From positions 2,418,001-2,482,000 of the forward strand of contig NZ_CP032683.1 in the NCBI RefSeq assembly GCF_001304615.2: 64,000 bases of DNA. The letters are read 5' to 3'. Both the position numbers and the translations under genes were made by a program. The stretch is from Methanosarcina flavescens. GTDB lineage: Archaea > Halobacteriota > Methanosarcinia > Methanosarcinales > Methanosarcinaceae. A model generated the notes under the pieces. The model had not been told where the DNA came from. It saw nothing but the letters and a program-made list of their open reading frames with translations, and did not search any database. Positions 1 to 64,000 of this stretch are shown piece after piece (positions within the stretch are counted from its first letter, which is position 1; each line of letters opens with the position of its first letter).

Positions 1-135
<135 letters not shown>

Positions 136-146
136 GGTGGGTTATG

Positions 147-1568
<1,422 letters not shown>

Positions 1569-1577
1569 GGTGATTAA

Positions 1578-2204
<627 letters not shown>

Positions 2205-2205
2205 G

Positions 2206-2667
2206 ATGTATGCAGTTGTAAGGTTGAGAGGCCCGGTTAACGTCCGGTATACCATTGAGGATACCATGAAGATGCTTCGCCTGCACAAAGTTAACCACTG
2301 TGTGCTTGTGCCCGAGACTCCTCACTACAAGGGTATGATTCAGAAGGTTAAGGACTACGTCGCCTATGGGAAGGTTGACGCAAAAACCTTCGCAGGGATC
2401 CTCGAAAACCGTGGAAGACTCGAAGGCAACACCCGCCTAACCGAGGAATATATACGAGAAAACACAGCCTATGATTCTATTCAGGCATTTGCAGACGCTG
2501 TAATTGCAGGAGAAACTACCCTTAAGGCCGTTCCCAAACTGAAGCCTGTTTTCAGGCTTCATCCTCCAAGGAAAGGGCATGCTGGGATTAAAAGGACCGT
2601 ACAGCAGGGCGGCACGCTCGGAAACCACGGCGAGAATATCAATGCGCTCCTGCACAAAATGAGATAA
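2206..2667 (+). CDS. rpl30p: Ribosomal protein L30
   Basis: 153 residues, the long archaeal L30/L7e form. The N-terminus [20 protein letters not shown] and [21 protein letters not shown] blocks are diagnostic, and the end ([20 protein letters not shown]) is the archaeal-specific extension. The AAGGAGGAAGC ribosome binding site lies inside the end of the S5 gene. It is a peripheral large-subunit protein that binds 23S rRNA. The gap to L15 is 10 bp. Confidence 0.96.
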
Positions 2668-2677
2668 GGTGGTTTGA

Positions 2678-3098
<421 letters not shown>

Positions 3099-3100
<2 letters not shown>

Positions 3101-3140
3101 GTAGTGTCACTCTGACATTACTTATTTTAATTCTTTTGGT
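3099..3140 (+). terminator. Hairpin plus T-rich tail after rpl15p
   Basis: An 11-bp inverted repeat (3099-3109 with 3113-3123, one G.U pair, loop CTC) overlaps the L15 stop codon. It is followed by a T-rich stretch to about 3140. This looks like a terminator or a 3'-end-defining stem-loop separating the ribosomal genes from secY. Archaeal termination depends mainly on T-runs, so the stem may instead stabilise the 3' end. Confidence 0.5.
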
Positions 3141-3199
3141 AACTTTTTCATATTAGATGTACTATACTACCAATATCTTACGGTAAAACGTGATCTAAC

Positions 3200-3225
3200 A
3201 TTTTAAAAATTATAAATAAATTATA
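3200..3225 (+). promoter_or_regulatory. Probable TATA region of secY
   Basis: An A/T-only stretch (TTTTAAAAATTATAAATAAATTATATTTT) lies about 20-45 bp before the secY ATG, behind the L15 hairpin. Its position fits an archaeal TATA box giving a short leader that contains the GGTG ribosome binding site at 3234-3237. Predicted from sequence only. Confidence 0.4.
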
Positions 3226-3243
3226 TTTTGAATGGTGTAATCG

Positions 3244-4722
3244 ATGACTCTCAGGGATACGTTAGAACCGTTTTTTAACAAGTTACCTGCAGTAGCAAGT
3301 CCGGAAAAACATGTCCATTTTAAGGATAAGCTCTGGTGGACTCTGGGAGTCCTTATGCTGTACTTTGCTCTGGCAAATGTACCGCTCTTTGGGATGTCCC
3401 AGGATTCGGTTGACCTTTTTGAATCTTACCGTGCCTTCTTTGCAGGTGCGTCTGGATCCCTTATTCTTCTAGGTATCGGGCCCATTGTCACGGCTTCGAT
3501 CGTCCTGCAGCTTCTTGTTGGAGCAGATATTATTAAATTGGACCTGTCGGACCCCAGAGACCAGGCATTCTTCCAGGGGGCTCAGAAGTTTCTTGTGTTT
3601 GTCATGATCCTGCTGGAGGCTCTGCCGCAGCTACTTGGTGGGTATATCCAGCCTGATCCAGGGCTTGCTTCTGTTCTTGGTGTAGGCCTGGGAGTAATCA
3701 CCTTCCTGCTCCTCGTCCAGATCTTTATTGGAGGTGCACTGATCCTGTTCATGGATGAGGTGGTTTCTAAGTGGGGTATCGGGTCAGGAGTCGGGCTTTT
3801 CATTGTTGCGGGAATCTCCCAGCAGATTGTTACAGGAATATTCAACTGGCAACCTGATGAAACAGGGCTCCCCATAGGGCTGATTCCTAAATGGGTTTAC
3901 ATCGCCCAGAATGTTGGAACAGATTATCTCTTCTCAGGTGAAGGCGTGATGTTCATGCTGATCAGAGGAGGAATTCTGGCACTTCTGAGCACGGTTGCTA
4001 TTTTCTTGCTTGTGGTATATGTTGAGAGTACGAGAATTGAAATCCCTCTCGCGCACAGCGCAGTAAGAGGAGCAAGGGGTCGCTTCCCTGTCAAGCTTAT
4101 ATATGCCTCAGTGCTGCCAATGATCCTTGTCCGCGCTCTTCAGGCTAATATCCAGATGGTAGGGATTATTCTCTCAAGCCGGGGAATTAATTTCCTTGGT
4201 GAGTTCAGTGGGTCAACACCGCTTAACGGGATTATGTATTATCTTGCTCCAATAAATAGCCCCTATGACTGGATTCCGTCTCTAGTGCGGGAGTCCTTCG
4301 CAAGCTATGGGGTTGCTGCGCCTGCTACCTGGCAGATTGCACTTCATGTTTTCATGGATGCGCTTTTCCTTATTGGAGGCGGGATTATCTTTGCCCTCTT
4401 CTGGATAGAGACTACAGGCATGGGCGCAAAGCCTACAGCCCAGAAGATATTTAATTCTGGCATGCAGATCCCAGGCTTCAGGCGGAACATCGGCAGTATT
4501 GAAAAGGTCATGCAGCGTTATATCCCGAAAGTAACCGTAATAGGTGGAGCTTTCATAGGAATTCTTACACTGGTTGCAAGTCTGCTAGGTACCATTGGAA
4601 GTGCTGGCGGTACAGGGCTGCTGCTTACTGTGAGTATCGTGTATAGGCTGTACGAGGATATAGCATCCGAGCAGATGATGGAAATGCACCCGATGATCCG
4701 TTCTTTCTTCGGGGAACAGTAA
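3244..4722 (+). CDS. secY: Protein translocase subunit SecY
   Basis: 492 residues with about ten hydrophobic segments, the size and pattern of archaeal SecY/Sec61alpha, the pore of the Sec protein-conducting channel in the cytoplasmic membrane. Seen: the plug and TM2 region (GASGSLILLGIGPIVTASIVLQLL, about residues 68-91), the TM4-5 segment with WGIGSGVGLFI, and the cytoplasmic loop RGARGRFPVKLIYASVLPMI that faces the ribosome. The C-terminus ends in EMHPMIRSFFGEQ as in methanogen homologs. It sits between L15 and adk, the standard archaeal order. Confidence 0.97.
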   Translation: MTLRDTLEPFFNKLPAVASPEKHVHFKDKLWWTLGVLMLYFALANVPLFGMSQDSVDLFESYRAFFAGASGSLILLGIGPIVTASIVLQLLVGADIIKLDLSDPRDQAFFQGAQKFLVFVMILLEALPQLLGGYIQPDPGLASVLGVGLGVITFLLLVQIFIGGALILFMDEVVSKWGIGSGVGLFIVAGISQQIVTGIFNWQPDETGLPIGLIPKWVYIAQNVGTDYLFSGEGVMFMLIRGGILALLSTVAIFLLVVYVESTRIEIPLAHSAVRGARGRFPVKLIYASVLPMILVRALQANIQMVGIILSSRGINFLGEFSGSTPLNGIMYYLAPINSPYDWIPSLVRESFASYGVAAPATWQIALHVFMDALFLIGGGIIFALFWIETTGMGAKPTAQKIFNSGMQIPGFRRNIGSIEKVMQRYIPKVTVIGGAFIGILTLVASLLGTIGSAGGTGLLLTVSIVYRLYEDIASEQMMEMHPMIRSFFGEQ

Positions 4723-4800
4723 GGGTCTTTTGAGTTTGAGAAAGGAATCGAGTTAGGTGTAAAGTAATAAACTAAAGGATACAGACACAGGGATTTTCGA

Positions 4801-5451
4801 ATGAATATAATAATCTTCGGGCCCCCGGGTGCCGGAAAAGGTACCCAGGCCAAAAAAATGGTTGATTTCTACGGAATCCCGCAGATCTCCACAGGGGATA
4901 TTTTGCGGGCGAATGTTAGGGAAGGGACCGAGCTTGGGCTTGCAGCCAAGGCATATATGGATAAAGGAGAACTTGTTCCTGATGAGGTGCTTATAGGGAT
5001 TATTAAGAACCGTCTGAAGGAAGAGGACTGTGAAAAAGGCTTCATCCTTGACGGATATCCAAGGACTATACCCCAGGCTGATGCTCTTGCAACCATCCTT
5101 GATGAGATCAACAAGCCTATAGATGTTGTCCTCAACCTTGAAGTGCCTGATGAAGAATTGGTCGAGAGAATAAGCGGCCGTCTTATGTGCAGTAACTGCG
5201 GCGCGAGCTACCACAGAACCTTCAACCCACCGAAAAAGGAGGATGTCTGTGATGTTTGCGGCGGGGAACTTTTCCAGCGTGACGACGACAGAGAAGAGGC
5301 TGTCAAGAATCGCCTTACAGTTTATAAAAGACAGACTCAGCCACTTATTGATTATTATGCAAAAAAGAGTCTCCTGGTATCTCTTGATGGCACCAAAGGC
5401 ATAGATGAGGTTTTTGAAGATATAAAGGCAGTCCTTGCAAAATTTGCCTGA
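4801..5451 (+). CDS. adk: Adenylate kinase with zinc-type LID
   Basis: 216 residues. It carries out reversible phosphoryl transfer, ATP + AMP = 2 ADP. The P-loop GPPGAGKGT is at residues 7-15, the AMP-binding part has STGDILRANV (30-39), and DGYPRT lies at 84-89. The LID domain carries four cysteines (C130, C133, C150, C153) in the CSNC...CDVC arrangement that binds a structural metal, usually zinc. This is the bacterial-type long adenylate kinase used by Methanosarcina rather than the short trimeric archaeal type. It lies 78 bp after secY. Confidence 0.96.
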   Translation: MNIIIFGPPGAGKGTQAKKMVDFYGIPQISTGDILRANVREGTELGLAAKAYMDKGELVPDEVLIGIIKNRLKEEDCEKGFILDGYPRTIPQADALATILDEINKPIDVVLNLEVPDEELVERISGRLMCSNCGASYHRTFNPPKKEDVCDVCGGELFQRDDDREEAVKNRLTVYKRQTQPLIDYYAKKSLLVSLDGTKGIDEVFEDIKAVLAKFA

Positions 5452-5570
5452 AACCTTCATTTCCTTTTCCTTTTCTTTTATTAAGTCTCTTGCTTTTCTA
5501 TTTTTTCCTTTACTAGGCATGTCAAATAAAAAGCCTCCGCTTCTTTCTTCTCTATTTGATTCAAACAATT

Positions 5571-5581
5571 AGTATTTAAAT
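5571..5581 (+). promoter_or_regulatory. TATA-like box before the winged-helix gene
   Basis: The AGTATTTAAAT sequence would place transcription start near 5600. That is downstream of the ATG at 5585 and upstream of the ATG at 5633, so it argues for the shorter protein. Inferred by spacing only. Confidence 0.4.
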
Positions 5582-5632
5582 AATATGCGGCTGTTTATGT
5601 CAACAAGAACTATACGACGGAGAAGCTGTAAT

Positions 5633-5911
5633 ATGACTGAAAACTCAATCGATGAACTGGTTAACTGGGTTATCAGTGTTGACCGCCGTTTGATTCTTAT
5701 GGATTCCATGAAAAGGCATACTTTTGTTCGTGCTTCGAATATTGCCCATGAGGCGAGCCGATCTACACAGAATATCAGCCATGCTTTAAAGGAACTTGAG
5801 AGTAAAGGCTTAATCCAGTGCTTGACTCCTGATAAGACCACATGGAAAAAATACACGCTGACAAGTGAAGGAAAAAAAGTTCTGGAAAAACTTGACGGAA
5901 CGTATCTTTAA
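5633..5911 (+). CDS. Winged-helix (MarR/ArsR-like) transcription regulator
   Basis: 92 residues with a single winged-helix DNA-binding domain. After an N-terminal helix (ELVNWVISVDRRLILMDSM) comes an apparent recognition helix-turn-helix, NIAHEASRSTQNISHALKEL (about residues 39-58), then the wing with KGLIQCLTPDKTTWKKYTLT and a final helix. No ligand or metal-binding domain is present. An upstream ATG at 5585 gives a 108-residue version but lies before the predicted transcription start. The gene sits between adk and the EMC3-like gene, which are adjacent in many archaea, so it looks inserted. Its target is unknown; control of neighbouring secretion genes is only a guess. Confidence 0.8.
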   Translation: MTENSIDELVNWVISVDRRLILMDSMKRHTFVRASNIAHEASRSTQNISHALKELESKGLIQCLTPDKTTWKKYTLTSEGKKVLEKLDGTYL

Positions 5912-6550
5912 TTGCTGGAATTATTGGAATATCTCCTGTTGCACAGATATTCGTTGAAAGCATTAACAAAAATATGTACAGCATATAAAATTAGAATTTT
6001 AGCGAAAATAAATTAATTAGCAAATTTTTTTACTCTGGACTTTCAGGGCTCTGAAGCTCTCTGGTCCCGCTTTCATGTAATATACTTAAATGCAATCCCT
6101 TATTCTCAAGTTGGACGTATTTATGATAAACTATGTGAATATATTCGAAGATACCCTCTGCCCCACAATCCTTCTCACAATCTTTCTAATAAGCCTTTTC
6201 AAAAAACTGCTTGAGACCGCAAGCCTTTTCAAAAAAGGCTTGAGCGAAAACCCCGAGCAACGGCGTGATCGACCGGCGCAACGGTCGCAGCTCAACGGTT
6301 TTGATCGAGCAACGCCACGCTTTCGGGTCAACGGTATCGGGTCAATTGAATTTCACAGAATAGTATAACTTATATATACATCGACCCTTATTAAGCAGAA
6401 CAATCTGAGTTATCGTTTAAAACCGGCTCCGTAATCGAGCTGATTTATCAGAACTTTACAGTAATCAAGCTTGTCGAGCTTTTATTTAACGGAATTCTTC
6501 TACGTTTGAAGATCTCAGAATAATTATTGAACCTGAATGGTGAGGACATC
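5912..6550. other. Gene-free stretch with repeated hairpin element
   Basis: No convincing gene. Frames open at 6090-6368 (plus) and 6131-6331 (minus), but both run through low-complexity repeated sequence without a ribosome binding site and resemble nothing I know. The left part is A/T-rich. The middle has two related copies beginning AAGCCTTTTCAAAAAA and a GC-rich block (6245-6320) with repeated CAACGG and CGATCG-like words. A TATA-like TATATATACAT lies near 6371-6381 and could serve the EMC3-like gene. Confidence 0.5.
6191..6244. repeat. Direct repeat, second copy an inverted hairpin
   Basis: Copy one (6191-6215) and copy two (6221-6244) share AAGCCTTTTCAAAAAA...GCTTGAG. In copy two the flanks AAGCCTTTT and AAAAGGCTT are nearly perfectly complementary and can form a hairpin (6221-6241). 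From memory, similar AAGCCTTTTC..GGCTTGAGCG elements are scattered in Methanosarcina intergenic regions, but I cannot verify this here. Confidence 0.6.
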
Positions 6551-7171
6551 TTGGTTTCAGAGACACTAAAAAATCAAATAGACCGGTTCCTGCTAGCTCT
6601 CGGTTTTTCCCTTATGATAGGGATTATAGTCCTTGGAGAGGGTTTCAGGAATGCTGTCGGGGAAGCCGTCGGGATTTTAATGAATCCCATACTTGCTCTG
6701 GTCGGGCAGGAGAATTTTCATCTAATTCTTTTGGTAATGGCGGCTATCACTGCTATTTATGCATCCCTTATCCAGAAGTATACAATTGACTGGGAACTCA
6801 TGAGGAATACTCAGGAACGCATGAGGGTTTTCCAGAAGGAATTCAGGGAGGCACAGCTTTCCCAGAATACCTATATGCTGAAAAAACTTGAAGACCAGCG
6901 TAAGGAAATGATGGAAGACCAGATGAAAATGTCCAAGCAGCAGTTCAAGCCAATGGCTTATATCAGTATCATTTCCCTTCCTCTTTTTATGTGGGCTTAT
7001 TACTACATTAGCGGGCATGGGAATGCTACTATGGTTTTTCCTTTCTGGGGTGAACAACTGCTGACTTCTAAGGCTTTCTGGGTCTTCCAGCATTGGATAT
7101 ACTGGTACTTTATCTCTTCTCTAGGGGTTAGCCAGCTTATCAGAAAGGCGCTGAATATCGGTGGGGTCTGA
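6551..7171 (+). CDS. EMC3/TMCO1-family (DUF106) membrane protein
   Basis: About 206 residues. Hydrophobic segments lie near the N-terminus (RFLLALGFSLMIGIIVLGEG), around residues 55-75, and twice near the C-terminus. Between them is a charged coiled coil (MRVFQKEFREAQLSQNTYMLKKLEDQRKEMMEDQMKMSKQQ). This is the layout of archaeal DUF106 proteins, relatives of eukaryotic EMC3/TMCO1 and the YidC/Oxa1 insertase superfamily, so membrane-protein insertion is the likely role. TTG at 6551 is chosen because GGTGAGG (6539-6545) sits six bases before it; a TTG at 6527 would add eight residues. Its last base overlaps the cmk start (TGATG). In archaea it belongs to the secY-adk-cmk neighbourhood, seen here. 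Confidence 0.88.
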   Translation: MVSETLKNQIDRFLLALGFSLMIGIIVLGEGFRNAVGEAVGILMNPILALVGQENFHLILLVMAAITAIYASLIQKYTIDWELMRNTQERMRVFQKEFREAQLSQNTYMLKKLEDQRKEMMEDQMKMSKQQFKPMAYISIISLPLFMWAYYYISGHGNATMVFPFWGEQLLTSKAFWVFQHWIYWYFISSLGVSQLIRKALNIGGV

Positions 7172-7713
7172 TGCGGATAACAGTTAGTGGGCTTCCTGGA
7201 AGTGGGACGACAACAATCTCAAGGCTTCTTGCCGAATACTATGAGCTTGAGCTGATTTCCTCAGGTGAAGTTTTCAGGAGGATTGCAAAGGAAAAAGGGA
7301 TCAGCCTGGCAGAATTCGGAGCTATGGCTGAAAAAGATCCTTCAATTGACCTGGCTATCGATAAGAATCAGAGAGCTGTTATCAACAGTCAGGAAAATCT
7401 GATTCTCGAAAGCAGGCTTGCCGGTCACATGGCTAAAGACGTCCCGAATGTACTCAAAATCTGGATAAAGGCTTCATTACCTGTCAGGGTAAAACGTATC
7501 CTGAGGCGGGAGAAAGCCTTATCTTTTGATGAAGAGCTTGAAAAAACAGTCGAGAGGGAAAAATCCGAAGCTCTCCGTTATATGAGTTATTATAATATTG
7601 ATATAAGTGACCTTTCGATTTATGATATCATTATTGACTCCGAGAAATGGAATCAGTACCAGATCTTTGACATTCTCAGGACAGCTATCGATTCTCTTAT
7701 GGGACCAGAATAA
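7171..7713 (+). CDS. cmk: Cytidylate kinase (archaeal short type)
   Basis: 180 residues. It phosphorylates CMP/dCMP with ATP. The P-loop GLPGSGTTT is at residues 7-15, followed by LAEYYELELISSGEVFR, which corresponds to the nucleotide monophosphate-binding region, and the LID-like RILRREK segment. The length matches archaeal Cmk (about 180-190), shorter than bacterial enzymes. Translation is coupled to the EMC3-like gene through a TGATG overlap. Confidence 0.93.
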   Translation: MRITVSGLPGSGTTTISRLLAEYYELELISSGEVFRRIAKEKGISLAEFGAMAEKDPSIDLAIDKNQRAVINSQENLILESRLAGHMAKDVPNVLKIWIKASLPVRVKRILRREKALSFDEELEKTVEREKSEALRYMSYYNIDISDLSIYDIIIDSEKWNQYQIFDILRTAIDSLMGPE

Positions 7714-7869
7714 TTTTCTGCGGGCTCTGTCAAAGGCTGGATTCTTATATAAAGCGTAGAGTTTTATTTGCCGGAACCTGATATAACTTGATATATTAAA
7801 GCGATTATGAGTATTCAGCATAATGATGTTTTACATTTATCCATCCAATTCAGGAGTTTTTGAAAAACT

Positions 7870-8886
7870 ATGTCATCTGCCGGCAAATTGCCATCCGAAG
7901 TTGAAAGGATTCTGATCCGGAAGTCCGGTGCCTGGACGAATCCATCTTATGGTTCCTATCCTGAAAGGCGCCCTATCCTCGAATACATTGAGAAAGGCGT
8001 TGTAAATATTGATAAACCAGCGGGGCCGACAAGCCATGAAGTTGCAGCCTGGGTAAAGGCTATTCTTGGTGTAAGCACGGCAGGGCATGCGGGCTCGCTT
8101 GATCCCAAGGTTACGGGGCTTTTGCCCACTTTACTCGGAAAGGCTACAAAGGCAGTCCCTGCTCTGCGCCTCTCAGGAAAGGAATATATCTGCCTCCTGA
8201 AGCTTCATAAGGAAATGCCTCAAAAACTGGTAAGGGAAGTCTGCGAGGAATTCACAGGTCCTATCTACCAGATGCCTCCTATTAAATCCGCTGTCAAGAG
8301 AGTTATCAGGATAAGGACGATCTATTATCTCGAGGTGCTTGAGATTGAAGGCAGTTCAGTGCTCTTTCGCGTAGGCTGCGAAGCCGGGACTTATATCAGG
8401 AAACTCTGCCATGATATAGGGCTTGCTCTTGGCTGCGGCGGGCATATGCAGGAACTCAGGAGAACAAAGGCAGGTCCTTTTACCGAGGAGACACTTATCA
8501 CGCTTCAGGACCTGATAGATGCATACATATTCTGGAAAGAAGATGGTGACGAGTCTGAACTCCGGCGGGTAATCATGCCAATGGAAACCGCTGTAGCCTA
8601 CCTTCCCAAAATCGTCCTGCGGGACAGTGCTGTGGATGCTGTCTGCTCCGGCGCCGCTCTGGCAGTTCCTGGCATCACAAGCCTTGATGCAAACCTTAAG
8701 AAAGGAGATCTTACAGCATTGTTTACGCTTAAAGGTGAACTCGTTGCCCTTGCAAAAGCTGAAATGAGTACAGAGGATATTCTTAAAGCCTCTACCGGGC
8801 TTGCAGCAACCTCAATCCGGGTTATGATGGAAGTCGGGACTTACCCGAAAGGTTGGGTTAAAAAAGAAGATAATGTTAAACCCTGA
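7870..8886 (+). CDS. cbf5: tRNA/rRNA pseudouridine synthase Cbf5
   Basis: 338 residues. It is the catalytic subunit of H/ACA ribonucleoproteins, also able to make pseudouridine 55 in tRNA in archaea. The TruB-type motif HAGSLDPKVTGLLP contains catalytic Asp78. The KxxxxxP-type DKPAGPTSHEV block (residues 48-58), the YxL/YIRKLCHDIG block and a C-terminal PUA domain (from about residue 250, PKIVLRDSAVDAVCSGAALAVPGI) are all present. In many archaea L34e and L14e genes lie between adk, cmk and cbf5; none is seen here. Confidence 0.96.
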   Translation: MSSAGKLPSEVERILIRKSGAWTNPSYGSYPERRPILEYIEKGVVNIDKPAGPTSHEVAAWVKAILGVSTAGHAGSLDPKVTGLLPTLLGKATKAVPALRLSGKEYICLLKLHKEMPQKLVREVCEEFTGPIYQMPPIKSAVKRVIRIRTIYYLEVLEIEGSSVLFRVGCEAGTYIRKLCHDIGLALGCGGHMQELRRTKAGPFTEETLITLQDLIDAYIFWKEDGDESELRRVIMPMETAVAYLPKIVLRDSAVDAVCSGAALAVPGITSLDANLKKGDLTALFTLKGELVALAKAEMSTEDILKASTGLAATSIRVMMEVGTYPKGWVKKEDNVKP

Positions 8887-8925
8887 TCTCTAAAACTCTT
8901 TTTAAACACCCTTTCTTAGAATAAA

Positions 8926-8936
8926 GTTTATATATC
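8926..8936 (+). promoter_or_regulatory. TATA-like box upstream of tRNA-Ser
   Basis: GTTTATATATC lies about 120 bp before the mature tRNA-Ser 5' end. If used, it would give a precursor with a leader near 100 nt containing the duplicated GGTATAAGTCGT words. Weak evidence, from composition and position only. Confidence 0.35.
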
Positions 8937-8948
8937 ACTATTCCGTTA

Positions 8949-9011
8949 TGGTATAAGTCGTGCCACAACCTTTCCAAGGGAAAGCTTGACCAAAGGTCTG
9001 GTATAAGTCGT
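8949..9011. repeat. 13-bp direct repeat upstream of tRNA-Ser
   Basis: TGGTATAAGTCGT occurs at 8949-8961 and again exactly at 8999-9011, 50 bp apart. It lies between cbf5 and the tRNA gene, within the presumed tRNA leader. It may be a leftover of a local duplication. Confidence 0.6.
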
Positions 9012-9057
9012 TTAATAAGTTAAAGTTGTGTTAAAATTAGTTGTTTATAACCTCTAT

Positions 9058-9140
9058 GCCGAGGTAGTCTAGTGGTAGGGCGCAAGCCTGGAAAGCTTGT
9101 GGGGCTTAGCCCCTCGGGAGTTCGAATCTCCCCCTCGGCG
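9058..9140 (+). tRNA. tRNA-Ser(GGA)
   Basis: Cloverleaf drawn by hand. Acceptor GCCGAGG (9058-9064) pairs with CCTCGGC (9133-9139). Anticodon stem CAAGC/GCTTG encloses loop CTGGAAA with anticodon GGA (9090-9092). A long class II variable arm follows, and the T arm is GGGAG-TTCGAAT-CTCCC (9116-9132). The discriminator is G9140, as in serine tRNAs. CCA is not encoded and there is no intron. It reads UCC and UCU. Confidence 0.95.
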
Positions 9141-9431
9141 TCGTACTCTTCTTACTTTCGTATTCTTAAGTTTCCCTGGATTTTCTTTCTATACTCTATT
9201 GTTTTTCTATGGAAATTGTCTGTAGGTTTTTTACCCGGGCAGAAGATCATATCCAGTAACGGGTCCAGTGCAGATACCCTTATATACTGGTAAATGCATG
9301 TAAAGTGAACTCATCAGTATATGCTGTAAAGAAGCTCCTATAGAGAGCTGCTCCTGACTTTTTCGTGTATTCTTTAAGGGTATTCGATCAGGGGCTACAG
9401 GATGCTGTATGCATTCCCCAGGAGGGAGTAT

Positions 9432-9890
9432 ATGGTAGAAGAGAAGAATAATGAAGAATTAAGGCATCTTGTTCGGATTATGAATACCGACTTGCAGGGG
9501 GCAAAACCTGTAGAGTACGCCCTTACAGGTATCCCGGGAATAGGGAGGCGCACTGCTATCCTTATTGCAAAGGGCGCAGGAGTAGACCCTACTGCTACAC
9601 TTGGATATCTGCCAGATGAAGAAGTGGCAAAACTTGACAATGCAATCGGGAAAATTGAGGAAATCGTTCCTTCCTGGATGTTGAACAGGCGGAGAGACTT
9701 GGCAACAGGACTGGATAAGCACCTGCTGGGAACGGACATCGTATTGACTTTCAGGGAAGATATTAACAACCTTAAAAAGATCCGTGCATATAGAGGTCTC
9801 AGGCACGAAAGGGGTCTTAAGGTCAGAGGACAGAGGACAAAATCCACTGGTCGCCGCGGATCAACTGTCGGTGTCAGCAGGAAGAAGTGA
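9432..9890 (+). CDS. rps13p: Ribosomal protein S13
   Basis: 152 residues, archaeal S13/S18e, located in the head of the small subunit and contacting the P-site tRNA and the large subunit. The conserved [22 protein letters not shown] region is a helix-hairpin-helix fold, and the C-terminus has the [20 protein letters not shown] tail. The frame continues upstream to an ATG at 9402. The ATG at 9432 is chosen because GGAGGGAG (9421-9428) sits directly before it and the N-terminus then matches the family (MVEEKN..LRHLVRI). It heads the S13-S4-S11-rpo3 alpha operon. Confidence 0.95.
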
Positions 9891-9913
9891 TTTTCCGGTT
9901 GAGGTGATTTTAA

Positions 9914-10950
<1,037 letters not shown>

Positions 10951-11020
10951 GAGAAATTTTCAGGGAATTCTCCTAAAATTCTCTTTTTTGAATGCATTAA
11001 ACTATAAGGGAAATTAAGGT

Positions 11021-11821
11021 ATGACGATGGAAGTAGACATTCTGGAGTTATCGGACAGATCTGCAAAATTCGTGCTCTCAAGAGTTAGCACCGCTTTTGC
11101 CAACGGCATTCGGCGTGCCATGATCGCAGATGTGCCAACGCTTGCGATCGAGTATGTGAACCTTTATGACAACACCTCGGTACTCTATGATGAGCAGCTG
11201 GCTCTACGTCTGTCCTTAATCCCGCTTGTAACAGATCTGGAGGCGTATGTGCCACAGGCAGAATGTGATGTCTGCGGAGGAGAAGGCTGTCCTGCCTGTG
11301 AGGTTTCCTTAACCCTCAGCGCAGAAGGCCCGGGCACGGTTTATTCACGGGACCTTGTCTCTTCTGACCCGAAGATACAGCCAGCTGATCCAAATATACC
11401 GATTGTCGAGCTGAAAAAGGGGCAGAAGCTTGTGCTTGAGGCTATCGCTCACATGGGTTACGGCAGGGACAGCGCTAAATGGCAGGCAGGAATCTCTTGC
11501 GGCTACAAGAATGTGCCTATTATCAACATTCAAAACTGTGATGCATGTGGACACTGTGCAGCCGAGTGCCCAAAAAGCATTATACGGCTTGAGGAATCAG
11601 GTGCTAGAGTTGCTGAGGAAGACATTCTCAAATGCTCGCTTTGCAGGCTCTGTGAGCAGGTCTGTGATATTCATGCGATAAACATTGGCTTCGATGAAAA
11701 CGCTTTTGTGTTTACAATGGAGTCCGATGGTTCTTATACAGCTAAAGATCTTGCACTTAATGCGGCAAATGTGATTAAAGGCAAAGCCGAAGAAATCCTG
11801 GGCATTCTGGACCAGTTCTGA
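11021..11821 (+). CDS. rpo3: RNA polymerase subunit Rpo3 (D) with two [4Fe-4S] motifs
   Basis: 266 residues, the archaeal counterpart of the bacterial alpha N-terminal domain and eukaryotic Rpb3; with Rpo11 it nucleates polymerase assembly. The dimerisation part includes RVSTAFANGIRRAMIADVPTLAIE (21-44). An inserted ferredoxin-like domain carries C173-x2-C176-x2-C179-x3-C183 and C205-x2-C208-x2-C211-x3-C215, enough for two [4Fe-4S] clusters. Work on Methanosarcina has described cluster binding by this subunit. A further CxxC-x4-C-x2-C set (82, 85, 90, 93) could bind another metal. ATG at 11021 and 11027 are both possible. It ends the alpha operon here; L18e, L13 and S9 do not follow. Confidence 0.95.
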   Translation: MTMEVDILELSDRSAKFVLSRVSTAFANGIRRAMIADVPTLAIEYVNLYDNTSVLYDEQLALRLSLIPLVTDLEAYVPQAECDVCGGEGCPACEVSLTLSAEGPGTVYSRDLVSSDPKIQPADPNIPIVELKKGQKLVLEAIAHMGYGRDSAKWQAGISCGYKNVPIINIQNCDACGHCAAECPKSIIRLEESGARVAEEDILKCSLCRLCEQVCDIHAINIGFDENAFVFTMESDGSYTAKDLALNAANVIKGKAEEILGILDQF

Positions 11822-12128
11822 GCCGCAACTCGGACGGGCCCAAACCTAACTTTTTACATGAGGCTTTGTAGAGTCATAAACATTTCAATATATAGGCTTC
11901 TCAGGACTTTTTATGCCTGATTTATTTGATCTTTCTATGCCGCTATGCATTGCAACTGAAAAAAAAGGGGACATCCGCTTTACTAAAGTTTTTCTATGAC
12001 CTGTGCAGAATGGCTTATACGACTCGAAATGTTTATATATTATCCATGATATTGTGAGGGATTGCAAGGCGTAAAGCGCGCCGCATTACCAAAATGGAAC
12101 CGCTTTGAAAACATAATTAAAACAAGAT
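11822..12128. other. Intergenic region before tRNA-Leu
   Basis: No gene seen. A TATA-like GTTTATATATTA (12031-12042) lies 87 bp before the mature tRNA 5' end and may drive it, leaving a leader of about 65 nt. The rest has neither open frames with a ribosome binding site nor clear repeats. Confidence 0.5.
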
Positions 12129-12213
12129 GCGAGGGTTGCCCAGCCAGGTCAAAGGCGCTAGGTTGAGGGCCTAGTCTCGTAGGAGTTCGTGCGTTCGAAT
12201 CGCACCCCTCGCA
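12129..12213 (+). tRNA. tRNA-Leu(GAG)
   Basis: Cloverleaf drawn by hand. Acceptor GCGAGGG (12129-12135) pairs with CCCTCGC (12206-12212), discriminator A12213. Anticodon stem CTAGG/CCTAG encloses loop TTGAGGG with anticodon GAG. A long variable arm (class II) follows, and the T arm is GTGCG-TTCGAAT-CGCAC (12189-12205). There is no intron and CCA is not encoded. It reads CUC and CUU. Confidence 0.95.
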
Positions 12214-12533
12214 TCAAATTTTCTATTCTTTCATTTTAAAACTTTTAACATTCGGTTAGGGACGTTAAATAAGGATAAGTTTGCAGCTTATTTAGCATAA
12301 GTACTGAGACAAGAACTTTTCACTTTTGCCAGTTATTGGAGAAGAATATGGGGAGTAAAAGTAGAATTCTGTTATTGATTTTGTTGAGGTACCCTGGGGA
12401 GCAAATTTTTGCAAATTCTACCGGACAAAAGCAGATTTGACAGACTTACTAGTCCCCGATTTCAAAGCATGTCTGGGGAAAAATGAATTGTGCATATTGT
12501 CACCAAATTCGTGGGAATGCTGGGGGATAATAA
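12214..12533. other. Intergenic region before the histidine kinase
   Basis: About 320 bp with no gene and no strong repeat. It contains T-rich stretches just after the tRNA (TTTTCTATTCTTTC), which probably act as its terminator. The kinase gene has GGGGGAT directly before its start. Confidence 0.4.
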
Positions 12534-13898
12534 ATGAGCGTAGTCGGAGATATCCAGAAAAGGCTTAAATTTGGGTTGAGTACAGATCAAGAGGATCGCT
12601 TTCGACAGGCTAACTTTGGTAAGGACATAGCTCATGCCCGGATTTTCATTATTCTGATCCTCCTGCCCTTTGTAGCCATTCTGGTCAATGATTATGGTTT
12701 CTTTGGGCCCACACGAATGTTCTATGGGATTTTAGCGCTTAGACTTGTTATTGTTGCATATACCATCCTGTTCCTCAAAAGCCTGCGAGGACTTCCGGAT
12801 TACCTCTCTTACGACCGGGCTGAATTCTATTGGGGTCTCTCTTTGGCACTCGCTCACATCATGGCGAATTCGACGCGACCTGAAAACTTCTTCGCCCATA
12901 CCATTGCCATAGTCGTAGCTATTTCCATCACGGTTATTGCCATTCCTAATCGATTCACCAACCAATTTATTACAGCCATAGTGTACGTCGTCGGGCAGAC
13001 GCTGATTATAGCACCCAATATATGGACGTCTCCACTAGCTTCCTTTACGGTACTTCTTAACATGTTCATAGCTACTGCCGTTGTTATTATATTTAGCTGG
13101 CTGCTTCACTTCTGGCGCAGGCGTGAATTCCTGACTCAAGAGGAAATAGAGGAGGCAAGGGCGAAGATTGAGATGCAGCTTACTGAACTAAAGCAGGCAG
13201 AAAAAACTATGGCAAAAATAGACAATGCTCGCCAGAAAGAGATCCATCACAGGATAAAAAATAACCTGCAGATAATTTCTTCCCTTCTGGATCTTGCGGC
13301 TGAGAAATTCAATAATAGAGAATGTATTCAGGATTATGAAGTTATTAAAATCTTTAAGGAGAGCCGGGACAGAGTGATATCCATGGCTTTTATTCACGAA
13401 GAGCTCTACAAAGGTGAAGGATTCGAAACTCTAAAATTTTCGCCTTATATTAAGAAACTTGCTGAGAATCTCTTCCAGACATATAAGCTTATAGATACTG
13501 ATATCAGCTTAAGTATGGATGTGGAAGAGGATATTTTCTTCAATATGGATATTGCAGTCCCGTTGGGGATAATCGTTAACGAACTTGTTTCAAATTCCTT
13601 TAAACATGCGTTTAAAGGGAGAGATACAGGAGAAATAAGAATCAAGCTCTATAGAGAAGAAAACAGCGAATGTATAAACGGCTTAAATAATAATAAAGAA
13701 GCCTGTAAGAGTACAGATTTCGTTCTGGTTGCTTCCGATAACGGTGTGGGAATTCCTGAAAGTCTTGATATTGAAGATCTTGAAAGTCTTGGGCTTCAGC
13801 TGGTAGTTCCCCTTGTGGATCAGTTAGATGGAGAACTTGAACTGAAAAGAGAGAATGGGACGGAGTTTATTATAAAATTCACAGTGACAGATAAATAA
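12534..13898 (+). CDS. Membrane histidine kinase, HisKA_2 + HATPase_c
   Basis: 454 residues. The N-terminal 200 residues hold about six hydrophobic segments (from ARIFIILILLPFVAILV to MFIATAVVIIFSWLLHFW), a membrane sensor with no recognised ligand domain. A short coiled linker (EEIEEARAKIEMQLTELKQAEK) leads to a HisKA_2-type dimerisation domain with the phosphoacceptor motif KEIHHRIKNNLQIISSLL (from about residue 236). The HATPase_c domain follows, with N box VNELVSNSFKHAF and G1 box ASDNGVGIP. HisKA_2 kinases are common in methanogens. No response regulator gene lies next to it. A decayed paralog follows directly. Confidence 0.87.
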   Translation: MSVVGDIQKRLKFGLSTDQEDRFRQANFGKDIAHARIFIILILLPFVAILVNDYGFFGPTRMFYGILALRLVIVAYTILFLKSLRGLPDYLSYDRAEFYWGLSLALAHIMANSTRPENFFAHTIAIVVAISITVIAIPNRFTNQFITAIVYVVGQTLIIAPNIWTSPLASFTVLLNMFIATAVVIIFSWLLHFWRRREFLTQEEIEEARAKIEMQLTELKQAEKTMAKIDNARQKEIHHRIKNNLQIISSLLDLAAEKFNNRECIQDYEVIKIFKESRDRVISMAFIHEELYKGEGFETLKFSPYIKKLAENLFQTYKLIDTDISLSMDVEEDIFFNMDIAVPLGIIVNELVSNSFKHAFKGRDTGEIRIKLYREENSECINGLNNNKEACKSTDFVLVASDNGVGIPESLDIEDLESLGLQLVVPLVDQLDGELELKRENGTEFIIKFTVTDK

Positions 13899-13930
13899 AC
13901 ATACCGCCAACCTTAAAACAGCTAACTTAA

Positions 13931-15273
13931 TGGCGTATTAGAACCTGGCTAGAACATATCCATCCCGATGAACGGGACAGAATTTGGCAGGCTTTTGAGA
14001 GGTATCTGGGAAAGGGAGAAAATTTCAGTCTGGAGTACAGGTTCAGGAAACCTGATGAAAGTTATATCTGTATAGAAGAGAACGTAATCTGCCTCAAAGA
14101 TGAGAACGGTGATGTAAACCGAGCTCTTGGAATAATTAAAGATATAACTGAAAGAAAGCTTGCCCAGGAAAGACTAAAAACCAGTGAAAGTAAGTATCGC
14201 TCATTTATACAGAATTTTGATGGAATTGCATTCCTGTTAGATGAAAACTTCTTTCCTGAGTTTATGCATGGAAAAGTAGAAGAGATTACCAGATATAGTG
14301 AAGAAGAATTCTTATCTGGTCAAGTTTTGTGGATAGGTATTATTCATCCTGCTGACAGGTCCCTTATCGTTAAAGGCAGTATAAAGATAAGATTCGAGAA
14401 TCTCCATATAATTTATCCAGAGAGCTTAACTTCCGCATAATACATAAGAGTGGTAGAATTAAATGGGTTCATCAAATTTACCAGAAAATTAAGGGACAGG
14501 ATGGAAGATCTGATAAGTACCAGGGAGTCATTTATGACGTCACTGAATAAAAGAGTATGGAAGATGCCCTTGAGAAAATAGAGGCTATCCGTAATAAAGA
14601 AATTCATCACAGGATAAAAAACAACCTGCAGGTAATCTCTTCGCTTCTGGGTCTTCAGGTTGAAAAGTTCAACAATAGAGAATGCATTAAGAACTCAGAA
14701 ATCCTTGAAGCTTTCAAGGAAAGGCAGGATAGAGTTATGTCTATTGTCCTCATCCATGAAGAATTGCACAAGGGCGAAGAAAGAGATACATTGAACTTTT
14801 CGCCTTACCTTGAGAAACTTGTTGAGAACCTTTTACAAACCTACAGACTTGGAAACGTTGATATCAGCTTAAATTTAGATCTTGAGGAGAATGTTTCCTT
14901 TGATATGGATACTGCAGTTCCATTAGGAATGGTCGTTAATGAACTTGTTTCAAATTCCTTAAAATATGCATTTCTTGGCAGGAATAAAGGGATAATTCAA
15001 ATCAGGCTCTTCAGTGAAGAAACCGGACAGAACTTTAACGATAGTAAAAGGGAACTTCCTGTAAGAGATACTATGTATACCCTCATAGTCTCAGATAATG
15101 GCGTTTCTATCCCACAAAAGATCAATTTTGAAAACCCAGGTACACTTGGTCTGCAACTTGTAAGCGTGTTAGTAGATCAATTAGACGGTAAAATCGAGTT
15201 AACAAGGAATAAAGGTACTGAATTCAAAATAGGGTTCAATGTTAGTAGAGTTAACAAGAACTTGTGCTTTTGA
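13931..15273 (+). pseudogene. Decayed PAS-PAS-HisKA_2 histidine kinase
   Basis: From 13931 an open frame without a start codon encodes a PAS/PAC end (HIHPDERDRIWQAFERYLG, YRFRKPDESYICIEE, GIIKDITERKLAQERL) and the start of a second PAS. Around 14385-14402 the homology jumps frame, continuing as ELNFRIIHKSGRIKWVHQIY and GVIYDVTE. A TAA at 14548-14550, where homologs usually have Gln or Arg (VTE-x-K), precedes KSMEDALEKIEAIRNKEIHHRIKNN and an intact HATPase_c. So there are at least three lesions: a lost 5' end, one frameshift and one nonsense codon. The last part (from ATG 14557, 238 residues) could still be made as a soluble kinase core. It closely resembles the kinase core just upstream. Confidence 0.85.
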
Positions 15274-16259
15274 ACAATAATCAGCAGGATTAATCTGTGC
15301 TCCTATGTTCACTAAAAGTTTCACCCACTTTGTTTACTCATATGAATTTACAAAGTGTTTAAGATGATTAAAACATTTAAGCAACACTCAAGCCTGAAAC
15401 TCAAATAAGAACATTATAAAACGGGCTAACATTTCTGTAAAATCAATCTAGAAGTAGATGGTAGAGTCTGAGTCCCTATGCTCAGGTCCCTACCTGCGAT
15501 CCAACCCAAAGATTAAGAGGAAACCCTATGACTCTTAATCTGTACCTTTATAATGACTCAGTTATATAAATCATAACCGATACGAAACATTGTTTCTAAT
15601 TTGAATTTTTGATATAATTGAAAAATTATATAACATTGAAAATTTTAATTATATTAAAAATAATCGATTTATAAAAAAAGTAAATATACGAAAAGCTTAC
15701 GGTGGGCTTAAAGTACTTCACGTCAAAGTGTTTTTTACTCGAAACTAACTTTTGATATAAATAATTTAAAATAGGTTTTAATATACTATGCTTCGTAGTT
15801 GGTAGGTAAATGTGGTCTCATCTCCCAAATGAAGGAATGCCTGGAAAAACGCCTGGAGATTTCTGATCTTTCTTTAAATCAGTATGCTTGGGGGAGCATA
15901 AGTGAAAAGACTGTATAGAAATACAGTGAACGATGCAGTGTTCCGGGCTTCTTCGCCACTACTTTATGGTGAATGGGAGATAGAACTCAGGTATAAAGAA
16001 AAAAAATGGTATAAAATATATTTGTATTCGTTAATTAGGTGAATCTAACCCTTTTGGCCATGAAAGTCTACTTTTCCCAATTTCTTTTCAAAAAGTATCT
16101 CTGTGTATTACATTGCAAATATGTATTCGTGGGAGATTATTGGGTTAAAGAGAGATTGTGAGGGTTAAAGGGAATTTATGTAGGTTTAAAGCCGGTGAAT
16201 CCAGTTCGGCGTGGGATTGTAAATGACTACTGATATCTAAATTGTCAGGTCCTAGTATT
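15274..16259. other. Long A/T-rich intergenic region
   Basis: Nearly 1 kb with no recognisable gene. 15540-15800 is extremely A/T-rich. A TCTCATCTCCCA word at 15817-15828 resembles the one near 39022. One short frame with a good ribosome binding site (15902-16042) is listed separately. No tRNA or strong hairpin was found. Confidence 0.5.
15902..16042 (+). CDS. Possible 46-residue small protein
   Basis: A GTG-initiated frame at 15902 follows GGGGAG (15891-15896) with near-ideal spacing of five bases. It encodes 46 residues rich in Tyr, Arg and Trp, with segments MKRLYRNTVNDAVFRAS and GEWEIELRYKEKKWYKIYLY. There is no signal peptide or known motif. The only support is the ribosome binding site and a protein-like composition; it may be the remnant of a mobile element. 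I do not recognise it. Confidence 0.25.
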   Translation: MKRLYRNTVNDAVFRASSPLLYGEWEIELRYKEKKWYKIYLYSLIR

Positions 16260-17315
16260 ATGACTGAGACAGATAAAAATCGTGAACTCAAGCAGTCAGA
16301 GAAAAGCTCGTTGTATGATGAGGAATTTCCCGGGTCAGGGGTAAGCGAAGGTAGAAAAAATGATCTGGAAGCCATTGACATAATCGGGTCTTTAATGAAG
16401 GATGAAGAATTCTCGTTAGAAAACGAGAGCAGTTTTACCATTAATAAAATCTTATCATTTCTTAACAGAGAAATAGACGAAAACCAGAACTTTACCGAAG
16501 CATTGCTGATTAAAGGTACGGTCCTTTACAAAACTGGCAAATATAATATTGCAATAGAAACTTTTGACCGAGCTCTGGAAACTATACCAGAAGAGATCCC
16601 CGGGGAAAACTTGTCTCTATGGACAGAAAGTGATAGTATAAACTATAAGTATGCACTGAAACTCAAGGCTTTTGCCCTATTCAGGCTTGGAAAATACAGA
16701 GAAGGACTGGATGTGCTTAATGAGATCTTGGCAGTTTATCCAGATGACATGGAGATTCAGGAATATAAGACTATAATATCTACACTTGAAGATGAAAGTC
16801 TGATTAAAGAGTTGAACAATCTCCCATATATCTATCCCGAAAAATCTGGTACCTGGGAGCGTGGATACAGACAGGCTTATGAACCAGATAAGTATGCCAG
16901 AGTGCTTGAAGAGCTTGACAAAAGCCTTGAGATTAACCCTCAAGATTCGGACATCTGGAGGTATCGGGGCTCTGCACTTTATATGCTTGGCAGGTATGCT
17001 GAAGCACTGGAGGCATTTGATAAGTCCCTGGAAATTGATCCTAAAAATGAAGATGCCTGGAGCTTCAAAGGTTCTACTCTTTATATGCTTGATATGCCTG
17101 AAAAAGCCCTAAAAGCACTTGATAAAGCGCTACAAAAGAATCCCAACAAACTTGAGACTTGGTTCAATAAGGGATCTATCTTTTTTGAACTCGGAAGATA
17201 TCAGCAAGCACTCTCTGCAGTAGACAACGCCTTAAGAATCAATGCTAACGACAGAAATGCTTTAAATCTCAAGAATTCTATTCTTCGTAAACTTGACAAA
17301 GAATTAATTATTTGA
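16260..17315 (+). CDS. TPR-repeat protein
   Basis: About 351 residues, hydrophilic, no signal peptide. The first 60 residues are low-complexity and charged. TPR units follow around residues 78-110 (GTVLYKTGKYNIAIETFDRAL), 130-162 (AFALFRLGKYREGLDVLNEIL) and then three tight repeats from about 205 to 345 (GSALYMLGRYAEALEAFDKSLEIDP and relatives). TPR arrays mediate protein-protein binding; the partner cannot be told. A TTG at 16242 would extend it by six residues, but the ATG at 16260 is the more usual choice; neither has a strong ribosome binding site. Such TPR proteins are abundant in Methanosarcina. Confidence 0.85.
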   Translation: MTETDKNRELKQSEKSSLYDEEFPGSGVSEGRKNDLEAIDIIGSLMKDEEFSLENESSFTINKILSFLNREIDENQNFTEALLIKGTVLYKTGKYNIAIETFDRALETIPEEIPGENLSLWTESDSINYKYALKLKAFALFRLGKYREGLDVLNEILAVYPDDMEIQEYKTIISTLEDESLIKELNNLPYIYPEKSGTWERGYRQAYEPDKYARVLEELDKSLEINPQDSDIWRYRGSALYMLGRYAEALEAFDKSLEIDPKNEDAWSFKGSTLYMLDMPEKALKALDKALQKNPNKLETWFNKGSIFFELGRYQQALSAVDNALRINANDRNALNLKNSILRKLDKELII

Positions 17316-17394
17316 TAAGACGATGAAGAATCAATTATTTGACAAGGCGATGAAGAATCATTATTTGATAAGGCGATGAAGAATCAATTATTTG
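17307..17394. repeat. 27-bp tandem repeat overlapping the TPR gene's end
   Basis: Three copies of a unit near ATTATTTGATAAGGCGATGAAGAATCA (17307-17333, 17334-17360, 17361-17386, the third one base shorter) and a partial fourth. The first copy starts inside the last codons and stop of the TPR gene, so the duplication arose from its 3' end. Confidence 0.85.
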
Positions 17395-17569
17395 CTCAGC
17401 ACAGATAATTAGTTCCCTTAATATATTTGCATATTTTGAGAGAAAATTCGAGGGAAATCACCCTCAAAACTTCGATACTGGCTGATCTGAACTTAAATTA
17501 CGGTTTTTCTTTTCACTTCTTCTCTTTTCTTCCCTTTTGTTTCTCGTGTAGTTCTATTCTAAAGTCATA

Positions 17570-17941
17570 TTACCTGCTCTGAAGCCTAGTTCTGCATTCG
17601 TTGATTACCTCAGTGGGACTGGAGTATTCTTTGTCAGGGCAGGCCTCAAGAGCCTTTATTATTACGTTGCGGACATGAAGATTTCTGGCCTCGTTGATAA
17701 GCTCCTGCTTCGATGCAGGATATTTCCTGGTATGGAAAACCTCTATAGCTCTTTGAAAGCCTTCGAATTCATTGACGACATCATCAGAACTGGAATATTC
17801 GCGGTTTGGAATGTTTTCAAGAGTCAGCATTGTGTCGCCACTGATATTCTGCCTTCTGGCTTCGTCGATAATTTGCTTCTTATTTGCAGGGTATTTCACA
17901 TTTCCTAAAATGCTCTGGACTTCAGTAATACTTGCTTGCAT
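17570..17941 (-). CDS. Protein with two DUF2795 repeats
   Basis: 123 residues made of two related halves (about 1-60 and 61-123). Each has the sequence type KYPAxKxxxIxEAR..N(I/V)..(D/N)x(L/A)LExx(P)..EYSS..(D/E)V(V/I)NE, which I recognise as DUF2795. That small all-helical domain is found in bacteria and some archaea and has no known reaction. It has a good ribosome binding site (GGAGAAAGGTT) before the ATG. There are no Cys or His clusters and no membrane segment. Function unknown; regulation or stress response is often suggested but unproven. Confidence 0.75.
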   Translation of the reverse strand: MQASITEVQSILGNVKYPANKKQIIDEARRQNISGDTMLTLENIPNREYSSSDDVVNEFEGFQRAIEVFHTRKYPASKQELINEARNLHVRNVIIKALEACPDKEYSSPTEVINECRTRLQSR

Positions 17942-18319
17942 AACCTTTCTCCCCCATGTTTGATCCTTTTTCTGGAGTCCCTTGCTGGCATCAGGTGGTG
18001 TTTTACTCCTGTGTTAGCAGGTTAATTTTTTGGACTTTAAATGCTTGATTCTAATGCTTATCGCCTTATCCAATTTAATTGCCCACCCTTCATACATTAT
18101 TACTCTAATATAATAAAAAGAATACAAGCCAAATCTTTGCTAAAAGAAGATTTTTCAGGTTAGAATTGCGAATCAGGTTAGAATTGCGAATCAGGTTAGA
18201 ATTGCGAATTTTATCACTGTTTGAGAACTTAGTGGCTGGGAGTTAACGTACATACTTAGTGTATAGGAGAGGGCTTAATTCTCAAAAGAAAAGTTTATCC
18301 TGATAAAGATGGATGCATT
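17942..18319. other. Intergenic region with tandem repeat
   Basis: No gene seen between the DUF2795 and HD-domain genes. It holds the promoter side of the DUF2795 gene (A/T-rich near 18100-18125) and the perfect 18-bp triplication listed separately. Confidence 0.5.
18156..18209. repeat. Perfect 18-bp tandem triplication
   Basis: CAGGTTAGAATTGCGAAT is repeated three times without a mismatch at 18156-18173, 18174-18191 and 18192-18209. Perfect identity suggests recent slippage. It lies between the start of the DUF2795 gene and the end of the HD-domain gene, both on the minus strand. Confidence 0.95.
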
Positions 18320-18880
18320 TCACCTTTGCCAGTGGGTTTCCTCCATGTCAATAGCCGCAAAAATCTGTACGAGAGGGTGTCTTTTAATAGCTTTAATCAA
18401 ATCTTCCGGGGTATACTCCATACCATACTCGTAACATGAAAAAAGCCCCATATGATACAGGATTACATCCCGCTCTATGCGCGTAAGTCTTATGTATTTC
18501 TTAATTCTTTCAATGGATAGAATCGAATGTTTGTTATTCGCAGGATGTCCTTCTAACGTTCTATAGTTTCCATATTCTCCAATGTATAACCCTTCCTTGC
18601 AAATATCATGGCATAAAGCAATAATTACTAGAGAATCTTCAGGAAGCTGTTCTTCCCTTTTCAGGCGAGAGTTAGATAATTTAAGGGGCTCCAATAAGTT
18701 TAAGCAATGTTCCGCAAGCCCTCCAGGATAATCCCTGTGATATTTTGTACTTGCGGGGGCAATAAAGAAGTCCGAATTTTTGAGATAATGAATATAGTCT
18801 CTAATTCCTTCTCTTTTTATATCCTTCAAAAGATCGATTATATAAGTCTCGTTGGCAAGAATTTCACTCTCAGTTAGCAT
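18320..18880 (-). CDS. HD-domain metal-dependent phosphohydrolase
   Basis: 186 residues. HD-superfamily residues are seen as YHRDYPGGLAEHCLNLLEPL (first His), LVIIALCHDICKEGLY (the HD pair) and a later DVILYHMGLFSCYEY His. HD proteins hydrolyse phosphoester bonds in nucleotides or cyclic nucleotides using bound metal; the substrate here cannot be told. ATG at 18880 follows GGGGTTGG and is preferred; a TTG seven codons earlier is possible. It lies alone, with no operon partner. Confidence 0.78.
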   Translation of the reverse strand: MLTESEILANETYIIDLLKDIKREGIRDYIHYLKNSDFFIAPASTKYHRDYPGGLAEHCLNLLEPLKLSNSRLKREEQLPEDSLVIIALCHDICKEGLYIGEYGNYRTLEGHPANNKHSILSIERIKKYIRLTRIERDVILYHMGLFSCYEYGMEYTPEDLIKAIKRHPLVQIFAAIDMEETHWQR

Positions 18881-19685
18881 TCCAACCCCTTTAAGCGCCA
18901 AAATTATAGAGATCTTACACTTTTTTTCAGGTTAAAGACAATATTTGTTAATAATTGTGAATCTACTATAATCCTGAGAGCCTACATAAACCTAATAGAA
19001 TAAATTTTCCTTAGATTTAATAATTATAGAATATTAAGGAAAATATACAAAAGAGTAAAAGGTTTGCTCTATGACTATTTGAATAATTTTTAATCTCCGT
19101 TGTGCCTATCCCAGAACCTGATTAAATTTGATTATTGCTGCTAACATTACAACTATGGGGTATGTTCATTCTTTGATCATATCCTGAAAATGCTTTTTGC
19201 ATAACTCTATCCAGCTTGTGCCCATAGTACGCGACATTCTTACTTCGTGCTACAAGGCTAGATACACAGATGAATTTAAATGCTTAGGCACATCAGGTAT
19301 CCGGGCAACACAGATAGCTACACAGTAAAGGGAGAAATTTGTGATGGAGCAGTCGATTAAAAAGCAGGATATGTGAATATGGCTGACTGTTACAGTAATC
19401 GAAAGTACATCCTGTATGATCTTGCAAATTTCCGGCTGGAACTCGAACGTTTATAGTTTCTCCCAAATACGATTATTTAGAAAACTTTAAGCATCGAAAA
19501 ATACATATTTTTAATTGCTGTTTAAGGCGCTGTCTCTGGAAAATCAGGATTAAATGATATCCTGGGCTGAATTCAGGAAGATATGTCTGCATTTTTACAA
19601 ATATCCTGTCATTGTGATTGTGAAAAAGTCTGAAGCCCAGTGTGACAAGATGAGTTGACACTTATCGTATGAAGGAGTTAGAATC
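18881..19685. other. Intergenic region, no supported gene
   Basis: About 800 bp between the divergent HD gene and the small 97-residue gene. A/T-rich promoter-like sequence lies at 18900-19080. A 25-codon frame at 19379-19456 exists but lacks a good ribosome binding site. No tRNA, strong hairpin or repeat was seen. Confidence 0.45.
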
Positions 19686-19979
19686 ATGCGTGACGCGAAA
19701 CTGATAAGCGTACTTGCAGAATATCTCGCAAAATGTGCAGAAATCCATGCAAGGAACGAACCGATACCGCCAGAAAGCCTGGAAAAGTTTTTGATTGACA
19801 TTGTAAGCTGCCTTGAGGTTGGTGGTATAGGTGATGTAGGAAAAGAGCTGGTTCCACTCAAAAGGGCACGCGCAACCATCAGGCTTGCAAGGCGTGAGTT
19901 TGAGTGGCAGTGCGATAATATAGATCATCCTGAAGACTGGGAAACCTGCCTGCGGAATGCAGTCTCAGGAAACGTATAA
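19686..19979 (+). CDS. Conserved-looking small helical protein, unknown
   Basis: 97 residues with no recognised domain. The ATG is preceded by GAAGGAGTTAG, a strong ribosome binding site, and the composition is that of a soluble, mostly helical protein. A Pro break occurs at EPIPPESLEKFL, followed by GGIGDVGKELVPLKRARATIRLARREFEWQ. Two or three cysteines are spread without a metal motif. The gene stands alone. Probably real; function not assignable. Confidence 0.65.
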   Translation: MRDAKLISVLAEYLAKCAEIHARNEPIPPESLEKFLIDIVSCLEVGGIGDVGKELVPLKRARATIRLARREFEWQCDNIDHPEDWETCLRNAVSGNV

Positions 19980-20330
19980 ATTTTTTAATTCTACCCCTGA
20001 ACCAGTAGAATTACGGGAGATATTCAGGTTTTACCCTCTGCAGAACGAGGATTGAGAGCCTCCGTATCTTTCCGGAGACTGGTTCAGGTTAAATTCTGCA
20101 GGCATATCTCCAGGCAACCTGTGCATTCGAACGGCTCTCTTGCATAAAGATTGTCCTTAAAATAGCTTAGAATCCGCTCTTAAAATTACCCGTTGAGTTT
20201 AGCTGATATGAGAAGCCGGGATTAGCTAATAGCGAAGAGCCGAAAATTCACAGCTTTCATATGGCTGTTCTGGTTTTTAGGTTTTACTTTAAGTCAGGTT
20301 TTACTTTTAAATTTTCAGTAGTAAGAAAGG
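19980..20330. other. Intergenic region with a short cysteine-motif frame
   Basis: No intact gene. A hairpin-like stretch occurs at 20040-20085 (CCTCCGTATCTTTCCGGAG). On the minus strand, 20084-20179 is open for 31 codons without a start and contains FECTGCLEIC; see findings. Promoter or terminator signals are unclear. Confidence 0.4.
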
Positions 20331-20750
20331 TCAGGAGAGGCCGCTTTTTCCTCCAAGCTCATTTGCTCTCTTTTCGGCTTCTTCCTTTGTCTGGAAAATC
20401 TCACCGGTGCAGCTACAACTTCGAGTATCGTGGTTGCAGTGGTAAATAACATACAGAATCTCTGACAGGTTGTCAGTGGGCACATAACTGAGCTCGGCTT
20501 CCCCCCGGCTTATACGGGTATAACTTTGCCCATCGATCTCGATTTCTCCTGCATCTCTCATAGGGTCATACCCAAAAAACGCAACGCTATCCGTTGCTGC
20601 CTCCCACTCTTCCACAAAATATTCAGGCTGGTTTTCAATGTAATCTATCTCACAATCCAGAGGGGCAGAACATTTTACATATTCAAACATGCTTTCATAT
20701 ATGTTTGCCTGCTTTATTTTTCCATAATATATAATATTTATATTTTTCAT
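20331..20750 (-). CDS. Hypothetical soluble protein
   Basis: 139 residues, acidic, no signal peptide or membrane segment. The ATG is preceded by GGAG eight bases upstream (ATGGAGAAACAGAA). Seen: an N-terminal beta-strand-like NINIIYYGKI, a GYDPMRDAGEIEIDGQSYTRI segment, and a C-terminal part with CNHDTRSCSCTGEIFQTKEEAEKRA, whose three cysteines and His might bind metal. I do not recognise the family. It is a single gene with A/T-rich upstream DNA. Confidence 0.65.
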   Translation of the reverse strand: MKNINIIYYGKIKQANIYESMFEYVKCSAPLDCEIDYIENQPEYFVEEWEAATDSVAFFGYDPMRDAGEIEIDGQSYTRISRGEAELSYVPTDNLSEILYVIYHCNHDTRSCSCTGEIFQTKEEAEKRANELGGKSGLS

Positions 20751-21072
20751 TTCTGTTTCTCCATATCTAATCGTATTGTTCTGTATGTCTTTAAAGTATT
20801 AAAGAGGAAACTAAAGAGAGAAGTAATGAGAAATTTGATTTTTCTTTCAGTTTTTTGTATTTAAGGATAAAGTCTTAAACAAGGATAAATTCTAAATAAG
20901 GATAAAACCTCAAATCCTATCTATATAATACCTCAAATCCTGTCTTCCGCAGTCTAAAGAGGGGACGAGAGAAAGGAAGAAAAGATAGACCTAATCTAAA
21001 TTTCTTTTTGAATTTTGCCATTTTAATACATTTTAATAATGTGCTCTTCAGTATTTGCATTAATTTACTTCC
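20751..21072. other. Intergenic region, nothing recognised
   Basis: A/T-rich DNA with repeated AAGGATAAA words (20865-20910). A plus frame (20526-20864) overlaps it but is a shadow of the preceding gene. No gene seen. Confidence 0.45.
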
Positions 21073-21600
21073 TCAAGGGGTTTCCTTGCTTTTTACCTCT
21101 TCCCTGTACTCTCTGACAAACTCAACATATTCTGCAGCGTTTTTTGCTATGGCTTCAATTTCTGATATCTCGATTTCCCTCTTAACCCTACCCGGAACCC
21201 CAATAATCAGGCTGTTTTCAGGAAATTTCTTTCCCTCTGGAATCAGTGCGTTCGCGCCTACTATGGAGTTTTTTCCTATTTCAGCTCCGTTTAATACTGT
21301 AGAGTTCATTCCTATAAGCACATTGTCTTCTATTCGGCACCCGTGAAGTACAGCTCCGTGCCCGACACTTACCTCATTTCCTATCTGAACTCCGTTCTCA
21401 GGGTCTGCATGAATTACCACATTATCCTGGATACTTGTACGATTACCGATTTTTATTCTATTCCTGTCTCCACGAAGCACGGCATTAAACCATATGCTTG
21501 AAAGGTCCCCGACTTCAACATCCCCTATGATGCTTGCAGAAAAGGCAATAAAAGCTGTCTCTGAGATTTTTGGGCTTTTACCTTTAAAATCCATTATCAT
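21073..21600 (-). CDS. Gamma-class carbonic anhydrase-like (CamH/YrdA type)
   Basis: 175 residues of left-handed beta-helix hexapeptide repeats. The three metal-ligand histidines are in place: VVIHAD, then VGHGAVLHGC, as in gamma carbonic anhydrases and their CamH/YrdA/PaaY relatives. The acidic loop typical of the exported Cam enzyme and a signal peptide are absent, so this is the CamH-like cytoplasmic group. CO2 hydration is possible but not assured, as several relatives show little activity. GGAGAG precedes the ATG at 21600; ATG 21594 is an alternative. It lies downstream of hypE, separated by a strong palindrome. Confidence 0.82.
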   Translation of the reverse strand: MIMDFKGKSPKISETAFIAFSASIIGDVEVGDLSSIWFNAVLRGDRNRIKIGNRTSIQDNVVIHADPENGVQIGNEVSVGHGAVLHGCRIEDNVLIGMNSTVLNGAEIGKNSIVGANALIPEGKKFPENSLIIGVPGRVKREIEISEIEAIAKNAAEYVEFVREYREEVKSKETP

Positions 21601-21711
21601 AATTCTCTCTCCGTGTTTCCCCTGGCTTTTATTTTGTTCATAAAACTAGCCTTGCTAGGCATTTAAATAAGCAATCTGATTGTTTTAGTATCAGATGCAA
21701 AGTTATTAGAA

Positions 21712-21773
21712 ACTATTTATTTATTATCAAACTTTATTATTTAAATTATAAAGTTTGATAATAAATAAATAGT
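21712..21773. repeat. Perfect 26-bp inverted repeat
   Basis: Arm 21712-21737 is the exact reverse complement of 21748-21773, with a 10-bp A/T loop. It could form a cruciform or, in RNA, a very strong A-U hairpin. It may end the hypE transcript or be the remains of a small mobile element. Confidence 0.95.
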
Positions 21774-21840
21774 ATGATAAAATCCGGGAAGAGGCAAAAC
21801 TAAATGCAGATAAAATTGGACCCAAAATAAAATTAAAAAG

Positions 21841-21892
21841 AAATAGAAAAAAGAAATAGAAAAAAGAAATAGAAAAAAGAAATAGAAAAAAA
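21841..21892. repeat. 13-bp tandem repeat, four copies
   Basis: AAATAGAAAAAAG is repeated four times in a row (21841-21853, 21854-21866, 21867-21879, 21880-21892). On the minus strand it reads as four T-runs just past the hypE stop codon, which could act as an efficient archaeal terminator. Confidence 0.9.
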
Positions 21893-21948
21893 AGTAAAAC
21901 TGGAGGAAAAGTAAAATCAAAAAGATTTACTCCTCTATTACTCAGTCT

Positions 21949-22995
21949 TTAGCACACTCTTGGAATCGGGTCTCCAGCAGGTATATCGACATAACGCATG
22001 CCGCCAAAGCGGTTTCTCAGGATTACTTCACCTTTATTGTCTGGAGTAACCTCTCCTATAACAGCCGCATCCCTGCCGTATGGGTGCTGTCTTAAGATTG
22101 AAAGCACTTCTTCTTCAAAACCGGATCTTACTCCGATGACTGCCTTTCCTTCGTTTGCAACCTCAAGGGGATCAAGGCCCAGCATCTCACAGGCTGCGGA
22201 AACGGCTGGCTTGAAAGGAATCCAGTCTTCTTCAATAAGAATCCCTGTTCCTGACTTTTCTGCCATCTCGTTCAGGGCGTTTGCAAGACCTCCGCGTGTC
22301 GGGTCTTTCATTGCTGTAATGACAGGTTTCCCATCGAGAGTTTTGAGTTTAAGGAGAGGCTCTATTAGCTTCCAGAGCGGGGCTGAGTCCGAGACCAGGT
22401 CAGTATCAAAATCAAAACCTTCCCTGTGAGCCATAAGTGAGATACCGTGGTCGCCAATAGTGCCTGTGACCAGGATTTTATCTCCCACCTGAAGCCCTGA
22501 GTCCCTGACCGGGCTATCCGTAATTCCTAGCCCTGCCGTGTTCAGGATAATTGAATCAAGTGCGGCTTTCTCCACGGTTTTCGTATCACCTGTTATTATG
22601 GGCACTCCAGCTTCTGCAGCCGTTTCGTCCATTGTCTTGATTATTTCCTCAAACTCAGTGAGTGGAAAACCTTCAGGGACTACGACCGCACAGGTAAGAG
22701 CAAGCGGCTTTGCTCCCATAACTGTGAGGTCATTGATAGTGCCTGCAACTGCAAGCCTTCCTATATTGGTATTCGGGAAAAAGGCAGGTGTTATCACGTG
22801 GCTGTCAGTGGTCAGTACGAGTTCGCATCCCGTGTCTAGACCTTCAAGCCTGACGGTGGAACCGTCATCAAGACATTCAAGCCCTATCGAGCCTGCACTT
22901 TTATTGTGAAAATTTTTAAGAATTATTTCTCCTATAAGTGCCTGCATGACCTCTCCACCTGCACCGTGTTCAAGAGAAATAGTATTGGATTTCAT
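21949..22995 (-). CDS. hypE: Hydrogenase maturation protein HypE
   Basis: 348 residues. HypE accepts a carbamoyl group from HypF on its C-terminal cysteine and dehydrates it with ATP to a thiocyanate, the source of the CN ligands of [NiFe] centres. Seen: the PurM/AIR-synthase-type N-terminus (LEHGAGGEVMQALIGEII), TGDTKTVEK, and the hallmark C-terminus PIPRVC ending in Cys348. It is the last gene of the hypCDABE cluster, 143 bp after hypB; hypF is not in the window. Confidence 0.96.
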   Translation of the reverse strand: MKSNTISLEHGAGGEVMQALIGEIILKNFHNKSAGSIGLECLDDGSTVRLEGLDTGCELVLTTDSHVITPAFFPNTNIGRLAVAGTINDLTVMGAKPLALTCAVVVPEGFPLTEFEEIIKTMDETAAEAGVPIITGDTKTVEKAALDSIILNTAGLGITDSPVRDSGLQVGDKILVTGTIGDHGISLMAHREGFDFDTDLVSDSAPLWKLIEPLLKLKTLDGKPVITAMKDPTRGGLANALNEMAEKSGTGILIEEDWIPFKPAVSAACEMLGLDPLEVANEGKAVIGVRSGFEEEVLSILRQHPYGRDAAVIGEVTPDNKGEVILRNRFGGMRYVDIPAGDPIPRVC

Positions 22996-23138
22996 ATGGG
23001 TCTCCTTTTAACTCCTCTGGGTCTTCTCAATCCGATTTAACTTTTTTGTATTCATGGTTTTATCTTAATCTCTTAACCTGGTTTCTGTTTTAATTTTCCT
23101 TGACCGGCTTCTACCTTATATTCCTTTTAACAGGTTTG

Positions 23139-23816
23139 TTATTTCTTCTGAGTTTCTTTAACTCCATGCTCAATAAAGTCAATCCAGGTTTCCAGGCTTT
23201 CCCAGTCATGCTTCGAGGTTAGGAGAACTGGCACATTCGGGTTCAAGGAAAGGATGTCTTCTCGCATTTTCTCGGCATCGACATCAACCGCATGGGCAAT
23301 GTCAACTTTATTTATGATCGCAAGCTCTGCGGTCTTAAAAATCATTGGGTGCTTGAGGATAATGTCGTCTCCCTCGGTCACGCTCACAACTACAACCCTC
23401 AGGTGCTCTCCCAGTTTGAAGTCCACGGGGCAGATCAGGTTGCCTACGTTTTCAATTAGCAGGAGATCTGTGTTATCGAGGTCGATTTTATCCAGGGCTT
23501 TTTCCACCAGCTTTGCATCCAGGTGGCATTCTTTTCCGGTATTTACAGGGATAGTGGGGACATCAAGTTTCCTGAAACGGGAGGAATCCATCTCTGCTAT
23601 TACGTCCCCTGCAATTACAGCTACTCTATACTTTTCTTTGAGATGACTGATTGCCTCCTCAATAAGAGTGGTCTTTCCTGAGCCGATAGCTCCCATAACA
23701 TTTACTGAAAAAATCTTATGCTTGTTAAGTTTCTTTCTATTTTTTTCAGCAACTTTGTCATTTGCTTTGTAGACATCATGTCCCATATGGATTACATGCA
23801 TTAACATAAACATCAC
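23139..23816 (-). CDS. hypB: Hydrogenase nickel-insertion GTPase HypB
   Basis: 225 residues. GTPase that works with HypA to load nickel into the large subunit. The P-loop GAIGSGKTTLIEEAI, the switch region with the CHLDAKLVEKAL Cys-His pair that binds metal at the dimer interface, and the NKVDIA specificity motif are all visible. There is no long His-rich N-terminus. The start is uncertain: GTG 23816 begins a run of ATGs, and the family N-terminus (MHVIHMGHDVYKAND) would begin at 23801. The GTG lies 9 bp after hypA. Confidence 0.93.
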   Translation of the reverse strand: MMFMLMHVIHMGHDVYKANDKVAEKNRKKLNKHKIFSVNVMGAIGSGKTTLIEEAISHLKEKYRVAVIAGDVIAEMDSSRFRKLDVPTIPVNTGKECHLDAKLVEKALDKIDLDNTDLLLIENVGNLICPVDFKLGEHLRVVVVSVTEGDDIILKHPMIFKTAELAIINKVDIAHAVDVDAEKMREDILSLNPNVPVLLTSKHDWESLETWIDFIEHGVKETQKK

Positions 23817-23825
23817 TTGGGGGAA

Positions 23826-24248
23826 TTACTTATTATTACTATCTGCGGTTCGATCTTCTTCGGTTTCGATTTCGATGCTTTTGATTATAAGTTCTCTGCC
23901 GCCTTTAATATTTGCCTGTTTTCCACAGATAGGGCAATCCATAGCTGCCACATAAGCAAGAAGTTCGCTTCTAAGTGCACTGCTCTCCCGTATCTGTCTT
24001 TCGTCTATATCTCCCTCATACCCGCACTCGCACTCAAGGGTAGGCGCCACCATTTCTACAACAAAATCCGCATTTTCTGCAATGCTTCCCTCTGCAAGGA
24101 CATTGAAACAGAAGTTGAGCTGTTCGGGATTCGTATGACTCAACCTTCCCATTTGGAGAGTTAATTTCTTAACTTCTGTAGCTCCGTTGGCATTAGCAGT
24201 ACTGATTACCTGATCAAAAATCTCACAGGCTATAGAAAATTCATGCAA
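23826..24248 (-). CDS. hypA: Hydrogenase nickel chaperone HypA
   Basis: 140 residues. The chosen start is a TTG at 24248 which overlaps the hypD stop and has GGAGGT nine bases upstream; it gives the invariant MHEFSIA N-terminus, in which Met1 and His2 bind nickel. The zinc site is formed by ECECGYEG and CPICGK. The frame extends upstream to 24503, but that part is a shadow of hypD. It delivers Ni to the Vht large subunit together with HypB. Confidence 0.92.
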   Translation of the reverse strand: MHEFSIACEIFDQVISTANANGATEVKKLTLQMGRLSHTNPEQLNFCFNVLAEGSIAENADFVVEMVAPTLECECGYEGDIDERQIRESSALRSELLAYVAAMDCPICGKQANIKGGRELIIKSIEIETEEDRTADSNNK

Positions 24249-25359
24249 GATTGCTACCTCCTTCTCTGGAGTATCTGAACCAGTTGTAGCACATGCCTTC
24301 CTGGCTGACCATACATGGGCCTGCTGGACTTTTCGGGGAACAGTCTTTCCTGAAGTTCGGACATTGAGAAGGCTTTGCTTTTCCTGTAAGGATAGCTGCA
24401 CAGATACAGCGTTTCTTATTCTTTTTCCCAACTTTCTTTTGGACTTCTTCAAGAGCAGATGCATACAGGTCTTCGTGCTTCTTTGCAGCGTCTTTTTCCT
24501 CAAACTCTTTCCTTAACACAAGTCCTGAATTTTCTATTTTTCCTATACCTCGCCACTCCGAATCCGAAGTTTCGAATACCTTTTCCATCATTTTCAGGGC
24601 AATCTGGTTTCCTTCAGGTTTCACAGCTCTGGGGTAACCGTTGTTTACCCTTGAGCTGCCCTCCTCTACCTGCGCCTGCAGCAGGCTTATACCAAGGAGG
24701 ATGTCTCCTGCCTCAAATCCACTAACGACGACAGGAAAACCCTTTTCTGCGAGCGGCTCAAAAGGTTTTGTGCCTATTATAGTTGCCACATGCCCTGGAG
24801 CTATAAATGCATCAACATTTGCATCCCTGGCAAGGAGTTCGATTGCAGGAGGAGTTTGCTTCTGGGAGGTAAGAAGGCTGAAGTTCTCAGGAGTCTTTCT
24901 TAAGAGGGCAGCCGCATTTGCAGGAACTGTGGTCTCAAAGCCTATTCCAAAAAAAACTACCTCAAGTTCTGGCTTTTTCTCTGCAAGGGCAACTGCATCG
25001 TCAATGCTATAGACCATCCTCACATCTGCCCCTTCAGACTTTGCATCCAGCAAGCTTTCGGCCGAACCGGGAACTCGCATCATATCTCCGAAGGTGATAA
25101 CAGTTGCTCCGCTTTTCGCAAGGGCGATTGCAATATTTATATCCTCTTCAGGAGTAACACAGACAGGACATCCGGGACCACTTATTACCTCGATATTATC
25201 TGGAAGGACATTCCTTAACCCGTATTTTGCTATGGTCCTCTCGTGCGTTCCGCAGACATGCATTATGCGAAGCGGTGTTTTTGAGCCCCTGATTCTCTCC
25301 AATAGCTTTTTCTCAAACTCAGGAATGTCTGGCTTTGAAGAAGAATTCCCGTTTTCCAT
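24241..25359 (-). CDS. hypD: Hydrogenase maturation protein HypD
   Basis: 372 residues. HypD, with HypC, is the scaffold on which Fe(CN)2CO is built. Seen: HVCGTHERTI with the catalytic cysteine, GPGCPVCVTP, IGFETT, PGHVATIIG, and a C-terminal cysteine-rich part (CICAAILTGKAKPSQCPNF..DCSPKSPAGPCMVSQEGMCYNW) binding a [4Fe-4S] cluster. It overlaps hypA by 8 bp and lies 18 bp after hypC. Confidence 0.97.
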   Translation of the reverse strand: MENGNSSSKPDIPEFEKKLLERIRGSKTPLRIMHVCGTHERTIAKYGLRNVLPDNIEVISGPGCPVCVTPEEDINIAIALAKSGATVITFGDMMRVPGSAESLLDAKSEGADVRMVYSIDDAVALAEKKPELEVVFFGIGFETTVPANAAALLRKTPENFSLLTSQKQTPPAIELLARDANVDAFIAPGHVATIIGTKPFEPLAEKGFPVVVSGFEAGDILLGISLLQAQVEEGSSRVNNGYPRAVKPEGNQIALKMMEKVFETSDSEWRGIGKIENSGLVLRKEFEEKDAAKKHEDLYASALEEVQKKVGKKNKKRCICAAILTGKAKPSQCPNFRKDCSPKSPAGPCMVSQEGMCYNWFRYSREGGSNLA

Positions 25360-25377
25360 TTTATCAGCATCCGTTTT

Positions 25378-25638
25378 TCAGGGGGATTCACTTTCTAAGG
25401 TGTCGATTTCTTCAAGCCCTGCAATCTGTTTGAGAAGGCGCATTGTTTCTTCACTTTCTTCTTCGGAGATTTCCGCAATTGCATATCCCACATGGACAAG
25501 GACATGCTTTCCGATTATGGACTCACTGGCACCTCCCAGCAAATTCATATTTACGTTTCTGCGAACCCCGCCCATATCGACAGTTGCAGTGCTTTCATCT
25601 ACGACAGACACTATTTTTCCAGGAATAGCTATACACAT
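25378..25638 (-). CDS. hypC: Hydrogenase maturation chaperone HypC
   Basis: 86 residues. It starts MCIAIPGKIVSV; Cys2 is the residue that carries the Fe(CN)2CO group and docks to the large subunit. The LLGGASESIIGKHVLVHVGYAI segment is the typical beta-barrel part. First gene of the hypCDABE operon, transcribed away from vhtGACD. Confidence 0.96.
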   Translation of the reverse strand: MCIAIPGKIVSVVDESTATVDMGGVRRNVNMNLLGGASESIIGKHVLVHVGYAIAEISEEESEETMRLLKQIAGLEEIDTLESESP

Positions 25639-26855
25639 GTTACCTCGAAATATTTTCTTTCAAAATTCTATTAGTTTATGGTAATTATTTTTTTCATGAT
25701 ATAAATTCCTGTATCAGGATGATATAAATTCCTGTATCAGTATATTTATAGGAATTATTTTACAGGAGATATATATTTGTATGGTATATATATTTACAGG
25801 TTTTAACCGGGCAAAAACCTATCCAGTTTACTTCCTTAATTGGTTAAATAGCCCGCATCCCCATCTCCTTTTTTACTTCTAGAGTGCTGCTTTTAACCAC
25901 AGGTTTTTCCTTTCTTCACTTGCCGCAAATAGAAGAACGGAGGTTTCACAAACAGGAGCTGAATTCTACGTTTTAAATATGTATATTATCGAAAATTGTT
26001 TATTAAAATTCTATGGTTCTATATTATATTCTTTTTGCTTTTTCACTTCACTTGTATAATTTAAAGATGTTTTTGCCCTACTATTGAATTTGTTTTAGAA
26101 GGTTTCTTGAGAAAAGTCCTAAAATTACTTTATCTGAGCATGAATTCCATAGGTTTTAAATTGTATGAATAATTCGAACTTGAGTATTATCTCTTCTTTA
26201 ACTTCATGCAATATGATAAACTTTTTTAGCACTTTTTAATCCTAGTTTTTCCTTAAAAACCTTTTTCAGAGTACTAAAGGTTATAATAACAAGAATAACT
26301 ATAGGAAATCCGAAATTAAATCTCTACCTCAACAGGATTAGCAGAGATACCACGAATTCATGTAGTGGCACCTCAGTCCCGATTGAGATGATTCAGGTAT
26401 TAAACATTCCCTGCAAATAAAATAGCTTTTCCTTTGCCTTTTAAAATCTTTCTGCACTTTACCCTGTTTTTATGCGTTTTGTCATAATACACGCAAATTT
26501 CTAAGTATGAATTACTATCTCATTGGTAACTTTTAACTTTTGCAATTAAGTTTATTCTTTTGAATCTCTTTTCTTTTTCAAAATGATTTAATTCCACTTA
26601 TTTGTACTACATTGCCGATTATTGCACATTAGATTTCTTACTCATTTAGAAAGCTCATTATACTTGTTGCTGAATTATAAGTTTGCAATGCAACCAATTA
26701 ATATAATTATCGTATCGTGTAAAAAACCTTAAATACTATTCCCTCATTGAAAACATTAACCGTAAATTTATGTATATATTTATATAATTACGATGGATAA
26801 TTATTCGAAATTTTCTTCGTAGGTATAATTTGGGTAAAATCAAGATGTGGTAGAG
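25639..26855. other. 1.2-kb divergent regulatory region between hypC and vhtG
   Basis: No gene supported on either strand. The hypC side has a 23-bp direct repeat. The vhtG side has A/T-rich TATA candidates at 26700-26800 (AATACTATTCC, TATATATTTATATAA at 26772-26786), which would give a leader near 50 nt. The length is unusual for a methanogen operon pair and could hold long leaders, regulatory RNA or binding sites. Confidence 0.55.
25697..25740. repeat. 23-bp direct repeat upstream of hypC
   Basis: TGATATAAATTCCTGTATCAGG-type unit at 25697-25719 and again at 25720-25740, identical over 21 bp. Each unit contains an imperfect dyad (TGATA...TATCA). About 60-100 bp before the hypC start, it is a possible regulator site or TATA duplication. 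Confidence 0.8.
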
Positions 26856-28001
26856 ATGAGTACTGGAATAAAAAATCTTGTCCGTACACTGGACAGTGTG
26901 GACTTCTTAAAAATGGACCGCCGCACTTTCATGAAAGCAGTAGGTGTAATGGGAGCATCTGCGTTCCTGGGCACCTACAAGACTGAGATTGTAAATGCGC
27001 TTGAATTTGCAGAGACCAAGCTTATCTGGATGCATGGTTCAGAATGCACAGGCTGTTCCATATCGCTCTTAAATGCAGGCAATCCTGACCTTGTACAGGC
27101 ACTACAAAAGCTCAATGTCAATCTTGTTTTCCATGAGACTATTTGTGCACAGCAGGGAATCTGGAATGATGGTAAGCTTGTAAACAATGCCGAATTTAAC
27201 TCTGAAATACTCCTCGAGGAAACTTATAAGGAAGGCAATTATATCCTGGTCGTTGAAGGCTCAATTCCGAATGGTCCGAACGGTACAGGACGCTACCTGG
27301 TCATTGGAAACAAGCCTTTCAAAGAATCTCTTGCAGAAGCTGCAAAGAACGCAACTGCTATCGTCGCAGTAGGCACATGTGCTTCATATGGAGGAATCAC
27401 CTCTGCAGATAGCGATGTTGCCGAGGACACAGACTATAGAGGAGTTGCTTTCTCAAAGACTAACAAAAATGGAGGTATGCTTCAGGAGCTTGGAATCGAT
27501 AAGCCGGTAATTAATATCCCTGGTTGCCCTGCTCATCCCGACTGGGTTCTTCTTACCCTTGGAGCGATGATTCTCGAAAAGATTAAACTTGAAGACATTC
27601 CATCAATTGTGGATGATTACGGTAGGCCGAAGGTCTTCTATCCCCCAGACCACACAGTGCATGAAAACTGCCCACGCCGCGGGTACTATGACCGTGGAGA
27701 ATTCGATGAAGAAGTAGGAGGAGAAAAGTGCCTGTGGAAATTAGGATGTAAGGCTCCTTATTCTCACGCAGACTGCGGGATTCGCAGATGGAATGGTTCA
27801 GTAAGCATGTGTACCCAGGCAGGCGGCCCTTGTATTGCCTGTGTAGAACCTGGATGGCCAGACATTGCAAGGCCACTGTTTGTTGAGCGTGAAGATGTGG
27901 GAATTGTCGGAGCAAACATTGATACGGTAGCCAAGGTTGCAGTAGGAGCAGCTGCAGTTGTTGCAGGTGTGCATGCTGTAAGGAGAATGAAAGGAGAGTG
28001 A
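26856..28001 (+). CDS. vhtG: Methanophenazine-reducing hydrogenase, small subunit VhtG
   Basis: 381 residues. It transfers electrons from the [NiFe] centre through three Fe-S clusters to VhtC. The Tat signal has DRRTFMKAVG (twin Arg 22-23), indicating export of the folded dimer to the outer face of the membrane. The proximal cluster begins with C64-x2-C67 (GSECTGCS). Also seen: VGTCASYGG, GCPAHPDW, HENCPRRGYYDRGEF, KCLWKLGC and the medial cluster CTQAGGPCIAC. The C-terminus has a hydrophobic anchor (VGAAAVVAGVHAV). ATG at 26856 is used; a GTG three codons earlier is possible. First gene of vhtGACD. Confidence 0.96.
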   Translation: MSTGIKNLVRTLDSVDFLKMDRRTFMKAVGVMGASAFLGTYKTEIVNALEFAETKLIWMHGSECTGCSISLLNAGNPDLVQALQKLNVNLVFHETICAQQGIWNDGKLVNNAEFNSEILLEETYKEGNYILVVEGSIPNGPNGTGRYLVIGNKPFKESLAEAAKNATAIVAVGTCASYGGITSADSDVAEDTDYRGVAFSKTNKNGGMLQELGIDKPVINIPGCPAHPDWVLLTLGAMILEKIKLEDIPSIVDDYGRPKVFYPPDHTVHENCPRRGYYDRGEFDEEVGGEKCLWKLGCKAPYSHADCGIRRWNGSVSMCTQAGGPCIACVEPGWPDIARPLFVEREDVGIVGANIDTVAKVAVGAAAVVAGVHAVRRMKGE

Positions 28002-28008
28002 GTGAAAA

Positions 28009-29784
28009 ATGGTAAATGTTACAGTTGATCCCTTAACCAGAATTGAAGGCCACCAGCGCGTATCTACTGAAGTAGATGCTAATGGTGTCATAACTGATGC
28101 CCAGTCATCTTCCCTTATATTCAGAGGTTTTGAGCGCATTTTGCAGAAACAGGACCCAAGAGACGCAGCCTTTCTTACCCAGAGAATTTGTGGTGTCTGT
28201 CCTATTTCTCATGGAATAACAGCCACAAACGCCCTCGACGACCTTTATGGCGTCGCTGAACATGTTCCTAAAGATGCTCTTGTAATGAGGAACATACTCC
28301 AGGGACTGAACATGATTGCAAGCCATGCAACCCATATCTATGTGCTCTGGGGCCCTGACCTCTCAAACCCAGCGTACAGAGATGTTCTTACAACTCTGGG
28401 AGACACTGGAAACGCAGTCTGGAAAGAAATGGTTGGAAGGTTTGCCCCAATTAGCTACAAGATAGATGGCACGGCTGTACCTGCGGGAAGTTCATATCTG
28501 GCAGCAATTCCTGAAAAGAAGCGTCTTCATGAGGCTATTGCACTTATTGCCGGTAGAATGCCTGGCCCTGCATCCCTTTATCCAGGTGGATATACCTACC
28601 CGGCTACTGTTGCAGATATAACCAAACTTTCCACCTACTATCTGGAGGTCATGGACTTCGTATCCAAGCATACTCTGAGAGTTCCATTCGATACCTGGAT
28701 AGAAAATACCTATAAGGCAAGCTCTCCTCAGAAAGCAGTAAGCTTTGTTACTGAACATCTCCAGGGTCTTGTTGACAAATCAACTACATCCAATGATTTC
28801 TCCAAAGAGGCAGGTTGGGGAGACGTGGAATTTTATGCAGCTTTTGGTTCCGAACTTGTAGGAGAAACACTCCTTGGCCTTCCAGCAAGCCTTAAACTTG
28901 ATACAATCGGTGGGTACAAGGATCCCTCAAAGATCTGCTTTGTTTCATATGGTGGATATTACAAGCCCAAAGACGGATACGACCCGAGGAGCCCGGCAGG
29001 AGACCGTATTTTCACCTCAGGTGTGGTATCAGGTAATCTCGAATACCTGAAATTTGATCCAGACAAGATTACGGAGAGTACTGCTCACTCCTTCTACGAT
29101 AATAGTAATAACGACCTCCCACCATTAAAAGGCGAAACCGTTCCGTTTACGGATCCAGATAAAATCGTCTACACAGGAGGCTCGGATAGCCAGTACAGCT
29201 GGGATAAGGCTCCGAGATACGACGGAATTCCAGGTGAAGTCGGGCCTCTTGCACGCATGCTGAATATAAAAGAGCCGCTTGTAACCGGTCTGGCTCAGGC
29301 CTTGGCTGAGAACGGCTACTCTCCAGCTAATGTATACACCAGAATGCTGGCTCGTATGCAGGAAGTTGCAGTTCTCGCATATGAACTTCTCAACTGGGTA
29401 ACAGTTGACTATGAGCCAGGAGGAAAGATCTCCGTGCCTGTAGACCTTAATGCAGCTAAGAATAACCAGGGAATGGGCTTATGGGAAGCACCTCGTGGAG
29501 CTCTCGGACACTGGGTCTCTGCTGGAAGCGATGGAAAGGTCACTAACTATCAGTGTATAGTTCCGGGTACCTGGTTAATGTCCCCAAGAGACAGCAAAGG
29601 CATACCTGGCCCGCTTGAACAGTCCCTCATTGGTTCAAAAATTAACCCCGTCGGAGATGTCGATTATACCAATCCAATTGGTATCTACCATATGGGCAGA
29701 TCCTATGATCCTTGCATCTCATGTGCAGTCCACACCATTGACCTGACTGGGAAGCGTGCTCCAAATACTCTAAGAATACTTTAA
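28009..29784 (+). CDS. vhtA: Methanophenazine-reducing hydrogenase, large subunit VhtA
   Basis: 591 residues. It carries the [NiFe] active site that oxidises H2 (or forms it). The four ligand cysteines are C61 and C64 in [10 protein letters not shown] and C569 and C572 in DPCISCAVH. His575 marks the processing site; the last 16 residues ([16 protein letters not shown]) are expected to be removed by VhtD after Ni insertion. RIEGHQR near the start is also typical. It lies 7 bp after vhtG; the AGTGAGTGAAAA upstream is a weak ribosome binding site. Confidence 0.97.
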
Positions 29785-29808
29785 GTATATACAAGGAGAT
29801 GACCCACA

Positions 29809-30591
29809 ATGAAATCTAATAACAACCGGTCAATGGTTGTTGAGCGCTATACAATAACTGACAGGATAGCTCATACTGTCCATGCTATTGCGATGATAGT
29901 GCTCATCATTACCGGGTTAAAGATCTATACGGGATGGGACTTTATGAGTTTCAGTACTGCCCGTGCCCTTCACATGATAATGGTTCCGTTCCTGCTTGCA
30001 GTGAACTGGATCCTTATCCCATACAATATTTTTTCCGAAGGTCGTGGAGTATTCGGAAAGATCTCGCATTTTACGGATCACTATATTTTTGGTCCTAAGG
30101 ATGCAGTGCGCCTGGGTGGTATAATTAAAAACTTCTTCAGGAAGGGCAGGTATCCTGCCTATTCCATCTATGATGAAGAAAAAGGTCACTACGAGACCAA
30201 ACTTCATCCCGTAATGAAGATCCTGATTGTATTTGAGGGTACAGCAATCTTCCTGATTGCGGTTTCAGGCATTGTACTGTATAAGCTTGACTGGTCAGTC
30301 TTCGGGCTGCCAATAGGGTCATGGATTCTTTCGATCGGAAACTTAATTGCGCCTTACTTCGATTTGACTGCTATTCAATTCTACAGAATACTTCACCTGG
30401 CGTTGACTTACTGGTTTATCTTTGAACTGGTAGTGCATGTGGGTATTCTGGAGTTTGACCCTAATGTCTGGAAGTACTATAAAGCTATCTTCTGGTCAGG
30501 AAAAGAAGATTTCTCAGACCCTCACTACTCAGAGTACATAGAGAAATATTCAAGGTTTGATGCCAAGGAAAAAAAGCACTCAAAACACTGA
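29809..30591 (+). CDS. vhtC: Hydrogenase cytochrome b subunit VhtC
   Basis: 260 residues, a b-type cytochrome that passes electrons from VhtG to methanophenazine in the membrane. Membrane segments lie near residues 20-38, 55-72, 135-160 and 185-215. Candidate haem-ligand histidines are H22 and H25 ([11 protein letters not shown]), H55 (ARALHMI), and those in [21 protein letters not shown] cytoplasmic tail follows ([21 protein letters not shown]). It is 24 bp after vhtA with AAGGAGATG upstream. Confidence 0.95.
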
Positions 30592-30674
30592 AAATTGCTA
30601 AAGAAAAACCTTAACTGGAGAAGGTAATATAGGCATATTCGAAAAACCTGTACACCTTTTAATTAAGTGAGAAT

Positions 30675-31160
30675 ATGTCTATATTACATGCTCCAGTCCG
30701 CATCCTGGGATGCGGAAGTCCATTAATGGGAAATGACGGTATTGGTCTCAAAGTGATTGAGGCCCTTCACAAAACCGAACTTAAAGACCTCAAAGACCTT
30801 GATATCGAGGATGCAGGTGTCTGCGGACTTGATCTCTTAAACCTGCTCGAAGGTGCCAGGAAAGTCATTATAGTGGATGCAATTCTGGCAGACAGCCCTC
30901 CTGGTACAGTACACCGTATAGAAGGAAAGGACTTACTGGATGGTACCGAGCCTCACCCTCTGGTTTCGATGCATGACCTTACAATTACTGATGTATTGAA
31001 AATAGGAGAACAGGTCCAATCGCTTCCGGAAGTCGTAGCTATTGGAATTGAGATAGGTTCTCCCGTTACTGAGATTACACAGGAGATAAGCCCCAATGTG
31101 CTTAATGGCGTGGATAAGGCCATACTGCTTATCAAAGAAGAAGTCTATTCCTCGCTTTAA
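30675..31160 (+). CDS. vhtD: Hydrogenase maturation endopeptidase VhtD
   Basis: 161 residues, HybD/HycI/HyaD-type protease that cleaves the large-subunit C-terminus after nickel is in place. Likely nickel-binding residues are in GCGSPLMGNDGIG (Asp), VIIVDAI (Asp) and VSMHDLTITDV (His). It is 83 bp after vhtC and ends the operon. The second hydrogenase set in this window has no such gene, so VhtD may serve both. Confidence 0.93.
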   Translation: MSILHAPVRILGCGSPLMGNDGIGLKVIEALHKTELKDLKDLDIEDAGVCGLDLLNLLEGARKVIIVDAILADSPPGTVHRIEGKDLLDGTEPHPLVSMHDLTITDVLKIGEQVQSLPEVVAIGIEIGSPVTEITQEISPNVLNGVDKAILLIKEEVYSSL

Positions 31161-31421
31161 TCTTGTTTTTGTTAACTTACTTTGATTCAGGTCTTGTTTT
31201 AGGTTTTCTGCTTGATGATACTGAACAAAGCTTTAACAGGATGAATATAGCCCTTAAAGAGCGCGTTGAGCAAGCAGACCGAGCAGTTCTGAACCCTGCA
31301 TGCAAATAAGTTAAACTTAAAATTTTGCTGGATAAAACGGCTATTTTAAGAATCTGCCTGAAGGGAATATGCAAATTTTAGTTCCCTTCAGGGTTAATGC
31401 ACTCTCTTTTCCCTTTACGGA

Positions 31422-32336
31422 TTATTCGGGTTTTCCCGGTACCCAATTGCTATAAAGCTTCCACTCGATTAAAGAATCCTCCCTGTCTGTTTCAATGTAA
31501 AATCTCCATATAATGGGTTCACTTACTGCGGAAAATTCCAAATTCATGAGGGTGTCAGGTAGAAGTACGGATTCTCTGTATTCTCCTGTGCTCGTTTTTA
31601 TCCGGACGCTTGATTCGTTGGTCTTGAGGTTTCTCAACTCAAGGCGTATTGATTTGCCGGCTTCAGCTCCAAAAGAATAGTTGCTCCCTCTCCAGGTCCC
31701 TGCAGTAAGGAATTTGCGCCCCTGACTATCAACTGTATGGGGTAGTTGGGTCACAGGTGGAGTAATCGGTTTAGTTACACGAACCTGGGGTTGATCGATC
31801 GGAACTGCCTGCGTTGCCATCAGTGGAGGTTCAGCTACCGGTACTTCAGGAGGTTGAGGTATTTTGACTGCAGGCGCCGATACTCGTGGAGCCTTGGGCG
31901 CTTCTACCGGTGGGACTTCAGGTGCCTTTGCTGGTCCAACCGGAGATGCCCTTGGTGTCCGAACCGGAGATTCCGGGAATAAAGGACTCGGAACATCCGA
32001 TACCTTTGGCTCTGTTGATGGTAAAGCCTCAGGCGTGCCTGTGACAAACTCTTCATCCAGGCTTCCTATAGTCTCTGGCCCCACAATACCGTCAACCCTC
32101 AGTCCGCGTGCCTCCTGGTAGCTTCTGACTGCCAGTTCGGTTTCTTCATCAAAAGTACCGCTGGCTCCAGTTTCGGGCACAGGAATACCCAGGAATATAA
32201 GAGCCTGCTGAACTTTTCTTACTGCTGAGCCGCTATCCCCTCTCTGGAGAACTCTTTCGTTGTCATAACAAGCCTCCAGAACCTCATCGCCTGCAAATCT
32301 CGGCGATCTTAAGTCGTGACCATCCCCAATAGTCAT
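31422..32336 (-). CDS. Peptidoglycan-binding-domain protein with Pro-rich linker
   Basis: 304 residues, no signal peptide. Residues about 28-95 form a PG_binding_1 domain (VLQRGDSGSAVRKVQQALIFLG, GTFDEETELAVRSYQEARGL, VDGIVGPET). Residues about 105-205 are a Pro/Ala/Val-rich linker with repeated EAPKAP and PPEVP words. The last 95 residues form a beta-rich domain (AGTWRGSNYSFGAEAGKSIRLEL to WKLYSNW) that I do not recognise. Methanosarcina has no peptidoglycan, so the domain must bind another partner. The FAGDEVLEACYDNERVLQRGD start resembles, as I recall, proteins near bacterial contractile injection systems; this is uncertain. It lies between the two hydrogenase operons, on the opposite strand. 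Confidence 0.78.
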   Translation of the reverse strand: MTIGDGHDLRSPRFAGDEVLEACYDNERVLQRGDSGSAVRKVQQALIFLGIPVPETGASGTFDEETELAVRSYQEARGLRVDGIVGPETIGSLDEEFVTGTPEALPSTEPKVSDVPSPLFPESPVRTPRASPVGPAKAPEVPPVEAPKAPRVSAPAVKIPQPPEVPVAEPPLMATQAVPIDQPQVRVTKPITPPVTQLPHTVDSQGRKFLTAGTWRGSNYSFGAEAGKSIRLELRNLKTNESSVRIKTSTGEYRESVLLPDTLMNLEFSAVSEPIIWRFYIETDREDSLIEWKLYSNWVPGKPE

Positions 32337-32801
32337 ATTCTATCCCCCATACTTTGCTGCAAGCTTTCTCCCTTAAAGATGCAGTATTAATACTAAATGT
32401 TACTAGCCTTAAAATTTCAATAAATAAATAGTGATATTAAAATATATAAGGTTTTAGAAAAGCTATATTTATTTTTAAGTGTACACGGCTGTACACGGCT
32501 ATTTTTATAAATTAAATGTATTAAAAACCATTTCGGAGGACATCTCTGGTTTATCCGGATATGCTTGAAATTTCTCAGAACAGATTCATCTTCTACAGGA
32601 TTTTATAGAAATCTGATAAAGAGAGGCCTTCGTTCAAGCTTTTGCCTTTCTATTTTTTGAATTAGCCCTGAATAATACCCTGGCTGCGATATAAAAAGAT
32701 TACTTGTGGAGTGAGGTCTGAAGATGTGATAGTCTTTAATATATTGGATTCCTTTTTTTATATGTCTTATATAAAATTATTTGCGACATGGGGGAAGTAG
32801 A
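32337..32801. other. Divergent intergenic region upstream of vhxG
   Basis: No gene. It has A/T-rich promoter DNA for the peptidoglycan-binding gene (32400-32470), the GTGTACACGGCTGTACAC element, and a TATA-like TTTTTTATATG (32754-32764) that would start vhxG transcription near 32787. Confidence 0.5.
32480..32500. promoter_or_regulatory. Palindromic tandem GTACACGGCT element
   Basis: GTACACGGCT occurs twice in a row (32481-32490, 32491-32500), and TGTACA is itself a palindrome, giving TGTACAC-GGC-TGTACAC symmetry. It sits between divergent genes and is a possible operator. Unproven. Confidence 0.35.
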
Positions 32802-34013
32802 ATGAATAATGAGAGTTTACTTGAAAAGTTTAAAAATCTCGATTTCATAAAAATGGACCGACGGACATTTATAAAGGCTGTAGGGGCAATGGGGGCTTCG
32901 CTATTTCTGCAAATCTATAAAAGCGATATCGCTAAAGCCTTTAATGGGCTACCTGAAACCAAAGTACTCTGGCTTCACGGGGTAATGGACTCGGGATGTA
33001 GCATCTCAATGCTGGACGGAGAAAACCCGGACATACTGGAATTTCTCCAGCTTTTTAACCTCAACCTGCTTTACCATGAGGTACTGATGATGCAACAAGG
33101 AATCTTCGTAGATGGACAACTTGCAAATACGAGTGATCTGAACTCTGAAGTCCTGCTGGAAGAAATTCTGGAAAACGAAAGAGGCTATGTGCTTATTGCA
33201 GAAGGTGCAATCGCAAACGGGCCTCATGGTTCCGGGAAATACATGGTTCTCGGAGGAAAGATCTACAGGGATGTTTTCGAAAGAGCTGCGAGAAACGCCT
33301 CAGTAATTGTTGCAATCGGGCAGTGTGCAACCAACAGTGGAGTAAATGCCGCTGAAAGTGAGATCAATGATCTCATGGACCATCGTGGAGTTGCTTTTAC
33401 TCGGGAAGACTCGTCAAAAGGAATTGTAGATCTGCTAGGGATAGATACGCCCGTTGTCAATGTTAACGGTTGTCCTGCCCATCCTGACTGGGTATTTTTA
33501 ACCGTAGGCGCAATCGCCCTTGGGAAAATCAGGGTGCCTGACGATTTACCTGAAGTATTGGATAGGTGGTATCGTCCTAAGGTTTTCTACCCCCCAGACT
33601 ACACAGTGCATGATAACTGCCCGCGACGTGGGTTTTATGACCGTGGAGAATTTGAGACTACAGTAGGCGGACCAAAATGCCTCTGGAAACTTGGATGCAA
33701 GGGACCTTACTCTCACGCAGACTGTGCCACACGCCGCTGGAACGGCCATATCAATTTCTGTCCGCAGGCTGGCTCTCCATGCATAGGCTGCGTACAGCCA
33801 GGTTTTCCGGATAGCACCAGGCCTTTCTATGTGGAGATAGAAGACGCCGGAATCGTCAATACTAACCTCGATACCATAGCAGGGGTAGCAATAGCAGGGG
33901 GGCTTATTGCTGCAGGTGCCCATGCCTTAAGAAGGACAGTTTTGAGAAAGCCAGAGGAAAAGGAAGGCACCACTGAAGAAAGCGCATTAGAGAGGGCAGG
34001 AGGTGAAAAATAA
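32802..34013 (+). CDS. vhxG: Hydrogenase small-subunit paralog VhxG, altered cluster
   Basis: 403 residues, clearly homologous to VhtG through its whole length. The Tat signal (DRRTFIKAVG, Arg 20-21), GCPAHPDW, HDNCPRRGFYDRGEF, KCLWKLGC, CPQAGSPCIGC and the C-terminal hydrophobic stretch are kept. The first proximal-cluster cysteine is replaced: GVMDSGCS here against GSECTGCS in VhtG, so Asp63 and Cys66 remain. GQCATNSG also departs from GTCASYGG. The C-terminus is longer and charged. GGGGGAAG before ATG 32802 sets the start; the upstream TTG is unlikely. Methanosarcina vhxGAC sets are described in the literature as poorly expressed and of unknown role; that name fits because no protease gene follows. 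Confidence 0.9.
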   Translation: MNNESLLEKFKNLDFIKMDRRTFIKAVGAMGASLFLQIYKSDIAKAFNGLPETKVLWLHGVMDSGCSISMLDGENPDILEFLQLFNLNLLYHEVLMMQQGIFVDGQLANTSDLNSEVLLEEILENERGYVLIAEGAIANGPHGSGKYMVLGGKIYRDVFERAARNASVIVAIGQCATNSGVNAAESEINDLMDHRGVAFTREDSSKGIVDLLGIDTPVVNVNGCPAHPDWVFLTVGAIALGKIRVPDDLPEVLDRWYRPKVFYPPDYTVHDNCPRRGFYDRGEFETTVGGPKCLWKLGCKGPYSHADCATRRWNGHINFCPQAGSPCIGCVQPGFPDSTRPFYVEIEDAGIVNTNLDTIAGVAIAGGLIAAGAHALRRTVLRKPEEKEGTTEESALERAGGEK

Positions 34014-35803
34014 TGGTAGAGGTAACCGTAGATCCCCTTTCAAGAATTGAAGGGCATTACAGGATCAATACTGAGGTCAGTGAGGACGGCGTGATTACTG
34101 ACGCTCAGAGCAATGGCCTGGTTTTCAGGGGTTTTGAGAGGGCTCTTCAACACCATGATCCCAGGGATGCAGCTCTCTTTACCATGAGAATCTGCGGGGT
34201 CTGTCCGGTTTGTCACAGTATAACTGCAGCAAATGCTCTGGATGACCTTTTCGGGGTTGCAGACCAGGTTCCCAAAAATGCCCTTGTTATGCGGAATGTT
34301 CATCAGGCAATGAATTTTATAGCCAGCCATGCAGCTCATATTTATGTGCTCTGGGGTCCGGATCTTGCAAATCCCGCTTACCGAGATCTTCTCACACAAT
34401 ACGGAGATGTTGGAAATGCTGTATGGGGAGAGTTATCCGGACGTTTTATGCCTCTTGTAAACCAGGAGAGAGGTACCCGTTATCCTGCCGGTTCTTCCTA
34501 TGTTGCTGCTCTCAGGGAGTTCCGCCGCCTTCACGAAGGTATTGCTCTCATTGCAGGCAAAATGCCTCATCCCGTGCTGCAGCATGTCGGAGGGGTGGTT
34601 TACTCTCCAACTGTTGCAGATATTCAGAAACTTATCTCGTATATTTCACAGACTGCAAAATTTGTTGAGAACTTTACACTTGGGGTGCCTCCGGAAACCT
34701 GGATTGAGAATACTTACAGGGCTTCTTCCCCGGAAAGTGCTGTGAATTTTGTTATTGAGCGCCTGCAGGAGCTTCTGGACGATTCTCTTAACAGCAATGA
34801 CTTTTCACATGCTTCAGGCTGGGGAGACGTTCCGCTTTTTGCGGCTTTCGGTTCGGAACTGGTTGGAGAGACTCTGCTTGGCTTGCCAGTTAGCCTGAAA
34901 CTTGACCGTTCAGGGGGCTATAAAGATCCTAACACAATCGGTTTTCTTTCTTATGGAGTTTTTTTCAAGCCTGAGAACGGGGATGGTTACGATCCGACAA
35001 GCCCCGCGGAAGACAAAGTTATTCCATCAGGCTATATGAACGGAAATTTGCAGCTTGAAAAATTTGATCACAGGAAGATTTCAGAAAATATCACTCATGC
35101 ATTCTATATTGATGAAGAGGCAGACCGTCCTCCCTGGAATGGGGTTACAAACCCTGAGGATAATCCTGATGAAATCGATTATACCAGAGGTTCGGAAAGC
35201 CGTTACTCCTGGGTAAAGGCTCCTAATTATAGCGGCATTCCCTGTGAGGTCGGCCCGCTTGCCCGACTTCTGGTTATGGGAGAACCTCTTATTACGGGTC
35301 TTGCAAGAACTTTCCAGGAAAACGGCTACTCTCCTGCAAACAACTATACTCGTATGCTTGCAAGAATGCAGGAGATTCTGATAGTGATTCCCGAGCTGTT
35401 GAAATGGCTCAGTCAGGATCTTGAGGCAGGCGGAAAGGTTGCAGTACACACAGAACTTTCCATGGCAAGGGATTCCGAAGGAATGGGATTGTGGGAAGCC
35501 CCGCGTGGTGCCCTTGGGCACTGGGTAGCTACAGATTCGGATTCCATGACAACCCTGTACCAGGCTGTAGTTCCAAGCACTTGGAACCTTGCGCCGCGGA
35601 ATGGGCAGGGGATTCCAGGCCCTGCTGAGCAGGCTCTTATAGGGACAAAGATTTCGGCTGCGGAAAATGCCCTTGGAGTGGATTATGCAAATCCACTGGG
35701 AATCCTGCATACGGCTCGTTCCTATGATCCCTGCCTTGCCTGTGCAATTCATACAATTGATATAACCGGAAAGAATCCTGATCACATTATCAGGGTAGTT
35801 TAA
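34013..35803 (+). CDS. vhxA: Hydrogenase large-subunit paralog VhxA
   Basis: 596 residues. All four [NiFe]-ligand cysteines are present (C61, C64 in RICGVCPVCH; C574, C577 in DPCLACAIH). An extra cysteine, C67, stands next to conserved His68, where VhtA has Ser. The C-terminal extension after His580 (TIDITGKNPDHIIRVV) is kept, so processing would still be needed. Identity to VhtA is high over the whole length, with divergence in the 330-400 loop. Its ATG overlaps the vhxG stop by one base. Confidence 0.92.
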   Translation: MVEVTVDPLSRIEGHYRINTEVSEDGVITDAQSNGLVFRGFERALQHHDPRDAALFTMRICGVCPVCHSITAANALDDLFGVADQVPKNALVMRNVHQAMNFIASHAAHIYVLWGPDLANPAYRDLLTQYGDVGNAVWGELSGRFMPLVNQERGTRYPAGSSYVAALREFRRLHEGIALIAGKMPHPVLQHVGGVVYSPTVADIQKLISYISQTAKFVENFTLGVPPETWIENTYRASSPESAVNFVIERLQELLDDSLNSNDFSHASGWGDVPLFAAFGSELVGETLLGLPVSLKLDRSGGYKDPNTIGFLSYGVFFKPENGDGYDPTSPAEDKVIPSGYMNGNLQLEKFDHRKISENITHAFYIDEEADRPPWNGVTNPEDNPDEIDYTRGSESRYSWVKAPNYSGIPCEVGPLARLLVMGEPLITGLARTFQENGYSPANNYTRMLARMQEILIVIPELLKWLSQDLEAGGKVAVHTELSMARDSEGMGLWEAPRGALGHWVATDSDSMTTLYQAVVPSTWNLAPRNGQGIPGPAEQALIGTKISAAENALGVDYANPLGILHTARSYDPCLACAIHTIDITGKNPDHIIRVV

Positions 35804-35816
35804 AGGAGGTTGGATT

Positions 35817-36608
35817 ATGGTACGATCAGCCGAAAGACCCGCTTCCAGAAGAAAGGTTGTTGAGCGCTATACATGGCTTGAGAGGGTTACTCATCTGGTG
35901 CACCTTATTGCTATGTTTGTCCTGCTTATTACAGGATTCAAAATCTATGCCGGCTGGGATTTCATGTCCTTTGATGCAGCCAGAACCTGGCATATGATCG
36001 CTGTTCCCTTTTTCCTGGTTGCAAACTGGCTTCTGGTCCCTTATAACATATTTTCTTGCAAAGGAGAAAAATGTAGCATCAGGCACCGCATAGAGCATTT
36101 CAAAGAGTCTTACATATTCGGGAGAGCCGATGCAGAGCGCCTTATCGGTACAATCAAAAATTTCTTTGGAAAAGGCAGGTATCCGGCTTATACAATCTAT
36201 GATGAGCGTAGCGAGCATTATGTTACGAAACTTCATCCCGCGATGAAGATTTTGCTTGTTTTCGAAAGCCTGTCAATTTTCCTGGTGGCAGTCACTGGGA
36301 TTGTACTCTATAGTCTTACCTGGGCTCCGTTTGGAATTCCAATCTCAGAATGGATACTCTCTGTAGCCTGGTATTTTGCATCCCTGGTTAATGAAAACGG
36401 TCTGGCACTGCTCCGCTTTTTACACTTGTTTGCAGCCTACTGGTTTGTCCTTGAGCTTATAATCCATGTAGGAATAATTGAGCTTGATCCGAATGCCTGG
36501 AAATATCATAAGGCGATCTTCTGGTCCGGAAAAGAAGATCTCTCGGACAGACATTTTGTCAAAGTAATTGAGGAGGGTGAGCAAAAAGGAGTGGCAGGAG
36601 AGCACTGA
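35817..36608 (+). CDS. vhxC: Hydrogenase cytochrome b paralog VhxC
   Basis: 263 residues, the same layout as VhtC: membrane segments around 24-42, 58-75, 140-165 and 190-220. The conserved histidines (ERVTHLVHLIAM, ARTWHMIAV, LRFLHLFAAYWFVLELIIHVG) and the tail [21 protein letters not shown] are present. It lies 13 bp after vhxA with a perfect AAAGGAGGT. Because the haem ligands are intact it could still reduce methanophenazine if a partner delivers electrons. The operon ends here without a protease gene. Confidence 0.92.
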   Translation: MVRSAERPASRRKVVERYTWLERVTHLVHLIAMFVLLITGFKIYAGWDFMSFDAARTWHMIAVPFFLVANWLLVPYNIFSCKGEKCSIRHRIEHFKESYIFGRADAERLIGTIKNFFGKGRYPAYTIYDERSEHYVTKLHPAMKILLVFESLSIFLVAVTGIVLYSLTWAPFGIPISEWILSVAWYFASLVNENGLALLRFLHLFAAYWFVLELIIHVGIIELDPNAWKYHKAIFWSGKEDLSDRHFVKVIEEGEQKGVAGEH

Positions 36609-36716
36609 CAGTAAATTCCAGCAGCAGAAATATCAACTCCGAAATAAATATTGACATGTGTACCTATTTAAAAACGATTATATACCTACCATTCTTATTT
36701 ATATACGGGAATCAGG

Positions 36717-36854
36717 ATGTATGAACTGGCGGCAGTTCGGACAAAACTCAGCCAGATCATCCTCAACCTCTTGATTCTTTTTTCAGTGGTAGTGCTCTGG
36801 TTAACTGTGGTTGAGGTTGTTCTCAAATGTTTGGTAATTAAGGGCCCTTTTTGA
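36717..36854 (+). CDS. Possible 45-residue single-span membrane protein
   Basis: ATG 36717 to TGA 36854 encodes one strongly hydrophobic segment (ILNLLILFSVVVLWLTVVEVV) flanked by Arg/Lys, ending CLVIKGPF. A TATA-like GATTATATACC (36677-36687) sits at the right distance for a start just before the ATG. The ribosome binding site is weak (ATCAGG). It is too short to judge by homology; it may be a small subunit, a regulator or chance. Confidence 0.35.
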   Translation: MYELAAVRTKLSQIILNLLILFSVVVLWLTVVEVVLKCLVIKGPF

Positions 36855-36986
36855 GAATTCTCGGCTTTTCTTTTATTTCATTCTTAAATTTATTCGTTTT
36901 TCTCATTACTTTTCCTTGTTTCTTCTATACTCTAAACTTTGCCTCCTGTTTAATAATAAGTCTTAAGGAATAATCTGTAATACGAA

Positions 36987-37141
36987 CTATTTGCCGCCTG
37001 TTTTTTTGTCTTTGACTTCGTGCTCTATAGAAAAACTCTTGAACAGGACCTGGATGTGTTAAAGAGCACTACAAGGCAATTTTCTGGTACGGCAAAGGGA
37101 GCTTGACAGATAGGTATTTGTCAAGTAGATTAAATAAGTGA
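36987..37141 (+). pseudogene. Relic of a third vht/vhx-type cytochrome b gene
   Basis: Frame one reads LFAACFFVFDFVLYRKTLEQDLDV, matching VhxC LFAAYWFVLELIIHVGIIELDPNAW. After a 1-2 base shift near 37060, frame two reads HYKAIFWYGKGSLTDRYLSSR and stops, matching the VhtC/VhxC tail [14 protein letters not shown]. The transmembrane haem histidine is gone and no start, upstream part or ribosome binding site remains. So this is a dead 3' fragment of another hydrogenase cytochrome b, 380 bp past intact vhxC. Confidence 0.78.
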
Positions 37142-37328
37142 TCAAAAATGATAAGTAAAAGTATTTGAACATAGGTAGAAAAATAGTCGGCTAATCGAAA
37201 AATATAAACTGAAAGATAAGTCCCATTACGAAACCTATCGTGCTATAGTAAGCAAGTCACAGGTAGTTTTAACTTTTATACATAGCTTTTATGTTTGTTT
37301 TTACTTGTTTCTTATTCACGTATAGTTC

Positions 37329-37631
37329 TTATCTTCGCCCAAAGCATCTCCAGTCCCAGTCTTTACAGACCCATCTCCAGCCCCAGTCTTTACAGAACCA
37401 ATCTCGGCCCCGGCCGCCCCAGTCTTTACAGAACCGCTGTCGATCCCAGTCATCACAGACCCACCTGCAATTCCGACCGCCATCTCTCCAGCCATCTCGA
37501 TCGTCATCATCGTCATCTCGCCCCCTTGTAGGTTGTGCGCTCACTACCGCGACCATCATTGACATTACAAGCAAAACTAGGATAGAAATACCCAGTATCT
37601 TCTTAGTTCTGTCAGATATTTGTTTTCCCAT
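37329..37631 (-). CDS. Secreted Trp/Cys-rich repeat protein
   Basis: 100 residues. Residues 11-32 are a clear Sec signal (ILGISILVLLVMSMMVAVVSAQ), likely cut after SAQ or nearby. An Asp/Arg-rich stretch (RGRDDDDDDRDGWRDGGR) follows, then four CxDW units: C59-DDW, C68-KDW, C80-KDW and C89-KDW, each preceded by an aromatic residue (V/F) and followed by W/R. Two more cysteines (C55, C96) make six. The spacing suggests a small disulfide- or metal-stabilised extracellular repeat. GGGAGTG lies before the ATG. I know no family for it. Confidence 0.75.
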   Translation of the reverse strand: MGKQISDRTKKILGISILVLLVMSMMVAVVSAQPTRGRDDDDDDRDGWRDGGRNCRWVCDDWDRQRFCKDWGGRGRDWFCKDWGWRWVCKDWDWRCFGRR

Positions 37632-38328
37632 TTGTCTACACTCCCAATTATTATTTAGTTTGATGCAATTTGAAGGCTGTTGATTTTTGATTCACTTCCA
37701 ATCGGTAGATGCATCAATAAGTTTTGTTTTTTCCAGTTAACCATCCAGATTCATCTCTGGAAGGGTATAAGCATTGGTAACTTTTTCAATCTTCATTTTA
37801 TATGCTGATGACTGCCGATGAAAGTTATCTCAAATTGTATTACCATGAGTTTTATGATTTAAGAAATATAAAAACTATAGAAATATAAATAAGTAATCAA
37901 TATTAACTGAAAGGTAAAGTTATTTAGTCAAGTTTTTGCTAATATATCTTTAATAATATTATTTTTCTATAAATCTTTCTCGCATTCCGCAGAAAACTAG
38001 AAAAAGTACCTATTTGTTCAATATAGCAATGGACTAAAATATACATCATCTTTTCATTCTGTTTGTAACCTATATTCAAGCTTAGTGTGCCTGAGGTAGA
38101 TATGCAAAATTAATGACATTAATTAGTTAGGTTAGAGAAAAGTTGATCAGTTAATCATGATCAGTTAATCATGATAATACTATAACATATAGATTTATTA
38201 TTAACTGTCTCACTAAATAGAGTGATGTGTATTTGAAAGAATAAGGGCTCTCAGATTTTATGAGTCTTTACTCACTAATTTTTCCACAACCGAAATCCTT
38301 ATTGTAAAGGCAGCGCTATGGCAGGACT
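37632..38328. other. A/T-rich intergenic region before cgi121
   Basis: About 700 bp with no supported gene. The 38145-38172 direct repeat GATCAGTTAATCAT x2 lies in it. The 37632-37700 part is the promoter side of the Trp/Cys-rich gene. Confidence 0.5.
38145..38172. repeat. 14-bp direct repeat, two copies
   Basis: GATCAGTTAATCAT at 38145-38158 and 38159-38172, identical and adjacent, followed by GATAAT. It contains TGATCA and ATCATGAT dyads. It is about 160 bp upstream of cgi121. Confidence 0.85.
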
Positions 38329-38859
38329 ATGGAAATGCAAAGGGAAATCCAGGTAATCTGCGGGAATGTAAATATCCCGAAGCTTTCTGACTTTCTAAAA
38401 ACAATAAATTCGATAGCTTCCGAAAATGAAGTCATTATCCAGGGCTTAAATGCAGACCTGATTGCAGGTGAGAGGCATCTTCATTATGCAGTAGGAAAAG
38501 CTCTTAGGGCAATTGCTGCGGGCAGAAACATAGCGAAAGACCCCGGAATCGAGATTATGCGGTACGCATCCGGGGAAAGACAAATTGAGAGGAGTTTTTC
38601 GATAGGGTTGCATAAAGGGGAAAACAATGCTGTATTCGTACTGTTTGGAAAAATGGATAATCTGGTTCTCGCCCTCTCTGCAATCCGAAAACTGATTCTC
38701 GAAAGACCCTGTTCCGAACTGCTTGCTTATTCAAATTCCAAAAGGGAGAAAATTCTTTCCCTGTTCGGCATCAGTAATGCCGAAATAGAAGCCTCAGGGG
38801 AAGAACATATTCCTGAACTTGTTATTGAAAGAGTAGCACTGGCAGATTTTGTAAAGTGA
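38329..38859 (+). CDS. cgi121: KEOPS complex subunit Cgi121
   Basis: 176 residues. Cgi121 binds Bud32 and the tRNA CCA end in the KEOPS complex, which makes t6A37 in tRNAs. Seen: IIQGLNADLIAGERHLHYAVGKALRAI (helical region) and the hallmark EIMRYASGERQIERSFSIGL. The length agrees with archaeal Cgi121 (150-180). The ATG at 38329 lacks a strong ribosome binding site. The other KEOPS genes are not in the window. A t6A methylthiotransferase gene lies two genes downstream, a functional link worth noting. Confidence 0.88.
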   Translation: MEMQREIQVICGNVNIPKLSDFLKTINSIASENEVIIQGLNADLIAGERHLHYAVGKALRAIAAGRNIAKDPGIEIMRYASGERQIERSFSIGLHKGENNAVFVLFGKMDNLVLALSAIRKLILERPCSELLAYSNSKREKILSLFGISNAEIEASGEEHIPELVIERVALADFVK

Positions 38860-39161
38860 AAGTCTATCTCAAGCTACGTCTACAATATCCGGTTTCTCAT
38901 TTCTGTTCTTTATCAGGGTAAATACGGTATCGGTTTCCCCCTTTCATAAATTATATGCGCTTTGTAACTATACGAAAATACGAACTCATTATCTTCGGAT
39001 TGTGGGGAAGTTGACGCTCTCATCTCCCACCTGTCTTCCGGTTTGGCCAATAGATTCTTTAATATAGTATTGAATCAAGAGATCACATAAACATCCAAAG
39101 TATAATAACGAAAAGAAATTCCGTTATCAGGAAGCAGATTATATCAAGCAGAAAATGGGAG
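38860..39161. other. Intergenic region with a possible TnpB relic
   Basis: No intact gene. On the minus strand 38897-38947 is a 16-residue frame resembling the TnpB start, and TCTCATCTCCCA lies at 39018-39029; see findings. The right end is the promoter of the glpX gene. Confidence 0.4.
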
Positions 39162-40259
39162 TTGATTACCATATCGTATCCGAAGACCGTAGAAAGAATA
39201 ATTGATCGTGCGGGACCAATTGAGTGTGAATTATTGCCCAGACTTATTCAGGTGACCGAAACTGCTGCCATTGCCGCAGCCTACCAGATGGGGCGCGGGA
39301 ATAAAAATTTTGCTGATCAGGTAGCAGTCGCTGCTATGAGGAGGATGCTGAATAAGCTTGATATGAGAGGCATAATCAAGATAGGGGAAGGAGAAAGGGA
39401 TGAAGCTCCCATGCTTTATATAGGGGAGCAGGTAGGCACAGGAAAGGGAAACCTGGAAGTCGATATTGCCGTCGACCCTCTTGAAGGAACGAACCTTACC
39501 GCAGATGGCATCCCTGGCTCGGTTTCAGTCATGGCAATGGCGGAAAGGGGGGGAATTTTCCACGGGCCTGACATTTACATGGATAAGATTGTTGTCGGAC
39601 CGGATGTGGTGCGATATGAAGAAGAACATCCCGGTGAAACAATTGATCTGGATGCTCCTGTCAGACATAACCTGGAGATTGTCGCAAAAGCCCTTGAGAG
39701 AAGTGTTGAAGAACTCGTTGTTGTAATTCTTGACCGGCCAAGACATGTCCAGAAAATAACCGAGATTCGGGAGGCTGGAGCCCGTGTAAAGCTGGTCAGT
39801 GATGGAGACCTTATGCCTGGGGTTTCGACTGCAATCCGTGGGTCAGGCATTCATATGGTAATGGGTGCAGGCGGCTCAGGCGAAGCTGTACTTACAGCTG
39901 CTGCGATCAAGATCCTTGGCGGAAAGATTCTGGCAAGGCTTGTGCTTCCCACGGTTGCAAATGGAAAGTCTCAGAATATGATCAATCAGGAAATCGAGGA
40001 AAAAATGCCCAGGCTTGAAAAAATGGGAATTACTCTTGAAAACCTCAAGGATGTGCTTGACACAAATAAACTTGTACCCGGGAACGACGTTATCTTTTCA
40101 GCAACAGCCGTAACTCCAGGCCATTTTCTGCGTGAAGTCAATCTGTTTGGTGGTGGAGATGCAAGAGTGCATACGATTTCCATGGGTTCATCCGGAGCTG
40201 TCAAGTTTACAGACAGCATCTATATAAGGGATAAGCGGGACACTCCTCTCTACCTGTAA
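39162..40259 (+). CDS. glpX: Class II (GlpX-type) fructose-1,6-bisphosphatase
   Basis: 365 residues. It hydrolyses fructose 1,6-bisphosphate to fructose 6-phosphate, a gluconeogenic step. Motifs: KIGEGERDEAPMLYIGE (about residues 72-88), the metal/phosphate site VDPLEGTNL, the SDGDLMPGVSTAI and MGAGGSGEAVLTAAAIK blocks. The length slightly exceeds typical GlpX (320-340). Most archaea use FBPA/ase instead, so GlpX may be an additional enzyme. The TTG start at 39162 is tentative: GGGAG is directly next to it. Confidence 0.92.
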   Translation: MITISYPKTVERIIDRAGPIECELLPRLIQVTETAAIAAAYQMGRGNKNFADQVAVAAMRRMLNKLDMRGIIKIGEGERDEAPMLYIGEQVGTGKGNLEVDIAVDPLEGTNLTADGIPGSVSVMAMAERGGIFHGPDIYMDKIVVGPDVVRYEEEHPGETIDLDAPVRHNLEIVAKALERSVEELVVVILDRPRHVQKITEIREAGARVKLVSDGDLMPGVSTAIRGSGIHMVMGAGGSGEAVLTAAAIKILGGKILARLVLPTVANGKSQNMINQEIEEKMPRLEKMGITLENLKDVLDTNKLVPGNDVIFSATAVTPGHFLREVNLFGGGDARVHTISMGSSGAVKFTDSIYIRDKRDTPLYL

Positions 40260-40345
40260 ATCCCTTTATCCTTTCCTTTTTCATTCTTTTTAAAACACGG
40301 ATTTTAAGAAGATATAACTAAAAAACACGGCATTAGAGTCAGAAT

Positions 40346-41656
40346 ATGAAGGTCTATCTTGAAAGTTTTGGCTGCTCGGCAAGCCAGGCATCAGCCGAGA
40401 TCATGAAGGCAAGCATTGAAAGGCTCGGGCATGAGCTATTGAGTCCGGGCACTGCCGACCAGGCAGAGATCTACATCTGTAACTCCTGTACAGTAAAATA
40501 CACTACAGAACAAAAGATACTCTACAAGCTCCGCAGGATGGGTGAACGAGGCGTGCAGGTAATCGTTTCCGGGTGCATGCCCGAGGTGCAGCTTGAAGAT
40601 ATTCTCCACGCAAATCCCGAAGCCCATATCCTGGGAGTAAATGCGATTTCCCGGCTTGGCGAGCTTCTTTCCTCACTTGAGCAGAGAAAAAAGAGAGGTC
40701 TGTCAGGAGGAACACGTCTTGAGCTCAGGACTTCCGAACCCCTGGGTTTTCTCAATGTTCCACGCGAGCGTTCCAATCCGAATATTCATATCTGCCAGAT
40801 CTCCCAGGGCTGCAATTTCGCCTGCTCTTACTGCATTGTAAAATATGCAAGGGGCAAATTGCATTCTTTTCCACCGGATGAGATTGTGGAAGACATTCGC
40901 GCAGCTGTTGCAGACGGATGCAGGGAAATCTGGCTTACTTCCCAGGACGACAGCCAGTACGGAATGGATACGGGTGTCAAACTTCCGGAGCTCCTGCGCA
41001 TGATCTCGGAAATTCCCGGAGACTTCAAAGTGAGGATAGGTATGATGAATCCCTTCTCTGTCCTTCCTATTCTCGATGATCTTGTAGATGCTTTTGACTC
41101 AGACAAAATTTTCAAACTCCTTCACCTCCCTATTCAGTCTGCTTCCCACTCAGTCCTGAAGAGAATGAACCGCTTGCATAAAATGGACACCGTGGATACT
41201 ATCATAAAAAAGTTCCGTGCCCGTTTCGAAGACCTTTCTCTTTTCACCGACATAATCGTTGGCTTTTGCGATGAAACTGATGAAGACTTCAGGGAGACTG
41301 TCGAATGGATACAGAAATACCGCCCTGAAAAGGTCAATATTTCAAGATATTCTCCTCGCCCGCACACGAAAGCTTTTTCCTTCAGGAACCTCGATTCCCG
41401 GATTTCGGTCAAGCGTTCTCACGATTTACACAAAATCTGTGAGCAGATCAAACTTGAATCAAAGCAGGCTATGGTAGGCTGGAAAGGCCGGACTTTTGTC
41501 TCTAAATATACGGAAACAGGGGATGTTCTCACCCGCACGGATTCCTACCGTCCTGTCGTGATAAGAGGCTCGAACCTGAAACCCGGTCAATATGTTGATG
41601 TGGAAATCGTTGCTGCAAAGCCCGGTTATTTCCTCGGCAAACTGGTTGACAATTGA
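40346..41656 (+). CDS. tRNA t6A methylthiotransferase (MtaB/CDKAL1 type)
   Basis: 436 residues. It converts t6A37 to ms2t6A37 in ANN-decoding tRNAs. There are three parts: an N-terminal UPF0004 domain with a [4Fe-4S] cluster (C10 in SFGCSASQ, C45/C48 in CNSC, and VSGCMPEVQ), a radical-SAM core with C156-x3-C160-x2-C163 (CNFACSYC), and a C-terminal TRAM domain (about 370-430). The archaeal type e-MtaB is closest in form. Its substrate needs KEOPS, of which Cgi121 is encoded 1.5 kb upstream. Confidence 0.92.
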   Translation: MKVYLESFGCSASQASAEIMKASIERLGHELLSPGTADQAEIYICNSCTVKYTTEQKILYKLRRMGERGVQVIVSGCMPEVQLEDILHANPEAHILGVNAISRLGELLSSLEQRKKRGLSGGTRLELRTSEPLGFLNVPRERSNPNIHICQISQGCNFACSYCIVKYARGKLHSFPPDEIVEDIRAAVADGCREIWLTSQDDSQYGMDTGVKLPELLRMISEIPGDFKVRIGMMNPFSVLPILDDLVDAFDSDKIFKLLHLPIQSASHSVLKRMNRLHKMDTVDTIIKKFRARFEDLSLFTDIIVGFCDETDEDFRETVEWIQKYRPEKVNISRYSPRPHTKAFSFRNLDSRISVKRSHDLHKICEQIKLESKQAMVGWKGRTFVSKYTETGDVLTRTDSYRPVVIRGSNLKPGQYVDVEIVAAKPGYFLGKLVDN

Positions 41657-42024
41657 TCTGCTACGAAAACCTCTGCTGGAAGACTTATTTTTTAATCAAA
41701 GTCCAAAATCTAAGAACTTGAATACTTTAACTTATGCCCGGACAGAAGCACAAATTCAGGTTCAGCAGAGGGATTTCTGATAATTTTAACTCCTGCTATT
41801 TCTAATAGTTTCAGCTCCTGGTATCCGGCTTTTTTCAAAAAGAATTAAAAATCTAAACTTGCTCTGTGTCTCTTTTTGGCAGCTAATTTACTCAATACAG
41901 GTAAATATAACAACCTCATCTTCAAATAGTAACATATAAATACTTTCACTCATATGTGGGAAAATAAGGTTTCAGAACTTTCGGGTATAATCAGTCACAA
42001 AGAAAAAAATACGGGGTTAATAGA
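41657..42024. other. Intergenic region before the NifX-like genes
   Basis: No gene seen; frames here are shadows. A TATA-like ACATATAAATAC (41930-41942) could start the NifX-type transcript with a leader near 60 nt. Confidence 0.45.
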
Positions 42025-42456
42025 ATGAAAATTTGTATAACAGCCAGCAGTGAAGGGCTCGACTCCGAAGTGGACCCAAGGTTTGGGAGATGCAGCCATT
42101 TTATAATTTATGACCCTGATACCAGATCTGTAGAATCCATATCAAATGCGAGTGTAGCAGCTTCTGGCGGTGCTGGTATTAAAGCAGCCGAAATTATTGC
42201 AAATGCGGGGGTCGCTGCACTCTTAACAGGCGGTTTAGGTCCCAATGCTTTTTCTATTTTTGAAGAGTTTGGTATCGACGTTCTGGTTGGAGCAAAGGGT
42301 ACAGTTAGGGAGGCTATTAGCCAGTATGAAGCTGGAGAACTGCAGCCAATCCGCAGTCCCAATAGCACTCCTGGTTTTGGTATGAGAAAGGGAAATGGTA
42401 AGGGAAGGGGAATGAAAGGAGGTGGTATGGGAAGGGGGATGGGCAGAGGCATGTAA
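42025..42456 (+). CDS. NifX/NafY-type (Nitro_FeMo-Co) protein with Gly-Met tail
   Basis: 143 residues. Residues 1-110 have the dinitrogenase FeMo-cofactor biosynthesis fold: MKICITASSEGLDSEVDPRFGRCSHF, ISNASVAASGGAGIKAAEII, LLTGGLGPNAFSIFEEFGIDV. The last 30 residues are a Gly/Met/Arg/Lys tail (KGNGKGRGMKGGGMGRGMGRGM), rich in methionine that might bind Cu(I) or a cluster. Such proteins bind metal clusters as carriers. No nif genes are near, so another cofactor is likely. It starts the NifX-CDF-MinD cluster. Confidence 0.85.
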   Translation: MKICITASSEGLDSEVDPRFGRCSHFIIYDPDTRSVESISNASVAASGGAGIKAAEIIANAGVAALLTGGLGPNAFSIFEEFGIDVLVGAKGTVREAISQYEAGELQPIRSPNSTPGFGMRKGNGKGRGMKGGGMGRGMGRGM

Positions 42457-42655
42457 GACAAAACTTGCTAGCTAAGTAAAATAGAATCCATGATTAAGAA
42501 CAGAATCTGTGATATTAGACACATTCCTCCATGTATGAAAAACGGTATATTTTTTCTTTCTAAAAATTTATATAATTATGATCTTACGAGAAAAAAGATC
42601 AGTGCAACAATAAAGCTACTGATTAATAAGGGTGATAAAAAATGCAGGTGATTCT

Positions 42656-43033
42656 ATGAGAGTAAGTATTCCTACAAGAGATGAAAATGGTCTGGAGGGA
42701 ATTGTTGAACAGCATTTTGGAAAAGCTCCCACTTACACCATAATTGACACTGAGACTGATCAGGTCATGGTAATTCCCAATACCAGTGAGCACATGGGAG
42801 GTGTCGGGCTCCCTCCTGAATACCTTAATCAAAATGGAGTGGACGTCATGCTTTGTGGCGGGCTAGGGTTCAAGGCTGTTCGTATGTTCGAGTCATATGG
42901 AATTAAGGTTTTTGTAGGAGCTGGAGGCACAGTCAGGGAGACGTTTGAAGCCTGGAAAGCAGGAAAGCTCCAGAACGCAACTGCTGAGAATTCCTGTTCC
43001 GAGCACGGGAATGAGGAGCATCACCAGCACTGA
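42656..43033 (+). CDS. NifX/NafY-type protein with His-rich tail
   Basis: 125 residues. The core (MRVSIPTRDENGLEGIVEQHFGKAPTYTII, LCGGLGFKAVRMFESYGIKVFVGAGGTVRE) is a Nitro_FeMo-Co domain. The end NSCSEHGNEEHHQH is His-rich and may bind metal. The ATG at 42656 follows GGTG; an upstream GTG in frame is less likely. It is about 200 bp after its sister gene and precedes the CDF gene, which carries a related domain. Confidence 0.85.
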   Translation: MRVSIPTRDENGLEGIVEQHFGKAPTYTIIDTETDQVMVIPNTSEHMGGVGLPPEYLNQNGVDVMLCGGLGFKAVRMFESYGIKVFVGAGGTVRETFEAWKAGKLQNATAENSCSEHGNEEHHQH

Positions 43034-43136
43034 AATCGTGAGTTTTACTCCCAGTGCCAGAGATATTTTGATTTCTATAGCCTCTGTATTTTAAATTATG
43101 GAATAAAGCGATAACACATGTTTAAGCGGTCTTCAA

Positions 43137-44372
43137 ATGAATTCACAGGATAACTTAAAACTCGGGGTAAAAGCCTCAAGAAACTCGACTCTAGCGCTTG
43201 CACTCCTCGCTTTTCTTAAAGGGGCTGTAGGTATTTATTCCGGAAGCATGGTTTTGCTTGCGGACGCAGTCCATACGGGACTGGATATTTTCGCTTCGCT
43301 GGCAGTCTTGATTGGACTCAAAATAAGCCTTAAAAGCAGCGGGAAGCATTTCCCTTACGGTTATTATAAAGCAGAAAATATTGTAGCTCTCTTTGTTTCT
43401 CTGTTGATCCTGTTTTCCGGTTTTGAGTTGCTAAAAGAGGGCTTTACAGGCGTGAGTACTGCTTCCAAACTTGAGTTCCAGGGGCTTGCTCTTGCAACAG
43501 CTGTTTTTTCCGTGCTTGTAATCTATGGGCTTTCAGTATATAAACGAAATGTAGGGACCAAGATTAATTCCCAGGCTCTGATAACTGATGCAAGACACTC
43601 TTATACGGATGTCTTTTCATCGATGGTTGTGGTTGTGGCAGTTCTTGGCTCCATACTGGGGTTCTCGGAACTTAACAACCTGGGCGTTATTTTAATTTCT
43701 CTTTTGATCTTCAAAATGGGGATCGAAAGTGCAAGGGATGCAGTGCTCACGTTGATGGATGCCTGGCTTGATGAAGAGAAAAGTGAGAGGATTAAAAAAA
43801 ATATATACAATATCCCTGGCTTGATAGAGCTCGAAGACCTGAAACTCCGAAAATCCGGGCTTGTGGTTTTCGGGGAAGCCACTGTCGAAATAGAGGGCGA
43901 GACCGACCTGAAAAGGGTGGAATTGCTATCAGAAGATATTAAAACGGCTGTTAAAAAAGAAGTGGAAAACCTGGAGCATATTGTTGTCAATTTAAAGCCC
44001 GTACGCAGGAAGAACTTAAAGCTAGCCCTTCCAGTTCTTGATAGGAACGGTTTTCAAGCAGAGCTTTCGGAACATATCGGAAAATCCCCTTATTTTCTCT
44101 TTGTAGAGCTTGAAGAAGGTAGGGTAGGAGATTGGCAAATCCTTGAAAACCTGTTTTCCAATTCCGAGAAGAAAAGAGGTGTGAAAGCTGTAGACTTAGT
44201 TATCAGGGAAAAGGCAAACGCCATTGCGGTAAAAACAGTTGCAAAAGTCCCCTTCTATATGCTCCGGGATAATTTTATAAAAATACTGAGAATCCCTGAA
44301 GGGGCAGCCACTGTAAGAGATGTCCTTGACAGATTCCAGGATCTTGAAGAAATCACAGCTCCTATGGAATAA
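43137..44372 (+). CDS. CDF cation transporter fused to NifX-like domain
   Basis: 411 residues. The N-terminal 200 residues hold six membrane segments of the cation diffusion facilitator family with the metal-site pairs in LADAVHTGLD and DARHSYTDVFSS. Residues about 205-290 form the cytoplasmic CDF domain (KNIYNIPGLIELEDLKLRKSG). From about 296 the sequence (LKLALPVLDRNGFQAELSEHIGKSPYFLFVELEEG) matches the fold of the neighbouring NifX-type proteins, so metal export is tied to a cluster-binding domain. CDF proteins exchange Zn, Fe, Mn or Co for protons. Confidence 0.88.
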   Translation: MNSQDNLKLGVKASRNSTLALALLAFLKGAVGIYSGSMVLLADAVHTGLDIFASLAVLIGLKISLKSSGKHFPYGYYKAENIVALFVSLLILFSGFELLKEGFTGVSTASKLEFQGLALATAVFSVLVIYGLSVYKRNVGTKINSQALITDARHSYTDVFSSMVVVVAVLGSILGFSELNNLGVILISLLIFKMGIESARDAVLTLMDAWLDEEKSERIKKNIYNIPGLIELEDLKLRKSGLVVFGEATVEIEGETDLKRVELLSEDIKTAVKKEVENLEHIVVNLKPVRRKNLKLALPVLDRNGFQAELSEHIGKSPYFLFVELEEGRVGDWQILENLFSNSEKKRGVKAVDLVIREKANAIAVKTVAKVPFYMLRDNFIKILRIPEGAATVRDVLDRFQDLEEITAPME

Positions 44373-44386
44373 CACGGAGATCGAAT

Positions 44387-45244
44387 ATGAAAATTGTAAT
44401 TGCAAGCGGAAAAGGAGGAACAGGAAAGACCACGGTTTCCTTAAATCTTGCCCTCGCTCTTTCAGATGTACAGCTTTTTGACTGTGATGTTGAAGAGCCT
44501 AACTGTAATCTTTTCCTTGGCTTTGAGCTTGAGAAAGTGGAAGATGTCGTCTGCTCGGTGCCTGTAATAAATCAGGAAAAATGTAACATCTGCAGGCAGT
44601 GTTCTGACTTTTGCCGTTATAACGCCCTTGCTGCACTACCTGACAGAGTTCTGTTTTTCCCTTCCCTCTGCCACGGATGTGGGGGATGTACTATCCTCTG
44701 TCCGGAAAAAGCAATCCAGGAATCCCAGAGATCACTTGGAGTGATCGAAAAGGCAAAAGGAGAGAGTTATCCGGAGTTTTACAGGGGACTTTTGAATATC
44801 GGGGAAACAATGACATCGACTGTTATCAAAACACTCAAGAAACATATTGATGACCGGAAGATTGCAATTCTTGATGCGCCGCCTGGAACTGCCTGCCCAG
44901 TAGTCACCTCTATTGAAGGCATGAATTACTGTGTGCTTGTGACGGAATCAACCCCATTCGGTTTCTATGACCTCAGGCTTGCAGTAGATGTTGTAAGAGC
45001 AATTAAAGTTCCCTTTGGAGTTATCATTAACCGCTATGGGTTAGGAGACTCAAGGGTTGAGGAATACTGCAAAGCCGAAGGAATTCCTGTTCTCCTCAAG
45101 ATCCCAAATGATCGAAAGATTGCAGAGCTCTATTCTAAAGGCATTCCTTTTGTTCGAGAGATGCCTGAATGGAATGAGAGGTTTCTTGGCGTGTTCGAGG
45201 CAATAAAATTTCAGCTTGCAGGTAAGGAGGAAGCGGGAATATGA
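44387..45244 (+). CDS. MinD/Mrp-type ATPase with inserted ferredoxin domain
   Basis: 285 residues. It has a deviant Walker A SGKGGTGKTTVSLN (residues 6-19) and the switch-II-like LDAPPGTACP. Between residues 60 and 108 lies a two-cluster ferredoxin insert: C66-x2-C69-x2-C72-x3-C76 and C95-x2-C98-x2-C101-x3-C105. Such SIMIBI ATPases handle cofactors by ATP-driven dimerisation (as in Mrp/Nbp35 or CooC). It lies 15 bp after the CDF gene and overlaps its paralog by four bases (ATGA). Confidence 0.9.
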   Translation: MKIVIASGKGGTGKTTVSLNLALALSDVQLFDCDVEEPNCNLFLGFELEKVEDVVCSVPVINQEKCNICRQCSDFCRYNALAALPDRVLFFPSLCHGCGGCTILCPEKAIQESQRSLGVIEKAKGESYPEFYRGLLNIGETMTSTVIKTLKKHIDDRKIAILDAPPGTACPVVTSIEGMNYCVLVTESTPFGFYDLRLAVDVVRAIKVPFGVIINRYGLGDSRVEEYCKAEGIPVLLKIPNDRKIAELYSKGIPFVREMPEWNERFLGVFEAIKFQLAGKEEAGI

Positions 45245-46185
45245 TACAGCTCACTGTGATCAGCGGAAAGGGGGGGACTGGAAAGACAACCCTTACGGCA
45301 GCCTTTGCCTCGCTTGCAGGAAGTGCCGTTATTGCAGATTGCGACGTGGATGCAGCCGACATGCATCTTATTCTGGAGCCCAGGATTCTTGAAAAAGAAG
45401 ACTACTGCGGTCTTGAGGTTTCTCTGATTGATCCGGAACTCTGTACTAAATGCGGAGTATGCAGAGAATCTTGCAGGTATGGGGCTATAAATAAAGACTT
45501 TAGAATCGACCCTTACAAATGTGAAGGCTGCACAGTCTGCAGTATTGTTTGTCCTGAGAGAGCAATTTCCATGGAAAAAAGAATCTCAGGTCAGGCTTTT
45601 TACTCCGAAACCCGTCTTGGACCAATGGCTTATGCAAGGCTCGATATAGGGGAAGAGACAAGTGGAAAACTTGTAAGCGTAGTTCGAAGCAACGCAAAGA
45701 AACTTGCGGAGAAGTTCCATAAGAATTTGATTATTATTGATGGACCTCCCGGAACAGGTTGCTCAGCTATTGCAGCTATTACAGGGACAGACCTGGTTGT
45801 GGTGATAGTCGAACCAACGGTTTCCGGAATCCATGATATGAAAAGAGTCCTTGAACTTGCTGCACATTTCATGATCCCGGCTTTTGTCTGCATCAATAAA
45901 TATGATATAAATGAAGAGAATACCCGCCGGATCGAAGAATTCTGTACCAATACTGGTATTCAGGTACTTGGCAGGCTTCCATATAATGACATTGCAACAA
46001 AGGCTATGCTTCATAAGCAAACCGTAATAGAATATGCTAAAAATAATGAGTATGCAAATGAGTACGCAAATGTAAGCGAGTTTGCAAACCAGATAAGGAA
46101 AATCTGGGTTAAGGTAGAAGAGACACTTGTGGATCTTCAGGGTAAACAGGAGGAGATTATACACCTTGAGATGAGGAATTTATAA
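45241..46185 (+). CDS. MinD/Mrp-type ATPase with inserted ferredoxin domain (paralog)
   Basis: 314 residues. The same layout as its neighbour: SGKGGTGKTTLTAAFA, IDGPPGTGCSA, and ferredoxin motifs C68-x2-C71-x2-C74-x3-C78 and C94-x2-C97-x2-C100-x3-C104. It is longer at the C-terminus with a repetitive NEYANEYANVSEFANQ helix. The tight ATGA overlap suggests that the pair forms a hetero-oligomer. A hairpin terminator follows. Confidence 0.9.
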   Translation: MIQLTVISGKGGTGKTTLTAAFASLAGSAVIADCDVDAADMHLILEPRILEKEDYCGLEVSLIDPELCTKCGVCRESCRYGAINKDFRIDPYKCEGCTVCSIVCPERAISMEKRISGQAFYSETRLGPMAYARLDIGEETSGKLVSVVRSNAKKLAEKFHKNLIIIDGPPGTGCSAIAAITGTDLVVVIVEPTVSGIHDMKRVLELAAHFMIPAFVCINKYDINEENTRRIEEFCTNTGIQVLGRLPYNDIATKAMLHKQTVIEYAKNNEYANEYANVSEFANQIRKIWVKVEETLVDLQGKQEEIIHLEMRNL

Positions 46186-46674
46186 ACTTCGGTAAAATCT
46201 GAATATGAATTCATTATTCTGAGATCCTAGTGATATTTTCCACGGACATTCGACCAATACGCTGAGCTGATAAGTGATTCCTGCAAAATCTATTATTTCT
46301 TTGGAAATCTTATCAATCAGGCATCTGTAATTTAGCCTCTTTTCGGCTGCATGTTCTTGCAGCCTTAGATTTTTTATTTTTTGAGATAAAAAGTATCAGA
46401 TTTGGAGTTTTATATTCTTTTTTCGCAGGTTATTATTTATATAATATCCTTTGTATATAAACTTTAGATATAATAACATGCTATTTGAGTAAAATAACCT
46501 GTGAATTTAGAATAACGGTCTATGAATTTGCATAAAATGATAGGTCATTTGAATCTGGAATAATGACCTGTATTGCAGTTTTGCTAAAAGATCTCTTGCA
46601 TTTCTTGCCTGTGTTTCTTTGATATAATGCTGTTTATTGTATTTGAGGGGGTTTAAACACTGAAAGATATTGCT
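46186..46674. other. Intergenic region after the NifX-CDF-MinD cluster
   Basis: No gene. It holds the hairpin terminator at 46345-46383 and A/T-rich sequence with loosely repeated AATAACCTGTGAATTT words (46485-46590), which may be promoter elements of the next gene. GAGGGGG at 46645-46651 may be its ribosome binding site. Confidence 0.5.
46345..46383 (+). terminator. Hairpin plus T-run terminator
   Basis: GGCTGCA (46345-46351) pairs perfectly with TGCAGCC (46358-46364) around a six-base loop and is followed by TTAGATTTTTTATTTTTT. It lies 160 bp after the second MinD-type gene. Confidence 0.6.
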
Positions 46675-47313
46675 GTGGGAACATGTGTACGCCTGTTGTC
46701 CAGAATGGATAACGAGGCTCTTAACGGGTTCTGGGGAGAAGTCTCTAGAGGAAATTATCCTATAATCGATTTCGAAGGTAATCTTGGTTATTCACTTTTG
46801 AGCCAGGATAGTCTGTTGTTCATAAGGAATGATTTTAAGGCTCCGAGTTATGAGCAGTTTGAGCTGGTCTTCGGGGATCTCTTCCTGCCAGACACGGTTC
46901 AGGAACTCCTTTTTAAAGACAGGGCACTGCTTCTTATGGTGTACAGGAAAGGCATGCAGAACCTTCTATTATCCGAACTTCGTATGGACATCAAGTTCAT
47001 GCTTGATCTTCCTCACGGGGAATACTACTTTTTTGCATTTGTCCTGGATATGGGAACAGAATCCCTTTTAGACTCCAGAATCCATGCCATAGGCTTCCCT
47101 TCTAGAAAGTATTCGAACAACCCTGAGCTTGAGACTTTTTACCTCAATCATCCTGTAGATACCTGGGAATTCGTTGATCCCTCTCATGTAGACATTAAAC
47201 ATGGAGGACCTTACTACATCAATTTGATTATGATAAATATTGAAGAAATCCCGGACTGCCCAATGCTATTTTCCGAACTCCTTCAGGAAGACGAGCCCGG
47301 GCCCCCTCTTTAA
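46675..47313 (+). CDS. Hypothetical protein
   Basis: 212 residues, acidic at both ends (final QEDEPGPPL), no membrane segment or signal peptide. It looks like a globular alpha/beta protein (LRMDIKFMLDLPHGEYYFFAFVLD, HAIGFPSRKYSNNPELE, YINLIMINIEEIPDCP). No known motif. GTG 46675 is used; it lies 23 bp past GAGGGGG, so an unusual CTG start or ATG 46705 are alternatives. Codon use looks native. Not recognised. Confidence 0.65.
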   Translation: MGTCVRLLSRMDNEALNGFWGEVSRGNYPIIDFEGNLGYSLLSQDSLLFIRNDFKAPSYEQFELVFGDLFLPDTVQELLFKDRALLLMVYRKGMQNLLLSELRMDIKFMLDLPHGEYYFFAFVLDMGTESLLDSRIHAIGFPSRKYSNNPELETFYLNHPVDTWEFVDPSHVDIKHGGPYYINLIMINIEEIPDCPMLFSELLQEDEPGPPL

Positions 47314-47687
47314 AATTATTTGGAGATTAATATCTAATATTCATAACTAGTTTGTGACTCCACAAAACTCAAAATATAAAATACTTACAGCCTAAGAATA
47401 TGAGCATTACATACTTGAGATGCTTATAGCTACCGCCTTTCCACGGTTTGATTCCAATCCCCTCAGGGTAATCCTGCCCTGTTATCTACCTCCCAGATAT
47501 TCAAACGTTACCTCGCTGGTTTTATTAACCCAGCTAGCTAAAAGCAGTACTTTATGCTTTTTTTAACTGGAAATAACGATTTTTATCTCCTCTAAATAAC
47601 TATTTATCATACACAGGATGAAGAACCTGTATATACCACTAAACAAAGGAGAAAAGCCTGAGAATAAAACCTGAAAGCTTTAGAGGG
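47314..47687. other. Intergenic region, nothing recognised
   Basis: Between the hypothetical protein and the YjbQ gene. A moderately GC-rich stretch at 47425-47540 with CCACGG and CCCAG words has no gene frame and no clear tRNA. A TATA-like TATATACCACT (47630-47640) may serve the YjbQ gene. Confidence 0.4.
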
Positions 47688-48089
47688 ATGACCTTGCAAC
47701 TCAAAATCAAGACTTCCAAACGTGTTGAGCTTGTAGATATCACTTCAGAGGTTCAGGAAGAAGTAAGGAAAAGCGAAATATCTGAAGGCATCTGCCTTAT
47801 CAGCACACAGCACACTACCGCAGGCATCATAATAAACGAAAATGAAACTGGGCTAAAAGAAGATATCCTGGATCTCTTAAATAAGCTGGTGCCTGCTGGC
47901 GCAGGATACAGGCACGACCGTATAGACGACAATGCCGACTCTCATCTCAGGGCAATACTGCTTGGAGCAAGCGAGTCTCTGCCTGTTTCGGAAGGAAAGC
48001 TTAAGCTGGGCACCTGGCAGAGAATTTTCTTTGCCGAAATGGATGGACCAAGAACCAGAACTGTAAATATTACGCTTCTAAGGGCTTAA
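47688..48089 (+). CDS. YjbQ/UPF0047 family protein
   Basis: 133 residues. The family (E. coli YjbQ) has a trimeric fold with a conserved His/Asp/Asn site; seen here as ISTQHTTAGIIINENE and YRHDRIDDNADSHLRAILLGAS. Some members show weak thiamin phosphate synthase activity, but the true role is open. ATG 47688 follows AGAGGG directly; TTG 47694 has better spacing and is an alternative. It ends close to the convergent purF. Confidence 0.87.
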   Translation: MTLQLKIKTSKRVELVDITSEVQEEVRKSEISEGICLISTQHTTAGIIINENETGLKEDILDLLNKLVPAGAGYRHDRIDDNADSHLRAILLGASESLPVSEGKLKLGTWQRIFFAEMDGPRTRTVNITLLRA

Positions 48090-48131
48090 TGCCGTAAAGA
48101 ACAAGCGGTAATCAAAAATAATAGAAGATTC

Positions 48132-49583
48132 TTACGAATTGCCTGAAGCCATTCTTGAATCTTCCGGATTATTGAAATCATCCAGACGCATTTGCTTCTT
48201 TCTGCAATTTTCTCCAGGAATTTCCACTGGATACTCACCTGTGAGGCAGCCAATGCACATGTCGTTCTTATCGCATTCCAGAGCACGCATGAGCCCGTCA
48301 ATACTCAGGTATCCAAGGGAATCGGCATTAATTAGGCTTTCGACCTCTTTTATAGTCTTATATGATGCGATAAGTTCCTGCCTGGTAGCCATATCTATAC
48401 CCAGGTAGCAGGGAGCAATAATTGCAGGACTTCCTACCCGCGCATGAACTTCTGATGCTCCTGATCTGCGGACCATATCTATAATCCGCCTTGAGGTTGT
48501 ACCCCGGACAATGCTGTCGTCAACCAGAACCACACGTTTGCCTTTAACGTTATCGTGGATGGCGTTCATTTTTAGCCGGACTGCAGTATCACGCAATTCC
48601 TGACCAGGCAGGATAAACGTGCGCCCAATGTAACGGTTTTTCATCAGGCCTTCAAGGTATTTGGTACCTGATTCCCTGGCATAACCAATTGCCGACGTAA
48701 TCCCAGAGTCCGGAACTGGAGAAACAATATCAGCGTCAACCGGATGCTCTCTGGCGAGTTCGCGCCCGATATTTTCCCGAACTTTATAGACAAGTTTGCC
48801 GTCAATCACGGAATCAGGTCTTGCAAAGTAAATAAACTCAAACACGCAATGTGCAGGATGAGGCTCGCATCCTATCTGGTGGCTCTCAAAGCCGTCACCA
48901 GTAAAGACTATCACCTCGCCTGGCTGCACATCCCTGATAAGCGTGCCATTGAGAGTATCAATGGCTACACTTTCAGAGAAAACTCCATATCCTCCATCGA
49001 CTTCTCCAAAGCAGAGCGGCTTGAATCCGAAAGGATCCCGCACGGCATAGAGAGTGCCATTGATATGGATTACTAGGGAATAGGAGCCTACAAGTTTGCG
49101 CATGACGTTACGGATCGATTCTACAGGCTTGTGCCTTATCAGTTCCTTTACGAGAAGATGACCAATAACCTCGGTATCGGAATCGCTGATAAAGATACGG
49201 CCTTCGCACTCCAGTTCGTCCTTGAGGGCTTTGGCGTTAACCAGGTTCCCATTATGGGCAATTGCAACTGTTCCGCCTTTGAAGTTCAGGACAAAGGGCT
49301 GACAGTTTTCGATTTTTGATCCTCCGGATGTTGAGTAGCGAACATGCCCTACTCCTACGTTCCCGATTAAACATCCTACAGAATCTTTGTTATACACATC
49401 AGGAACAAGACCCATGCCTTTGATGGAATGAGAGGATGTACCGTCATATACCATTATCCCGGTGGATTCCTGTCCTCTATGCTGGAGAGCATACAGGGCG
49501 TAATACAGTTTGAATGCAACAGTATTGGATAGGGATCTGTCTTCTGGTAGAATTATGCCTGCAACACCGCATTCTTCTTTCAA
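48132..49583 (-). CDS. purF: Amidophosphoribosyltransferase PurF
   Basis: 483 residues. First committed step of purine synthesis: PRPP + glutamine to 5-phosphoribosylamine. The catalytic Cys5 in KEECGVAGIILPED follows a four-residue propeptide. The PRPP-binding site VVLVDDSIVRGTTS is present. PCYLGIDMATR and MCIGCLTG give cysteines matching the oxygen-sensitive [4Fe-4S] B. subtilis-type enzyme. The start is TTG at 49583 with GGAGG before it. It follows rpl37e on the minus strand and is convergent with the YjbQ gene. Confidence 0.96.
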   Translation of the reverse strand: MKEECGVAGIILPEDRSLSNTVAFKLYYALYALQHRGQESTGIMVYDGTSSHSIKGMGLVPDVYNKDSVGCLIGNVGVGHVRYSTSGGSKIENCQPFVLNFKGGTVAIAHNGNLVNAKALKDELECEGRIFISDSDTEVIGHLLVKELIRHKPVESIRNVMRKLVGSYSLVIHINGTLYAVRDPFGFKPLCFGEVDGGYGVFSESVAIDTLNGTLIRDVQPGEVIVFTGDGFESHQIGCEPHPAHCVFEFIYFARPDSVIDGKLVYKVRENIGRELAREHPVDADIVSPVPDSGITSAIGYARESGTKYLEGLMKNRYIGRTFILPGQELRDTAVRLKMNAIHDNVKGKRVVLVDDSIVRGTTSRRIIDMVRRSGASEVHARVGSPAIIAPCYLGIDMATRQELIASYKTIKEVESLINADSLGYLSIDGLMRALECDKNDMCIGCLTGEYPVEIPGENCRKKQMRLDDFNNPEDSRMASGNS

Positions 49584-49632
49584 TTTTGGCCTCCGGTGCA
49601 GGTAAAAAATAGATAAAGTGGAACAGACAGGT

Positions 49633-49824
<192 letters not shown>

Positions 49825-49955
49825 TCAATTATTAGAGCAATATTCGATAATCTAAAGCGGTTCTGTTTTTCTGAATTTACTTCCTGCGGCCAGCTACAAT
49901 ATAGCCCTGTTACTCACCGAGGTTTAACGATAATAGATAAAGTGCTTGATATAGA

Positions 49956-50613
<658 letters not shown>

Positions 50614-51972
50614 ATGACAGAAAAACCCTTTAAAATAGGAACTCCCATTGTTATGACTATTGCAGGCTCGGACTCCGGAGGAGGAGCCGGAATTGCTGCA
50701 GATTTGAAAACCTTTGCCGCCCTTGGAGTGCACGGGACCTGCGCCATTACGTCGGTCACTGCCCAGAATACTACAGGCGTCCTAGAGACATTTGATCTCG
50801 CTCCTGAAGCCGTATCCAGCCAGATAGAGGCTGTCTGTTCCGATATGGAAGTTAAGTGGGCAAAAACCGGCATGCTTGCCTCATCGGAAATCATAAGAGA
50901 GGTTGCAAAAGAAGTAAGGAAACAGGGACTTTCCCTTGTGCTGGATCCTGTTATGGCTGCGGAAGCAGGAGGCGACTTGCTGCGAAAAGAAGCTCTCTCT
51001 GTTCTTGTTGAGGATCTGCTGCCCTCCTGCAGGGTTACAACGCCCAATGCGTCAGAAGCAGGCGCACTTGCCGGCATGGAAGTCAAAACCCCTGAAGATG
51101 CCAAGATCGCAGCCACAAAAATTGCGGACTTGGGTGCCGAAGCTGTCATTATCACTGGAGGGCACCTGGATGCCACGGACTTGATTTATGAGGCTGCTTC
51201 TGAGACTTTTACTCACATTCCGGGCACTTTCGTTAAAGGGGGAACACACGGTTCGGGATGCACCTATTCTGCGTCATTGACAGCCTTTTTAGCCTTAGGA
51301 GAGAGTCTTGAAGGAGCTGCAAAGAAAGCAAAGAAGTTTGTTGAGCAGGCGATCCTTAAGAGCCGTCATGCAGGAAAAGGAGTCAACCCTGTAAACCAGC
51401 TTGGTGCGATCCTTGAAGAAAAAGAGCGCTACCTGGTTTTAAGGGATCTAAAAGAAGCCGTTTTAACCCTTGAAAACAACCCTAATTTTCCAGATCTTAT
51501 TCCTGAGGTAGGCTGTAACATAGGAATGGCTATTCCAGAAGCTAACAGTTACGAGGATGTTGCAGCAGTTGAAGGTCGAATCGTGAGATATCGCGGGCGG
51601 GCAGTTGCGGTAGGCTGTGTGGATTTCGGAGCCAGCAGGCATGTAGCAAGGATTATTCTTGCTTCCCTTCGTTATAATTCTCAAATAAAGGCAGCAATCA
51701 ACGTAAAATATTCAGAAGAAGCCCTTGAGGCCTGCAGAGAAATGAAGCTTGGAATTTCCTCATTTGACAGAGTTGAAGAACCGAAGGACACCAAAACTAT
51801 GGACTGGGGCACAGCCGAAGCAATTAAAAAATATGGTGGTATGCCGAAAGTCATCTATGATAAAGGCGGCCCAGGGAAAGAACCAATGATACGCCTGCTC
51901 GGTACAGGCGCGACTGAAGTGGCAGAACTTGCTGTGAAGCTTGCTGAAAGGATACGGCAAAAACCCTGTTAA
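50614..51972 (+). CDS. thiDN: Bifunctional HMP(-P) kinase / thiamin phosphate synthase ThiDN
   Basis: 452 residues. Residues 1-265 are the ThiD kinase ([58 protein letters not shown]) making HMP-PP. Residues about 275-452 are ThiN, the archaeal thiamin phosphate synthase ([46 protein letters not shown]). The fusion is common in euryarchaea. ATG 50614 with AAGTGAG upstream is chosen over 50539. Confidence 0.93.
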
Positions 51973-52295
51973 AACCAGGTACTTATGTATCTGTACGGTC
52001 GTTCCAGAATCGAATAGGACTCCCGGAATCGAGTGAAGTTTCTTAAAGTCAGGCTCTGGTTCTGGCCATTTTCCTTATTTCCAATTCCTATTTTTAATCG
52101 CTCTATTTTTCCCCAGTTTCTCCACTGAACGGTTTTCCTTTTTGGTTCATGGCTTTGAGAGACAGTTCCCCTCCAGACTTTCTGATTCTTCACTAAAGTA
52201 CATAGATGGAATATGAACACCTTAAATGTAAATTAAGTAACAATTAAATACGTCGAGGTACGATTTTGTACGTAAAAGAATGATGGAGTAAACCT
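51973..52295. other. Intergenic region thiDN/trpB2
   Basis: T/C-rich on the plus strand (52050-52150), no gene; the minus frame 51969-52220 has no ribosome binding site or known motif. The 3' part is A/T-rich and probably contains the trpB2 promoter (CTTAAATGTAAATTAAG near 52221-52237). Confidence 0.45.
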
Positions 52296-53594
52296 ATGGA
52301 ACAGACCAAGATAATCCTTGATGAGAATGAGATGCCTAGACAGTGGTATAATGTCCTTTCAGACTTATCTTCTCCTATTGAGCCACCTCTTGATCCCAGA
52401 ACCTGGGAGCCTATAAGTCCAGAAGCCCTTGAGCCGATCTTTGCAAAAGCCCTTATCAAGCAGGAAATGAGCGATGAAAGGTTTATCGATATCCCTGAGG
52501 AGATTCACGAGATCTACAAACTCTGGAGACCCAGCCCCCTTTACAGGGCTCACAGGCTGGAAAAAGCTCTAAAAACCCCTGCAAAAATATACTATAAATA
52601 TGAAGGGGTGAGTCCTGCCGGCAGCCACAAGACAAATACCTCAATTGCCCAGGCCTATTATAATATGAAAGAGGGAACCGAGAGGATGACAACCGAGACC
52701 GGGGCAGGGCAGTGGGGAAGTGCATTAGCTCTTGCCTGTAATTACTTTGAACTCGAGTGCAAAGTGTATATGGTTCGTTCCAGCTATTACCAGAAGCCCT
52801 ATAGGAAATCCCTGATGACAGTGTGGGGAGGTAATGTTGTGCCCTCACCCAGCCCGGATACGGAATTTGGGAGAAAGATTCTTGAAGAGCAGCCAGATAC
52901 CCCAGGAAGTCTGGGAATCGCGATCAGTGAAGCCGTAGAAGATGCAATCGCGCACGATGACACAAAATACTCTCTCGGAAGCGTGCTTAACCATGTTATA
53001 CTTCACCAGACAATAATCGGGTCTGAAAGCAAAAAGCAGCTTGAGAAAGTTGAGACCTATCCTGATATAGTCATAGGCTGCTGCGGAGGAGGAAGTAACC
53101 TTGCTGGAATTTCCCTTGAATTTATTAAAGACAGGCTTGAAGGAAAGGGCAATGCAAGAATAATCGCAGTCGAGCCTTCGGCATGTCCTACCCTGACCAA
53201 AGGTGAGTACAGGTACGACTACGGAGACACTGCAGAGATGACTCCGCTTCTGAAAATGTATACCCTGGGACATAAGCATGTGCCTCCTGCCATCCATGCA
53301 GGCGGTCTCCGCTATCATGGGGACTCCCCAATCATAAGTAAACTCTGCGCTGAAGGGCTTATTGAAGCCGTTTCATACGATCAGTACCCTGTATTTGATG
53401 CCGGTGTACAGTTCGCACGGACTGAAGGCATAGTCCCTGCCCCGGAGTCCTCTCATGCTATCCGCTGCGCAATAGACGAAGCCCTCAAATGCAAACAAAC
53501 CGGGGAAGAAAAAACAATCCTCTTCAACCTCAGCGGGCACGGGCATTTCGACATGACATCCTATGACAAATACTTCAACAAAGAACTCTCCTGA
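52296..53594 (+). CDS. trpB2: Tryptophan synthase beta-like protein TrpB2
   Basis: 432 residues. PLP-dependent, condensing indole (or phosphoserine-derived aminoacrylate) with serine. PLP-Lys112 is in [11 protein letters not shown] and the phosphate loop in [10 protein letters not shown]. The long N-terminus ([33 protein letters not shown]) and the extra inserts mark the TrpB2 group, which often occurs apart from trpA. It stands alone here. Its role may be indole salvage. A hairpin follows. Confidence 0.94.
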
Positions 53595-53623
53595 ACCCGG
53601 AAAAAAGAGTAAAAATCAATCCA

Positions 53624-53660
53624 GAATTTGGGGGATGCCCTTAAGGCATCCTCAAATTTC
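53624..53660 (+). terminator. Long hairpin after trpB2
   Basis: GGATGCC-CTTAA-GGCATCC with flanking AATTTGG/CTCAAATTT forms a stem of about 15 bp with one bulge, 30 bp after the trpB2 stop. There is no strong T-run, so it may act as an mRNA 3' stabiliser instead. Confidence 0.45.
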
Positions 53661-53819
53661 GAAGTCAGGACTACTCTCCTGAGGCGCAATTCGGGCCGTC
53701 CTTCCGAGACGGGATTAGGGCGAAACGGGACTCGGGCGAGAAGGAACTCGTGTTGTATAGTCTTAGATCACAATTCGTACGTCCTCCAAGAGAGGGAACT
53801 CGGGTGGTTCTACTCTAAT

Positions 53820-54227
53820 TTACTCTAAATCCTTCCTGCTCATAATGTAAGAAACCATTTTAGGATTAAGCTTGCTCTCCTGTGCTATCTTCTCGACAAT
53901 TCTTTCAGCGGGAGTGCCTTCAGCCTTCATGCTTCTTATTTTTGAAATTACGGAAGGAGGAATAATAAAGTACTCGTTAATATCTTTCCTGTGCCCCCAT
54001 ACGTCCCCTTCAAGGAGCTCAACCTTTTGCATTTCCAGAAACATCTCTATAGCTCTCGAGACTGTCCTTCTATATGATTTTGGAAGCTGGATCACCTCCA
54101 GTTTTGGACAGGTCTCAACAAGCAGAAAAACATCTTTATTTGATGGCCTGAATGCAAGGTGAACAACCTTCTCATTAGGATTCAGTGATAGAATTTCATT
54201 TCCTGTACTAACAACTCTTATTTTCAT
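53820..54227 (-). CDS. DUF1699 family protein (copy A)
   Basis: 135 residues. The core NEKVVHLAFRPSNKDVFLLVETCPKLE, LPKSYRRTVSRAIEMFLEMQ, LLEGDVWGHRKDINEYF is the DUF1699 signature; I know this family mainly from Methanosarcina. The C-terminal third (ISKIRSMKAEGTPAERIVEKIAQESKLNPKMVSYIMSRK) looks like a helix-turn-helix, so a DNA-binding role is possible but unproven. ATG 54227 follows GGGGGAT; a TTG six codons earlier is less likely. Confidence 0.82.
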   Translation of the reverse strand: MKIRVVSTGNEILSLNPNEKVVHLAFRPSNKDVFLLVETCPKLEVIQLPKSYRRTVSRAIEMFLEMQKVELLEGDVWGHRKDINEYFIIPPSVISKIRSMKAEGTPAERIVEKIAQESKLNPKMVSYIMSRKDLE

Positions 54228-54921
54228 ATAGATCCCCCGACCCAAAAGTTAACTAAACAATTAATAAAGTAAGTTACACGACTTCATTTAAATAATTTAC
54301 TAGTATGCCTTCCAGTTTTGTCCCTATAATTTTAGATACCTGCAAAAAAAGAGTATATGAAAAAGCAAAAATAAAATAACTAAGAAAAAACTGGAATAAC
54401 ACTTTTTAAGTGCTTTTAAATTAATTAAATTGTTCTTAATAAATATAAAAAGGAAATTTTGCAGGAAATTTTATAGGGATATGCTCGGGTAGAAATGTGT
54501 CGATCGGGTAGAAGTGTGTTGATCAGGTAGAAGTGTGTTAATCAGGTAGAAGTGTATTCAGAGAAAAAATAGATAGAAGAGTATACTGCGGGAAAGAATA
54601 GAATGACCTGAAGAATAAAAAGACACGAGAAATATAAAATAGAAATGCAAACCCAGGAAGTTTGAGAAAAGTATACATTAGATGGTTCCAGGATGGAGTT
54701 CCATCCTGAAAATAAGGATTCGTATTTTAAGGAAAAGCTTTTAGAAAACTTCCAGGACTCTTTAAAGATACTATCTCAATTTTTCCTGTTCGAAGAAATA
54801 TCCTTTATTCCTGTTCTTAGTTTGCTGTTTATCCCTGTTCGCTGTCATCCCCCGTAGACACTGCCTGAAAAGAAGTTTATACTCAGGTATATCCCTGGGA
54901 GATGCCTGAAGAATTGACTGA
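54228..54921. other. Intergenic region between DUF1699 copies
   Basis: No gene. It has A/T-rich promoter DNA for copy A (54250-54470), a 19-bp tandem repeat of four copies, and an unremarkable rest. Confidence 0.5.
54486..54561. repeat. 19-bp tandem repeat, four copies
   Basis: Units near CAGGTAGAAGTGTGTTGAT at 54486-54504, 54505-54523, 54524-54542 and 54543-54561, with 1-3 differences each. It lies upstream of copy A of DUF1699. Confidence 0.85.
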
Positions 54922-55329
54922 TTAATCCACAACTTTCTTGCTCAGGATATAAAGAATCATGTCCGAGTTCAGTTTGCTTTCCCTTGAGAGCTTTTCGGCA
55001 ATAGCCTCATTGGAGAAGCGATCGGCTTTTAATTCCTGAATCTTCTCCAGAATATTCTGAGAGACATTGTAATATTCATTTATATCTTTTCTGTGCCCCC
55101 AAACATCTCCTTCCAGAAGATTTATCTTCTGCATCTCCAGGAACATCTCAATTGACTTGGAAACAGTCCTTCTGTAAGATTTAGGAAGCTGTATCGCTTC
55201 AATTTTCGGACATGTCTCCGCAAGCATAAATACGTCCCTGTTAGATGGTCTAAAAGCAAGGTGGATAACCTTCTCATTCGGCTTTAGGGTAGGAATTTCC
55301 TCCCGTGAACTAACTACTCTGATTTTCAT
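54922..55329 (-). CDS. DUF1699 family protein (copy B)
   Basis: 135 residues. Close to copy A (VIHLAFRPSNRDVFMLAETCPKIE, LPKSYRRTVSKSIEMFLEMQ, LLEGDVWGHRKDINEYY), but the end (SQNILEKIQELKADRFSNEAIAEKLSRESKLNSDMILYILSKK) diverges. ATG 55329 is chosen by analogy with copy A (MKIRVVS) and the GTGGGG spacing; ATG 55335 and a GTG further up are possible. Same strand as copy A and as hisD behind it. Confidence 0.82.
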   Translation of the reverse strand: MKIRVVSSREEIPTLKPNEKVIHLAFRPSNRDVFMLAETCPKIEAIQLPKSYRRTVSKSIEMFLEMQKINLLEGDVWGHRKDINEYYNVSQNILEKIQELKADRFSNEAIAEKLSRESKLNSDMILYILSKKVVD

Positions 55330-55431
55330 ACGCATCCCCACTCTTTATTTAAGAATTAATTTTTCATTTATTTAAAAGTCAAATTTTGTTTACGCATTTA
55401 CATTTTATATACATATCGATTAGCAGAAATA

Positions 55432-56733
55432 TTATTTACAAGGTTTGTACCCAAAGCGAGTTCTAATAGCATCAGCATGTGCCTGTAGACCTTCCTCCTC
55501 GGCTAATGCGATTATAGTTTCTTTCAGACTTTCAAGCCCACTCTTGCTGATTTTCTGAATACTCGAGTACTTAATGAAGTGATTAATATTCAAACCTGAG
55601 TAAAGTTTCGCGTATCCGGACGTGGGGAGTACGTGATTGGTCCCTGAGGCATAATCCCCCACAGGAACGGGAGCATAGTTTCCTACAAAAATTGATCCTG
55701 CATTTTTAATTTTATCAAGTACGAGATCCGGATCCGAAACCATAATCTCAAGGTGTTCGGGAGCAAACTTATTGCTGAAGCCAATACATTGTTCCAGGGA
55801 ATCTGCCGTGAGAATTGCAGCATTTTCAAGAGAAGCTTTTACAATACTGCTTCTTGCAGCCTGTTCAGCCTGAATAAGCACTTCTCTTTTTACAGCTTCT
55901 GCCAGAGTATCCGAACCTGTGATGAGTATCGAGACCGCACTTGGATCATGTTCAGCTTGAGCTATAATATCCGATGCGACCATAACGGCATCTGCCGACC
56001 CGTCTGCAATAATGAGAACCTCGCTTGGGCCTGCCGGGAAGTCAATCTCTGCAACATCCCTGATCTGCATTTTGGCAGATGTGACAAAAACATTTCCAGG
56101 TCCTACGATTTTGTCCACCTTCGGAACTGTTTCAGTCCCATAAGCCATTGCCCCAATAGCCTGCACGCCGCCGAGTTTGAAAACTTTATCCGCTCCTGCA
56201 ATCTTTGCAGCAGTAAGCGTAAGCGGGTGTACAGAGCCATCCTGCCTAGGTGGCGTACAAACTATGACCTGTTCAACGCCTGCAACCCTGGCAGGGATTA
56301 CAGTCATGAGGACGGTTGAAGGATAGGAGGCTCGTCCTCCAGGGGCATACGCACCCACACTTTCCAGCGGCGTTGCCTTTTGACCCAGCACAATCCCTGG
56401 TTTTAGCTCCATAAACCAGGTAGTTTCCGGAAGCTGAGCCTCATGGAAAGCTCTTATATTTTCGGCTGCGGACTTAAGGTGATCCAGGAGTTCGGGACTT
56501 ATGCTGGAAAGAGCCTTTTCAAACTCTTCTTCGCTAACCTCAAAGTTTTCAAGCTCGACTTTATCGAATTTAGCCGTATATTCCCTGAGCGCGGCATCTC
56601 CTTTAGTGCGCACGTCCAGAAGCACGGCTGAAACCGTTTTCACTACATCCTCAAGCCCGGATCCCCGGGAGAGCAATTTCTGCATTTCAGTTTCCGAAAC
56701 ATCAGACAATTTTTTGAATAACATCATGATCAT
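55432..56733 (-). CDS. hisD: Histidinol dehydrogenase HisD
   Basis: 433 residues. It oxidises L-histidinol to L-histidine in two NAD-dependent steps. Seen: [60 protein letters not shown] (catalytic Glu-His) and [16 protein letters not shown]; zinc ligands lie in these blocks. The start is uncertain among ATGs at 56733, 56727 and 56724 because no strong ribosome binding site is present. No other his gene is adjacent. An 8-bp tandem repeat array lies in its upstream region. Confidence 0.95.
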
Positions 56734-57044
56734 CTCTGAAAGAACCTGACAGGATTTGATAAGCCTGGAATCTGAGAATTTTATATAAACTGGCGAGTTT
56801 GATATAAATCAATAATAGGTTAATCTGAGAATCAGATAATCAGTTAATCTGAGATTCAGACAACCAGAGAGCCGGTTAACCTGATAATTGAATAATTGGT
56901 TAATCGGATAAATTGTTAACCTGATAATTCAATCCAATTAAATCCCTGCTTTCATTTAATATTTTATCCCTTACTGAACCCATCAGTAGAAAAAAAAATA
57001 TAGATATGAAATGTCAGAAGATAAAAAGAATGGAACAGATAGAA
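56734..57044. other. Intergenic region hel308/hisD
   Basis: No gene. It contains the degenerate 8-bp tandem array (56820-56931) and a TATA-like TTTATATAAAC (56781-56791) probably belonging to hisD, which is transcribed leftward. Confidence 0.5.
56820..56931. repeat. Degenerate 8-bp tandem array, about 14 units
   Basis: The stretch divides cleanly into 8-bp units such as TTAATCTG, AGAATCAG, ATAATCAG, TTAATCTG, AGATTCAG, TTAACCTG, ATAATTGG. The 12-mer GTTAAYCKGAKA recurs at 56819, 56843, 56875, 56899 and 56915, always in multiples of eight. It is about 90 bp upstream of hisD. Confidence 0.75.
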
Positions 57045-59234
57045 TCAATAATCATTGATCGTTTTTTGCCCCGAAGAAGGACTTTTCTCAGGAAGTTTGG
57101 GCTCAGCAATTCCAGGGGACGCCTCTCTTCTGCCGATCTGCTTAAAAATCCTATCTGCGATCTTCGGCCCCAGAAGCGCAGCCACTTTCACGGGGTCAGC
57201 CCCAGCAAGCTCTGCTGAAGACCTGAAATCTGCCTCGTAAAGTTTCCTTGCCCTCACGCGTCCTATGCCTCTTATATCAAGCAGATCCATAAGTTCGGGA
57301 GATGCTCCATAATGGATTCTTTTTTCCAGTTCTGCGGCCTCTTTTGCCCCTTTGAGTTCAAGGAGCTTTGCAAGCTGGGCCGTGACATGCATTAGCCATT
57401 TTGCAATATCTGCAATTGCATGGATGTCTCCTTCCCCTATACCGAACTTTAAGCAGATTTCATTTTCGGATTTTTCATGTACCCAGTCAACCAGAAGAAG
57501 GGAAGTCTTGACTTCTCCCAGGAACCACTCATATTCCGTAACATTAAAGGGGCTAGGCACCTTTACGAACTCGTCTGCATGAGCAATTACATAATCATTG
57601 ATGTCCTGATAGTCCTGATTCCGCATATAAAGCAGGCGCATATCAGGCGTGCTGCACACTAGATGAAGCAGGGTGAGTTCGGTCAGGGTCTCTGCTTCTT
57701 TAAGGCCCTTTGCAATTCGAGCGGCTGAGAGAGGATCAATATAGAGCCTTGAGACAAGTTTCCCGAAATTTGTAGAAGTAAGGGTGTCGGTTTTCTCAAG
57801 CATCTCTTCCTGACGCAAAAAGTTCAGGCATTCCTCCACAACCGTAGAAAGCCCGAAATTCGAGTACTGAAAAGCGAAAAAGGTCGCCTCCAGAAACTCC
57901 ATGAGTTCTTCTTTTGTCCGCGCAAAACCATTGGAAATTGTAGAAAGCACATGCGTCCTGAGGGCATTTTCGGTTCCTAGCTTGGACCAGATATCTTCGG
58001 CATCAGCTTCGATATAGTTCTTAAAGAGGAAAACAAACTCCTCATATGATTTTGCAACAAGCACGGCTTCTCCATAGGGGTCAAGCCTCGGCCTGCCTGC
58101 TCTGCCTGCCATCTGTTTGTACTCAAGTACAGGAATAGGCTGCATCCCATCTTCAGAGGAATAGCGTCGGTAACTTCGGATGATTACGCGCCGTGCAGGC
58201 AGGTTGAGCCCGGCTGCTAGAGTAGGAGTGCTTGAAATCAGTTTTATCTTTCCAGCCCTGAAACCATCCTCAACAAGTTCCCTTAAAGGTGCGGTAAGCC
58301 CCGCATGGTGAAAAGCTGTGCCTGAACGGATGCAAGCTGCAAGAGCTGTCGAGGTATCGGTTTCACTGTTTTCCAGAATTTCGTCTGCAATTTCTGCCAG
58401 AGCTTCCCTGTCTTCTTCAGAGAGGATTTTTTTAATAGCTGAAGACGCTTTTTTTGCGAAAGCCATGCAGTTTTTTCTGCTGCTTTCAAAAACGAGACAC
58501 TGCCCATCTTCTCTGAGAGTATCCAGCACAAGATTAACGGCTTCGTCTTTTGTGGACTGCTCAACAGGCTTTTCCCTATCTTTGCAATAAAAAGTCCTGT
58601 TAAAGAATACCCCTTCCCGAAGCTCGGTAGGTCTCCATTCGCTTAATACAAGCCCGGCTTCCAGCCAGGCTGCAAGTTCGTCAGCGTTTCCGATAGTTGC
58701 AGATAGCGCCAGGATTTGACAGGAAGGGTTCATTTTCCGAAGTTTTGCAAGGGTAATCTCAAGCGTGGGGCCCCTATCCGGAGAATCGATAAGATGTACT
58801 TCATCGGCCACAACCACGGAAATTTCTTGCATCCAGACTGTCTCATTCCTGAGCAATGAGTCGGTTTTCTCAGAGGTCGCAACTATAATGTCATTTACCC
58901 CGAGCCCTTCATCCCGCAAGTCATAGTCCCCTGTAGAGATCCCTACTCTGATTCCAAGTTTCGAAAACTCCTGGAACCTTCTGAATTTTTCGGAAGCCAG
59001 AGCTCTAAGGGGCACAATGTAGAGAGCCTTTCCTCCACTAAGAATGGATTTCAACATTGCAAGCTCTGCAAGGAGAGTCTTCCCTGAAGCCGTAGGGATC
59101 GCAGCAAGCAGGTTTCTTCCTTCAAGCAGCCCTTTTTCCACAGCTTCAGCTTGAGGAGGATAAAGTTCGAGAATCCCGGAGTCTAGATAAAACTGTTTTA
59201 CTTCATCGGGCAGATCGAGACTTTCTATCTTCAT
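57045..59234 (-). CDS. hel308: Ski2-like DNA helicase Hel308 (Hjm)
   Basis: 729 residues. ATP-dependent 3'-5' helicase that acts on stalled replication forks and lagging-strand structures. Walker [10 protein letters not shown] (GKT 51-53), DEVH at 144-147, [33 protein letters not shown] and QMAGRAGRP are all present. The winged-helix, ratchet and C-terminal HhH part ([22 protein letters not shown]) complete the Hel308 domain set. The end ([11 protein letters not shown]) resembles a PCNA- or RPA-binding tail. A monocistronic gene, reading toward hisD. Confidence 0.95.
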
Positions 59235-59443
59235 TGAGAATCAGAAACTCACACATTGGATAAATAACTATTTTGGAACTTCATAGCAGATCGAAAATTT
59301 TTTTATTCACAGAGCTTCCCAAAAACCTATTCAAAAGCTCAGCAAAAATCCGGGTTCCCGGTTAAAGGAGTCCCGGCTCTAAAATTTTCGAACTGATTTA
59401 ATCTATTACTTCTCTAATTGAATTAACGGTTGGTCTGGCGAAT

Positions 59444-61210
59444 TTAACTACCAGCCGAGTAGTAGTAATTTCCACTTTCCTTCTGTTCCCGGTCAAGCCT
59501 TGAACCGAGATTATTTACACGCGGGCGCCTTGTTTCCTCATCCCGGCGAAAGGTTATCCCCAGATTTTTCAGGAATCTGTTCATACCGTCTTCCATGCTG
59601 AATGGACCATGCGCTTCACCGTATACAGACGGCTTGCCTTCAAAAACCATGAGGCGCTGGCTCAACATATCTATCATATAGATGTCGTGGTCTACGACAA
59701 GAGCTGTCTTCTGGTTGCTCTCGGCAAAACGGTTAATGACCTTAGTAACCATGGAACGCTGTTCCACGTCCAGATGGGCACTGGGTTCGTCCAGAATATA
59801 GAGGTCGGCTTCCTGAGAAAGACAGGCTGCAATCGCAACCCTTTGCAGCTCTCCACCGCTGAGGTCCGTAAGCAAGCTGTCATAGATCCTATCAAGCTGG
59901 AGAGGGTTCGCTATCTCTACCTCATAGTAACTAGTTCCGAACTGCTTTGAGATCCCGCGCAGGAAGTCCTGTACGCGCACAGAGGTATCGGCTTTAATGT
60001 ACTGCGGCTTGTAAGAGATCTTGACATCTATGCCGGGATCTCCCTCATCAGGTTTGACTTCTCCTGCAAGGATTTTTACAAAGGTAGACTTACCTATACC
60101 ATTCGGGCCCACTATTCCAAGCACCTCACCTTCCCGAAGGCTGCCGCCTGCAGCTTTCAGGGCGAAGCCATCACCGAATTTCTTTGAAAAACTGCCAAAC
60201 GTAACCATTGACCTTAACTGGTAATCTTCTCTCGGGGGATGGACTTCAAATTTAATGGCCTCAGGCCGGATTCGTATATTTTCTTCAGGGAGGTAGCCTT
60301 TAAGGTACTGATTGATCCCCACACGTACACTCTTTGGGAGAGTGACCACACCGAAGGCTGCTGGTTCTCCATAAGCAATGTGAATTACATCGGTAAGCAT
60401 ATCTAGGATTGCAAGGTCGTGTTCTACCACAAGTACTGACCTCTCCTTTGAGATTCTCTGGATAAGGCGTGCAACGTTAATCCTCTGGTAGATGTCAAGG
60501 TAGGGGCTGATCTCGTCAAAAAAATAGAACTGGGCATCCTTTGCCGCACAGGCTGCAATTGCCACGCGTTGTAGTTCTCCGCCGCTCAATTCTGAAATCT
60601 TCCTGTCGACTACGCTTTTTAAGTCAAGATAGTCTATAAGTTCATCAAGTATGCCTCTTTCATCGGTTTTTCCAAGCAGTTCTGAGGTTTTTCCTTTGAA
60701 GGCTTTAGGGATAAGATCCACATACTGGGGCTTTTGGGAAACCCGGACCTTCCCGTCCACAACAGCTTTGAAATAGTCGTAAAGCGCAGTTCCGGCATAG
60801 TGTTCAAGCACGGTATCCCAGTCGCCTTTTTCTTGTCCGAAGTTAGGGATCAAAGCTCCTGAGAGAATCTGTACGGATGTACTTTTCCCTATACCATTAG
60901 GTCCGAGAATCCCTGTTACTTTTCCTACCCTGGGCACAGGCAGCCCAAAGAGGGCAAAACCATTCGGCCCATACCTGTGGGTTGGCTCTTTCAGAGCCTC
61001 AGGAAGCCCTATAATCATAATGGCCTTAAAAGGACATTTATTCACACAAATTCCGCAACCTACACAGAGTTCTTCGGAAATGACGGGTTTTCCGCCTTCC
61101 TCAAAAACAATTGTCTCATCCCCTGTCCGGACCCTCGGGCAATATTTCTCGCACTCCTTGCTGCACCGTCTGGGCTGACATCTATCTTTATTAAGTATAG
61201 CTATTCTCAT
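59444..61210 (-). CDS. Ribosome recycling ATPase ABCE1/Rli1
   Basis: 588 residues. It splits the post-termination ribosome with aRF1 and takes part in recycling to initiation. The N-terminal two-cluster ferredoxin domain (CQPRRCSKECEKYCPRV, then CVGCGICVNKCPFKAI) is complete. Two ABC domains follow, each with GPNGIGKST and LSGGELQRVAIAAC; Walker B is FFDE and ILDEPSAHLD. The start ATG 61210 follows GGGGAC. Length is normal. It is followed on the same strand by hel308 after a 210-bp gap. Confidence 0.96.
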   Translation of the reverse strand: MRIAILNKDRCQPRRCSKECEKYCPRVRTGDETIVFEEGGKPVISEELCVGCGICVNKCPFKAIMIIGLPEALKEPTHRYGPNGFALFGLPVPRVGKVTGILGPNGIGKSTSVQILSGALIPNFGQEKGDWDTVLEHYAGTALYDYFKAVVDGKVRVSQKPQYVDLIPKAFKGKTSELLGKTDERGILDELIDYLDLKSVVDRKISELSGGELQRVAIAACAAKDAQFYFFDEISPYLDIYQRINVARLIQRISKERSVLVVEHDLAILDMLTDVIHIAYGEPAAFGVVTLPKSVRVGINQYLKGYLPEENIRIRPEAIKFEVHPPREDYQLRSMVTFGSFSKKFGDGFALKAAGGSLREGEVLGIVGPNGIGKSTFVKILAGEVKPDEGDPGIDVKISYKPQYIKADTSVRVQDFLRGISKQFGTSYYEVEIANPLQLDRIYDSLLTDLSGGELQRVAIAACLSQEADLYILDEPSAHLDVEQRSMVTKVINRFAESNQKTALVVDHDIYMIDMLSQRLMVFEGKPSVYGEAHGPFSMEDGMNRFLKNLGITFRRDEETRRPRVNNLGSRLDREQKESGNYYYSAGS

Positions 61211-61685
61211 AATAGTCCCCGAAAATTACGTTTTTTTCATTGATTTATCAGTTAAGATGGAATGGCATGTCTGCCTTAATTTCTCAGGCAAGGCACATAA
61301 AGTATTGGCTTGCTATAGTAAAAACCAATTAATACAGCAGAGCAATATGACAAATAAGGGCGCCCTACTGAAAATTTATTGTACATATACAGCAGTATCG
61401 GTTATGAAATGCCTTCTCTAGTATATGAATCGTTGGACGAATATGAATGTGAGAGCCGCCCAGGAATCTAACAGGATAAAGAACGAATTTGATAAATAAA
61501 CGGACAAATTAATCTTACAGGAAAAATCAATCTTACAGGAATCCGGTAAATCAAACCGGAAAATCCCGTAATAAAAATCCTGTAAAATCCTGAAACAAGA
61601 TACCTGTAGTAGCAAACATGTATAGGAGGCTTTCAATTTATGAAAGCCTTTTTTGCAGTTCAGGAAAGACAATTTAAAGAAGATT
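61211..61685. other. Intergenic region before ABCE1
   Basis: No gene; an 84-codon minus frame (61418-61672) runs through repetitive sequence with no ribosome binding site. It has repeated AATCTTACAGGAA words (61507-61545) and complementary ATCCTGTAAAATCCTG (61577-61592), able to pair locally. Confidence 0.45.
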
Positions 61686-62123
61686 TTAATTCAGGAGTAG
61701 AGTCCAGGTAACAAGGAAGAAATCAAGAATTATAAACTCTACGTAGAACCAGTCCTTGAATTTGAACTCTTTTATGTCGATATTGATTTGGGGATAGATG
61801 AACTTCTGTATGAAATATGTAAGCCCGATAACAATCATAAGTATTGCATACCATTGCCTATCTTCTCCGGTCCCATAAAGGCGGAAACATATAACTCCTG
61901 CGATTGTGCCAAGTACTGCGGCTACTATAGTTTTTATGATTCCGTCCCTGTGTTCCTTTTGCTTTTCTTCAGGCGTCCTTTCCTTAATAAAACTCTTCTT
62001 TTCCGGAGTCTCAACCTTAGCTACAGACCCTTCTGCAGCACGTCCTGTAACTTTTGCGGGTTCCTTTCTGTACTTTGACTTAGGGTTTTGCTTACTCAAA
62101 CTGTATACTCTCCTGAACGGCAA
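61686..62123 (-). CDS. EMC6-like archaeal membrane protein
   Basis: 145 residues. The first 60 are Lys/Glu-rich and soluble (SKYRKEPAKVTGRAAEG, EKKSFIKERTPEEKQKEH). Three membrane segments follow, near 64-83 (IVAAVLGTIAGVICFRLYG), 91-108 (YAILMIVIGLTYFIQKFI) and 125-143 (FIILDFFLVTWTLLLN). The pattern IDIKEFKFKDWFYVEFIILDFFLVTWTLLLN, split as IDIKEFKFKDWFY and the last helix, is typical of what is called EMC6-like in archaea. A role with the EMC3-like protein is likely by analogy with eukaryotic EMC. It stands alone. Confidence 0.75.
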   Translation of the reverse strand: MPFRRVYSLSKQNPKSKYRKEPAKVTGRAAEGSVAKVETPEKKSFIKERTPEEKQKEHRDGIIKTIVAAVLGTIAGVICFRLYGTGEDRQWYAILMIVIGLTYFIQKFIYPQINIDIKEFKFKDWFYVEFIILDFFLVTWTLLLN

Positions 62124-62368
62124 TTAACATTCCCGGGATGTAATCGTAGTCAGGATCTAATCTCAGTTAGAATTAGACCTGAATATTATGATCTGAACTC
62201 GCAGATCTGAGCTATCAGATTAAGATTATTGTATTTAAATTATTAGAATTAAATTATTGAAATAAGATTCCTGGTACTAAACTGCTTCATGGGTTATTGA
62301 GCCGGATAATGAAATCCGGTTACTGGAAGAGATAATTAAATGGGTCATTGGAACTGAATCTCACAGCT

Positions 62369-63382
62369 TTAAATAAATCCATTGCTTAAAACGTTACCGA
62401 TCTGATCTATGGATATCGAATCGATTCCTATTGAATTTAAATGTTTTGAAAATTTTGAAGGTCTGTGCCCTCCCGGGTGATAGACAAGCGTGACTTCAGG
62501 CGAAAGTCTCCTGACCATGTTCTCAAGCCCGCAGGCGTCAAGATGGTCGCTTATCCGTATTATTGGATAGGGGTAGTCCATGCGGCAGCTGAGTACATAT
62601 TTTTTCATATTCCAGGGAAGTTTGTCAAGGTCCCAGGGAGCAACAACAAAAACTCCATCTTTGGAATCAAGTCCTGCAAGCTCCCCGGCATTCTCAAGCA
62701 TGCTGCGGGTAAGAGCCCTTGCCCTGGCCTCCATGCGGATTGCACCGTCATATCCGAAGCCTCTTATGAGTTTGACTGCGCGCTGGGCCTTTCCGAATTC
62801 ATATGCCCCAAAGGCAACCGGACCATTTTCAAAAAGTGCAGATTTCATGCCTTCGAGGTCATCTGCAAAATGGCAGGCAGGATCGGCAGGATCGCCATAG
62901 TTAGCCTCAGTAATAAGGACGTCACAGGGAGGAAGCCCGCTTGCATCTTTCACGTCCCCTGTAACCAGAATCCTTGTCCCTACTTCGTTTTCCCAGTAAA
63001 AAGCCGTTGCACCTGCCGTATGCTCCGTAGGGAAGGTCTTTACTTTTGTACCCTCTATATCGATTTCATTCCCGAGCCTGAACATACTGCCCGCAAATTT
63101 CCTGTCATGCCTGATTTCAAGCGCCATTGCGGTTTTTTCCGAACATACGGCATTGGGGGAGAGCATAGCCGATTTTCCGTGATGGTCAGAGTGGGCATGG
63201 GTAATAAGATAGGCATCGGGTTGGAGATGCTTTCCAGGCGTGCGGGTAGTGTCAATGGAAAAGGTGCGCAAATCCCCGGCATTATCCCTGAACCGGAGAG
63301 AAACATGTGGTTTAAAAGTTCCGCGCGAATTACGCTGCCTGAGCACCAGCACACCAAGATCAATCAATTTTTTAGAAATCAC
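62369..63382 (-). CDS. MBL-fold hydrolase, probably nuclease-type
   Basis: 337 residues. The metal site THAHSDHHGK (about residues 61-70), the second His in TEHTAGA and the third in ISDHLD, with GDVKD as the Asp region, are all in place. The layout with YHPGGHRPSKFSKHL at the C-terminus recalls the RMMBL end of SNM1/CPSF-type exonucleases and ligase-linked DNA repair nucleases; no beta-CASP domain is clear. The start is GTG 63382. An isolated gene. Confidence 0.8.
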   Translation of the reverse strand: MISKKLIDLGVLVLRQRNSRGTFKPHVSLRFRDNAGDLRTFSIDTTRTPGKHLQPDAYLITHAHSDHHGKSAMLSPNAVCSEKTAMALEIRHDRKFAGSMFRLGNEIDIEGTKVKTFPTEHTAGATAFYWENEVGTRILVTGDVKDASGLPPCDVLITEANYGDPADPACHFADDLEGMKSALFENGPVAFGAYEFGKAQRAVKLIRGFGYDGAIRMEARARALTRSMLENAGELAGLDSKDGVFVVAPWDLDKLPWNMKKYVLSCRMDYPYPIIRISDHLDACGLENMVRRLSPEVTLVYHPGGHRPSKFSKHLNSIGIDSISIDQIGNVLSNGFI

Positions 63383-63913
63383 TTAAATCCCTGAGGAGAT
63401 AATACTTAAAATATTTAAGCTTAGGGAAAAGCTGTAGATTCGTAATATGGTAGTTTTATATAAAAACAGCGATTGGCATTGAAGCCAAATTAAGCTCATT
63501 TTTAAAAAACAATGTCTTGAAAGGAAGAATCAATACCTGATGAAGTTAGCATCCCGAAAAATCCATTAGAGAAGAAGTTAAAAAATAAGATTATTGCAGC
63601 TGAAGAAATCGTAAAGTTTGTTTTCTAATTAGTTTTGATAGTAACTTCGACATCAACTTCCTGGGCTCCGGAATCTCCTCTCATTATAAATCTTTTGAAA
63701 AATGTAATACATCAACTTAAGAAATAAAGAATCTTTTTGTTATCTTGAGAAGTACGCCTCAATTATATTTTACAGTTTTCTACTTCCTCCTTACATAAGC
63801 TTTTTCTAAAAAAGAGATTTAAGCCGGAGATCGGATCTCCAAGCGCGAATGATTCGAACCTTACGATTCAATCTCCAGTAAAACACCTGACAGCATATCT
63901 TACTCTGCCCTGA
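63383..63913. other. Intergenic region before the MBL gene
   Basis: No gene. A 33-codon open stretch at about 63520-63629 (EESIPDEVSIPKNPLEKKLK) has no start codon and is probably chance or a relic. The rest is A/T-rich. Confidence 0.45.
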
Positions 63914-64000
63914 TCATATAGAAACTTCTTTAGTAATGATATAAGCGACCAATCCGGGATTAAGCTTATTTTCCCTTGAAATCCTTGCTTCAATATCCTC
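63914..64000 (-). CDS. DUF1699 family protein (copy C, 3' end only)
   Basis: The minus strand from the window edge reads EDIEARISRENKLNPGLVAY, then IITKEVSI and stop. This aligns with the DUF1699 C-termini of copies A (IVEKIAQESKLNPKMVSYIMSRK) and B (AIAEKLSRESKLNSDMILYILSKK). Only 28 codons lie in the window. A third copy of the family is therefore cut by the edge. Confidence 0.8.
   Translation of the reverse strand, partial: EDIEARISRENKLNPGLVAYIITKEVSI

What the first reader, a model, noticed from the sequence alone, without database searches (positions are those of the whole stretch)
36987..37141. Relic of a third hydrogenase cytochrome b past vhxC
Seen: two frames separated by a small shift encode LFAACFFVFDF and HYKAIFWYGKGSLTDRYL, matching the C-termini of VhtC and VhxC. 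No intact frame exists, so ordinary annotation would miss it. It implies that a third vh(t/x) set or a duplicated C gene once stood here, and that this locus has been expanding and decaying.
Basis: seen in the sequence. Interest (0 to 1): 0.6.

Follow-up and report, generated by a model that had tools for sequence, protein, structure and literature searches.

The report
Stump of a foreign hydrogenase cytochrome gene
Behind the vhx hydrogenase genes of this Methanosarcina lies the broken tail of a second vhxC gene, which seems to have arrived at the edge of a 1.35-kb DNA piece from another Methanosarcina lineage rather than being left by a third hydrogenase that once stood here.

Summary
Window 36923-37141 aligns collinearly with the last ~83 codons of vhxC (DNA score 86; best of 1,000 shuffles 44), with a frameshift and stops. 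The nearest relative, G029, carries a decayed copy at the same site. The relic is vhxC-type, not vhtC-type.

The interpretation needs changing. The relic is not a copy of the neighbouring vhxC. It, its 3' flank, the Trp-rich minus-strand ORF (37329-37631) and the noncoding DNA to ~38280 match one other genome of the 31 searched, the deep-branching G011 (Methanosarcina sp. Ant1), where an intact vhxC stands in this context. Several related species instead have vhxC, a 45-aa ORF and the CGI-121 gene joined directly. So ~36923-38285 is a ~1.35-kb G011-type segment inserted between the 45-aa ORF and CGI-121; its left edge cuts vhxC at codon ~180. A 10-nt identity at that edge and shared sequence at the right edge suggest one-sided homologous recombination of imported DNA. 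Import rather than ancestral retention is inferred: noncoding identity to G011 is 77%, against 50-56% at fourfold sites of most genes. Nothing shows that a complete third set stood here. Tree tests on 230 columns do not formally reject alternatives. Ordinary pseudogene fragment, legible history.

The parts
36923..37141 (+). vhxC relic: decayed 3' third of a G011-type vhxC, frameshifted, with stops; left edge placed between 36923 and 36937
   Evidence: DNA match to G011 vhxC 36923-37187, 67.8%, E=4e-26; shuffle test; syntenic relic in G029
36923..38285 (+). Inserted G011-type segment: vhxC relic, 3' flank, Trp-rich ORF, noncoding DNA
   Evidence: Matches only G011 in this arrangement; other species match up to 36936/36939 on the left and from 38279/38286 on the right
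36923..36929 (+). TTCTATA at the left joint; the resident-type pre-CGI-121 DNA of G013 and vhxC of G011 share TTCTATAACC
   Evidence: Sequence comparison
37329..37631 (-). Trp/Asp-rich secreted-looking ORF carried by the segment; follows vhxC only in this genome, G029 and G011
   Evidence: tblastn; DNA search; no Pfam match
35817..36608 (+). Intact resident vhxC (263 aa), yardstick for the relic
   Evidence: ORF list; 95% identical protein in G029
36717..36854 (+). Conserved 45-aa hydrophobic ORF between vhxC and the relic; belongs to the resident locus
   Evidence: Found in 23 of 31 genomes; follows vhxC within 0.6 kb in many
38329..38859 (+). CGI-121 gene, the resident right-hand neighbour
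   Evidence: Pfam CGI-121 E=6e-10; synteny
29809..30591 (+). vhtC, paralogue; weaker match to the relic

Best explanation
The interval is the truncated 3' end of a second, G011-type vhxC. It is the left edge of a ~1.35-kb segment (vhxC tail, its 3' flank, Trp-rich ORF, noncoding DNA) taken up from a relative of Methanosarcina sp. Ant1 by the common ancestor of this genome and G029. The right edge probably recombined in the sequence that both lineages share before the CGI-121 gene; the left edge joined at a short identity (TTCTATAACC), stranding the cytochrome fragment without promoter, start codon or 5' two thirds. It has decayed since and makes no protein. Shown: the homology, the G011-type context, the abutting empty site in other species, the edges. 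Inferred: import rather than ancestral retention, and the one-sided recombination route.
For: Relic plus flank match G011 (E=4e-26 and, in G029, 3e-50, running past the stop codon). The post-relic flank of G029 matches the G011 vhxC flank (79/111, none of 1,000 null sequences) and not the own vhxC flank. The Trp-rich ORF follows vhxC only in G000, G029 and G011. Empty site: in G030, G026 and G004 the DNA before 36936 and after 38279 abuts. Short identity at the left edge, shared ACAACCGAAATCC at the right. At sites where G011 and the own vhxC differ, relics side with G011 37:13 (G029) and 32:14 (G000). Own vhx genes diverge from G018 like other genes, so they are resident; segment noncoding identity to G011 is 77% against 50-56% at fourfold sites of most genes. 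G011 branches outside this clade.
Against: On 230 columns the AU test does not reject grouping the relic with the own vhxC (p=0.154) or with vhtC (p=0.31). In G000 alone the post-relic flank next to the relic shows no match to G011. Ancestral presence with loss elsewhere stays possible if the noncoding DNA is constrained. The G011 locus is split over two contigs at an (AAT)n repeat. vhtG and vhtA are also somewhat closer to G011 (0.62, 0.69 at fourfold sites), unexplained.
Confidence: 0.62

Rival explanations
1. A complete G011-type vhxGAC set once stood here in tandem, by import or old duplication with differential loss, and was deleted down to the tail of C (closest to the first reader).
For: Leaves the same sequence; two hydrogenase sets side by side and extra C genes exist in the genus (third C genes in G008 and G025).
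Against: Needs an additional deletion; no residue of the rest of the set at the site or elsewhere in the genome; no genome among 31 has two vhx sets; the short identity lies exactly at the joint with the resident-type sequence.
Confidence: 0.2
2. Vertical ancestral state: the G011-type vhxC and its downstream DNA are native here, and the vhxGAC plus 45-aa ORF now present came in and replaced the older set.
For: G011 is a deep branch and could keep the ancestral order.
Against: Own vhx genes match the species relationships and show normal divergence from G018; from 38285 on the sequence again resembles close relatives; the clade mates G018, G013 and G012 have the other arrangement.
Confidence: 0.1
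3. Local segmental duplication of the own vhxC 3' end.
For: Alignable to the own vhxC (68-70%); AU test does not exclude it.
Against: The flank behind the relic matches G011 and not the own vhxC flank; site counts favour G011; downstream context is G011-type.
Confidence: 0.05
4. Chance resemblance of noncoding DNA to a cytochrome tail.
For: Whole-window tblastn E-values are weak (0.002, 0.019).
Against: 0 of 1,000 shuffles reach the score in either genome; E=4e-26 and 3e-50 to G011.
Confidence: 0.01

Closest known systems
VhxC, cytochrome b subunit of the vhxGAC cluster of Methanosarcina
   Same: Collinear homology over the last ~83 codons, including the KAIFW.GK...DR motif; in G029 also the FVKVIEE tail
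   Different: No start, no 5' two thirds, frameshifts and stops; not expressed as protein by any reading
VhtC/VhoC, cytochrome b subunit of the active methanophenazine-reducing hydrogenase
   Same: Same protein family
   Different: Weaker match (score 42 against 86) and a different C-terminal tail
vhxC locus of Methanosarcina sp. Ant1 (G011, L027/L176)
   Same: Same order vhxC tail - flank - Trp-rich ORF(s) - noncoding DNA - CGI-121
   Different: There vhxC is intact and directly behind vhxGA, and no 45-aa ORF follows
One-sided (homology-facilitated illegitimate) recombination of imported DNA, as described for naturally transformed bacteria (from memory)
   Same: One edge in shared sequence, the other at a short identity, truncating a gene of the incoming piece
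   Different: Inferred here from comparison only, in an archaeon; no uptake route shown

Membership tests
vhxC pseudogene (gene remnant) | Significant collinear homology to vhxC | tested here: met
vhxC pseudogene (gene remnant) | Reading frame broken | tested here: met
   Frameshift and stops in both genomes
vhxC pseudogene (gene remnant) | Faster divergence than the intact gene | tested here: met
   Relics 73% identical, intact vhxC genes 94%
Remnant of a complete third vht/vhx set | Traces of further genes of the set at the site | tested here: not met
   Homology begins near nt 540 of vhxC; no third VhxC and no third close VhxA in the genome
Horizontally imported segment | Segment matches another lineage and is absent at the orthologous site in close relatives | tested here: met
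Horizontally imported segment | Closer to the donor lineage than vertical neutral divergence allows | tested here: inconclusive
   77% noncoding against 50-56% at fourfold sites of most genes, but constraint on the noncoding DNA is untested
Horizontally imported segment | Tree of the relic significantly joins the donor | tested here: inconclusive
   Support 91, but AU p=0.154 for grouping with the own vhxC

The most novel reading that the evidence does not exclude
The 3' ends of the hydrogenase cytochrome genes are a recurrent exchange point in Methanosarcina: foreign vhx DNA inserted in the ancestor of this genome and G029, and vhtC-like tails (in G014 also a vhtD start) on vhxC in G003, G004, G014, G026 and G028, some leaving legible stumps. 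The vht/vhx region would then be reshaped by repeated partial recombination rather than by gain and loss of whole operons.
Probability: 0.4. Interest if true: 0.42.

Novelty: new member of a known kind. Interest (0 to 1): 0.27.

Why it matters
A short stretch that annotation would skip records an event that can be placed in time: DNA of one Methanosarcina lineage entered another at a hydrogenase locus before this genome and G029 split. It warns against counting such a stump as evidence for a lost third hydrogenase. The physiological consequence of the relic itself is probably nil.

Tried and rejected
Relics downstream of vhxC in 24 other genomes were sought with Smith-Waterman and shuffles: none comparable, apart from a vhxC-tail stump of another kind in G004 and G026. 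A vhtC origin was set aside on DNA score and tail type. Tandem duplication of the own vhxC was tested through the 3' flank and failed; a first alignment that seemed to run into the own vhxC flank did not hold against null sequences. The first tree run failed for a thread setting and was rerun. Counts of private states were too few to help. Literature searches found no mention of this remnant in the listed papers.

Full report
What is there. The window lies in a 3,283,688-bp single-contig Methanosarcina genome (by size probably M. flavescens, from memory, not verified). The locus reads vhtG-A-C-D, a minus-strand ORF with a peptidoglycan-binding domain, vhxG-A-C, a 45-codon ORF, the relic, a Trp/Asp-rich minus-strand ORF, a CGI-121 gene and a glpX-like gene (vht, vhx and glpX names by recognition). 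Protein hits are weak because the frameshift splits them; the DNA alignment to vhxC is collinear and far beyond shuffles. At DNA level the relic is closer to vhxC (score 86) than to vhtC (42).

The relative. Genome G029 (3.13 Mb) has the same arrangement and a relic at the same site, with stops in all frames and a tail that reads FVKVIEE in one frame, as in VhxC. The two relics are 73% identical while the intact vhxC genes are 94% identical: the relic drifts as a dead sequence does.

Where it comes from. Compared with vhxC of other Methanosarcina, both relics resemble most that of G011, the genome listed as Methanosarcina sp. Ant1 (identities 73% for the G029 relic and 65% for the G000 relic; own vhxC lower). 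Relic plus flank match G011 with E=4e-26 (G000) and 3e-50 (G029), and in G029 the match passes the stop codon into noncoding DNA. That flank matches the G011 flank, with none of 1,000 null sequences as good, and not the flank of the own vhxC. G011 is also the only other genome where the Trp-rich ORF follows vhxC, and its DNA matches on to 38204 and, on another contig after an (AAT)n repeat, from 38197 into the CGI-121 gene.

The empty site. In G030, G026 and G004 the DNA after the 45-aa ORF runs straight into the CGI-121 promoter: the stretches matching 36672-36936 and 38279-38400 abut; in G005, G012, G013 and G018 they lie within about 50-160 bp. Here 1.35 kb of G011-type DNA lies in between. 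At the left edge, G013 reads TTCTTCTATAACCGAAATCC before CGI-121 and G011 vhxC reads ACTTTCTATAACCTGG; the joint here reads TTCTTCTATACTCTAAACTTTGC. At the right edge G000 and the others share CAACCGAAATCC. One edge in shared sequence and one at a short identity is what one-sided homologous recombination would leave; this is inference.

Direction. A two-gene tree puts G011 outside the clade of this genome and most others. The own vhx genes diverge from G018 (fourfold identity 0.65-0.69) like other genes, so they are resident. Against G011 the fourfold identity is 0.50-0.56 for most genes (vhtG and vhtA higher, 0.62 and 0.69), but the noncoding part of the segment is 77% identical. I read this as import after the lineages split. 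Ancestral presence with loss elsewhere is possible if that noncoding DNA is constrained. The tree test on the 230-column relic is not decisive (AU p=0.154 for the own-vhxC grouping).

Third hydrogenase? No third VhxC and no third close VhxA is found in the genome, and the G011 homology begins near nt 540 of vhxC. Nothing requires that a complete third set was ever here. A full tandem import followed by deletion is not excluded.

Precedent in the genus. In G004, G026 and G028 vhxC ends in a vhtC-like tail, and the original type of vhxC tail (NFVKVIDEDKQKR) lies as a stump about 100 bp further on. In G003 and G014 the similarity to vhtC continues past the stop, in G014 into a remnant of a vhtD start. 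I infer copying from the vhtCD end to vhxC. Exchange at the ends of these genes has thus probably occurred more than once.

Verdict. Observation confirmed; class (dead C-gene tail) right; origin different: most likely the truncated edge of imported DNA. The relic has no likely function. Interest is modest.

Noticed in passing
36717-36854 (+): Conserved 45-aa hydrophobic ORF (MYELAAVRTKLSQIILNLLILFSVVVLWLTVVEVVLKCLVIKGPF), found in 23 of 31 Methanosarcina genomes with nearly constant length, often behind vhxC, in at least two subfamilies, with a conserved TATATATGGGAAT/TATATATGGTAAT sequence just upstream; no Pfam match. Possibly an unannotated small membrane protein linked to Vhx.
   Followed up: partly
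32781-34013 (+), VhxG: The small-subunit motif ECTGC is MDSGC: the first Cys expected to bind the proximal Fe-S cluster is Asp. The change is conserved in many Methanosarcina VhxG that are otherwise well kept, while others (L028, L030, L033, L035-L037, L074, L183) keep ECTGC. It may bear on reports that Vhx is inactive (PMC6030560); a 3Cys-1Asp proximal cluster is known from memory in an actinobacterial-type NiFe hydrogenase.
   Followed up: partly
L180 (G004), L032 (G026), L031 (G028): vhxC ends in a vhtC-like tail (DPHYSEVITAKTKY...), and a stump of the usual vhxC tail lies about 100 bp downstream: looks like copying from vhtC into vhxC.
   Followed up: partly
L034/L187 (G014), L181 (G003): vhxC with a vhtC-like tail whose similarity to vhtC runs past the stop; in G014 followed by a remnant of a vhtD start (MSILNAPIHILGCGSPLMGND).
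   Followed up: partly
26847-29784, vhtG and vhtA: Fourfold-site identity to G011 (0.62, 0.69) is higher than for other genes (0.50-0.56), which may mean exchange of vht genes between the lineages as well.
   Followed up: no
37530-37700: The start and upstream region of the Trp-rich ORF belong to a dispersed multicopy family in Methanosarcina (many hits in G002, G011, G016, G017).
   Followed up: no
L060 (G001), L076 (G002), L074 (G007): vhxC has two in-frame stops in G001 and is split by a frameshift in G002; in G007 a vhtC-like gene near vhx appears in two pieces about 1.6 kb apart.
   Followed up: no
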